Assembly: GCA_003554945.1 (NCBI GenBank)
Contig: PWHN01000010.1
Coordinates: forward strand, 1-34,857
Reading direction: 5' to 3'
Origin: a bacterium
GTDB lineage: Bacteria > T1Sed10-126
DNA: 34,857 nucleotides
In this document: one piece after another, positions 1 to 34,857 of the stretch
Layout: every line of letters begins with the position of its first letter
Position numbering within the stretch: the stretch's first letter is position 1
Program-made: the position numbers and the translations under genes
The notes under the pieces: model-generated
Database searches by the model: none
Seen by the model: the letters and a program-made list of their open reading frames with translations, nothing else
Told to the model about the DNA's origin: nothing

Positions 1-19
1 AGGTACAAGAAAGAATGCA

Positions 20-313
20 TTAGTCGAAGAGGTCAGCATGGCTACCGGTTCGGACAAAAGTTATTCTGTTATGTTTTTTATCGACATGCCAGATCAAGAG
101 CCAGTCGTGTTTTATGTGGCATTCCCAGTGATCTTGCCACTTTCCCGAGAGGCGATGGGGTCGATAGCAAGAATCCAGGCGCTGTTTGCGGATCAACTTT
201 TTCATTACCGGTTTTAGCTCTTGGTGTATATTTAGGCCTCGCTGTTTCAAGCGTTTCAGGTCTTCTTTAAAGCTGCGGACGTAGGCAACCTGGTTGAATT
301 TTTGGTTTTTAAT
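20..313 (-). CDS. yafQ: YafQ-type mRNA interferase toxin (type II TA), start codon unclear
   Basis: Toxin of the RelE/YafQ superfamily, expected to be a ribosome-dependent mRNA endonuclease neutralised by the DinJ-like antitoxin encoded just upstream on the same strand. The C-terminal half carries the YafQ active-site pattern: HRLSGKW, then CHIKHDW, then VRTGSHADLF. These match the E. coli YafQ catalytic and structural His, His, Asp-Trp, Arg, His and Phe residues. Family-like sequence continues upstream of the first usual start codon (TTG at 250) with NQVAYVRSFKEDLKRL, so translation should begin near 313. The only codons available there are ATT at 313-311 and internal GTT/GTC. The reading frame is the same as that of the antitoxin and is separated from it only by the antitoxin TGA at 319-317. 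With an ATT start the protein is 97 residues, close to the usual 92. The family call is firm; the start and activity are not. Confidence 0.8.
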   Translation of the reverse strand: MKNQKFNQVAYVRSFKEDLKRLKQRGLNIHQELKPVMKKLIRKQRLDSCYRPHRLSGKWQDHWECHIKHDWLLIWHVDKKHNRITFVRTGSHADLFD

Positions 314-316
314 TGT

Positions 317-583
317 TCAGTCCATTCCTAATTCAGCGAACATTTCATCTTCATCTTCAAATGTCTCCACTGCACCTGAGTGCGCTCTCCGCATTGCCTG
401 GCGGGTTTTTGCATTGACGTCCAGACGAGGGCGAAAAGGGAAACCCTGTTCGGTGACGACCTGGTTTAGAAATAAAGATATGGCCGAGGAAGTCGACAGT
501 CCCAGCCGGTCAAATATTTGTTCCGCCTCTTTTTTGACGTCCTCTTCCACCCGGGCACTGATTCGTGATTTTTTTGTCATCAT
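317..583 (-). CDS. dinJ: DinJ/RelB-family antitoxin
   Basis: Antitoxin of about 88 residues. The N-terminal part (MTKKSRISARVEEDVKKEAE, then FDRLGLSTSSAISLFLNQV) is a ribbon-helix-helix DNA-binding domain of the DinJ/RelB type, which normally dimerises and represses its own operon. The acidic C-terminus (ETFEDEDEMFAELGMD) would wrap the toxin. Two adjacent ATG codons (583 and 580) follow an AGAGGTG ribosome site, and the second has the better spacing. An in-frame ATG further upstream at 625 lies past the promoter -10 and has no ribosome site, so I prefer 583/580. The gene is directly followed by the YafQ-like toxin in the same frame. Autoregulation is expected from the family but I did not identify an operator. 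Confidence 0.85.
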   Translation of the reverse strand: MMTKKSRISARVEEDVKKEAEQIFDRLGLSTSSAISLFLNQVVTEQGFPFRPRLDVNAKTRQAMRRAHSGAVETFEDEDEMFAELGMD

Positions 584-625
584 GACACCTCTTTGGCTTG
601 AATGTTGTGTCGTTAAGGTGTACAA

Positions 626-654
626 AAGATACCATAAAAGCCAGGAAAAGTCAA
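626..654 (-). promoter_or_regulatory. Sigma-70-type promoter of the dinJ-yafQ operon
   Basis: On the minus strand, TTGACT (654-649), a 17-base spacer, then TATCTT (631-626), about 43 bases upstream of the preferred antitoxin start. Five of six -35 bases match consensus and the -10 is weaker. Confidence 0.55.
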
Positions 655-687
655 ATTTAGGATTGAAAAGATTTCCAGTTAAGCGCC

Positions 688-1014
688 TTACTTTGAATCC
701 AGGGAAAGAAGGGTAAGTTCAGGGAAATAAGTGCTGTAGTATCCCCGGTCACGGGTAAAAAGCCGATCGGCCTGTATCTGAGCATGACCGCCAATTAGAA
801 AGTCAGGCAGAAGATGCTGGCGGGAAGATATTTCTTCATTACAGTCTTCCCAAACCACAGTTTTTTTGCCGCCGCACAGTGGGCACTGTATTTTTTTCGG
901 GGAACGGTTTTCGAGGTAATCCATCCAAGTTTGCGAAGCAAGGTTAAGATCTTCCCTGGAGAAAGGAACTCGTTTTATGTTTAGATCGCTCATAAATTGG
1001 TTTAAATCTTCTGC
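688..1014 (-). pseudogene. VapC-like PIN-domain toxin, 5'-truncated remnant
   Basis: An ORF of 101 residues starts at 993, but PIN-like sequence extends a few codons further upstream (AEDLNQF before the Met) until a TAA at 1017-1015. What remains is the C-terminal half of a PIN-domain ribonuclease: the helix LASQTWMDYLENR, then LPDFLIGGHAQIQADRL and FTRDRGYYSTYFPEL, which contain the late acidic residues of the active site. Between them is an inserted zinc-ribbon-like pair (CPLCGG and a further Cys) that I recall from one VapC subfamily. The first half, with the first catalytic Asp (usually in an LLDTNIL-like strand), is absent. No antitoxin gene is visible next to it. I read it as a decayed toxin gene; an N-terminally reduced protein from 993 could still be made. 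Confidence 0.6.
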
Positions 1015-1039
1015 TTATTTAAATTGCGGCAAAAGCGGG

Positions 1040-1121
1040 GGACCACAGATTGCACAGATTTGCACGGATAAATTCAACATCTATGTTGGACGGGATTTAC
1101 TGGATGGACGGGATGTGTCAA
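1040..1121. repeat. Short-phrase intergenic repeats
   Basis: Two degenerate direct-repeat phrases sit back to back: ACAGATTGCACAGATTTGC near 1047-1065, and GGACGGGATTTACTGGATGGACGGGATG near 1088-1116 (written here as one phrase with the 9-base word GGACGGGAT twice). There is no coding content. They resemble widely scattered intergenic phrases in other bacteria, but I cannot search. Confidence 0.4.
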
Positions 1122-1199
1122 AATAAAATCAGGACTTTTATAGTTATTATGGCGTTTGGGTAAACTGGCTCCTATTGCCTCGTTCTCGCACGCTTGTCA

Positions 1200-1208
1200 T
1201 GGTATAAT
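1200..1208 (+). promoter_or_regulatory. Extended -10 promoter for the AbiE-like pair
   Basis: TGGTATAAT is a perfect TATAAT with the upstream TG of an extended -10 element, about 45 bases before the ATG at 1253. No -35 at 16-18 bases is evident (TTGCCT lies 22 bases upstream), which fits an extended -10 promoter. Confidence 0.5.
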
Positions 1209-1252
1209 ATTAAAAACGAGGACAAGCAATATTTTCCGGGAGATGTTTTAGT

Positions 1253-1579
1253 ATGGGGTCTTCCAATTCCAGTGAGTTGCCCGCTTCTTTTAAGCACCTT
1301 TTTTGGGACTGTTCTTTCCAGGAGGTAAAGGATGAGCCTTCGCGCCCTTTTGTTATTAAGCGAATTTTGACTGAAGGGACCTGGGAGGAGATACAATGGT
1401 TAAGGCGCCAGCTTGGTGACAGTGAAATTAAAGGTTGGTTGCTGGAAAACCAGGGGCGTGGACTTACTCCGCGTCAGCTCCGCTTCTGGCAGTTACTACT
1501 TGATTTACCGGGAGAGCAGGTTAGTGCGTGGATCGAGCGAGAAAAAGAGACGCCCTGGCACCGGAGAAGAACAGCATGA
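1253..1579 (+). CDS. DUF6922-like protein, putative AbiEi-position antitoxin
   Basis: A 108-residue protein that I match from memory to the small DUF6922-type proteins encoded before AbiEii-family nucleotidyltransferases. Diagnostic stretches are LFWDCSFQEV near residue 17, FVIKRILTEGTWEEIQWL near 33-50, and LTPRQLRFWQLLLDLP near 72-87. The usual role inferred from context is the antitoxin or partner of an AbiEii toxin. The ATG follows a GGGAG site at suitable distance, and an extended -10 promoter lies upstream. The stop codon overlaps the start of the next gene (ATGA at 1576-1579), indicating translational coupling. The C-terminus runs into a basic stretch (WHRRRTA) created by the overlap region. 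No DNA-binding motif is obvious. Confidence 0.6.
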   Translation: MGSSNSSELPASFKHLFWDCSFQEVKDEPSRPFVIKRILTEGTWEEIQWLRRQLGDSEIKGWLLENQGRGLTPRQLRFWQLLLDLPGEQVSAWIEREKETPWHRRRTA

Positions 1580-1857
1580 AACTCCATACTGATATTCTCA
1601 CTTCCGCCCAGGAGGACGTTATTAATCTAACTGCTCTGCACATTGAGGATCTCGGGTTTTATCTCGCTGGTGGTACCGCCCTTGCGCTTCATCTTGGTCA
1701 CCGGCGTTCCGTTGATTTTGACTGGTTTCTTCCCAATGAGATGGGTTCCCCTGAACAGATTCAGCAGATTTTTTATGACCATGATATTCAGTTTGAGACG
1801 ACCAGTGTGGATCGGGGAACTCTTCATGGAACCATCCAGGGGAGGGGGGATAGATGA
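1576..1857 (+). pseudogene. AbiEii/AbiGii-family nucleotidyltransferase toxin, C-terminally truncated
   Basis: The protein begins MKLHTDILTS and contains the family signature FYLAGGTALALHLGHRRSVDFDWF, which combines the GG-T/S nucleotidyltransferase motif and the DxD-type metal site (SVDFDWF). It then continues to TLHGTIQG and stops after only about 93 residues, where full-length members run past 200. Sequence after TIQG is a G-rich run and a stop, with no resumption of family-like sequence in the next 100 bases. The lost part normally holds the third catalytic acid and the helical domain, so an active toxin is unlikely. The start overlaps the stop of the preceding partner gene. In the phage-defence AbiE systems this protein is the toxin; here I infer a dead module. 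Confidence 0.7.
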
Positions 1858-1958
1858 GTAGTTACAATTATTGGGTGTCCTGGTTCAGGCGGACGGGGTG
1901 GTTATTTTTTTGAATTTGTGTGATAATATTCCTCCAACTTTAAATGGGAGCGATTTTA

Positions 1959-2591
1959 ATGAGCGACCAGGAAGTTAGCCTGCGAAGTTTTGTTTATCTG
2001 GACAAGATTCAGCCGCAGTTTGCGGCTTTCGTGGCGAAGAAGTGTGTCAGCGATATTCCAACTTCAGGTCAGGCGTCGCTGTTTATAGAAATCCAGCCCG
2101 GGATCGAGATCAACCGGGTCGCAGACGTGGCGATGAAGAAGACGGATGTCCGGCCGGCGGTTGAGATTGAAGAGCGGGAGTATGGAATTATCGAGCTGCA
2201 CCACGACGACCAGTCCGAGGTCCGCTACGCTGGCCAGGCGGTGCTGGACGAGTTCAACCTGCAGTTTGATCAGCGTCTCAAGCCGAAAATTTTCGCCACC
2301 CAGGTAATTGATCGCGTCACCCCTTACCACGCCCAGGTGGTGAACAACGATTACGACGGTTCGCTGCTGCTGGACGGCGAATCACTGCTCATCATCGAGG
2401 TCCAGCCGGCGGTTAACTCGGTAAAGCTGGCCAATGACGCTGAAAAAGCTACTAATGTGAAAATAGTCCACTTTCGTCTGCGTGGTCGCTTTGGTCGCGT
2501 TTACCTGGCTGGAAGTGAAGACGAGACACGGGCTGCTCGCGATGCCGTTCTGACTAAATTTGAAACATTTAAAAACAGTCCTACCTTTTAA
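1959..2591 (+). CDS. Double BMC-domain (bacterial microcompartment shell-like) protein
   Basis: A 210-residue protein with two tandem alpha/beta repeats that look like BMC shell domains. The first spans about residues 40-105 (SLFIEIQPGIEINRVADVAM, then ending in a QAVLDEF helix). The second spans about residues 141-205 (SLLIIEVQPAVNSVKLANDA, then VKIVHFRLRGRFGRVYLAGS). The N-terminus SLRSFVYLDKIQPQFAAF matches a subfamily I recall as stand-alone BMC proteins. Tandem-BMC proteins form pseudohexameric trimers in compartment shells. ATG at 1959 is preferred because GGGAG lies 8 bases upstream; an in-frame ATG at 1944 has no ribosome site. No other shell protein, vertex protein or signature enzyme is nearby. 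The gene is followed after 12 bases by a glycosyltransferase and is probably co-transcribed with it. The fold call is by motif recognition only. Confidence 0.7.
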   Translation: MSDQEVSLRSFVYLDKIQPQFAAFVAKKCVSDIPTSGQASLFIEIQPGIEINRVADVAMKKTDVRPAVEIEEREYGIIELHHDDQSEVRYAGQAVLDEFNLQFDQRLKPKIFATQVIDRVTPYHAQVVNNDYDGSLLLDGESLLIIEVQPAVNSVKLANDAEKATNVKIVHFRLRGRFGRVYLAGSEDETRAARDAVLTKFETFKNSPTF

Positions 2592-2603
2592 AGAGGCCTG
2601 CCG

Positions 2604-3755
2604 GTGACTACTGTCTGTCACGTTATTACTCGATTAATCCTTGGTGGAGCCCAGGAAAATACTCTGCTTACCGTTCGCGGGTTAAAAGAGGACCCGGACT
2701 GGGAGGCTACCCTGGTTACCGGTCCGGCGCTTGGGCCGGAAGGTGATCTTTTTGACGACGCCGCCAAGTTTGGGGTCGAGCCAGTCGTCATTGACTCTCT
2801 GCGCCGGGCGATAAATCCCTGGCGCGACTTGCTTGCCTTTTACAAACTATACCGCCACTTTAAGAGCAACGATTACGATATCGTCCACACCCATAGCTCA
2901 AAAGCCGGTATACTTGGTCGCTGGGCCGCCTATCTGGCCGGCGTCCCCGAAATAAATCATACCATTCACGGTCTGCCTTTCCACCAGTTTCAACCCTGGT
3001 ATGAATTCTGGCTCTACAGCTTTCTGGAAAAATATACATCTTTTATTACTGATAAAATTTTCACAGTCTGTGACCGCATGACGGAGCAGGCCCGGGAGGT
3101 AGGGGTTGAACCAAAACAGGGCTATAAGACTGTTTACAGCGGCATGGAGCTGGATGAATTTTTGGAAGTTCCAGCTCCAGGCAGTCTGGAAGCGCGTGCA
3201 GTTCGAGTGGAATTAGGTTTTGAAGAAGATGATTTTGTAATTGGAAAAATTGCCCGTTTGTTTCATTTGAAAGGGCATAAATACTGTCTGCCCGCCTTTG
3301 CCCGGGTAGTAGAAAAACACCCGGAGGCACGTCTGCTACTTGTTGGTGACGGTATATTAAAGGAAAAACTGGAGAAGCAGGCGAGAGAACTTGGTGTTCG
3401 CGAGCAAATAGTATTCACCGGTCTCGTTCCTTACCGGGAGATACCGCGCATGCTGACGGCAATGGACTGTCTGGTTCATGCCAGTTTGCGGGAAGGTTTG
3501 CCCCGAGTGATTCCCCAGGCGCAGGCAGCCGGTCGACCGGCGATCAGCTATTCCGTCGACGGGGCACCGGAAGCAATTGACGATGGGCGGACCGGTTTCC
3601 TTGTTGAGCCAGAAGCTGTTGACGAGCTTGCCGAAAAAATTGAACTACTGATAGAGGAGCCGCAGCGCCGAAAAGAGATAGCCAAAGCAGCCCGCGAGTG
3701 GGTGGTGCCTCGTTTTGACTGGCGGCACATGGTTGAGGAGATAAAAGAAGGCTGA
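2604..3755 (+). CDS. GT4-family glycosyltransferase
   Basis: A 383-residue retaining glycosyltransferase with two Rossmann-like halves. The N-terminal acceptor domain opens with VCHVITRLILGGAQENTLL, and DIVHTHSSKAGILGRWAA lies near residue 95. The C-terminal nucleotide-sugar domain has VIGKIARLFHLKGHKYCLPA near 212 and LLVGDG near 246. The conserved late motif reads EGLPRVIPQAQAAGRPAISY near 300, where the second acidic residue of the classical E-x7-E pattern is Gln, as I recall for this subfamily. The start is GTG at 2604 behind AAAGAGG. The likely substrates are an NDP-sugar and a lipid-linked or surface glycan, which the sequence does not define. It lies 12 bases after the BMC gene and ahead of a tRNA promoter. 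Confidence 0.85.
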   Translation: MTTVCHVITRLILGGAQENTLLTVRGLKEDPDWEATLVTGPALGPEGDLFDDAAKFGVEPVVIDSLRRAINPWRDLLAFYKLYRHFKSNDYDIVHTHSSKAGILGRWAAYLAGVPEINHTIHGLPFHQFQPWYEFWLYSFLEKYTSFITDKIFTVCDRMTEQAREVGVEPKQGYKTVYSGMELDEFLEVPAPGSLEARAVRVELGFEEDDFVIGKIARLFHLKGHKYCLPAFARVVEKHPEARLLLVGDGILKEKLEKQARELGVREQIVFTGLVPYREIPRMLTAMDCLVHASLREGLPRVIPQAQAAGRPAISYSVDGAPEAIDDGRTGFLVEPEAVDELAEKIELLIEEPQRRKEIAKAAREWVVPRFDWRHMVEEIKEG

Positions 3756-3810
3756 AGGGCCACCTGGTTAAAGCCCTTGCTAAAAATATGGCGAAAGCTG
3801 AATTAATCTA

Positions 3811-3839
3811 TTGACATCAACAAAGAGTAGAAGTACAAT
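3811..3839 (+). promoter_or_regulatory. Strong sigma-70-type promoter for initiator tRNA
   Basis: TTGACA (3811-3816, consensus), a 17-base spacer, and TACAAT (3834-3839). Transcription would start about 37 bases before the tRNA 5' end at 3883. Confidence 0.8.
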
Positions 3840-3882
3840 ATTTGTGGTCTTAATGAGACAAAATAGATAAATTGAAATTGAT

Positions 3883-3956
<74 letters not shown>

Positions 3957-4262
3957 CTACTTTCGAACAGGCGAGCAGGCGAAAGTTCGGTAACCGATTG
4001 TCGATAATATCGGTAAAGCAAGGCCAAAGTCAACTTCAAGTTCCCCCCTCACCTGTGTCCTCTCCCTCGGAGGGGAGAGGAATTAAATCGTGTTCGGTTC
4101 GGGGCGGAAGGGCGAGTGGGCGATAAGACCGCAAACAGCGATCGGGCCGCGCGAAGCGGCGATAAAGCGATAAAGCGTAATCGGTTATCAATATCTGATA
4201 AAAACGAAAAATCGATTAGAAGTAATTATAGCTTTTTGCTATCAGCTTTCAGCTGACGTTTT
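3957..4262. repeat. Intergenic gap with phased GCGANNNN octamers and other repeats
   Basis: There is no credible gene between the two tRNAs. Octamer units lie at 3963-3986 (TCGAACAG, GCGAGCAG, GCGAAAGT), 4112-4127 (GCGAGTGG, GCGATAAG), 4138-4145 (GCGATCGG) and 4151-4182 (GCGAAGCG, GCGATAAA twice, GCGTAATC). A CCCTCACCTGTG...CTCTCCCTCGGAGGGGAGAGG phrase with a short inverted repeat lies near 4046-4080. A heptamer-phased block lies at 4230-4257 (AGCTTTT, TGCTATC, AGCTTTC, AGCTGAC). Confidence 0.75.
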
Positions 4263-4336
4263 AGCGGCGTAGCTCAGCGGTTTAGAGCACTCGGCTCATA
4301 TCCGAGTTGTCCGGGGTTCGAATCCCCGCGCCGCTA
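4263..4336 (+). tRNA. tRNA-Met (elongator, anticodon CAU)
   Basis: A 74-base cloverleaf. Acceptor AGCGGCG pairs fully with CGCCGCT. The D arm is GCTC...GAGC. The anticodon stem CTCGG/CCGAG encloses the CTCATAT loop with CAT anticodon, and the T arm is CGGGG TTCGAAT CCCCG. The stem lacks the three consecutive G:C pairs of initiators. The CAU anticodon could also belong to tRNA-Ile2 (modified to lysidine by TilS, encoded immediately downstream). The overall sequence looks more like elongator Met to me. CCA is not encoded in full. Confidence 0.9.
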
Positions 4337-4368
4337 CCTTACAATTCCAGTTTCTCCCCCCCTCAACA

Positions 4369-4399
4369 GCGCCCCCCGCAAACGGGGGGCGCTTTTTTT
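4369..4399 (+). terminator. Rho-independent terminator after the tRNA genes
   Basis: A 9-bp perfect GC stem (GCGCCCCCC / GGGGGGCGC), a 6-base loop GCAAAC, then seven T residues. It separates the tRNAs from tilS. Confidence 0.93.
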
Positions 4400-4506
4400 A
4401 TTTCACTCCTCTTTTAACCGCTTCTATTTTTTTGTATCATGAATCCACGCCCAAAACTTCTCCCCCGGGCGGAGGAAAATATAAATCAGGATTGAGTTGA
4501 TTCTTA

Positions 4507-5895
4507 ATGGCGATTATTGCCACACTTAAAGAATTTTTTCACGGCCGTGAGTCGGTAAGTGCGGGCGATCGATTGCTGGTTGCGGTTTCCGGTGGTCCCG
4601 ACTCGATGGCTCTTTTAGCAGCTATGACTGAAATTGCTGCTGACCTGGAGTTGCAGATTTACCCCTTGCATTACAACTACCGCCTCCAGGAGCAGGCCGC
4701 CGCCGGTGAGCAGGTGGTGCGTAGCTGGTGTGACGACCACGACCTCCCCCTGGTTGCCACCGCACTCCAGCAGCCGCAGGAATTAGAGACAGGCAGTGGC
4801 AGTCTGGAAGCCGAAGCCCGCCACCTGCGCTACCAGTTTTTTCAGCAGGCCGGCGCCTGTTTGGGGACCAATATGCTTCTGCTTGGTCATCAAAAGGATG
4901 ACCAGGTGGAAACCGTGCTTTTGAACCTGGGGCGGGGGAGCGGATTATACGGTCTACAGGGGATGCAGCCAGTAAGCCACTGGCGGCAGCTGGTGTTGCT
5001 GCGTCCACTGCTTGAGCACAGCCGACAAGAAATAATGGAATTTCTAAGGAGGCGGGAGATACCGTTTGTTACCGACCCGACTAACGAGGGACTTGAGTTT
5101 GCTCGCAACCGGCTTCGAAACCAGGTCCTGCCGGCCTGGGAAAAGGCCCAGCCGGCGCCCGCGGAAGCCATTTATAACCTGAGTCGTCGAACCGCAAGCG
5201 AAAATGATTTCTGGCAGCAGTATTTAAAAGATAATTTTTCCTATTCCAGTTGGCCGGGGGAAGTGCAGGTGGGAGTCGAGCAGTTGCGGGACAGTCATCC
5301 GGCAGAGCGCCGCCGCCTGTTGCATTTTCTTTGCCGGAAGTTAGAAGGGGGAGCCAAGTTGAGCGAGCAGAACCTTGAGGGCTTGGAGGAACTATCCTCG
5401 AGTGAAAAGTCGGGCCGGAGTCTCCATCTTCCCGGCGAACTTGAGGCGGTCCGGGAATATGACCGGCTGGCCATCTATCGTAAGGACAGTCTTGTCCCGC
5501 CGACCTCACCGGTTAATGTTGAGGTGCCGATGAACAAAAAGTGGGGTGACATTGGTGAAATTAATGTGAGCTCATCCGCTTCGACAGATGAAGGGGTTTA
5601 CCGTTCAGAGCTTCCACAGCATTTAATTGAGGGGGGTGTTTTACGTCTCTGGCAGGCGGGAGACCGAATAATATACAGGGGAAAACGTCGGAAATTAAAA
5701 GAAATTTTTGAAGCTGAAAGAGTTCCTTTCAGAGCCCGCCGTTGCTGGCCGGTTGTTGTTGCTGGAGGTGAAGTGGTAGCCGTGGTGGGATTGGCGGTTA
5801 AAGATGGTAATTTTTCAGAAAAAACTGTTATAATTAATTTTCAACCGGAACACGGAGTTTTCGCTCAGACAGGGAAGAAAAATGAAGGCGATTGA
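4507..5895 (+). CDS. tilS: tRNA(Ile)-lysidine synthase
   Basis: This enzyme converts cytidine 34 of the tRNA-Ile CAU anticodon to lysidine with ATP and lysine, so that the tRNA reads AUA as isoleucine. The 462-residue protein has the N-type PP-loop ATP pyrophosphatase motif VSGGPDS at residues 27-33 and the family sequence LHYNYRL followed by HQKDDQVETVLLNL (near 128-140). It ends with a TilS C-terminal domain (GGVLRLWQAGDRIIYRGKRRKLKEIF near 374-400), so the full two-domain form is present. The ribosome site before ATG 4507 is weak. The gene heads a same-strand run with hpt and folP, a common neighbourhood across bacteria. FtsH, often found in this cluster, is absent between hpt and folP. 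Confidence 0.95.
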   Translation: MAIIATLKEFFHGRESVSAGDRLLVAVSGGPDSMALLAAMTEIAADLELQIYPLHYNYRLQEQAAAGEQVVRSWCDDHDLPLVATALQQPQELETGSGSLEAEARHLRYQFFQQAGACLGTNMLLLGHQKDDQVETVLLNLGRGSGLYGLQGMQPVSHWRQLVLLRPLLEHSRQEIMEFLRRREIPFVTDPTNEGLEFARNRLRNQVLPAWEKAQPAPAEAIYNLSRRTASENDFWQQYLKDNFSYSSWPGEVQVGVEQLRDSHPAERRRLLHFLCRKLEGGAKLSEQNLEGLEELSSSEKSGRSLHLPGELEAVREYDRLAIYRKDSLVPPTSPVNVEVPMNKKWGDIGEINVSSSASTDEGVYRSELPQHLIEGGVLRLWQAGDRIIYRGKRRKLKEIFEAERVPFRARRCWPVVVAGGEVVAVVGLAVKDGNFSEKTVIINFQPEHGVFAQTGKKNEGD

Positions 5896-5953
5896 GGTGG
5901 ATAGAAAAGCTGCCTCATAAAAATGCCAGCTTAGACTAAATGGAGGTTAATTG

Positions 5954-6526
5954 ATGGTTGACCCGGGAAGTCAAGAGCACCTCGAAAAAATTATTGATTC
6001 AGTTGTTTTTGAAGCCGAAGAAATCCACCAGAAGGTAGTCAAACTGGGTGAAAAAATAACCCGTGATTATCAAGGGAAGGAACTTCTGGTTATTGGAGTA
6101 TTACGCGGCGCCTTTATGTTCATGGCTGATTTAGTGCGGCAGATCGAAGTTCCAATCTGTATGGATTTTATGCTTGTTTCCTCTTATGAAAACAGCCGAG
6201 AGACTTCTGGCATTGTGCGAATAATTAAGGACACCAAGGAAAATATTTATGAGCGGGACGTGCTTATAGTTGAAGATATCGTCGACAGTGGCTTAACCTA
6301 TCACAACTTGAGAAAGACGCTGGAGACACGGGATCCGGCTTCCCTGGCAGTCTGCAGCCTGCTAAATAAGGAAGCCAACCGGCAGGTAGATGTAGAAGTC
6401 GACTACTATGGATTTGATTCACCGGATGATTTTTTAGTCGGCTATGGTCTTGACTACAAGGAATACTACCGTGAGTGTCCCTTCATCTTCAAACCAACTG
6501 TGGAAGCGCTGCGGGAGCTCGATTGA
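5954..6526 (+). CDS. hpt: Hypoxanthine phosphoribosyltransferase
   Basis: A purine salvage enzyme transferring phosphoribose from PRPP to hypoxanthine or guanine. The 190-residue protein has the PRPP-binding loop LIVEDIVDSGLTY at about 104-116 and the upstream VLRGAFMFMADL. It also has the C-terminal substrate segment PDDFLVGYGLDY, all as in Hpt. ATG 5954 follows TGGAGG with 7 bases; a TTG one codon upstream is the alternative. It lies 58 bases after tilS, and its stop shares one base with the folP start (TGATG). Confidence 0.94.
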   Translation: MVDPGSQEHLEKIIDSVVFEAEEIHQKVVKLGEKITRDYQGKELLVIGVLRGAFMFMADLVRQIEVPICMDFMLVSSYENSRETSGIVRIIKDTKENIYERDVLIVEDIVDSGLTYHNLRKTLETRDPASLAVCSLLNKEANRQVDVEVDYYGFDSPDDFLVGYGLDYKEYYRECPFIFKPTVEALRELD

Positions 6527-7338
6527 TGTCGGTGGAAACAGAAATGAAAAATCTCCCGAAGCTAATGGCGATATTGAACGTCACGCCGGACTCATTTTAC
6601 GACGGCGGCGAATACAACCAAAAAAAAGAGTTGGTAGAACGAGCGCGCTGCGTTAGTGAGGCGGGGGCTGACATTCTGGACATAGGCGGGGTATCAACCC
6701 GTCCCGGAGCTTCTGAAGTGACGGAGGATGCGGAATTAGAGCGTGTTATTCCGGCTTTGACCGCCCTGCGTGAGGCAGGGATAGATACGGCGGTTTCTAT
6801 TGATACTTTTCGCGGTAGTGTGGCCGCGGCAGCCTGTGAACATGGAATTGCGATGGTTAATGATGTGACTGCTCTGCGCGCCGACCCAGAGCTGGCTGCG
6901 GTGGTAGCTGAAAATGATTTAAAACTGGTTCTAATGCACATGCAGGGTCGTCCCCAAACGATGCAGGAGAATCCGACTTACGACGACGTGATTGAAGAGA
7001 TTAATGCTTTTTTTGGGAAACGAATTGAGTTTGCCCTCAAACAGGGGTTGTCTGAAGAACAGTTGATTCTTGATCCGGGTGTAGGATTTGGGAAGCGGTT
7101 GAAGCACAATCGTCGTCTGCTTGCTGAAGTGGATCAGTTCAAGAAATTTGGTTTGCCGGTGCTCGTTGGGCACAGCCGGAAATCATATCTGGGTGACCTT
7201 TTGGGCCGGCCGGTGGAAGAGCGTCTGCCGGGGACACTGGCCACATCGGCCCGGCTTATACTAAAGGGAGTTGACGTCCTGCGGGTTCACGATGTTAAGG
7301 CCCATAAAGATCTGCTGGAAGTTTGGGACTGGTTGTAG
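6526..7338 (+). CDS. folP: Dihydropteroate synthase
   Basis: Condenses 6-hydroxymethyl-dihydropterin pyrophosphate with p-aminobenzoate in folate synthesis. The 270-residue TIM-barrel protein has both family signatures: ILNVTPDSFYDGG at 16-28 and LDIGGVSTRPGA at 51-62. Further conserved blocks are MVNDVTAL, ILDPGVGFGK and LVGHSRKSYL. I chose ATG 6526, which overlaps the hpt stop by one base and has GGGAG 8 bases upstream. The earlier in-frame ATG at 6475 would overlap hpt by 52 bases and adds non-family sequence; ATG 6544 is a shorter alternative. It is the target of sulfonamides in other bacteria. Confidence 0.95.
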   Translation: MSVETEMKNLPKLMAILNVTPDSFYDGGEYNQKKELVERARCVSEAGADILDIGGVSTRPGASEVTEDAELERVIPALTALREAGIDTAVSIDTFRGSVAAAACEHGIAMVNDVTALRADPELAAVVAENDLKLVLMHMQGRPQTMQENPTYDDVIEEINAFFGKRIEFALKQGLSEEQLILDPGVGFGKRLKHNRRLLAEVDQFKKFGLPVLVGHSRKSYLGDLLGRPVEERLPGTLATSARLILKGVDVLRVHDVKAHKDLLEVWDWL

Positions 7339-7404
7339 ACTTCATGGGGAAAGAGCTGGTTTTGTTAAGCAAAACCGGTATTTAAAATTACGAGGCGACA
7401 TATT

Positions 7405-8088
7405 ATGGTTGACATATCGTTTGTAGAACCGGAGCTTGAGCGGCGGCAAAAATTAGAGCTGCGGTTAAACAGTGGAGCATTGAAGGGGAAATATACTACC
7501 TTTATCAAGGATTTTTCGGCCTCCCGGATTGTTGTGGAAGTGCCTACGGTTGATCAGCTCTATCTGCCTGTTAATACCGGGCAGAATCTGTTTGTCGAAT
7601 ACAGGCGAATGTCAGCGCGCTATCAGTTTGAAAGCCGGGTGGTTGATCGCAAAGATGACGTTGAACCGCCGGTGCTTGAGCTTGAGCGGCCGGATTCTGT
7701 CAAGAGAATTCAGTTGCGCGATCATTTGCGCGTTCCCTGTTCCATTCCGGCTAAACTGAAGATAGAGAGTGATGTTCCGGACCCAATTCCCCCTAAATTG
7801 GAAGGCACTATTGTTGATCTGAGCGCCGGCGGCGCGAAATTCCGCGCCGAACTGGAACTTCCCATGTCGACGCGAGTTAACTTAAAATTTGAGCTGCCAA
7901 TTTTGGAAGAAGAAATGAACGATTTATATGGCTACATAATCAGGCGGGAAGAGGATGAGGTTGAGGAATGTTACTTTTATGGGATAGAATTTGAGGGAGT
8001 CCTCACAGATCAACGGAAGGCATTGACTCAATATAGCTACAGGCGACAACTTGAGCTTCAGAAAAAAGACAAGTGGGTGCAGGATTAA
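7405..8088 (+). CDS. PilZ-domain protein with YcgR-like N-terminal domain
   Basis: A predicted cyclic-di-GMP receptor of 227 residues. The N-terminal half (about 10-100) looks like the YcgR/YpfA-type flavodoxin-like (PilZN) beta domain (LPVNTGQNLFVEY...YQFESRVV). The PilZ barrel begins with RDHLRV at 105-110, giving the R-x3-R element, and continues to DLSAGG at 138-143, giving D-x-S-x-x-G; both c-di-GMP-binding elements are intact. YcgR-type proteins usually act at the flagellar motor or in exopolysaccharide control. Here the gene sits 66 bases after folP and is immediately followed (no gap) by cdaA, the cyclic-di-AMP synthase. No diguanylate cyclase lies in the window. Which output it controls cannot be read from sequence. 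Confidence 0.88.
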   Translation: MVDISFVEPELERRQKLELRLNSGALKGKYTTFIKDFSASRIVVEVPTVDQLYLPVNTGQNLFVEYRRMSARYQFESRVVDRKDDVEPPVLELERPDSVKRIQLRDHLRVPCSIPAKLKIESDVPDPIPPKLEGTIVDLSAGGAKFRAELELPMSTRVNLKFELPILEEEMNDLYGYIIRREEDEVEECYFYGIEFEGVLTDQRKALTQYSYRRQLELQKKDKWVQD

Positions 8089-8847
8089 ATGGTATTAATC
8101 GAAGTCTTACGATTTATGGCCTGGACAGACGTGCTTGACGTTTTTGTTGTTTTTCTCATCTTCTATGGGATTTATTTGAGTATTAGAGGCACGAGAGCGC
8201 TGCAGATTATGCTGGGCCTTGGATTATTTGTGGTTTTCCGAGGAGTGGGTGAGGTTTTGAACCTGCGGATGTTGAATGTTCTCTTCGCTCGTTTTCTCGA
8301 CGTTGGACTTATATTCGTGATAATTTTGTTTCAACCTGAATTGCGCTCTGGCTTCACTAACCTCGGTCGCCGCCGTTTCTGGGCTCTGTTTGAAGACCTG
8401 GAAAGCGAAGAATTGATCAATCGAATAGTCTGCTCCTGTCAAAAACTATCGCGTCGGGAAGTTGGGGCTTTAATAGCAATTGAGCGCGACGTCGGTCTCA
8501 AGAGCTACCTGGATACCGGCACCGAAATAGATTCCCTGGTAACTACAGATTTATTAACAACAATTTTTATGTCCAAGGGACCCTTGCACGACGGTGCCGT
8601 GGTGATAAAAGATAATAAAATTCTGGGCGCCGGGTGTGTTTTTCCGCTCAGTGATCGAACTGATTTACCGTCCAACTTCGGTACCCGTCATCGCGCAGCC
8701 GTTGGAATCGCTGAAGAGACTGACGCTGTCGTTATTTCTGTTTCTGAGGAGACGGGGAGCATAACCCTTGCCCATAAGCGTGATTTGCACGTTGATGTTG
8801 GTGTTGATGAACTTGAAGACCTTCTATACACATACCTAAACCAATGA
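8089..8847 (+). CDS. cdaA: Diadenylate cyclase CdaA (DisA_N domain)
   Basis: Makes cyclic-di-AMP from two ATP. The 252-residue protein has three N-terminal membrane helices (about 14-32, 36-52 and 64-82), then the DAC domain with the catalytic motifs DGA at 168-170 (LHDGAVVI) and GTRHRAA at 198-204. c-di-AMP typically governs potassium and osmolyte uptake and cell-wall homeostasis, which would suit a salt-adapted cell. The ATG directly abuts the stop of the PilZ gene, and the gene overlaps cdaR by ATGA. The cdaA-cdaR-glmM order is the classic one. Confidence 0.97.
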   Translation: MVLIEVLRFMAWTDVLDVFVVFLIFYGIYLSIRGTRALQIMLGLGLFVVFRGVGEVLNLRMLNVLFARFLDVGLIFVIILFQPELRSGFTNLGRRRFWALFEDLESEELINRIVCSCQKLSRREVGALIAIERDVGLKSYLDTGTEIDSLVTTDLLTTIFMSKGPLHDGAVVIKDNKILGAGCVFPLSDRTDLPSNFGTRHRAAVGIAEETDAVVISVSEETGSITLAHKRDLHVDVGVDELEDLLYTYLNQ

Positions 8848-9791
8848 ATTTAATCAGTTTTTTTCGCCGGTATATTTTAAAAAATTGGCCTGTTAAGCTA
8901 ATCTGCTTGCTGCTTGCCTTAAGCTTCTGGTTCTGGGTGGCTGTTCAGGATCGTGATACGCGTAGTTTCCGTGCACAGGTTGAATTTGTCGATCTGCCAG
9001 AAGGTTATACTGTTAGCGACCGGACTTCTCGTACTGTTACGATTAGTGTTCGTGGCCCTGAAACTGTCCTGGAACAATTCGATGATGACGACTTCAAAGT
9101 AGTCAGCACCCTGGAAGAATTTGACGGCGAAGAAACTGAAGGAGAAGTAAGAGTTTATCCCTGGGATGTTCAGCATCCGAGGGGACTCGAAGTTACATCT
9201 GTCGATCCGGGTGATCTGCAGGTGTTTTTAGAGCCGAAGATAAGTCGCGAGCTCATGCTGGAAGTTGAACCGGAGGCTCGTCCGTCCGACGGTTTTGAAT
9301 TACACAAAAATGTAACTCCGGAGACTGCTCTGGTAGCCGGGCCCCAGGAGAAAGTAACCGAAATGGAATCGCTACAGTTAGAACAGATAAGCTGGCCAAC
9401 TCCAGACGAAGCCGTCAAGGTTGAACAAATTGAAGCCAGGTTAGAGCCTTCAGTGGAGCTTAAATATCCAGAGACCGGTTTTTTTGAGGTTGAACTGCGA
9501 GTTGAGGAACCGCTGGAGAGCAGAACCTTTGAGGGGATACCGGTTGAAGTTATAGAAATTCCCGAAGGGATGGAGGCCACGGTCGAACCCGATCAGATTA
9601 GCTTTCAGGTTAAGGGTGATGCCGGTCTGATTGAAGAGTTGAGTTTGGAAGATATAGAAGTAATTGTAACCTCACCGACTGAGCCTGGCATGAGTATAGA
9701 GAATGCTTTGGTTGAGCTGCCTGAGGGAGTTGAAGCTGCTCCGGAATATGAGCTACAAAAGTCAGTAAAGGTGGAATTAATAGAAGAATGA
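8844..9791 (+). CDS. cdaR: YbbR-domain regulator CdaR
   Basis: A membrane-anchored protein of 315 residues. One N-terminal transmembrane helix (about 15-34, KLICLLLALSFWFWVAV) is followed by extracytoplasmic YbbR-type repeats: about 40-120, 125-210 and a partial copy at 220-310, recurring as beta-rich segments such as VEFVDLPEGYTV, VEPEARPSDGFEL and IPVEVIEIPEGME. In Firmicutes CdaR binds CdaA and modulates c-di-AMP synthesis. Start and stop overlap cdaA and glmM by four bases each, so the three are translationally coupled. It is strongly acidic, like its neighbours. Confidence 0.93.
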   Translation: MNLISFFRRYILKNWPVKLICLLLALSFWFWVAVQDRDTRSFRAQVEFVDLPEGYTVSDRTSRTVTISVRGPETVLEQFDDDDFKVVSTLEEFDGEETEGEVRVYPWDVQHPRGLEVTSVDPGDLQVFLEPKISRELMLEVEPEARPSDGFELHKNVTPETALVAGPQEKVTEMESLQLEQISWPTPDEAVKVEQIEARLEPSVELKYPETGFFEVELRVEEPLESRTFEGIPVEVIEIPEGMEATVEPDQISFQVKGDAGLIEELSLEDIEVIVTSPTEPGMSIENALVELPEGVEAAPEYELQKSVKVELIEE

Positions 9792-11125
9792 CTGAGTTGT
9801 TTGGTACTGATGGAATCCGTGGCGAGGTTAATCAGGGAAATTTAAAACCCGAAAAAATTCTCTCCATTTCCCGAGCTCTCGCTAGCTACTTGGCTCAAAA
9901 GTCTAAGCGGAAAGTAGTGCTTATCGGCCACGATGGCCGCCTCAGTGGGTCTTATCTGGCCAACCTGGCTGCCGCCGGCGTGCAGAGCGTTGGGCTCAAG
10001 GCAGCTCGGCTCGGACTCTGCTCGACGCCGTCGCTGGCTTTTTTGACCCGTCTCCGTGCAACTGCTGGCGGGGTCATGATTTCTGCCTCCCACAACCCTT
10101 TTTATGACAACGGCATAAAGCCTTTTGGGGAACACGGCAGCAAGTTTACGGTTGAACAGGAAGAGGAGGTCGAAACGTTACTGGAAACGAGTGACTTTAC
10201 TCTGGCCCGCCGCGAAAAAGTGGGGCCTTCAGAAAATGTTCAGGGTTGGTTAAGCGAATACGTTGAAGCGCTCTCCAATCGGTCTGTATTTTATCCTGGG
10301 CGTATTTTAGTGGATTGTGCGAACGGGGGGGCTTCCAGGCTTGTCCGGGAGGTATTCGAGGACAATTGTAACGCTCTGATAACGGTGAACGATTCGCCGG
10401 ACGGAGTGAATATAAATAAGGACTGTGGTAGTCTTAATGTGGAAAAATTAAAAGACGAAGTTCTTGAACAAGACGTTGATATTGGTTTTGCGTTGGACGG
10501 TGACGCAGATAGGTTGCTGGCTGTCGATGAAAAGGGAGAGGTGGTTAATGGCGACGCTTTAATGTATATGCTTGCAGTTGATCGTGCCTCACGGCAGGAG
10601 TTGGAAGGACTGATAATCACGGTAATGAGTAACCTGGGGTTGCGTAACAGTCTGTCCAGCGCCGGTGTTGACTACCAGGTGGTCGGGGTTGGTGACCGCC
10701 AGGTTTATCAGCGCTTGCGTGACCAGGGTTGGAATTTAGGTGGCGAGCAGTCGGGACATATTATTGACCGGGACTGGATGCCAACCGGTGACGGTCTGCA
10801 TACTCTGGCGGCTGTCCTGGAAATACTGGCCCGTGGAGACAAAAAATTGCACGAGTGGAATAGCGAAGTCCCCGAATATCCCCAGGTTTTGTTGAATTTT
10901 GAAGTGATTGCCAAGCCACCTCTGTCGAAACTGAAAGAAAGCACCGAAAAGATTGATAAAATAGAAACTAAACTCGGCGATGATGGTCGAGTGCTGGTCC
11001 GCTATTCCGGAACCGAACCACTGGTTCGGGTTATGCTGGAGGGTAAGGACGAGGCTGAGCTTGAAGCCTACGCCCGGGAAATCGGTGAGACGATTTGCGC
11101 GGAGATAAATGAAATTTCCAAATAG
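9788..11125 (+). CDS. glmM: Phosphoglucosamine mutase
   Basis: Interconverts glucosamine-6-phosphate and glucosamine-1-phosphate for UDP-GlcNAc synthesis. The 445-residue protein has all four alpha-phosphohexomutase motifs. The phosphoserine loop is ISASHNPF, with the active Ser at about 101. The Mg-binding loop is DGDADRL at 237-243. The sugar-binding motif is GEQSGHII, and the phosphate-binding loop is RYSGTEPLVRV near the C-terminus. It opens with the typical LFGTDGIRG. It overlaps cdaR by four bases. In other bacteria GlmM binds CdaA and inhibits it, which is consistent with the shared operon. Confidence 0.97.
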   Translation: MTELFGTDGIRGEVNQGNLKPEKILSISRALASYLAQKSKRKVVLIGHDGRLSGSYLANLAAAGVQSVGLKAARLGLCSTPSLAFLTRLRATAGGVMISASHNPFYDNGIKPFGEHGSKFTVEQEEEVETLLETSDFTLARREKVGPSENVQGWLSEYVEALSNRSVFYPGRILVDCANGGASRLVREVFEDNCNALITVNDSPDGVNINKDCGSLNVEKLKDEVLEQDVDIGFALDGDADRLLAVDEKGEVVNGDALMYMLAVDRASRQELEGLIITVMSNLGLRNSLSSAGVDYQVVGVGDRQVYQRLRDQGWNLGGEQSGHIIDRDWMPTGDGLHTLAAVLEILARGDKKLHEWNSEVPEYPQVLLNFEVIAKPPLSKLKESTEKIDKIETKLGDDGRVLVRYSGTEPLVRVMLEGKDEAELEAYAREIGETICAEINEISK

Positions 11126-11219
11126 ATTATAAGTCTGTTAAACCCCACGTATATCCTCCGCTTACCGTGAGATAGTAATTTTATGGGGTCTAAATTATGA
11201 AGATAACAAGGTGATTAGT

Positions 11220-11954
11220 ATGACCGATGTAAAATTAGGGGTAAATGTTGATCATGTGGCGACGGTTCGTGAAGCACGCGGTATAGATGTTCCTGATCCG
11301 GTCGCCGCCGCTTCTATTGTCGAAAGGAATGGCGCTGATTTAATAACAATACACCGTCGTCTCGATCAGCGGCACATAACTGACCGTGATCTTGAAATTT
11401 TGCGGCGCACTGTAAAGACACCTTTGAACTTAGAGCTGGCGGTTAATCCTGAGATTATCGACAAAGCACTACAGGTTGGTCCTGATAAAGTTACCCTGGT
11501 GCCCGAAAATCGGCAGGAGGTAACTACCGAGGGCGGCCTGGACGTAAAAAAAGCGCAGGAAAAGATCGTCGCTGCTGTGGAAAAATTTCAAAGCCGGGGA
11601 ATAGAGGTGGCTCTTTTTATTGATCCTGATTCAAAACAGCTGGAGGCCAGTCGTCAGACCGGCGCCAGAGCTGTTGAACTGCATACGGGTGATTATGCTG
11701 AAACAGAGCCGGCCAGCGTAGAACGATCACAGGCACTTGAACGGCTGGCGAAAGCTGCCCAAACAGGTGAAGAGCTGGGTCTGGAAATTTGCGCCGGTCA
11801 CGGTTTGAACTACAGGAACGTAAAACCGGTGGCCCGTCTGGCTCAGGTAGTTGAACTCAACATCGGTCACGCTATAGTGGCCCGCGCAGTGATGGTTGGT
11901 ATTGGTAAGGCAACACGGCAGATGAAACAGTTAATTCAGGAGGCTACAGAGTGA
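11220..11954 (+). CDS. pdxJ: Pyridoxine 5'-phosphate synthase
   Basis: The last step of the DXP-dependent vitamin B6 route, joining 1-deoxyxylulose-5-phosphate and 3-amino-2-oxopropyl phosphate. The 244-residue TIM barrel shows the family opening LGVNVDHVATVREARG (about 5-20), then LITIHRRLDQRHITD, TLVPENRQEVTTEGG and LEICAGHGLNYRNV. ATG 11220 is chosen because AAGGTG ends 6 bases before it; GTG 11211 is part of that ribosome site. It lies 94 bases after glmM and 1 base before glmS. GlmS does not use pyridoxal phosphate, so the linkage to amino-sugar genes is by gene order and not by an obvious cofactor need. Confidence 0.95.
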   Translation: MTDVKLGVNVDHVATVREARGIDVPDPVAAASIVERNGADLITIHRRLDQRHITDRDLEILRRTVKTPLNLELAVNPEIIDKALQVGPDKVTLVPENRQEVTTEGGLDVKKAQEKIVAAVEKFQSRGIEVALFIDPDSKQLEASRQTGARAVELHTGDYAETEPASVERSQALERLAKAAQTGEELGLEICAGHGLNYRNVKPVARLAQVVELNIGHAIVARAVMVGIGKATRQMKQLIQEATE

Positions 11955-11955
11955 T

Positions 11956-13782
11956 ATGTGTGGAATAACTGGTTATACCGGCTCAGCCCGAGCACTCCCG
12001 GTGATTATGGAGGCGCTGCATCGGTTGGAATACAGGGGCTATGATTCAGCAGGCGTGGCCGTCGAAGGAAAGGATGGCTTCTTCTTAAAAAAAGTGAAAG
12101 GAAAGATAGACGACCTTGATGCAGCCCTGGATGGGGTAGAAATAGAAGGTACCACCGGGATCGGCCACACCCGCTGGGCGACCCACGGGGAGCCTTCGCA
12201 GAAAAACGCCCACCCCCATTTCAGCATAGACAGAAATATAATGCTGGTTCACAACGGAATTATTGAGAACCATGACCGGCTGCGTGACCGGTTGCCGGAA
12301 GATATAGAATTTACTTCGGAAACAGATACAGAGGTGCTTGTCCATCTGCTTTCTGAAAATTATGATGGCGATTTAACTGAAGCAGTGCGATTCACCCTGG
12401 GAGAGGTTGAGGGATCTTTTGCGGTGGCCGTTGTTCATCGTGATGAGCCCGGTCGGATAGTTGCCGCCCGTTCCGGAAGTCCACTTATTATTGGCTGTGG
12501 GGGTGAAGGGAATTATGTCGCCTCTGATCTCCCGGCCTTGCTTGATTTCACGAACGAGGTTATTTTCCTGGATGAGGATGAAATCGCTACAATTGATTCC
12601 GATTCCATTACGGTGCAGACGATCGACGGAGAGGAGCGCAAAAAATCAGTCAACAGTATAAGCTGGGACGCTGTGCAGGCCCAAAAGGGTGGCTACAAAC
12701 ATTTCATGCTCAAGGAAATCGCTGAACAGCCTCAGGTGCTCCGGCAATCAATGCGGGGGCGTTTAGATAGCGAGGCGGGAATTGTAAAATTTCCCAATCT
12801 CGAACTTGATGATTCGATTTTTAAAAGAATAGAAAAAATTAATCTAATCGCCTGTGGCACCTCATATCACGCCTGTATGGTGGCTCGCTACTGGCTCGAA
12901 GAAATGACCGATCTACATGTTGAGGTCGATATTGGCTCCGAATACCGCTACCGTTCGCTAAACTACGAAGCGGACCGTGAGATGCTTGTAACCGTTAGTC
13001 AGAGCGGGGAGACGGCCGATACGCTGGCTGCTCTGCGAAAGGTCTCACGCCTGGACGTTCCGGTACTCTCTATCTGTAACGTCCTCGGCTCGACAATGGC
13101 CCGCGAAGCCGACGATGTCCTTTACACCCACGCCGGTCCTGAAATTGGCGTTGCTTCCACTAAGTCCTTCACAACCCAGCTACTCGTTCTATTTCTTTTT
13201 TCTTATTATCTTGGCCGGCTCAGGGGCAGTTTTGAAGGTGACAGGGAGCTGCTGGAAGCACTTGAACAAATTCCTGATCAGGTGGATCAGCAAATTCGAG
13301 ACAGAGAAATATATCAAAAAATTGCGGCCGAACAGTTTAAAAAGGAAGACTTCCTTTTCCTTGGTCGTCACCTTAACTATCCTGTTGCTATGGAGGGAGC
13401 TCTGAAGCTTAAAGAAATTTCTTACATTCACGCCGAAGGGTATCCCGCCGGTGAGATGAAGCACGGACCGATTGCTCTTATTGATGAGGAGATACCGGTT
13501 GTTGTTCTGGGCCCCCATAGCCGCGTCTACAACAAGATGTTGAGTAATATTGAAGAAGTTAAAGCTCGCGGAGGAATCGTTCTTGGCGTCTGTATGGAAG
13601 ACGATAAGCAAGGTATCGCCGAGATGTGTGACTATCTTATGCCGGTGCCCGACACCGAGGAACTGCTCACTCCTTTTCTGACCACACCACCGATGCAAAT
13701 ATTATCCTACGAGCTGGCGGTCCGCCGCGGCTGTGACGTAGACCAGCCCCGTAACCTGGCCAAGTCAGTGACAGTTGAGTAA
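11956..13782 (+). CDS. glmS: Glutamine-fructose-6-phosphate aminotransferase (isomerizing)
   Basis: Makes glucosamine-6-phosphate from fructose-6-phosphate and glutamine, the entry to UDP-GlcNAc. The 608-residue protein has an N-terminal Ntn glutaminase with Cys as residue 2 (MCGITGYTG) and the RLEYRGYDSAG, HTRWATHG and NAHPH motifs. Two SIS isomerase domains follow (IACGTSYHA...VSQSGETADT, and FLGRHLNYPVAMEGALKLKEISY...AEGYPAGEMKHGPIALI, quoted in parts), and the terminus is NLAKSVTVE. AGGAGG lies 12 bases upstream inside pdxJ. Only one base separates it from pdxJ, so there is no glmS ribozyme as in Firmicutes. Confidence 0.97.
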   Translation: MCGITGYTGSARALPVIMEALHRLEYRGYDSAGVAVEGKDGFFLKKVKGKIDDLDAALDGVEIEGTTGIGHTRWATHGEPSQKNAHPHFSIDRNIMLVHNGIIENHDRLRDRLPEDIEFTSETDTEVLVHLLSENYDGDLTEAVRFTLGEVEGSFAVAVVHRDEPGRIVAARSGSPLIIGCGGEGNYVASDLPALLDFTNEVIFLDEDEIATIDSDSITVQTIDGEERKKSVNSISWDAVQAQKGGYKHFMLKEIAEQPQVLRQSMRGRLDSEAGIVKFPNLELDDSIFKRIEKINLIACGTSYHACMVARYWLEEMTDLHVEVDIGSEYRYRSLNYEADREMLVTVSQSGETADTLAALRKVSRLDVPVLSICNVLGSTMAREADDVLYTHAGPEIGVASTKSFTTQLLVLFLFSYYLGRLRGSFEGDRELLEALEQIPDQVDQQIRDREIYQKIAAEQFKKEDFLFLGRHLNYPVAMEGALKLKEISYIHAEGYPAGEMKHGPIALIDEEIPVVVLGPHSRVYNKMLSNIEEVKARGGIVLGVCMEDDKQGIAEMCDYLMPVPDTEELLTPFLTTPPMQILSYELAVRRGCDVDQPRNLAKSVTVE

Positions 13783-13928
13783 AAGTTTCCTGACCTGGTT
13801 TGAGTACCTTCTGGGCAGCCCCCCTTTTTTTTTCTGAATATCTTTAATATAATAGTTCGCTTGGGAATTGTCTTCCCTGGAAAAAATTGTTATCAAAAAC
13901 CCCGAACAAGAGCAAAGGAGAGTTAAGA

Positions 13929-14381
13929 ATGGCAATAGGATTGGAGATGTACCGGCAGCAGCGAGAAGAAGAAAAACGTCGCGAGCGGATGCGTGACAAG
14001 TTGAATAAAGTCAGCAAAGAATGTGAAATTCTGATTCGTAAACACGAGAGACAGCGGTTTATGAGGGTCTATATTTTGATGTCGTTTGATCGTATTATTC
14101 ATGAGCTTGCTTACCGTCGTTCGCTTGGCGTGGCTTCTGTAGAAGTGCGTGAGGAAGACGACGGCATGTATGTTGACCTTGAGGTGCAAAACAAAGAGAT
14201 GACCCAGACGGACGTGCGTGAAATTCTTGAGGAAAACCTCCGTGACAAGCATACATTTAACCTGGTGAAAGCGCTCAGTTTTGTCGATGATTTCGAAATT
14301 TCGCCTGGTGACGAGGGCGGAGTCAAGCTGGAAGCCACCAAAAAACTGAACACGGAGATCATCGACAAATCTGAAAGTTGA
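13929..14381 (+). CDS. Conserved-looking hypothetical protein, 150 residues
   Basis: I do not recognise a family. ATG 13929 follows AAGGAG at good spacing; an earlier in-frame ATG at 13887 lacks a site. The first 45 residues form a highly charged helix (MYRQQREEEKRRERMRDKL, a likely coiled coil), followed by a mixed helical segment (MRVYILMSFDRIIHELAYRR). The C-terminal half looks alpha/beta (ASVEVREEDDGMYVDLEVQ, VREILEENL). There is no signal peptide or membrane helix, so it is probably cytosolic. It lies 146 bases after glmS and 192 before the polyacidic TPR gene. Codon use and acidity resemble its neighbours, arguing for a resident gene. Confidence 0.7.
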   Translation: MAIGLEMYRQQREEEKRRERMRDKLNKVSKECEILIRKHERQRFMRVYILMSFDRIIHELAYRRSLGVASVEVREEDDGMYVDLEVQNKEMTQTDVREILEENLRDKHTFNLVKALSFVDDFEISPGDEGGVKLEATKKLNTEIIDKSES

Positions 14382-14573
14382 ATCTGTACAGTCTTTTATT
14401 TTTATGGTCTTTCATTTCTTAACAGCGGGCGTTTACCCTTTCCAATTCACCCTGCTATTGACTGCCCTTCCAAAAATTGTCTTTTGTCCGCTGCAGCTCA
14501 GTCTTTTCTCTTTAGACAGGGTCCGTTATCGACGAAAATAAAAGTTGGAGCACACATTTTTTGAGGGGATATA

Positions 14574-16955
14574 ATGAGTCCGGAAAATGAAAATGCCGAC
14601 GAAAATCAACAAGAAAATTTAGACGACCTGGAGGAGCTTACGCCGGAAGAACTGGCCCGCCGGGTTACTGAGGATGATTCCCCCGACGATTCTTCAGCTG
14701 AATCGCCAGGAGATCCATCTTCAGATGATGATGCTGCTGTCGCTGGTGAGGAGGAAGCGGAAGAAGATCAAGTAGAAGACGAGGAAGAAACAGAGGAGGA
14801 AGATTCTGAGGAAGGGGACGAAGAAGCCGTAGAGGAGGAAGAACCAACAGGAGACGCCGGTAAAGAGGAACCAGAGGAACAGTTAGAAGAGATAGAAGAG
14901 TCGGAAGCTCAAACAGAAGACGAGGAAGAAACAGAGGATGCAGTTGCTGAAGAAGGGGACGATGAAGCCGAAGAAGCGGGAGACGAGGGAGAGGAAGAAC
15001 CAGCTGAAGACGCCGATGAAGATGCAACTGAGGAAGCGGAAGAAGATATAGACGAACCGGAAGAACCAGCCGAGGACGAGGGAGAAACAGAGGAGGAAGA
15101 TTCTGAAGAAGCTGATGAAGAGGGAGATCCTGATGAAGACGTCGAGGGGGAAGAAGAGGAAGAAGTAGAAGGCGAACCGGGGGGAGAATTAGAGGAAGAA
15201 GTAGCAGAGGAACCGGAAGAGGAAGATGAAGATGAAGAAATAGAGGAAGAAATTTCTGAAGAAGAGGCTGATACTGAAGCTGAAAAAGAGGAAACCTCGA
15301 TAAAAGAGGTTCTTGAGCGTGAGGTTGACCGGGTAAAAGCGGAAAAGGAGGAGCCGGAAGAGCCGGAAGAGCCGGAAGAACCTGAGGAAGAGCTGCCGGG
15401 GGATTATCTGACACCGGATCAGTTGCCGGAACCGGAAGAATTTGAAGTTCCTGGTTGGGTTAAAAAGAGTGGCTGGGTGTTGCTTGCTCTGCTGGTTGCT
15501 TATCTGCTGCTTGTTTATCTTGTTTTGCCGGGTGTGGAAGTGTTGCTGACCCGGCAGATTCAGTCCTCGGCGGAAGCAAATAATTATCATCGTGCCGAGT
15601 TATTTTTTCGTATTGGCTACCTTGGTGAGGGAGTAATGGTTAGCGAACCCGATAAATTTGCCGCTGATTATTTTAGAACCCTGCTTACCGGCCGTCAGTT
15701 TGAACAATTCGCCAGTAATTACGAAGAATATTTTGACAACAACGCCGGTCCTTACACCCTGAAGAGTTATGCCGAATATTTGGTTGCCCAGGGGAAATGG
15801 GAGGAATTGCTGGAAGTTGGGGAAGAGCTGCAGATGGAGCCTGAAGTTCAAGGCCCCGGTTTTGTCTTTATCGCCCGGGCGCACAAGGAATTAGGCAATC
15901 TGCGGGAGGCTCAGTCCGAAATCGAATATGCCGTTACTCATCGCTGGGGGGATGCTTCCGTTGATCGTCTGGAGCGTGATATTGCGCTTGCCGATAGAGA
16001 TTACAGCCGTGCCGCTTCGGCGTCGGCCCGCCTATTTAGTCGTCTGGATCCCGCCCTCTCTCCCGAAGAAAGACACCGGTGGAATCGTTTCGACAGGCTT
16101 ATGGCGGACGATTATGTTTATAGAGGTGATGCCTGGTTTGAGATGGATAACAGAGACGCTGCAATTCGAATGTATGAGACGGCGCTTGTCGAGGTCCCAT
16201 ACCACCCGCGCGCTCTGGAAGTGCTGGCCCGTTTTTTAACCATTCAGCGTCGCTGGTCTTCTGTTCAACCTTACCTGGTTGGCGATGATCGTTTCATTCC
16301 CTATCGCAGTCTTTATCCACTCGATGCCCTTGGCTGGTGGACGCTTGCCGAGTTCAGTTTTCGGGCTCAAAACCAGACTGGCAGAGCAATTCCGCTGGCC
16401 GAACGGGCTCGGGAAATTGAGCCTCGGGAGCCCGAAACAGAGCGTATAATTGGCGAAATTTATCTTTTCGAATTGGACGCGCCTTCGCACGCTGTCGCTC
16501 ATCTTGAGCTGGCCCGCGAATACGGGCTTGAGCGGCTTGAGTTTATTAAAAATTTAAGCCGCGCTTATTATGAAGCTGAGCTCTATTTGTTAGCTCTGGA
16601 TGAGTTTGAAGAATTGCGCGAGCACCCGGATGTCCTCGAAGATAGCCCAGAATTATTGTATAATATTGCTTCGTCATACTTAGGCGCCGAGATGCTTGAC
16701 GAAGCCGATGAATACCTTTCTATGGCCGAAGCTGCCGGTTTTGATGAGCCGACTCTTTTCAATCAGCGGGGGTTGATCCGTGAACTTCAGGGCGAGGAAG
16801 AAGCAGCAGTAGTTAATTACTTTCAGGGGGCTGAGAGAGCTGAGGAAGTGGGCGAACACGAGGATCTGTTGAATAGCAATCTTAATAGATTCTGGGAAGA
16901 TATTCCTCCCGAGCCCCTGAAGGACTGGCTGGCTCCTGTTAATTTGAATTTTTAG
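14574..16955 (+). CDS. Membrane-anchored TPR protein with a polyacidic N-terminal region
   Basis: A 793-residue protein in three parts. Residues 1-290 are disordered and extremely acidic: over residues 51-240 I count about 120 Asp/Glu in 190 (63%) with only two Lys and no Arg. Recurring phrases are EETEEEDSEE and, near 260-275, PEEPEEPEEP. One transmembrane helix follows at about 299-320 (WVLLALLVAYLLLVYLVLPG), preceded by Lys-Lys, so the acidic part is most likely cytoplasmic. The remaining 470 residues form TPR-like helical repeats, for example FVFIARAHKELGNLREAQSE, AIRMYETALVEVPYHPRALE and LLYNIASSYLGAEMLDEADE, predicted outside the membrane. TPR arrays bind partner proteins. The neighbours lepB and ftsI suggest an envelope role, but this is inference. 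The ATG follows GAGGGG. Confidence 0.85.
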   Translation: MSPENENADENQQENLDDLEELTPEELARRVTEDDSPDDSSAESPGDPSSDDDAAVAGEEEAEEDQVEDEEETEEEDSEEGDEEAVEEEEPTGDAGKEEPEEQLEEIEESEAQTEDEEETEDAVAEEGDDEAEEAGDEGEEEPAEDADEDATEEAEEDIDEPEEPAEDEGETEEEDSEEADEEGDPDEDVEGEEEEEVEGEPGGELEEEVAEEPEEEDEDEEIEEEISEEEADTEAEKEETSIKEVLEREVDRVKAEKEEPEEPEEPEEPEEELPGDYLTPDQLPEPEEFEVPGWVKKSGWVLLALLVAYLLLVYLVLPGVEVLLTRQIQSSAEANNYHRAELFFRIGYLGEGVMVSEPDKFAADYFRTLLTGRQFEQFASNYEEYFDNNAGPYTLKSYAEYLVAQGKWEELLEVGEELQMEPEVQGPGFVFIARAHKELGNLREAQSEIEYAVTHRWGDASVDRLERDIALADRDYSRAASASARLFSRLDPALSPEERHRWNRFDRLMADDYVYRGDAWFEMDNRDAAIRMYETALVEVPYHPRALEVLARFLTIQRRWSSVQPYLVGDDRFIPYRSLYPLDALGWWTLAEFSFRAQNQTGRAIPLAERAREIEPREPETERIIGEIYLFELDAPSHAVAHLELAREYGLERLEFIKNLSRAYYEAELYLLALDEFEELREHPDVLEDSPELLYNIASSYLGAEMLDEADEYLSMAEAAGFDEPTLFNQRGLIRELQGEEEAAVVNYFQGAERAEEVGEHEDLLNSNLNRFWEDIPPEPLKDWLAPVNLNF

Positions 16956-17079
16956 TTAAAATATGTCAGCAAGAGAGCTACCTACAATAGGCTCTGTTGA
17001 AATTTCCTTACTCTCGTTGAGTAGCCGAGCTTGGCATGTATTCGATAGAGTCTTACAACAATTAATAAGGTGATTTTTA

Positions 17080-18138
17080 GTGCTAAAAAATTTTCTAAAC
17101 TGGCTGTTTCTTCCCCCGGAAGCTAAGAGCGATTTTCGTGAGTGGGCAGAGCTTGTGGGGCTTTATCTGCTCTTTTCTGTCGTTGTTGTCGCACAGGGAG
17201 AACTTCCGCTGCCCTGGGTGCTGGCCGGGATATTATTGCTCGGTCTGGGGGTTTCAAAAGCCGGACGTGAGCTGCTTCGTATTGCTCTTGTCGCCGCCAT
17301 CCTGGTTTTTGGTGTTATTCGTCCTTACGTAGTTCAGGCCTTTTACATACCCTCGCGTTCCATGGAAAATACACTCCAGATCAATGATCATATTTTTGTG
17401 AATAAGTTTGTTTACTACCTCCGTTCCCCGCGACGCTGGGAAACGATTGTGTTTGAGTATCCGCCGGAGCCCGACAAAGATTTTGTCAAAAGGCTTATAG
17501 CGCTGCCCGGCGACGAGGTTGAGTTGAGGGACCATAATCTGCTTCTTGATGGTGACACTATTTCCCGTCAACGAGTTGGTGGCGAGATTTTTCTGCACGG
17601 CTATGAGGCCGACCAGCTGCAGGAGGCGGGCGAAGACACTCTTCGCTTCGCTGCCGATAATCTGCAGGTGAATAATCAGTTGGTTTTGGGAGACCAGAAC
17701 GCCGAGACTCCCTTAAATCTTCACGGTGATGTGATGGGACTCTACCAGGAAGCCAATAATCACGAGATTAAGGTCGCGGCCCGTATCTGGGACAATTCCA
17801 ATCGTCCGGGCTTACCGTCTGATTTTGGACCACTACGTATTCCTGAGGTTGGCGAGCGCGTCGATCTCACCGACCTGCCCGATTACGAGCGTCAGTTTTA
17901 TATTTCCTATTTAAAACAACTACATCGCAACGATTTTACCAAACGAGACGGCGTGATGTATCTCTCCGGTGAGCCGGTAGAGGAAATAGAAATTGAGGAA
18001 CCGCTTTACTTTGTTCTCGGGGACAACCGTGGACACAGTGAAGATTCACGCTACTGGGGGTTTGTGCCCCAGAGTAAGTTGCTTGGCCGGGCCTTTTTTA
18101 TTTACTGGCCGTTCGGCCGCGTCGGTCTGGTGGGATAA
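17080..18138 (+). CDS. lepB: Signal peptidase I, enlarged
   Basis: A Ser/Lys-dyad protease that removes Sec/Tat signal peptides at the membrane. The 352-residue protein has N-terminal membrane helices at about 24-39, 43-59 and 67-85. Catalytic Ser is at about 94 in YIPSRSMENTL, and catalytic Lys at about 137 in DFVKRLIALPGDEVE. The last conserved box is YFVLGDNRGHSEDSRYWG. Between the Lys box and the last box lies about 165 residues, including an acidic block (about 165-300) that is much longer than in minimal family members. The start is GTG 17080 with AAGGTG 7 bases upstream. The ftsI-type gene follows after 3 bases, indicating one operon. Confidence 0.94.
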   Translation: MLKNFLNWLFLPPEAKSDFREWAELVGLYLLFSVVVVAQGELPLPWVLAGILLLGLGVSKAGRELLRIALVAAILVFGVIRPYVVQAFYIPSRSMENTLQINDHIFVNKFVYYLRSPRRWETIVFEYPPEPDKDFVKRLIALPGDEVELRDHNLLLDGDTISRQRVGGEIFLHGYEADQLQEAGEDTLRFAADNLQVNNQLVLGDQNAETPLNLHGDVMGLYQEANNHEIKVAARIWDNSNRPGLPSDFGPLRIPEVGERVDLTDLPDYERQFYISYLKQLHRNDFTKRDGVMYLSGEPVEEIEIEEPLYFVLGDNRGHSEDSRYWGFVPQSKLLGRAFFIYWPFGRVGLVG

Positions 18139-18141
18139 AAA

Positions 18142-19764
18142 ATGGCTGGTCTGCGTTCTAAAATAACCCGCCGTTCTTTGATTCTACTGGTTGCTTTTTC
18201 TTTCCTCTTTGGTCTTATTTTCATTGTTTCTATACATTTGATGTTGATTAAACCCTGGTATTCTCCCGAATGGGGAGAAATTCAAACAGAACAGCGCGAG
18301 CTGGAGACTCCGCGTGGAAGCATAGTCGATCGCGAGGGCAACACGCTGGCGATCAGCACCCAGCGCTACTCTCTCTACGCTAACCCGCGAATGATTGGCG
18401 GTGGCTGGGAGATAGCCCGGCTGCTGGAATCGATTATTGATCTTTCAGCCCCCGAAATTTATATGCGATTACAGAGTGATCGTTTTTTTGTCTGGCTGGA
18501 ACGAAAATTAGACGACCGACGTGCCCGTCAACTTGATGAGCTTGACATACCGGGGCTTGGACTGGTCCCGGAATATGAACGTATCTATCCAAATGAAGAA
18601 CTGGCTTCTCACGTTTTAGGATTTGTGGGTCTGGACAACTACGGCTTAGAAGGCGTAGAACGACAGTTCGATGACTTTTTAACCGGCGACGGTGAAGAAT
18701 TTCATGATATAAATCTTGTTTTGACAATTGACCAGACAATCCAACACTATTTGGAGGAAGAACTTCGCAGAATGGTGCGTGCCAGCCAGTCCCGAAGTGC
18801 TATGGGAGTGGTAATGGATCCTAATAGCGGAGAAGTTCTGGCCATGGCAAATGTCCCCGGATTCGATCCCAACGAATATGGGAGGTTTCCCGAGGAATTG
18901 TGGCGCAATCGTGCAATATCTGACCCGGTTGAGCCGGGCTCGACTTTTAAAGTAATGACCATCGGCAGTGCCATGGCTCGCGGTGATGTGCAGTCCGACT
19001 CAACCTTCAACTGTCCGGGCTATAACCATTTTGCTAACGCCGATTATACATTACGCTGTTACGCCGAACATGGTGACCTTTCGCTGGCTGAAATTTTAAT
19101 AAAAAGTTGTAACGTTGGTACGGCCAAGGCTATCGAACAGATGGAACCTGAGGATTTTTATCGTCACCTGCGTCGTTTTGGTTTTGGCAACCGGACTGGG
19201 ATTCAACTTCCTGGTGAAGGACGTGGGACTCTTCGTCGTCCGGCTAACTGGTCGGCCATTACTCAGCCCAGTGTGGCGATAGGGCAGGGGGTTTCAGCGA
19301 CAGCTCTCCAGGAAACAGCAGCTCTTTCGGCCGTTGTTAATGGTGGACGTTTGCTTGAACCGCGAATCATGAAAGCCAAACAGGTGGCGGGCGAAGAAAA
19401 TAAAACCAGTGAAGCAACGAAAGTCCGCAGGGTTGTGCAGCCGGAGGTTGCTGCCGAGTTGCGCCAGCATATGCGCGGTGTCGTTAGCCGTGGAACCGGC
19501 CAGGCCGCCAGCTCAGACGACTTCGAACTGGCCGGCAAAACCGGCACTGCCCAAAAAGCAGATCTCGAGCGGGGAGGCTATCACGAAGATAAAGTAATGG
19601 CCTCTTTTATTGGTTTTGGCCCGGTAGACGAGCCCGCCCTTGCCGTAAATATTATTGCCGATGAACCGGAAAAGGGGCGCTACGGAGGCGAAGTTGCCGG
19701 CCCCGCTTTCAAACGTGTGCTCGAGCGCAGCCTTAAATATTTAAATTTGAACAGTAACCAATAA
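18142..19764 (+). CDS. ftsI: Class B penicillin-binding protein (FtsI/PBP2-type transpeptidase)
   Basis: A septal or elongation-type peptidoglycan transpeptidase of 540 residues. A short basic N-terminus leads to one membrane helix (about 12-36), then the pedestal/dimerisation domain starting at TPRGSIVDREGNTLA. The penicillin-binding domain follows with the three active motifs S-T-F-K (Ser267), S-C-N (322-324) and K-T-G-T (466-469). There are no PASTA domains at the C-terminus, unlike many Firmicute homologues. It is the only PBP here and lies outside the usual dcw (mra/mur/fts) cluster, so whether it is the main division FtsI or a paralogue is open. It is coupled to lepB (3-base gap). Confidence 0.9.
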   Translation: MAGLRSKITRRSLILLVAFSFLFGLIFIVSIHLMLIKPWYSPEWGEIQTEQRELETPRGSIVDREGNTLAISTQRYSLYANPRMIGGGWEIARLLESIIDLSAPEIYMRLQSDRFFVWLERKLDDRRARQLDELDIPGLGLVPEYERIYPNEELASHVLGFVGLDNYGLEGVERQFDDFLTGDGEEFHDINLVLTIDQTIQHYLEEELRRMVRASQSRSAMGVVMDPNSGEVLAMANVPGFDPNEYGRFPEELWRNRAISDPVEPGSTFKVMTIGSAMARGDVQSDSTFNCPGYNHFANADYTLRCYAEHGDLSLAEILIKSCNVGTAKAIEQMEPEDFYRHLRRFGFGNRTGIQLPGEGRGTLRRPANWSAITQPSVAIGQGVSATALQETAALSAVVNGGRLLEPRIMKAKQVAGEENKTSEATKVRRVVQPEVAAELRQHMRGVVSRGTGQAASSDDFELAGKTGTAQKADLERGGYHEDKVMASFIGFGPVDEPALAVNIIADEPEKGRYGGEVAGPAFKRVLERSLKYLNLNSNQ

Positions 19765-19930
19765 CATAATTGGTTGTTAGCATTTACCGGTAAATGAGAA
19801 AACTTTGGCTCTGCTTCGGCTTTGGTTGAAAATTAATCTTTAACTTTTTTCATAAATATGTCGAAGCTTATACTGGATAACGATAATTGTGCAAATATCA
19901 GTCATTTTGAGCTGTATGGGAGGCTAAAAG

Positions 19931-20482
19931 ATGGCTTCCGATCCCTTGGACGCCTACAAAAACACTCAAATTAACACTGCTTCGCGCGAACAAATTCTAT
20001 TGATGCTTTATGATGGCGCTATCAAATTCATGAAGCAGTCCCGCGAGGCGATGAATAACAATAACTATGAGAAGAGTCACAATAAGAATTTAAAGGCACA
20101 GGATATTGTCACAGAACTCATGGCTTCTCTGGATATGGATGTCATGGGCGAGGCCGGTGACAACCTATATCGCCTCTATGACTTTACTCTGCACAGCCTT
20201 GTTCAGAGCAACGTAAAAAAGGATCCCCAGTTTATTGATCAGGCCCTTGATGTGATGGAGGATCTTTACTCGGCCTGGGATGAAATTATTAATGAACAGG
20301 GTATGACATACGAAAAAGCCAAGCGGCAGACCGGCCGGTCTCAGCTTGCTGGAGCGACCAGCCAGTCGGACTCTCGTGTTCAGGAGAACCAGTCGACCCC
20401 GACGAGCGAAAAATCCTCGTCCGGATCAAAAAAATCAAAATCTGACGGATCTCCCTATGGCGACATCTCCTTCACCGGCTGA
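19931..20482 (+). CDS. fliS: Flagellar export chaperone FliS with a Ser-rich tail
   Basis: A cytosolic chaperone that binds the flagellin C-terminus before export. The 183-residue protein begins with the FliS pattern YKNTQINTASREQILLMLYDGAIKFM (about 9-34, quoted in parts: TASREQILLMLYDGA), then the helical bundle through WDEIINEQ at about 118-125. Typical FliS ends near 130; here about 50 extra residues, Ser/Gln/Lys rich (SSGSKKSKSDGS), form a low-complexity tail. The ATG follows GGGAGG. The next gene starts inside its last 26 bases, so the two are coupled, and flagellin lies shortly downstream. Confidence 0.93.
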   Translation: MASDPLDAYKNTQINTASREQILLMLYDGAIKFMKQSREAMNNNNYEKSHNKNLKAQDIVTELMASLDMDVMGEAGDNLYRLYDFTLHSLVQSNVKKDPQFIDQALDVMEDLYSAWDEIINEQGMTYEKAKRQTGRSQLAGATSQSDSRVQENQSTPTSEKSSSGSKKSKSDGSPYGDISFTG

Positions 20483-20837
20483 ACCCGAGAAAGCTGTTCA
20501 AAAGCTAATTCGAGTTGAAGGAGAGCTTCATTTATTGCTTTCTGAGGAACAGTTTGATCCTACCAAAATAGAAGACAAAATTCGGCAACAGGACGAGCTG
20601 GTCGAACAAATCATTTCACATGTCGATAATTCCAGCCCCCCGGCACGCTTCAAACAACTTATGCGTAATTTTCGCTCTCTTCGTGAAAAGACGGAAGAAT
20701 TGTTTGAAGAGAGAATGGAACAGTTAAAACGAAAAATTGAGTCACTTGATAACTCGGGTAAGTTGATAAAACACTACATGCAGGGGGAAAAGCGGGACGA
20801 GGAAGTAATCAGTCAGAGATTTGATGAAAACGTCTGA
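20457..20837 (+). CDS. FliT/FlgN-like flagellar chaperone candidate
   Basis: A 126-residue, almost entirely helical protein from ATG 20457 (MATSPSPAEPEKAVQ), overlapping fliS by 26 bases. Segments such as AVQKLIRVEGELHLLLSEEQ and RFKQLMRNFRSLREKTEELFEERMEQLKRKIESL (quoted in parts) predict long amphipathic helices and a coiled coil. Small helical proteins directly after fliS are commonly FliT- or FlgN-like secretion chaperones. The assignment rests on position and helical character, not on a recognised signature. The longer frame opening at 20346 overlaps fliS by 137 bases and its first 37 residues are Arg/Pro-rich shadow sequence. Confidence 0.65.
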   Translation: MATSPSPAEPEKAVQKLIRVEGELHLLLSEEQFDPTKIEDKIRQQDELVEQIISHVDNSSPPARFKQLMRNFRSLREKTEELFEERMEQLKRKIESLDNSGKLIKHYMQGEKRDEEVISQRFDENV

Positions 20838-20900
20838 GCTTTTCAGTCCCTGTTTCAGCCGCTATTACAGTCCTTTCCACCAGGTTTAAAAAGAAAAAAC

Positions 20901-20929
20901 TTGAAAAATCAGCCAAAATGTAGTATAAA
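20901..20929 (+). promoter_or_regulatory. Sigma-70-like promoter of flagellin
   Basis: TTGAAA (20901-20906), a 17-base spacer, TATAAA (20924-20929), giving a leader of about 50 bases before the flagellin ATG. I looked for the flagellar sigma-28 pattern (TAAA, 15 bases, GCCGATAA) and saw no good match. Confidence 0.6.
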
Positions 20930-20987
20930 TAGTACTGAAGTAAAACAGGGATGTCAGGCTATTTACTAATCCAGGGAGGAGATCACC

Positions 20988-21815
20988 ATGTCTTCACTAT
21001 CAATAAACACCAACCTCAACGCTCTCTCCGCACAGCGACATATCTCCAGCTCAGCCGGCGATATGGAGACTCGGCTGAACCGGATGGCCTCTGCCTTGCA
21101 GATAAATACCGCTGCAGATGATGCCGCCGGTCTCGCTATTTCGGAGGGAATGAGTGCTCAGATACGGGGGACCTCACAGTCAGTTCAAAACCTTCAGGAC
21201 GGCGTTTCCATGCTGCAGACGGCTGAAGGTGGAGTCTCGGGCATACAGGAGAATTTACACCGTATGCGTGAGCTGTCAATCCAGGCCTCTAATGATATAA
21301 TCGGCGATGCCGGCCGCTCGGCGATCCAGGCGGAGATGGACCAGATCGTGGAGGAAATTGACCGTTCCGTTGAAACCGTGACCTTTAACGAGCGTGAGTT
21401 GTTGAGCGGCGATGCTGAGGCTGCGATTGAATTGCACGCCGGACCGGATCGTGACGAGACGGTTTCAATCTCTATTTCTGAGATGAGTACGGAGGCTCTT
21501 GGTGTTGACGAGATTGACGTGACCGAAGAAGGGGGAGCCGGAGAAGCAATTGAGGCTCTTAACACTGCTATCAATCAAGTTTCTACCGAGCGCGCTAACA
21601 TAGGTTCGGTGCAGAATCGTCTTGAAGGGGCTATAGACTTTCTCGAAATTATGGAAGAAAACGTTATGGCCTCCGAAAGCCAGATCCGTGACGCCGATAT
21701 GGCCGCCGAAGCAACTGAGCTTGCTCAGGATCAGATTACTACTCAGGCTGGTGTCTCAACGCTTGGCCAGGCGATGAATCTGGAGGGTTCCACCGCTTCA
21801 CAATTGCTGAGCTAA
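20988..21815 (+). CDS. fliC: Flagellin (short, D0/D1 only)
   Basis: The filament subunit, 275 residues: only the conserved N- and C-terminal D0/D1 helices with a short connecting region (about 140-185) and no outer domains. The N-terminus SLSINTNLNALSAQRHI and the block INTAADDAAGLAISEGM are typical. The usual LSSGLRIN phrase before it is replaced by MASALQIN. The C-terminus (DADMAAEATELAQDQITTQAG...LGQAMNLEGSTASQLLS) aligns with the export/polymerisation end, but where flagellins usually read LAQAN it reads LGQAM. It is acidic for a flagellin. A very strong ribosome site (AGGGAGGAG) and its own promoter imply high expression. FliS is encoded upstream. Confidence 0.95.
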   Translation: MSSLSINTNLNALSAQRHISSSAGDMETRLNRMASALQINTAADDAAGLAISEGMSAQIRGTSQSVQNLQDGVSMLQTAEGGVSGIQENLHRMRELSIQASNDIIGDAGRSAIQAEMDQIVEEIDRSVETVTFNERELLSGDAEAAIELHAGPDRDETVSISISEMSTEALGVDEIDVTEEGGAGEAIEALNTAINQVSTERANIGSVQNRLEGAIDFLEIMEENVMASESQIRDADMAAEATELAQDQITTQAGVSTLGQAMNLEGSTASQLLS

Positions 21816-22069
21816 AGGCGGAGACCCGTTAGCGTTGTCTGCTCTGCTAAACCGCTGTTTTCTGCTCACCAGAATATTTTCCTAACATTTATGTACCCCT
21901 CCGCCGGAAGTTCTATCCTAATACTGCTGTAACACACTCTTCCTCCAACTTTAACCAAAACTTTTTCACAAATAATCGCGGTTTATTCTTTCAATCCACG
22001 GACAATTTTTTTATAATGTTGTCTATGGATTAGGATGAGGATAACTTAAAACCCGCTGGGGGGATAACT

Positions 22070-22387
22070 TTGAGTAAAAACAAGCTTACAACGTCTGAGT
22101 TGGTTGAAGAGCTGGCTGAGCGTCTTGACCTGTCCAATCGCCAGTGTAAGCGGATGCTGGACGAATTGATTGACCTAATTGGTGAACAGTTGACCAGTTC
22201 CCCCGACAGTCGGGTCTCTCTGCACGGTTTTGGCTCTTTTGAAATTCAGCAGCACCGCGGCCGCCGCGGCGTCGATCCCCGCGACCATGAAAAAGAAATT
22301 GACATACCGGCGCGCAGCGTTCCGAAATTCAGAGCCGGTAAAACCTTAAAACGTAAAGTAAGAGAAGCTTTTGACAAGAAATCTTAA
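22070..22387 (+). CDS. HU/IHF-family DNA-binding protein
   Basis: A nucleoid-associated DNA-bending protein of 105 residues. It has the HU/IHF fold signature VSLHGFGSFEIQQHRGRRG (about 45-63) and the DNA-arm region around ARSVPKFRAGKTLKRKV. The N-terminal dimerisation helices (TTSELVEELAERLDLSNRQ) carry a short extension. The RRGVDPR arm is IHF-like. The start is TTG 22070 behind a GGGGGGA ribosome site, 5 bases away. A TATAAT at 22012-22017 upstream, with TTTCAA 17 bases before it, is a plausible promoter. The glycolytic cluster begins 24 bases after its stop. Confidence 0.9.
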   Translation: MSKNKLTTSELVEELAERLDLSNRQCKRMLDELIDLIGEQLTSSPDSRVSLHGFGSFEIQQHRGRRGVDPRDHEKEIDIPARSVPKFRAGKTLKRKVREAFDKKS

Positions 22388-22411
22388 TTAATCTTTAACG
22401 GAGGGATTGCA

Positions 22412-23407
22412 ATGACAACAAAGATCGCAGTTAACGGTTTTGGTAGGATTGGACGTATGGTGGTGAGAGCTGCTTTAGATGAAGGACGTGAAATAGTTGC
22501 TATTAATGATATAGCGCCCCGTGATCGAATGGTTCACCTGTTCAAATACGATTCTGTTCACGGCACTTATGGGGCAGACGTTCGTTTGGATGGTGAAGAA
22601 ATGATTGTAGGAGACAAGTCGATAAAACTTCTCTCTGTTAAAGACCCTGCCGATCTTCCCTGGGAAGAGTTAGGTGTCGACGTTGTGCTTGAATCAACCG
22701 GTGTTTTTCGTGATCGTGCGGGAGCCAGCAAACATCTTGAAGCTGGCGCTGACAAGGTTCTAATATCTGCTCCAGCTAAAGACCCTGATTTAACTACGGT
22801 CATCGGTGTGAATGATGACGACTATAACCCAGAAACAGACTCGATTATTAGCAACGCTTCCTGTACCACTAACTGTCTGGCGCCGGTGGTAAAGGTGTTG
22901 CATGACAATTTTGGCGTTAAGTCGGGTGTGGTCACTACGACCCACGCTTACACTTCCACTCAAAACATTTTGGACGTACCGGCCGGTAAGGATTACCGGC
23001 GCATGCGTGCCGCCGCTGTCTCTATTATTCCAACCTCGACTGGAGCCGCCAAGGCAACCACGGAAGTTTTGCCTGAACTCGAGGGACGGCTGGACGGAAT
23101 GGCTCTGCGTGTTCCGGTGCCGGACGGCTCGATTGTTGATCTTGCTGCCCAGGTTTCCCAGTCGGTTACCGCGGAAGAAATTAACGCTGCTTTTAAAGAG
23201 GCCGCAGAAGGCGAGCTGGAAGGAATTCTTGCTTATACCGAGGAGGAGCTTGTCTCTTCCGACTATATCGGTAATCCCCATTCTTCCATTGTTGATGCGG
23301 AGAAGACCATGGTTATGAATGACAACCATGTCAAGGTGCTGGCCTGGTATGACAACGAGTGGGGTTACTCCTGCCGCATGATTGACCTCATCGATATCGT
23401 CACCTGA
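22412..23407 (+). CDS. gap: Glyceraldehyde-3-phosphate dehydrogenase (type I)
   Basis: NAD(P)-dependent oxidation and phosphorylation of glyceraldehyde-3-phosphate. The 331-residue protein has the NAD-binding opening IAVNGFGRIGRMVVRA and the catalytic ASCTTNCLAP with Cys at about 151. Further blocks are TTHAYTSTQNILD, ATTEVLPELEGRLDGMALRVPVP (quoted in part) and WYDNEWGYSCRM. ATG 22412 has GGAGGG upstream. It heads gap-pgk-tpiA-secG. The Asp at the end of the second NAD-fold strand (INDIAPRD) suggests NAD preference. Confidence 0.97.
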   Translation: MTTKIAVNGFGRIGRMVVRAALDEGREIVAINDIAPRDRMVHLFKYDSVHGTYGADVRLDGEEMIVGDKSIKLLSVKDPADLPWEELGVDVVLESTGVFRDRAGASKHLEAGADKVLISAPAKDPDLTTVIGVNDDDYNPETDSIISNASCTTNCLAPVVKVLHDNFGVKSGVVTTTHAYTSTQNILDVPAGKDYRRMRAAAVSIIPTSTGAAKATTEVLPELEGRLDGMALRVPVPDGSIVDLAAQVSQSVTAEEINAAFKEAAEGELEGILAYTEEELVSSDYIGNPHSSIVDAEKTMVMNDNHVKVLAWYDNEWGYSCRMIDLIDIVT

Positions 23408-23422
23408 TCGGGGGCTATATAA

Positions 23423-24625
23423 ATGAAATTTCCAAAAAAGACTGTAGATGATTTATCTGATTTAAAAGGCAAAAAAGCACTGGTTCGTGTTGATTTTAAC
23501 GTTCCACTTGATGACGACGGACAGGTGGGTGATACGACTCGTCTGGAAGCGGCTGTCCCCACAATAAGTCGTTTGCTGGAGGCTGGCGCTATTCCCGTCT
23601 TGATGAGTCACCTCGGCCGTCCCGGCGGCAAAGTCGTTGAGGAATATCGTCTCGCCCCGGTCGCCGCTCCGCTTGCTGAGTTGCTGGATTGCGAAGTCCG
23701 GACCGCTGACGATACTGTGGGCGAGTCCGCCCGGCAGATGGTTTCCGAGCTGGAAACCGGCCAGGTGGGACTGCTGGAAAATCTTCGCTTCCAATCCGGT
23801 GAAAAAGACAATGACTCCGAGTTTGCCAGCCAGCTCGCAGAATTTGGTGATCTTTTTGTAAGCGACGCTTTTGGAACCGCTCACCGGGCCCATGCCTCAA
23901 TGACCGGTGTCCCGGAGCATCTGCGTCCTGCTGTCGGGGGGTACCTGCTGAAAAGTGAATTTGAAAAATTAACTGAGGCACGGGATAATCCCGAACGTCC
24001 CTTTGTCGCTCTGCTTGGCGGGGCCAAGATAAGTGACAAACTACCTGTGATTGAACATTTTCTTGAAAAGGCCGACGTTGTTCTCGTCGGTGGTGCCATG
24101 GCATACACTTTTGCCGTTGCCCGTGGTGGCGAAGTTGGCGCCTCGATGGTTGAACCTGATTTTATCGACGAGGCTCGCCGCATTCTGGAAAATCGTGACA
24201 ACTATCGTGGCGAGCTTGTTCTTCCTGTTGATAACGTGGTGATGAATACCGACTCTGAGGAGCTTGAAACCCGGGTTACCAAAACTGATGAAATAGCAGA
24301 CGGTTGGGAGGGCATGGATATTGGGCCGCGTACTTTGGAAATGTTCTTAACCCGAATGCGTGTTGCCAAGATGGTCTTCTGGAACGGCCCCTTTGGTGCT
24401 TTTGATTATGCGCCGGAGTTTGCTCAGGGAACTGTTAAGATTGCGGAAGAGCTGGCCGGCCTGGACGCACGTGTTATTGTTGGTGGTGGTGATAGCGCCA
24501 GTGCTGTTAAGAATGCTGGCTTTGCCGATGATTTTTATCACGTCTCAACCGGTGGTGGGGCTTCACTGGAGCTGGTTCGCGGTGAAGAATTGCCCGGGAT
24601 TGAAATCCTCGACGACCTCGAATAA
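23423..24625 (+). CDS. pgk: Phosphoglycerate kinase
   Basis: Transfers phosphate between 1,3-bisphosphoglycerate and ADP. The 400-residue monomeric kinase shows RVDFNVPLDDDG (about 22-33), the substrate motif LMSHLGRPGGK (about 59-69), LLENLRFQSGEKDND, ALLGGAKISDKLPVIE and the nucleotide-binding VIVGGGDSASAV near the C-terminus. It is full length and not fused to TIM. It starts 15 bases after gap. Confidence 0.97.
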   Translation: MKFPKKTVDDLSDLKGKKALVRVDFNVPLDDDGQVGDTTRLEAAVPTISRLLEAGAIPVLMSHLGRPGGKVVEEYRLAPVAAPLAELLDCEVRTADDTVGESARQMVSELETGQVGLLENLRFQSGEKDNDSEFASQLAEFGDLFVSDAFGTAHRAHASMTGVPEHLRPAVGGYLLKSEFEKLTEARDNPERPFVALLGGAKISDKLPVIEHFLEKADVVLVGGAMAYTFAVARGGEVGASMVEPDFIDEARRILENRDNYRGELVLPVDNVVMNTDSEELETRVTKTDEIADGWEGMDIGPRTLEMFLTRMRVAKMVFWNGPFGAFDYAPEFAQGTVKIAEELAGLDARVIVGGGDSASAVKNAGFADDFYHVSTGGGASLELVRGEELPGIEILDDLE

Positions 24626-24840
24626 CTAAAGCACCAGCTCGCCGCATCCTCTGGCTGCGCGAACTTGATTCTGTGTTTGTCATTGCGGGCCTGACCCGCA
24701 CTCCATCTTAAAGGTCTTAAACGGGTTATGAACCGCGCAATATAAAAAAATTGGAAGCTACTAACTAGCTAACTAACAAACTAGCTAACTAACAAACTAG
24801 CTAACTAACAAACTAACCACCAAACGGAGTGTGATTGTTA
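24626..24840. repeat. pgk-tpiA gap with a 16-bp (2 x 8) tandem array
   Basis: A dRS3-like remnant (GTCATTGCGGGCCTGACCCGCACTCCATCTT, an inverted-repeat unit; key arms GCGGGC/GACCCGC) lies near 24677-24707. From 24761 to 24817 the unit AACTAGCTAACTAACA repeats three times with a partial fourth. Each unit is itself two octamers, AACTAGCT and AACTAACA. The array ends about 24 bases before the tpiA start, and the region is otherwise noncoding. Confidence 0.85.
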
Positions 24841-25626
24841 ATGACTCGCCGAAACATGCTGGCCGGGAACTGGAAAATGAATAAGACGATATCCGAAGCT
24901 ATTAATCTTGCAGTCCGGCTAAAATACGCCTGTAATTCAGTTGATGACCGTGACGTTGTTCTCTGCCCCCCCTATACTTCGCTCAAGCCGGTTGCTGAAA
25001 CTGTGGACGAAAGCCCTATTGAAGTTGGAGCGCAAAACATGCACTATGAGCGTTCCGGGGCCTTCACGGGGGAAGTGAGCCCGGACATGATTAAGGACGC
25101 CGGTGCTGACTGGGTTATCCTCGGTCATAGTGAGCGCCGGCAGTATTTTGATGAAAATGAGGAGCTGCTGGCCCGCAAACTCAGGACGGCCTCCGATGAG
25201 GATTTGAAGGTTTTTTACTGTATTGGCGAGACGGAAGAACAGCGTGACGCCGGCCAGGTGGAAGACATATTGAAGACTCAGCTTGAAGCTGCCCTCTCCG
25301 GCTTTGGTTTTGATGATTTTGAAGAATTAGTAATCGCTTATGAACCGGTCTGGGCGATTGGCACCGGTAATACTGCCACGCCCGAGCAGGCCAACGAGGC
25401 ACACGGTGTTATTCGGGATGTTATTTCAAATCTTTTTAATCCCGGCGTTGCCGAGAAAATCCGGGTTATATATGGCGGCAGCGTCAAACCTCATAATGTC
25501 CAGGAGTTGATGGCCCAGCCTGATATTGACGGAGCACTTGTTGGCGGCGCCAGCCTCTCGGCTGATGATTTTGCTGATATTGTAAAATATGATCTTGAGG
25601 ATGAAATTTCTCTCTCGGATCTATAA
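24841..25626 (+). CDS. tpiA: Triosephosphate isomerase
   Basis: Interconverts dihydroxyacetone phosphate and glyceraldehyde-3-phosphate. The 261-residue TIM barrel has catalytic Lys12 in AGNWKMNK, His96 in ILGHSERRQYF, Glu168 in AYEPVWAIGTG, and the phosphate loop IYGGSVKPHN followed by GALVGGASL. ATG 24841 fits the family N-terminus. A TTG two codons earlier (24835) is closer to the GGAG ribosome site (5 versus 11 bases), so the start is not settled. It is separated from pgk by 215 bases that include a tandem repeat. Confidence 0.96.
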   Translation: MTRRNMLAGNWKMNKTISEAINLAVRLKYACNSVDDRDVVLCPPYTSLKPVAETVDESPIEVGAQNMHYERSGAFTGEVSPDMIKDAGADWVILGHSERRQYFDENEELLARKLRTASDEDLKVFYCIGETEEQRDAGQVEDILKTQLEAALSGFGFDDFEELVIAYEPVWAIGTGNTATPEQANEAHGVIRDVISNLFNPGVAEKIRVIYGGSVKPHNVQELMAQPDIDGALVGGASLSADDFADIVKYDLEDEISLSDL

Positions 25627-25975
25627 TAATTAAAGGTACTTGTTTGACGTCTACTCACAATGTCGCATAGTTCGTCATTCCGGGCAAGCGACCGTAGGGA
25701 GCGCGACCCGGAATCCATCTTGAATTGCTCGTCATTCCGGGCGGACCGAGCACTCAATTGAGAGCTCGGAGAACAAGTAACGTTAAATATAGTCTTTTCG
25801 GGTTCAATTGAGTGCTCGGGAAGACCCGGAATCCATCTTGACCTCCCAGTCGTTATTCCGGCCCTTGCGCCGGAATCCAGCTTGAATTTTAGGGGTTAGG
25901 GGGGGCATGATATTTCAGAACATTTTTGAACAGAAAAATATATTTTTCAGACTATACTCAGGTTGTGATTAAATT
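25627..25975. repeat. Intergenic gap with dRS3-like repeats and a 16-bp inverted repeat
   Basis: There is no gene here. At least two dRS3-like units follow the pattern GTCATTCCGG...CCGGAATCCATCTTGA: 25674-25723, and 25732 to about 25840. A related copy, GTTATTCCGG...CCGGAATCCAGCTTGA, lies near 25853-25885. The middle unit contains the perfect inverted repeat CCGAGCACTCAATTGA (25746-25761) and TCAATTGAGTGCTCGG (25804-25819). The secG ribosome site region follows. Confidence 0.8.
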
Positions 25976-26512
25976 ATGTTTGGCTTAACTGGAATTCTTT
26001 TAACTGTTTATGTGATGATTGCTCTCGCCTTAATTATTGTTGTGCTTCTGCAGTCCGACCAGGACATGAATCTGTCCGGTCTCGTTGGTGGGGCCTCGCA
26101 GTCAGCGATGGGCAGCAAACCCCAATCGGTGCTTAGCAAGGCGACGACTGTATTGGCTATTCTTTTCTTTCTTGCTGCCGTGCTCTTTGCGATAATGCCC
26201 GCTGATGAGGAAGGGGCGCTGTCGCCGGACGCTATCCCTGAACGGACTGAGACCGAGGCGCCGCTTGACCCCGGCGTTGCGCCGGACGAACAGCCGGCTG
26301 AAGCTCCTGAAGACGCGGAGGCTATTCCAATGGATCCGGAAGAGATGCCCGAAGATCCCGAAGAGATGCCTGACGATGCTGAGGCAATTCCGATGGATCC
26401 GGAAGAGATGCCCATGCAGCCTGAAGAGCCACCAGAGGAAGTGCCGGCTGAAGAAATACCGATGGAGGACGTTGAGATTCCTGAACCGGAGCCGGAGGCT
26501 CCCGAAGAATAG
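25976..26512 (+). CDS. secG: SecG translocase subunit with a long acidic C-terminal extension
   Basis: A small subunit of the SecYEG channel that aids preprotein movement. Residues 1-75 are a standard SecG: helix 1 (about 4-26), the conserved loop LLQSDQDMNLSGLVGGAS, and helix 2 (about 55-74). SecG normally ends soon after; here about 100 further residues follow, almost only Pro, Glu, Asp, Met, Ala and Ile. They include a near-perfect duplication of DAEAIPMDPEEMP. By SecG topology both termini face the periplasm, so the acidic tail should be extracytoplasmic. It follows tpiA, a widespread order, and precedes the peptide transporter by 2 bases. Confidence 0.93.
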   Translation: MFGLTGILLTVYVMIALALIIVVLLQSDQDMNLSGLVGGASQSAMGSKPQSVLSKATTVLAILFFLAAVLFAIMPADEEGALSPDAIPERTETEAPLDPGVAPDEQPAEAPEDAEAIPMDPEEMPEDPEEMPDDAEAIPMDPEEMPMQPEEPPEEVPAEEIPMEDVEIPEPEPEAPEE

Positions 26513-26514
26513 AC

Positions 26515-28227
26515 GTGTTCCTAAAGCGCAGCGGCCTGTTTGCTGTCTCAGGGTTTCTATTGTCTCTTTTGCTCTCCTTTTTTCTCGTCGGCTGCGCCCC
26601 GCCCACCCCACCTGATAATGTCCTTAACCTGGGGACTATTTCCGCTCCTAAAACTTTCAACCCCGTTACTGCCCGCGAAACATCCAGCACCGATGTTATT
26701 AATCAAATGTTTGTCGGTCTGACTACCACTGATGGTCAGACCGGCGCGGTTGAGCCTGAACTGGCCTCTGATTGGGAGAGCAAGGAAGACGGGCGGGTCT
26801 GGATTTTTACTCTTCACGATGATCTGCGCTGGTCGGACGGCGAGCCACTTACTGCCGCCGACGTTGTCTTTACCTATAATGAGCTTTACCTTAACTTTGA
26901 CATAGACTCCTCAGCCCGCCATTCCCTGCTTATGGACGGCGAGCCGCCGCAGGTTGAAAAGGTTTCCGAACGGCAGGTTAAGTTTACTTATCCTGACCCT
27001 TACGTTCCTTTCCTGCGGGCGGCCAGTAATCCAATTCTTCCGGAACATCTGTTTGCGGACATTTCTCCGGCCGAGTTCAATTACGCCTGGGGAGTAGACA
27101 CTTCGCCCGACGAGTTGGTTGTTAACGGCCCCTTCAAGCTGGGTCGCTACGAATCCGAACAGCGGGTTGTCCTTGAGCGCAACCCCCACTACTATAAGAA
27201 CCAGCTTGACGACGAGCAGTTGCCCCGTCTTGATAAATTAATATTTCATGTGGTGGCAAATACTGATCTGCAGGTCCAGCGTTTTTTGCGCGGCGATCTC
27301 GATGCAATCGGCGTTCAGGCCCAGCTTTATCCAGTCGTCCGGGCCGGTCAGGAGAGAGCAGATTTTGAAATGCACTACAGCGGTCCCGATCTGGGGACGC
27401 TATTTCTGGCTTTTAACATGAACACTACTCCCCATCCCGAAACCGGCGAGACCCATATTCCTGAACACAAGCTTGACTGGTTTAATGACCATCAATTCCG
27501 CCGTGCTGTTGCTTATGCGATTGATCGCCAGATGATTGCTGAAGTTGTTTTTAACCGTCTGGCCTCTCCGGCTCACGGGCCGGTAAGTCCCGCCAACGAA
27601 GAGTTCTACTATCCCGGCTTAAAAGAATATGAACACGACCCTGACAAAGCCCGGGAGATTCTGGAGGAGGCCGGCTACTCTGACCGCAGCGGGGACGGCA
27701 TCATCCAGGACGAAAAGGGGAACCCGGTTAAATTCGTTCTTCTAACCAACGCCGGAGCCGATCAGCGGGTGGCCACCGCTGAAATTATTCGCCAGGATTT
27801 ATCTGATATCGGAATGGATGTCTCCTTCCGCCAGGTCGAGTTTAATACCCTTGTCAGTCAGCTCTCTTCCGACTTCGACTGGGAGGCCGTCGTCATGGGG
27901 TTTACCGGCAGTTTGGAACCACATTTTGGTAGTAATGTCTGGCTCTCCTCGGGTAATTTACACATGTGGCACCCCTACCAGGAGGAGCCTGTTCGGGACT
28001 GGGAACGGGAAATTGACGAGCTCTTTGCTCAGGGCATGCGCACCCTTGAGCCTGAGCGCCGCCGGGAAGTATACTCCCGCTGGCAGCGTATCGTTAATCG
28101 TGAACTTCCCCTGATTTATACTGTCACTTCTGATACAATCCATGCCGTTCATAGCCGGGTTAAAAATGCTCAACCCACGGCTATCGGTGGTCTGACCCAC
28201 AATGTTGAATATCTTGATGTCCGTTGA
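26515..28227 (+). CDS. Peptide ABC transporter substrate-binding lipoprotein (SBP family 5)
   Basis: A 570-residue OppA/DppA-type receptor. The signal peptide with lipobox FFLVGC places the lipid-modified Cys at about 27. The mature part has the family-5 pattern: LNLGTISAPKTFNPVTA, then LASDWESKEDGRVWIFTLHDDLRWSDGEPLTAADVVFTYNEL (quoted for orientation; key residues W-S-D-G-x-P-x-T-A-x-D-V), and AVAYAIDRQMI near 340. The ligand is probably a peptide, though family members also bind other solutes. The start is GTG 26515, two bases after the secG stop, with no strong ribosome site, so it is probably coupled to secG translation. Permease genes follow. Confidence 0.92.
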   Translation: MFLKRSGLFAVSGFLLSLLLSFFLVGCAPPTPPDNVLNLGTISAPKTFNPVTARETSSTDVINQMFVGLTTTDGQTGAVEPELASDWESKEDGRVWIFTLHDDLRWSDGEPLTAADVVFTYNELYLNFDIDSSARHSLLMDGEPPQVEKVSERQVKFTYPDPYVPFLRAASNPILPEHLFADISPAEFNYAWGVDTSPDELVVNGPFKLGRYESEQRVVLERNPHYYKNQLDDEQLPRLDKLIFHVVANTDLQVQRFLRGDLDAIGVQAQLYPVVRAGQERADFEMHYSGPDLGTLFLAFNMNTTPHPETGETHIPEHKLDWFNDHQFRRAVAYAIDRQMIAEVVFNRLASPAHGPVSPANEEFYYPGLKEYEHDPDKAREILEEAGYSDRSGDGIIQDEKGNPVKFVLLTNAGADQRVATAEIIRQDLSDIGMDVSFRQVEFNTLVSQLSSDFDWEAVVMGFTGSLEPHFGSNVWLSSGNLHMWHPYQEEPVRDWEREIDELFAQGMRTLEPERRREVYSRWQRIVNRELPLIYTVTSDTIHAVHSRVKNAQPTAIGGLTHNVEYLDVR

Positions 28228-28252
28228 TCCTTTACGGAAGTTGTGATCCAAC

Positions 28253-29233
28253 TTGGGTAACGTAATACTCCACAGGCTGATAATTGCTGTCTTTCTGCTG
28301 CTGATTGTCACTCTGGTAACTTTTGTTCTTATCCAGATGACTCCCGGCAATTATTTCGATCAGCTGCGCGCCAATCCCCGTATCTCGGAGGAACTGGTTG
28401 AAAGCCTCGAAGAGCGGTATGGTGTCGATGACCCTGTTCTTGTTCAATACGGCCGCTGGCTCGTGAACCTCGCTAGTGGCGATATGGGCTATTCTTTCGG
28501 TCACCAGCGTCCTATCACCGGTCTACTGCTCGAACGGTTTGGCAACACAATTTTTCTTATGCTCGCCTCTCTATTTTTTACCTGGGCTTTTGCGCTCCCT
28601 TTGGGTATCTACGCCGCTGTGCACCACAACCGGATTTTAGACCGTATTTTTTCTTTCTTTGCTTTTATCGGTATGTCCATTCCCAACTTTTTTCTCTGTT
28701 TTTTGCTGCTCTATCTGGCCTCACATTTTTATTTCTGGCCAATTGGCGGCATGACCTCTCCTCACTACGCAGAGCTTGGTCTGTTTGCTCGTCTTGCTGA
28801 TCTTTTTCAGCACATGGCAATCCCGGTCGCTGTCATCGCCACTGGTGCCATGGCCGGTCTTCAACGTATAACTCGCTCCAACATGCTTGAGGTCCTGCGT
28901 CGTCAATACATTCTCTCCGCCCGCGCCCGCGGCTTGCCCGAAAATCGGGTAATTTATCGCCATGCACTTCGTAACGCCGTAAATCCACTGATCACTATTT
29001 TCGGTTACCAGTTCACCACACTGGTTAGCGGTGCCGCTCTCGTTGAAATTATTGCCGGCTGGCCGGGAATGGGGCAGTTGATGCTTGAATCTGTTCAGTC
29101 CCGGGATCAGTTTGTTGTCGTTGGCCTTGTCCTCGCCAGTGGCGTCCTGCTTATTCTCGGAAATCTTGTCGCCGATATTCTGCTGGCTGTTGTTGATCCT
29201 CGTGTCCGCTTCGGAGCCCGTGAAAATGTATAA
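28253..29233 (+). CDS. oppB: Peptide ABC transporter permease, OppB/DppB type
   Basis: An integral-membrane subunit of 326 residues with about six helices. The OppB opening is ILHRLIIAVFLLLIVTLVTF, followed by LIQMTPGNYF. The cytoplasmic EAA-like loop SARARGLPENRVIYRHALRN (about 222-241) contacts the ATPases. The start is TTG 28253; GTG and TTG codons just upstream are out of frame or lead into a stop. It overlaps the next permease gene by 8 bases. Confidence 0.93.
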   Translation: MGNVILHRLIIAVFLLLIVTLVTFVLIQMTPGNYFDQLRANPRISEELVESLEERYGVDDPVLVQYGRWLVNLASGDMGYSFGHQRPITGLLLERFGNTIFLMLASLFFTWAFALPLGIYAAVHHNRILDRIFSFFAFIGMSIPNFFLCFLLLYLASHFYFWPIGGMTSPHYAELGLFARLADLFQHMAIPVAVIATGAMAGLQRITRSNMLEVLRRQYILSARARGLPENRVIYRHALRNAVNPLITIFGYQFTTLVSGAALVEIIAGWPGMGQLMLESVQSRDQFVVVGLVLASGVLLILGNLVADILLAVVDPRVRFGARENV

Positions 29234-30317
29234 ACAAAAATTAGCTGATTTTATCTATTTGTTAAAACAAAACAAACTTTTCGCCGCCGCTCTCTTTACG
29301 CTGGTTTTGCTCTATTTAAGCGCAATCTTTGCCGGCTTTATCTCTCCCTACCGTTACGACAGCGAAGACAGGACAAAATCTTTTCATCCCCCGACCCCTG
29401 TATACTTTACTGACGGTGAGGGTGGGCTTGCCTGGCCCTATGTTAAGGATTATGAGTTCGAATTCGACGACTACCATCGACGTATTTACGAGCCGGTCGA
29501 GGGGAGTCGCAACCGGCTGCAGCTCTTCCCTGAAGGTGAAAAATATAATTTTCTCGGTCTGCTTGAAACTCGCCGCCGTCTTTTTGGAGTCGAAGATGAC
29601 GGCAAAATATATCTCTTTGGCGCTGATTCGCGGGGCCGGGATCTCTTCTCTCGCATTATTTACGGCGGTCGCGTCTCCCTTTCAATTGGCCTCATAGGTG
29701 TCTCTATTTCGCTTCTCTTAGGTCTGCTTATTGGCGGCATATCCGGTTATCTTGGCGGCCTTGTTGATAATTTCATTCAACGTTTAATTGAAGTTATAAT
29801 GCTCGTCCCCGCTTTCTTTTTACTGCTTGCCCTGCGTTCTGCTTTCCCCCTCGACTGGACCTCGGTGCGCGTCTATTTTTTCATCATAATTATTATGAGC
29901 TTTATCGGCTGGGCCTCGCTTGCCCGTGTTATTCGCGGCATGGTTCTTTCCCTGCGTGAAAAACAGTTTGTTGAAGCGGCCCGTGTTTCTGGAGTGCCCG
30001 GCCCGGTTATTTTGATAAAACATATCCTTCCTAACACTGCTTCTTATTTCATTGTCGCCGCCACCGTCTCCATCCCCGGCTACATCCTGGGCGAGTCCGC
30101 CCTCAGCCTGCTGGGGCTCGGTATCCAGGACCCGCACGCCAGCTGGGGCAACCTGCTTCAGGACGCCATGAGTATCTCGCAACTTCAATTACATCCCTGG
30201 GTGCTGCTTCCCGGTCTCTTTATCTTCTTGACTGTCATGAGCTTTAATCTTGTTGGTGATGCTCTGCGCGATATTCTCGACCCCGAGCACGAGGTAAGCG
30301 GTGGTAATCTTGTCTGA
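29226..30317 (+). CDS. oppC: Peptide ABC transporter permease, OppC/DppC type
   Basis: The second permease, 363 residues from ATG 29226 (MYKQKLADF) with GGAG 9 bases upstream. The frame is open back to 29085, but that part is the shadow of oppB. The first helix is at about 18-38. A long extracytoplasmic segment follows (about 40-140, larger than in short DppC), then DSRGRDLFSRIIYGGRVSL, the C-terminal helices, and the EAA loop EAARVSGVPGPVILIKHILPN (quoted in part). It overlaps both neighbours, so translation of the operon is coupled. Confidence 0.93.
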   Translation: MYKQKLADFIYLLKQNKLFAAALFTLVLLYLSAIFAGFISPYRYDSEDRTKSFHPPTPVYFTDGEGGLAWPYVKDYEFEFDDYHRRIYEPVEGSRNRLQLFPEGEKYNFLGLLETRRRLFGVEDDGKIYLFGADSRGRDLFSRIIYGGRVSLSIGLIGVSISLLLGLLIGGISGYLGGLVDNFIQRLIEVIMLVPAFFLLLALRSAFPLDWTSVRVYFFIIIIMSFIGWASLARVIRGMVLSLREKQFVEAARVSGVPGPVILIKHILPNTASYFIVAATVSIPGYILGESALSLLGLGIQDPHASWGNLLQDAMSISQLQLHPWVLLPGLFIFLTVMSFNLVGDALRDILDPEHEVSGGNLV

Positions 30318-31284
30318 ACAACCACTCCTTAAACTCAATGAACTTGCTGTTGAATTTTATCCTAATCGATCGCAGCGGAGTTTTTACGCCGTCTGCCAGG
30401 TCAACCTGGAGCTTGAAAGAGGCGAGGTCATTGGTCTGGTTGGCGAGAGTGGTTGTGGTAAGAGTCTCACAGGCCGCGCCCTGCTTGGCCTGCTGCCGCC
30501 CACCGCCCGCCCGACGGGCAAACTTGAGTTTGACGGCCGCCAGTATCTTATTGGTTCACCGGCTCAGGCACAACTGCGCGGCCGGCGGATAGGAATGATT
30601 TTTCAGGAGCCAACCTCTGCGCTCAATCCTGTCTATACTGTCGGCGATCAGTTGCGTGAGACTCTCTACTGTCTGCGTGGGTTGAAAGGGGAGGAAAACC
30701 GCGCCGTCGGGCTTCAGTTGTTGCGTCGAGTCGAGCTGCCCGAACCTGAAAAGATAATTCAGCAGTATCCGCATCAGCTCTCTGGCGGCCAGCAGCAGCG
30801 TGTATTGATTGCTCTCGCGCTCGCCGGTGAACCGGAGCTGCTGATCGCTGATGAGCCGGCGACGGCTCTTGACGCTCCACTGCGCCGCAAGATTATCGAA
30901 CTTCTGGAAGAGCTGGCTGGCGCTGGATTGAGTGTCCTCTTTATTTCCCATGATCTTTCCCTTATTCGGGAGGTCTGCGAGCGCAGTCTTGTCATGTATT
31001 CCGGCTACAGTGTTGAGGACTGTAGTTTTGATTCCGAAGCAAAACTTGACCACCATCCCTATACGCAGGGATTGCTCGCCACCGCTGATGCCCTGACAGC
31101 GGCCGGCAGTGGTCGCTTACCGGTAATTGAAGGGGAAGTCCCCAGTCCTAAATCACGCCCGTCTGGCTGTCCCTTTTCGCCCCGCTGTGGCGAGAAATTG
31201 GATCAGTGTGATCGGCAGTTCCCACCCGCCGTCTCACGTGGGCCGGGCTTTTTACACTGCTGGGCCAGGGAGGCTGAAAAATAG
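30301..31284 (+). CDS. oppD: Peptide ABC transporter ATPase, OppD/DppD type
   Basis: An ATP-binding subunit of 327 residues. Walker A is GESGCGKS (48-55), the Q-loop is MIFQEPTSALNP, the signature is LSGGQQQRV, Walker B is ELLIADEPATALD, and the switch His is in LFISHDLSL. The C-terminal oligopeptide-transporter domain has the Cys pattern GCPFSPRCGEKLDQC, with a further Cys in FLHCWA. GTG 30301 has an AGG-containing site 6 bases upstream and overlaps oppC by 17 bases. Confidence 0.94.
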   Translation: MVILSEQPLLKLNELAVEFYPNRSQRSFYAVCQVNLELERGEVIGLVGESGCGKSLTGRALLGLLPPTARPTGKLEFDGRQYLIGSPAQAQLRGRRIGMIFQEPTSALNPVYTVGDQLRETLYCLRGLKGEENRAVGLQLLRRVELPEPEKIIQQYPHQLSGGQQQRVLIALALAGEPELLIADEPATALDAPLRRKIIELLEELAGAGLSVLFISHDLSLIREVCERSLVMYSGYSVEDCSFDSEAKLDHHPYTQGLLATADALTAAGSGRLPVIEGEVPSPKSRPSGCPFSPRCGEKLDQCDRQFPPAVSRGPGFLHCWAREAEK

Positions 31285-32072
31285 TGTCTCTGGTTGAAGT
31301 CAAGCATCTGTCCAAGAAATTTTCCGTCGGCCGCAGTCTCTTCTTCCCACCAGAACAGTTTAACGTCGCCGTCGATGACGTTACTCTGCACATTGATCGC
31401 GGCGAGATAATGGGACTGGTTGGCGAGTCCGGCTGTGGTAAGACCACTCTGGCCCGGATATTATTGCATTTGCAATCCCCGGATATGGGCTTTGTAAAGT
31501 TTGACGGCCGTCGGATAGATGACCTTAACGAACGTCAGTTTCGTCCCTTCCGCAAACGAATTCAGGCCGTCTTCCAGGACCCTCGTGAGTCCCTGAATCC
31601 CCGTTACCGGATTCGCAACTCCCTTAATGAAGGGCTTAAGTATCTCTGTGACTGGTCGCCCGGCCGCCGTCGTGAGCGTATTCACAATATGCTTGGCCGC
31701 GTCGGACTTGATACCTCTGTGCTTGACCGCTATCCCCATCAACTTTCCGGTGGCCAGCGCCAGCGCGTTTCGATTGCCAGAGCACTGCTGCCGGAGCCGG
31801 AGTTTATTGTCTGTGATGAGCCGACCAGTGCCCTCGACGTCTCCATTCAGGCCCAGATCGTTAACCTGCTGCTCGAGCTCAAGGAAGAGTATGGCTTGAC
31901 TTACCTCTTCATCAGTCACGATTTAAACCTTGTTCGATTTCTTGGCGATCGCATAGCCGTCATGGACCGCGGTCACATTGTCGAGAAGGGACCCACTGAA
32001 AAAATCTGCAGCACCCCTACCAGTCAAAAAACAAAACGGCTCCTCGACGCCGTCTTTGCTCCCAACTGCTGA
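31284..32072 (+). CDS. oppF: Peptide ABC transporter ATPase, OppF/DppF type, short
   Basis: The second ATPase, 262 residues. Walker A is GESGCGKT (47-54), the Q-loop AVFQDPRESLNPRYRI, the signature LSGGQRQRV, Walker B EFIVCDEPTSALD, and the switch His FISHDLNLV. The GTG start shares one base with the oppD stop (TAGTG). It ends about 30 residues after the D-loop/His region (TKRLLDAVFAPNC) and lacks the Cys-containing C-terminal domain of OppD, so it is shorter than most OppF. The ATPase core is complete. Confidence 0.92.
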   Translation: MSLVEVKHLSKKFSVGRSLFFPPEQFNVAVDDVTLHIDRGEIMGLVGESGCGKTTLARILLHLQSPDMGFVKFDGRRIDDLNERQFRPFRKRIQAVFQDPRESLNPRYRIRNSLNEGLKYLCDWSPGRRRERIHNMLGRVGLDTSVLDRYPHQLSGGQRQRVSIARALLPEPEFIVCDEPTSALDVSIQAQIVNLLLELKEEYGLTYLFISHDLNLVRFLGDRIAVMDRGHIVEKGPTEKICSTPTSQKTKRLLDAVFAPNC

Positions 32073-32220
32073 AATATCTCCATCATCTTCTCAGATCTAA
32101 GCACCTGACCATCCCTGGCTATACCGCTTAATACATAGTTAATTCGGTCAATATATTTGTCTGCGCTTGTCCCTGCTTTCTTGTCCTGCATACGATGTTT
32201 AAAGGCTAACGGTTTTTACT

Positions 32221-32250
32221 ACCAGATTTCGGTTTCTGGTCTTCTTTTTC
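32221..32250 (+). terminator. Possible weak terminator after the peptide transporter operon
   Basis: ACCAGA (32221-32226), an 8-base loop, TCTGGT (32235-32240), then CTTCTTTTTC. The stem is only 6 bp and the T tract is interrupted, and it lies about 150 bases after oppF. Confidence 0.3.
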
Positions 32251-32546
32251 AACCCGCACCCAGTTTTTACTATCCTGACCTCCCGAACGTCTTTCCGCCC
32301 CCCGAGCCGGGAAACACCAGCTTAAAGCTCAAAGCCAAAAGCTGAAAGCTAATTCAAATTCATCAAGTGCTCATATTCTTGTCCATGTCCTTGAACTTGA
32401 TGTCATTCCGGCCTCCGAGCCGGAATCCAGTGACTTTGATCTTGAACTTGATCTTGATTTCCCCGAACTTTCGTCTCTGCGCCTTCGCGTTCCCCGCTCT
32501 TGAACTTGCCGTCCCTCCTCGCAACTACACTTTCCCACTCTAGCCT

Positions 32547-32575
32547 TTGACAACTTCGTCTCCCGCAGATAAAAT
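32547..32575 (+). promoter_or_regulatory. Strong sigma-70-type promoter of the Wzz-like gene
   Basis: TTGACA (32547-32552, consensus), a 17-base spacer, TAAAAT (32570-32575). Transcription would start near 32582, leaving a leader of only about 20 bases that is mostly the AAAGGAGG ribosome site. Confidence 0.8.
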
Positions 32576-32604
32576 TAACATAACCAAAAAAAGGAGGAAA
32601 CAAC

Positions 32605-33504
32605 ATGGAAAACGATCTTCAATCTGAATCACACCCCACCGACCCCTGGGAAGAGGAAATCGATCTACGCGAGTTAATAATTGGCATAGCAAAAAAATGG
32701 TATATCTGGATCGGCCTGCCTTTTTTAGTCATGTTCATCACTGCGGGCTATCTACTCTTTACAACTCAACCTACCTATGTCCTTGAAGCGGAGTACTGGC
32801 TGGACGATATAGCCTTCGATATTCCGGGCAGCGAAAAGCTACTTCCTGAGCGTGATCTTCTGCGTCGCCGGGTGACCAGTTTTGATGAATTTGCACCCCT
32901 GTTTCAGGAGATATATGAAAATGGTATAGAATTCGAAGACGAAACGGATGCTCGCGAAAAATTTCGTCGTTTTTTGCGCGATAGCGTAGATATTACAATT
33001 GACGACCTGCGGGTTCAAGTCGAAGTAAAGACACCTTACCCTGAGCTTACGACCGAATTTTTAAAGCACTGGTTTGAACGTCTTGAAAAAATGGAGCGTG
33101 AGCGTATTCACCAGCGCCATTCCCGGCTATTAAATCAATTGGAAAAACGTCTCCAAAATGTTGAACAAAGGCATAAGGACTGGCTGGAGACTGTTGCCCT
33201 CCCAGAGGAATTTTTTGACGGGACAGAACATAGAATGTTTCGAGAGACAGCAGAATTTCTCCCCGCCGAAGTCCAGTTTTTGGAAATTCAGAGTAGTTTT
33301 GCGGAGAGAATTGCCGATCTTGAGGAGCGGATTAATTATTTAGAAGATTTCCCGCCGGAGATTGAAGAATCCCTGGGCGAGTATTATCCGCCCCAGCTTC
33401 CGGCCGAAGAATTGCCACGCAACCGCACTCGTAATACTTTGCTTGCCGGCGTGGGAACGGGCCTGTTGGCCCTATTCGGGACAGCTTTTTGGGAAATCCT
33501 TTAA
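32605..33504 (+). CDS. Wzz-like polysaccharide chain-length/co-polymerase protein
   Basis: A 299-residue inner-membrane protein with the Wzz architecture. A cytoplasmic start (EEEIDLRELIIGIAKKWY) leads to helix 1 at about 33-54, then an extracytoplasmic domain (about 55-275) with a coiled coil (RLLNQLEKRLQNVEQRHKDW near 172-191), and helix 2 at about 276-296. Proteins of this class set the chain length of O-antigen, capsule or exopolysaccharide. The usual Pro-rich segment before helix 2 is represented by YYPPQLPAEELPRN. There is no tyrosine-kinase domain and no wzx/wzy or glycan genes beside it, so its polymer is unknown. It has its own strong promoter and a perfect ribosome site. Confidence 0.75.
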   Translation: MENDLQSESHPTDPWEEEIDLRELIIGIAKKWYIWIGLPFLVMFITAGYLLFTTQPTYVLEAEYWLDDIAFDIPGSEKLLPERDLLRRRVTSFDEFAPLFQEIYENGIEFEDETDAREKFRRFLRDSVDITIDDLRVQVEVKTPYPELTTEFLKHWFERLEKMERERIHQRHSRLLNQLEKRLQNVEQRHKDWLETVALPEEFFDGTEHRMFRETAEFLPAEVQFLEIQSSFAERIADLEERINYLEDFPPEIEESLGEYYPPQLPAEELPRNRTRNTLLAGVGTGLLALFGTAFWEIL

Positions 33505-33743
33505 AAAATATTACCCACAGCTTTTTCCCTCGAACCCATTCCCCCCGTTTTTGAATGTTTCTTTTGATCCAGCTTCGCCCGCTCGCAAGATCACAAGCTC
33601 GCCCTATCGCTCCTCGCAACTTCCCCCTCATCACCTCATCACCTAATCACTTCATTACATGGCTTCTTTACACTTTCACACTTATTCTGCGCTCCTGCTC
33701 CGGCAATTATGAACAAGATAATACGTAGGACCGTTTGGTAGGT
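33505..33743. repeat. Gap with TCGCNNNN and CTCATCAC octamer arrays
   Basis: Octamers TCGCCCGC, TCGCAAGA, TCACAAGC, TCGCCCTA, then TCGCTCC (7) and TCGCAACT run from 33575 to 33621. At 33627-33658 a second 8-bp array follows: CTCATCAC twice, CTAATCAC, TTCATTAC. No gene is visible. Confidence 0.85.
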
Positions 33744-33772
33744 TCGAAAAATGTTTAATCTTATAGTATACT
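33744..33772 (+). promoter_or_regulatory. Candidate promoter of the HEPN/nucleotidyltransferase pair
   Basis: TCGAAA (33744-33749), a 17-base spacer, TATACT (33767-33772), about 46 bases before the preferred GTG start. The -35 matches 4 of 6 consensus bases. Confidence 0.45.
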
Positions 33773-33818
33773 AATTTTAAGATGATTAAAAATAAGCAGG
33801 ATGAGAGGTGCTGGTTCC

Positions 33819-34238
33819 GTGGCCGAAGAGGATGTTCACTGGTTGCAGAGGATGAATCATTTCAAAAAAGCTCTTTCTCAAATGGAGCAGGGGGTAGAAC
33901 TGGCTGGAGATCGGGAGCTTTCTGACTTGGAAAAGCAGGGTTTAATACAATCCTTTGAGTTTACCCATGAACTGGTCTGGAACACTTTAAAAGATTTTTT
34001 TGAGAGCCGGGGAGCTACGGATTTATATGGTTCGAAAGATACGACGAGAAAGGCGTTCGAGGAGGGGCTTATCGATAGAGGCGGGGTTTGGATGGAAATG
34101 ATCCAGAGTAGAAATCTAACTTCCCATACTTATAACGAGAAAACTGCCAACCAGATTTTGGAAAATATATGCGACAGATATTTTCAGGAGTTTAAACAGT
34201 TGGAGAAAGAATTACAAAAATTAAAAGGTGAAAATTAG
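33819..34238 (+). CDS. hepT: HI0074/HepT-family HEPN protein
   Basis: A helical protein of 139 residues of the nucleotidyltransferase-substrate-binding (HI0074) HEPN family. In HepT/MntA modules such a protein is the toxin (RNase) and is silenced by AMPylation from the partner nucleotidyltransferase. Family landmarks are WLQRMNHFKKALSQMEQGVEL, LIQSFEFTHELVWNTLKDF, and the HEPN R-x4-H motif in SRNLTSHTY, which keeps Arg and His. The start GTG 33819 has AGAGGTG 8 bases upstream; the ATG at 33801 adds six residues with almost no spacing to its site. It is followed by a broken nucleotidyltransferase gene. Confidence 0.85.
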   Translation: MAEEDVHWLQRMNHFKKALSQMEQGVELAGDRELSDLEKQGLIQSFEFTHELVWNTLKDFFESRGATDLYGSKDTTRKAFEEGLIDRGGVWMEMIQSRNLTSHTYNEKTANQILENICDRYFQEFKQLEKELQKLKGEN

Positions 34239-34240
34239 CT

Positions 34241-34561
34241 TTGCAATATGGTCTGTCCGATTCGGTGATAAAGAAAATAAAGAGAGTTTTACGAAAATAT
34301 CCACAGGTCGAAAAAGCAGTTATATATGGCTCAAGGGCAAAAGGAAATTTTAATAATGGGTCGGACATTGATCTTACCCTGCATGGTGATACTCTTGATT
34401 TATAAGATGTCTTGAGGATTCTTGATGATCTTGATGAGTTGTATCTGCCCTACAATATAGATCTATCAATTTATGACAACATAGAGGATTCGGACGTAAT
34501 TGAACACATTGATCGGGTTGGCAAAACATTTTACCGCCGGAAAAAAGAAGCGGCTGTCTAA
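34241..34561 (+). pseudogene. MNT-type nucleotidyltransferase (MntA/HI0073-like) with in-frame stop
   Basis: The reading frame starts at TTG 34241, two bases after hepT. It contains the minimal nucleotidyltransferase motif YGSRAKGNFNNGSDIDLTL, that is GS-x10-DxD, complete with both Asp. It then meets TAA at 34403-34405 after residue 54 (GDTLDL-stop). The same frame continues without interruption as DVLRILDDLDELYLPYNIDLSIY, including the expected third acidic strand (IDLSIY), and ends at 34561 after FYRRKKEAAV. A single C-to-T change (CAA to TAA) would explain the break. With the catalytic third Asp separated from the first two, the product is expected to be inactive. A sequencing error is the main alternative. 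Confidence 0.8.
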
Positions 34562-34785
34562 CTCGAAATTAATGACAGAATAACTGCTGTAAAGAATCCC
34601 CCCTTTCCATGCCTTCCTGTTGGCTTTGTCCCTTTTCGCCGTCACGCCTTCTCACGCAGCTCGCCGGATCGCCTGTTCGCATGTTCGCAAGCTCGCCTGC
34701 TCGAGCTGTTTGCCTGCTCGCAAGATCGCATGCTCGAGCTATTCCCATGCTCGCCTGCTCGATGTTTACGCTCTTTCTCGAACTA
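34562..34785. repeat. Right-end gap with TCGCNNNN octamer array
   Basis: In strict 8-bp phase: TCGCCGGA, TCGCCTGT, TCGCATGT, TCGCAAGC, TCGCCTGC (34661-34700). After short slips come TCGCAAGA, TCGCATGC, TCGAGCTA (34718-34741) and TCGCCTGC, TCGATGTT (34751-34766). This is the reverse complement of the GCGANNNN family at 3963-4182. No gene is visible. Confidence 0.85.
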
Positions 34786-34857
34786 ACGCCCAGCGCCACA
34801 CGCCCAGCGCCACACGCCCAGCGCCACACGCCCAGCGCCACACGCCCAGCGCCCTGC
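34786..34857. repeat. 14-bp tandem repeat array
   Basis: The unit ACGCCCAGCGCCAC repeats four times exactly (34786-34841), then 12 bases of a fifth copy before the window ends. Each unit can be seen as two near-heptamers (CGCCCAG, CGCCACA). The full extent is cut off by the window edge. Confidence 0.9.

Follow-up and report, generated by a model that had tools for sequence, protein, structure and literature searches.

A predicted MotI/YcgR-type PilZ gene adjoining the diadenylate cyclase gene cdaA in three candidate phyla

The protein of solved structure that most closely resembles the one reported here is MotI (YpfA, DgrA) of Bacillus subtilis, a flagellar clutch that works by binding MotA, and the receptor YcgR has been mapped to FliG, FliM and MotA (both from the accessible portions of PMC8203827 and PMC7064775). 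A YcgR homologue from Leptospira, LIC_11920, offers a second point of comparison. It binds c-di-GMP without interacting with c-di-AMP, but differs from our protein in carrying an extra inserted domain (PMC11800159, in the sections available). The Leptospira genes for YcgR and CdaA are not reported as neighbours in the available parts of PMC11800159 and PMC12974146.

The control of c-di-AMP levels is incompletely understood. The operon-encoded proteins established as partners of the diadenylate cyclase CdaA are CdaR and GlmM, which regulate its activity (PMC13289029 and PMC8573169, accessible text), and Arg126 of B. subtilis CdaA is needed for GlmM binding (PMC8573169, same portion). In Leptospira interrogans, a 19-gene cdaA operon also includes flagella structure genes (PMC12974146, accessible text). 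The available portions of this literature on cdaA operons (PMC12974146, PMC13289029, PMC8573169) mention no PilZ gene.

In the current study, we analysed a 34,857-nucleotide stretch of bacterial DNA (the window; contig PWHN01000010.1 of assembly GCA_003554945.1) in which a gene for a predicted PilZ-type receptor directly precedes cdaA. Such a receptor gene, kept upstream of cdaA in three deep lineages, would offer a concrete and testable case in which the two messengers may be wired together directly.

The locus and its PilZ protein

All genes of the locus are located on the forward strand. They begin with tilS (4507-5895; Pfam ATP_bind_3, TilS and TilS_C), a phosphoribosyltransferase gene, hpt (5951-6526; Pribosyltran), and the dihydropteroate synthase gene folP (6475-7338; Pterin_bind, E 2e-80), whose true start probably lies downstream of position 6475. 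A GAGG sequence resembling a ribosome-binding site (7392-7395) is found 9 nt upstream of the start of pilZ (7405-8088), which encodes 227 amino acids. As originally predicted, pilZ abuts cdaA (8089-8847) without a gap: the TAA stop codon at 8086-8088 directly precedes the ATG at 8089-8091. The two genes had also been called fused, but they are separate reading frames, which rules out a PilZ-CdaA fusion protein and leaves adjacency as the proper description. The cdaA frame overlaps by 4 nt with cdaR (ybbR; 8844-9791; Pfam YbbR), the gene for the CdaA regulator, which is followed by the phosphoglucosamine mutase gene glmM (9788-11125; PGM_PMM I-IV), pdxJ (11211-11954; PdxJ) and glmS (11956-13782; SIS and GATase domains). 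Thus, cdaR, glmM and glmS are indeed all present downstream of cdaA as had been claimed, although pdxJ separates the last two.

The tilS and pilZ-cdaA genes probably belong to one transcription unit. Between positions 4300 and 14000 there are 14 promoter-like sites, compared with 8.2 (sd 2.9) expected, and nine terminator-like sites, compared with 11.3 expected. Two of the promoter-like sites fall within pilZ itself (7859-7888 and 7961-7990, forward strand, nine of 12 positions matching, as consensus matches only), and transcripts that carry cdaA but not the whole of pilZ may therefore exist as well.

The PilZ protein carries an N-terminal PilZNR (YcgR-N) domain at residues 15-96 (E 9e-11; 42.2 bits against a cut-off of 23) and a PilZ domain at residues 103-212 (E 9e-16; 58.5 bits against 22.5). 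Its translation contains both motifs used to recognize c-di-GMP receptors as defined in the available part of PMC11800159, namely RxxxR (R105-DHL-R109) and DxSxxG (D138-LSAG-G143). This agrees with the original description of a YcgR-like protein with intact binding residues, and we infer that the protein binds c-di-GMP.

By sequence profile, the closest solved structure is MotI (YpfA) from B. subtilis (PDB 5vx6, E 5.8e-18). A predicted model of the PilZ protein (mean pLDDT 88, pTM 0.53) likewise had MotI/DgrA as its top Foldseek match (E 5.7e-12, TM 0.43), and VIA-align superimposed the two over 200 residues with a Z score of 16.4 and an rmsd of 14.6. Other two-domain PilZ structures scored nearly as well, with Z values of 15.4 for 3kyf, 14.3 for 2gjg and 1yln, which include VCA0042, and 13.7 for Escherichia coli YcgR. 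MotI is thus the top match by both sequence and structure, and it shares with the window protein the two-domain PilZ architecture and both aligned c-di-GMP motifs. The differences are that the two proteins are only about 20 percent identical and that the window gene is part of a cdaA operon, where it directly abuts the gene for the cyclase. Given that the protein scores 21.6 bits with the NCBIfam model for the YcgR equivalog FlgBrkeYgcR (NF047947), far below the 400 required, we place it in the wider YcgR/MotI family only and not as an equivalog. The best reading of these sequence and model comparisons is that pilZ encodes a predicted receptor of the MotI/YcgR type, which is a known kind of protein.

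The cyclase is conventional. The 252-amino-acid protein is a membrane diadenylate cyclase with CdaA_N and DAC domains and intact DGA and RHR motifs, and it scores 218.9 bits with the equivalog model TIGR00159 (cut-off 188.8). With cdaR and glmM downstream on the same strand, the window has the same gene order as the cdaA-cdaR-glmM operon of Firmicutes, and the DGA and RHR motifs are common to both. Window CdaA also has an arginine at the position matching B. subtilis Arg126, as counted by hand on an alignment with 9g0g, which we assumed is numbered like B. subtilis CdaA. The difference from the Firmicutes operon is the presence of pilZ between folP and cdaA.

Recurrence of the folP-pilZ-cdaA-cdaR order

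We searched 386 genomes with a four-protein PilZ profile and a four-protein CdaA profile and then read the flanking DNA. Matches to CdaA were present in 293 genomes (E 1e-15), and a separate search for the PilZNR domain gave matches in 74. The order folP-pilZ-cdaA-cdaR was found in seven of the 386: the window genome (G000), G001 (bacterium isolate CSSed10_354m, PWOD01000098), G029 (Ca. Lindowbacteria, MFPR01000014), G176, G312, G068 (Ca. Hydrogenedentota isolate J006, RFFU01000094) and G209 (Ca. Hydrogenedentes CG07, PEWQ01000093). Because both profiles were built from four of these seven genomes, the top ranking of the linked proteins arises partly by construction, whereas their adjacency does not. 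The junction is present in every genome searched from the three phyla concerned, which amounts to two of two for the phylum of the window, three of three for that of G029 and two of two for that of G068; named members of the three phyla are the CSSed10 isolate, Ca. Lindowbacteria and ‘Ca. Hydrogenedentes’. The original prediction that cdaA operons do not normally include pilZ is supported by its occurrence there in seven of 386 genomes, and the neighbourhood survey it had proposed finds the junction in related genomes, where its absence would have suggested chance placement. This recurrence rules out chance placement.

A contig search with the window PilZ protein as the sole query yielded no match. 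A second contig search recovered 76 PilZ loci, four of which have an adjoining cdaA (G001, G029, G068 and G209, all among the seven); within the flanks of the other 72, some of which are short, there was no match to window cdaA at E 1e-8. In a further 24 genomes, among the CdaA matches listed and with coordinates compared by eye, PilZNR and CdaA are encoded apart.

If cdaA is taken to begin at the earliest start codon in its frame, pilZ and cdaA overlap by 4 nt (ATGA or GTGA) in G001, G029, G068 and G209 and by 8 nt in G176, and an overlap in G312 is implied by match coordinates (pilZ to 8786, cdaA from 8786). We infer that the two genes are translationally coupled and reside on one transcript, such that PilZ and CdaA would be co-translated. 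The outer genes vary. Immediately upstream of folP there is hpt in the phylum of the window, hpt followed by ftsH in that of G029 and ftsH in that of G068 (ftsH being assigned by reading translations). Downstream of cdaR the linked genomes have glmM-pdxJ-glmS, glmM or pdxJ. The G068 and G209 loci (12.5 and 9.7 kb) give no match to glmM or glmS at E 1e-8, and G068 CdaR matches window CdaR weakly (E 7e-8). G001, the nearest relative, has an order identical to that of the window, tilS-hpt-folP-pilZ-cdaA-cdaR-glmM-pdxJ-glmS. Its folP (locus L057, 6726-7565, reverse strand) appears as two same-frame ORFs split by an in-frame stop, which may be a sequencing error or a real break.

The more common state of this locus is evident from control neighbourhoods. 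We examined cdaA loci from 57 other families, drawn from the better-scoring CdaA matches listed and in several cases ending at contig ends, together with two additional loci (L150 and L151). A profile search of the ORFs, which may miss very divergent PilZ proteins, uncovered no pilZ in the cdaA operon of any of the 57; the sole PilZ match in the control loci is encoded on the opposite strand, downstream of cdaA, in G067 (L200). The gene directly upstream of cdaA encodes a Pterin_bind (FolP) protein in 43 of the 55 cases scanned, which are the 57 loci minus L196 and L210, where there is no upstream ORF, and with L150 and L151 left out. PilZ is not among the 25 families listed for these upstream neighbours, from which single-member families may be absent. 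These results argue against PilZ as a general member of cdaA operons. With folP directly next to cdaA as the usual arrangement, pilZ has the look of a gene inserted between the two.

Another informative genome is G356, in which folP, pilZ and pdxJ are consecutive with neither cdaA nor cdaR between them (L063, 3391-6323) and two DAC proteins are encoded elsewhere, in frames of 365 and 343 amino acids. Two genomes of the same phylum, G086 and G226, have folP-cdaA-cdaR-glmM-pdxJ without pilZ (cdaR by reading), and searches of both gave no match for FliG or for a YcgR-like PilZ protein. All eight aligned PilZ proteins (the seven linked proteins plus that of G356) match both PilZNR and PilZ at E 0.001, and both c-di-GMP motifs are kept in all eight alignment rows as read by eye.

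Phylogenetic trees provide some information on the origin of the arrangement. The seven linked PilZ proteins lie on one side of a branch whose support is only 70/83, in a tree with many long branches. That tree included G356 twice (G356_op and L036), and one copy was left out of a later test, based on a quick tree, that did not reject a single clade of all eight proteins (p 0.793). For CdaA, the groups of the window and of G029 come together (95/67), whereas G068 and G209 lie apart beside another family (99/86, starred), so that the linked genes occupy two places in the free tree. When linked CdaA proteins were held as one clade, the constraint was not rejected (AU p 0.557) and scored slightly higher than the free tree. 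Accordingly, the insertion of pilZ might have been one ancient event or two, and we claim neither.

We also noted a sequence correlate among the cyclases. A Lys-Gly pair before the catalytic LHDGA (residues 163-164 of window CdaA) is found in six of the seven pilZ-linked proteins and is absent in G068, while the second position before LHDGA is Ser or Thr in 56 of 59 other CdaA proteins. This correlate emerged when about 250 columns were scanned without prior plan, and the lineages that share the pair are possibly related; we give it little weight.

Our literature search, which covered few subscription journals, found no description of a pilZ-cdaA gene pair. The arrangement is real, recurrent and, within the reach of our searches, undescribed.

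Possible targets of the PilZ protein

The explanation that we favour, with a confidence that goes no further than an even chance, is that a MotI/YcgR-type receptor was inserted in the folP-cdaA-cdaR operon, where it acts as a MotI-like motor brake that is co-expressed with the cyclase. By this account, pilZ would have entered between folP and cdaA of a widespread operon, and its product would now be co-translated with the diadenylate cyclase. When bound to c-di-GMP, PilZ would engage the stator or the switch of the flagellar motor, its presumed target, and slow or disengage it. The link to c-di-AMP would then be that a brake suited to a surface lifestyle is expressed jointly with genes for the cell wall and osmotic control, with no direct contact between PilZ and CdaA as regulator and enzyme. 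Even if the protein is only a flagellar clutch, motility braking would be expressed together with osmotic and wall control.

Several observations are consistent with this proposal. FliG_C is encoded in all seven linked genomes as well as in G356 and G386, and so the hosts have flagellar motors, while FliG is missing from the two pilZ-less genomes G086 and G226. PilZNR is matched exactly once per genome in the seven linked genomes and in G356 (that of G209, at 22.2 bits, is just below the cut-off of 23), and as the sole receptor of this type in each flagellated linked genome, the protein most likely has the job of MotI as its main one. GGDEF proteins were found in all 11 genomes tested, with 12 matches in the window genome. 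The G356 arrangement, in which pilZ follows folP without cdaA, also counts in favour of a clutch, as do the flagella structure genes in the L. interrogans cdaA operon. Furthermore, CdaA mobility in B. subtilis is unchanged by deletion of dgrA, in an experiment that tracked CdaA as an unrelated control (PMC7064775, accessible portion); this is a different organism, and gene linkage there is not mentioned in that portion. In our small set of genomes, the presence of pilZ thus follows that of flagella no less closely than that of cdaA.

Other findings weigh against a clutch. The pilZ gene is not surrounded by flagellar genes; the closest ones observed, for FliS and flagellin, lie about 12 kb further downstream in the window. 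MotI scores only slightly higher than other two-domain PilZ structures (Z 16.4 versus 15.4), and the score with the NCBIfam YcgR equivalog model is far below its cut-off. The window genome encodes two further PilZ proteins, of 352 and 124 amino acids, without a PilZNR match, and the larger of these could be the motor receptor instead. Given that the draft genomes are 81 to 94 percent complete, a second PilZNR gene could also be missing from them. Retention of the junction in three phyla would be expected as well if PilZ acted on CdaA, whose known partners, CdaR and GlmM, are likewise encoded in the operon (PMC8573169, available part).

A less probable alternative is that PilZ regulates the cyclase, with the c-di-GMP-bound protein docking on the membrane domain of CdaA, on its cyclase domain or on CdaR to raise or lower c-di-AMP production. 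The pilZ and cdaA frames touch or overlap in all seven linked genomes (G312 from match coordinates), the core folP-pilZ-cdaA-cdaR is kept in three phyla while outer genes change, and CdaR and GlmM are precedents for operon-encoded partners of CdaA (PMC13289029 and PMC8573169, in part). The Lys-Gly pair of six of the seven linked cyclases, where the second residue is Ser or Thr in 56 of 59 other CdaA proteins, also counts in favour, but it is missing in G068 and carries the caveats noted above. Moreover, folP-cdaA-cdaR is conserved by itself, so that a gene inserted there could persist passively; in G356, folP and pilZ have stayed together with no cdaA alongside; and B. subtilis CdaA moves the same without DgrA (PMC7064775, accessible portion). 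The original prediction had proposed that the level of c-di-GMP could have an influence on the synthesis of c-di-AMP or on amino-sugar flux. The last two observations, together with the presence of a sole PilZNR match per flagellated linked genome in a protein nearest to a flagellar clutch, leave such cross-talk as a fair hypothesis and not a result, possible but so far unsupported. In its strongest form, the idea is that c-di-AMP synthesis in the three candidate phyla is gated directly by a dedicated c-di-GMP receptor made in co-translation with CdaA, and this we consider doubtful. If true, the level of one cyclic dinucleotide would govern, through a hard-wired switch, how much of the other is made.

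Passive retention could also be the whole explanation, in that pilZ landed at the junction and stays there since cdaA became translationally dependent on it, its position saying nothing about function. The grouping of the seven linked PilZ proteins on one side of a branch (70/83) and the single origin of linked CdaA that was not rejected (p 0.557) are compatible with such neutral hitch-hiking. YcgR-like PilZ genes of other families also occur in non-flagellar surroundings, as in locus L008, among pyrimidine-synthesis and rlmN-like genes, and in L007, beside a sugar-kinase-like gene (names from reading translations). Nevertheless, we consider this unlikely, as retention in seven of seven genomes from three phyla amid a changing neighbourhood is long for a neutral state. 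Very improbable is an action of PilZ on a nearby envelope or metabolic partner (FolP, GlmM, GlmS or FtsH) that would link c-di-GMP to the supply of wall precursors. It would account for folP as a neighbour in eight of eight cases, including G356, and for glmM and glmS downstream in the window, but the G068 and G209 loci have no match to either glm gene (E 1e-8), and we know of no PilZ protein of this type that targets such enzymes. The flagellar clutch stays our preferred reading.

Other features of the window

An Rfam scan of the window gave two tRNAs as the only matches above gathering score, with no riboswitch or other RNA at the operon. Downstream of glmS, a 164-amino-acid ORF (13887-14381) matches neither Pfam nor NCBIfam at the thresholds that we applied. 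Upstream of tilS, positions 1944-2591 encode a 215-amino-acid protein with similarity to CcmP, a shell protein of beta-carboxysomes (NCBIfam NF053796), although its 211.5 bits are below the cut-off of 340 and its Pfam BMC match is weak; no other window ORF scanned matches a shell protein. Positions 1253-1857 encode a DUF6922 protein followed by a 109-amino-acid ORF that matches AbiEii model positions 11-44 of 238, and these two ORFs are possibly the remnant of a type IV toxin-antitoxin system.

Follow-up and report, generated by a model that had tools for sequence, protein, structure and literature searches.

FtsY carries an acidic, variable A domain at its N-terminus, in the cytoplasm at the membrane. 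The acidic A-domain of Toc159 belongs to a chloroplast preprotein receptor (PMC2805684), and YfgM, a TPR_21 protein (PF09976), has a single helix with its N-terminus inside and is a partner of PpiD and SecYEG (PMC9643414). Here we describe a bacterial gene for a transmembrane TPR protein with a long acidic tail, found in a window of 34,857 nucleotides (contig PWHN01000010.1 of GenBank assembly GCA_003554945.1, forward strand). The interval in question is exactly one open reading frame with an ATG start (Table 1).

The protein has one strong hydrophobic segment, for which the best 19-residue window covers residues 300–318 (KD 2.67). Lysines stand just before this helix in both homologues, this protein and its counterpart in a sister genus (VKKSG and LKKGFK), and the several positions that follow it carry no basic residue. 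From this low positive charge we predict an N-in/C-out orientation. It would be unusual for an N-terminal tail of 295 residues and net charge −151 to be translocated with no signal peptide. The protein would then be a single-pass inner-membrane protein with its tail in the cytoplasm. This is the layout given in the preliminary description, which had one helix joining an inner tail to an outer TPR array; the helix stands and the sidedness is a prediction from the lysine flank.

That description also had the gene next to lepB and an ftsI-type gene, and both are indeed present downstream. The sister genus assembly gave no LepB match, and its contig ends inside the TPR gene, before the position of lepB. 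The 150-aa protein encoded upstream is without a Pfam family. It has a distant homologue in Candidatus Lindowbacteria (31–34% identity), where the TPR gene is not beside it.

Table 1. Features of the TPR gene and its neighbors, in positions of the window.
Feature	Position	Strand	Basis
Upstream gene, 150 aa, neighbor of the TPR gene in the phylum's two genera	13929..14381	+	85% identity in sister genus
Complete CDS, acidic-tailed transmembrane TPR protein, 793 aa	14574..16955	+	ORF reading; single copy in genome
Tail tip, residues 1–34, with 'EELTPEELARRVT' motif, kept in homologue	14574..14675	+	local alignment
Polyacidic repetitive core, residues 51–240, 63.2% D/E (120 D/E), 2 K/R; length varies between two genera	14724..15293	+	
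Repeat unit 1, reference copy, from residue 61	14754..14842	+	self-alignment
Repeat unit 2, 47 codons past unit 1, 81% nt identity to it	14895..14983	+	
Repeat unit 3, ~52 codons past unit 2, 72% nt identity to unit 1	15051..15139	+	
Juxtamembrane motif LPGDYLTPDQLPEPEE, residues 274–289, conserved (LPxxYLxPxxLPEPEE)	15393..15440	+	alignment
Transmembrane helix, about residues 299–319, K297-K298 just before	15462..15530	+	hydropathy, alignment
Predicted extracytoplasmic all-helical TPR-type array, about residues 333–790	15570..16943	+	profiles, AlphaFold2, Foldseek
lepB, signal peptidase I; 124-nt gap after TPR gene	17080..18138	+	profile match
Class B penicillin-binding protein (FtsI/SpoVD type), directly 3' of lepB	18142..19764	+	profile match

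Other parts of the window gave a few separate observations. Two tRNAs were the only Rfam matches. A BMC-domain-like protein is encoded at 1944–2591 (+), with PF00936 just below the cut-off and apparently in tandem; we saw no other microcompartment genes alongside. In the sister genus, a BMC-domain-like gene (L014 2469–3101) immediately precedes the 150-aa gene and the TPR gene. At about 1576–1857 (+) there is a fragment that resembles an AbiEii-type nucleotidyltransferase (FYLAGGTALALHLGHRRSVDFDWF, read by eye) with an early stop, which is probably a decayed gene.

The ~470 residues after the helix contain TPR matches. TPR_1 scored 28.3 bits on the full protein (cut-off 27.8) and 32.0 bits when the tail was left out, with the match placed at residues 514–538 (E=1e-6). 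The AlphaFold2 model of the array consists of helix pairs, at a low mean pLDDT of 53.8, and the best Foldseek matches of this low-confidence model are TPR superhelices. With a profile score above the curated cut-off and paired helices in the model, the array qualifies as a member of the TPR superfamily. Searching the PDB by sequence with the protein found nothing close (the best hit, at E=0.016, was a designed consensus TPR), and a protein scan of genome contigs with the TPR part found no relatives. Two named TPR families were rejected on score: PrsT (TIGR02917; 25.4 bits against an equivalog cut-off of 312.2) and MamA (NF040959; 21.3 bits against 200).

The tail, residues 1–295, contains 160 D/E and 9 K/R (54% D/E, net charge −151). 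Our measurement agrees with the earlier estimate of about 63% Asp/Glu and almost no basic residues over residues 51–240. The tail length of roughly 250 residues given at that time can be refined to ~295 aa for the whole predicted cytoplasmic part, with a polyacidic core of ~190–240 aa. Over 100 aa, the net acidity of the tail reaches 0.67, the highest of 189 sampled proteins (next 0.50, median 0.12); these are ORFs from stretches (~255 kb) of the same genome, and some of the contigs were picked for acidic tracts, which biases the sample towards competitors of the tail. The sampled proteome as a whole is moderately acidic, with a median pI of 5.03, 15.9% D/E and 10.8% K/R. By the charge-hydropathy rule, the tails of both this protein and its homologue lie deep in disordered space.

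The tail had been described as built from imperfect repeats, and this was borne out at the nucleotide level. Its best 30-codon self-match has ~80% identity, compared with 68±2% in codon shuffles (maximum 78%), and none of 300 shuffles reached it. Locally the tail matches itself best at an offset of 47 codons, and over its whole length self-similarity peaks at 52, 99 and 104 codons. The tail consists of about three diverged units of 47–52 residues. Because codons for Glu and Asp are mixed (GAA 80, GAG 42, GAT 23, GAC 15), the tail is not a fresh microsatellite.

The genomes that we compared include only two members of this phylum, the window genome and one MAG from a soda lake. The MAG (bacterium isolate CSSed10_354m) has the only homologue that we found, a gene that runs off its contig after 312 residues. 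The CSSed10 data set is from a sediment sample of a moderate-salinity soda lake (PMC6146748). The two proteins are 47–48% identical in the juxtamembrane part, the helix and the first TPRs. When 386 genomes were searched with a profile, these two were the only proteins to match over the helix and the juxtamembrane part; 14 other matches were short TPR cross-matches. One weak match (G029) covers residues 318–481 of the TPR part only, at a locus where we saw no layout of tail, helix and TPR on the strand that was read, and we treated it as a TPR cross-match. Our best reading is that the acidic-tailed TPR protein is restricted to this phylum.

The tail of the sister homologue is 107 aa long, with 40% D/E and a net charge of −36, so acidity is present in both proteins and the length, which the earlier description proposed to compare, is very different (295 aa and 107 aa). 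Homologues lacking any acidic tail would have spoken against that description, and the only one found has such a tail. The long acidic tract is absent from the sister genus. What the two tails share, far beyond composition, is their ends. At the tip they have the pattern MSPxxE...ENQ..QEN...EELTPEELARxVT, where the local alignment score is 90 against a shuffle maximum of 63 (0/2000), and the juxtamembrane motif scores 79 against a maximum of 61 (0/2000). A helix-like segment in the middle of the tail is conserved more weakly (p 0.0085) and the core is not conserved. On these two sequences, one of which ends at its contig end, the acidic tail is conserved and its length is not. We considered whether the tail could be an assembly artefact and ruled this out by the open frame of 793 codons and by the conserved ends that flank the core in an independent MAG.

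Six or more unrelated proteins of the genome also have acidic low-complexity linkers: SecG, PilM-PilN, a SPOR protein, a secretin, a ComEA-like HhH protein and a DUF342 protein that we take to be FapA-like. The linkers are predicted to lie on either side of the membrane; the linker of the SPOR protein and the C-terminal tail of SecG are expected on the side opposite to the tail of the TPR protein. Since several of these linkers should sit outside the cytoplasm, acidity does not appear to be tied to a single compartment or partner. With acidic linkers so widespread and the sampled proteome moderately acidic, the most economical account is lineage-wide evolution of acidic linkers, of which the tail of the TPR protein would be an extreme case.

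Some of these proteins have features of their own. SecG (PF03840; 25976–26512 (+) in the window) has an acidic, repetitive C-terminal tail of ~100 aa (PEEMPEDPEEMPDDAEAIPMDPEEMP), expected to be extracytoplasmic, and overall contains 24% D/E and 1.7% K/R. The PilM-PilN fusion (L031 337–2913; G000:C47:2527–5103) has an acidic and proline-rich insert of 324 aa inside PilM (37% D/E). In the sister genus (L048) this insert is 212 aa, so that it is longer in the window genome, as is the tail of the TPR protein. A short hydrophobic motif recurs in the insert (LELGVP, LNLGIP, NLGQPRKP / LGLGKPRKP, LSLGA) and may be a repeated binding motif. The FtsN-like SPOR protein (L058 2008–2736 (−); G000:C102:62011–62736) consists of one helix, an acidic PEE-type linker of ~110 aa and the SPOR domain, and has a homologue in the sister genus (L086, 40% identity). 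The PilQ-like secretin (L053 9555–14396; G000:C47), of 1614 aa, combines AMIN, Ig-like (Big_1, below cut-off) and C-terminal helix-hairpin-helix domains with acidic stretches, which is an unusual domain mix.

The explanation that we lean towards, with some reservation, is a periplasmic TPR scaffold with a disordered acidic spacer in the cytoplasm, grown by repeats, with a short conserved motif at its tip, in a lineage whose linkers have become acidic. The periplasmic TPR superhelix would be a scaffold for protein-protein contacts in envelope biogenesis. The 295-residue cytoplasmic region would be an intrinsically disordered polyacidic spacer, as its charge and hydropathy suggest, that sets the EELTPEELAR tip at a variable distance from the juxtamembrane motif. 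The tip and the base would do the specific work, with a putative partner for the tip, and the acidic core would supply length, charge repulsion and solubility at high ionic strength. Expansion of the core would have come from duplication of units of ~47–52 residues. Acidification of disordered linkers throughout the proteome of the lineage is plausibly an adaptation to haloalkaline conditions, where the habitat data are from the sister genome only.

Several functions had been proposed for the tail: binding cations, DNA-binding proteins or ribosomes, or acting as an entropic spacer. We favor the entropic spacer because the length of the tail is not conserved, and we find the binding roles without support. 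A dedicated sink for cations, ribosomes or DNA-binding proteins is argued against by the comparable linkers in many unrelated proteins, some of them expected across the membrane from the tail. Against the spacer, the acidity of the tail clearly exceeds that of every other linker that we sampled, and a dedicated role for the charge is possible.

One such role would make the acidic core a functional polyanion. It would act at the membrane near lepB, in the manner of the Toc159 A-domain, to recruit basic partners or to sequester them; these could be ribosomes, nascent secretory chains, SRP/Sec components or DNA-binding proteins. The A-domains of Toc159 are disordered, acidic N-terminal regions of variable sequence on a membrane import receptor (PMC2805684), the net charge of −151 and the highest acidity over 100 aa in our sample suit such a role, and the gene adjoins lepB. 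We nevertheless think it unlikely: neither the charge nor the length is kept in the sister genus (40% D/E, net −36), similar linkers are found in unrelated proteins across the predicted membrane, and the attraction would be screened at high ionic strength.

It is also doubtful that the tail is near-neutral, that is, that slippage in GA-rich repeats and an acid-biased mutational and selective background lengthened an ancestral tail of ~100 residues and left the extra ~190 residues idle. The repeats at 47–52 codons, the like expansion in PilM (324 vs 212 aa) and the sister genus without the long tract would all fit. However, the frame and the D/E composition persist through 190 codons in which synonymous codons are mixed and K/R is nearly absent. 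One-step changes of GAA/GAG to AAA/AAG (Lys) are almost absent, and so the composition of the core looks selected.

A more novel idea is a cytoplasmic "fishing line" on a phylum-specific envelope scaffold, in which the conserved EELTPEELAR tip would capture a partner in the cytoplasm and tether this partner to the TPR array in the periplasm; expansion and contraction of the acidic repeats would tune the reach between species. We put it forward tentatively and think it unlikely. We think it very improbable that the protein is an ancillary factor of the Sec translocon equivalent to YfgM, with the tail touching SecY/SecG from inside: the predicted topology is shared, the cytoplasmic segment of YfgM crosslinks to SecG (PMC9643414) and the gene adjoins lepB, but TPR_21 is not matched, and both genomes encode a separate single-helix TPR_21 protein of ~211–215 aa, without an acidic tail, that is a better fit to YfgM.

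The case shows that linkers predicted to be disordered can be strongly acidic on either predicted side of the membrane, here in a thinly sampled lineage of bacteria that has a relative from a haloalkaline sediment. The length of such a tail can triple between sister genera with the short end motifs fixed, and the pair of variable core and fixed ends is a usable natural experiment on the purpose of polyacidic membrane spacers. A partner for the tip motif, if there is one, would make the protein a novel type of trans-membrane tether.

Among known systems, PrsT (TIGR02917), MamA and generic TPR proteins have TPR-type repeats in common with this protein, and the similarity to PrsT and MamA is weak. 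FtsY differs as a GTPase without TPRs or a comparable single-pass helix. The Toc159 A-domain is alike in being a long, acidic, membrane-anchored N-terminal region in the cytosol, variable in length and sequence, where the disorder and the cytosolic side are predicted for our protein; Toc159 has GTPase and membrane domains of a different type and no TPR, there is no homology, and a role as a transit-peptide receptor is not implied. YfgM orthology is ruled out, as PF09976 did not match the protein at E≤1, a PF09976 search matched other genes of the genome, and both genomes have the separate YfgM-like gene. The likeness to YfgM is in the N-in single helix and the extracytoplasmic TPR domain, predicted here from the helix and its lysine flank, and the difference is that YfgM has four TPR motifs and a short cytoplasmic segment where our protein has a tail of 295 aa.
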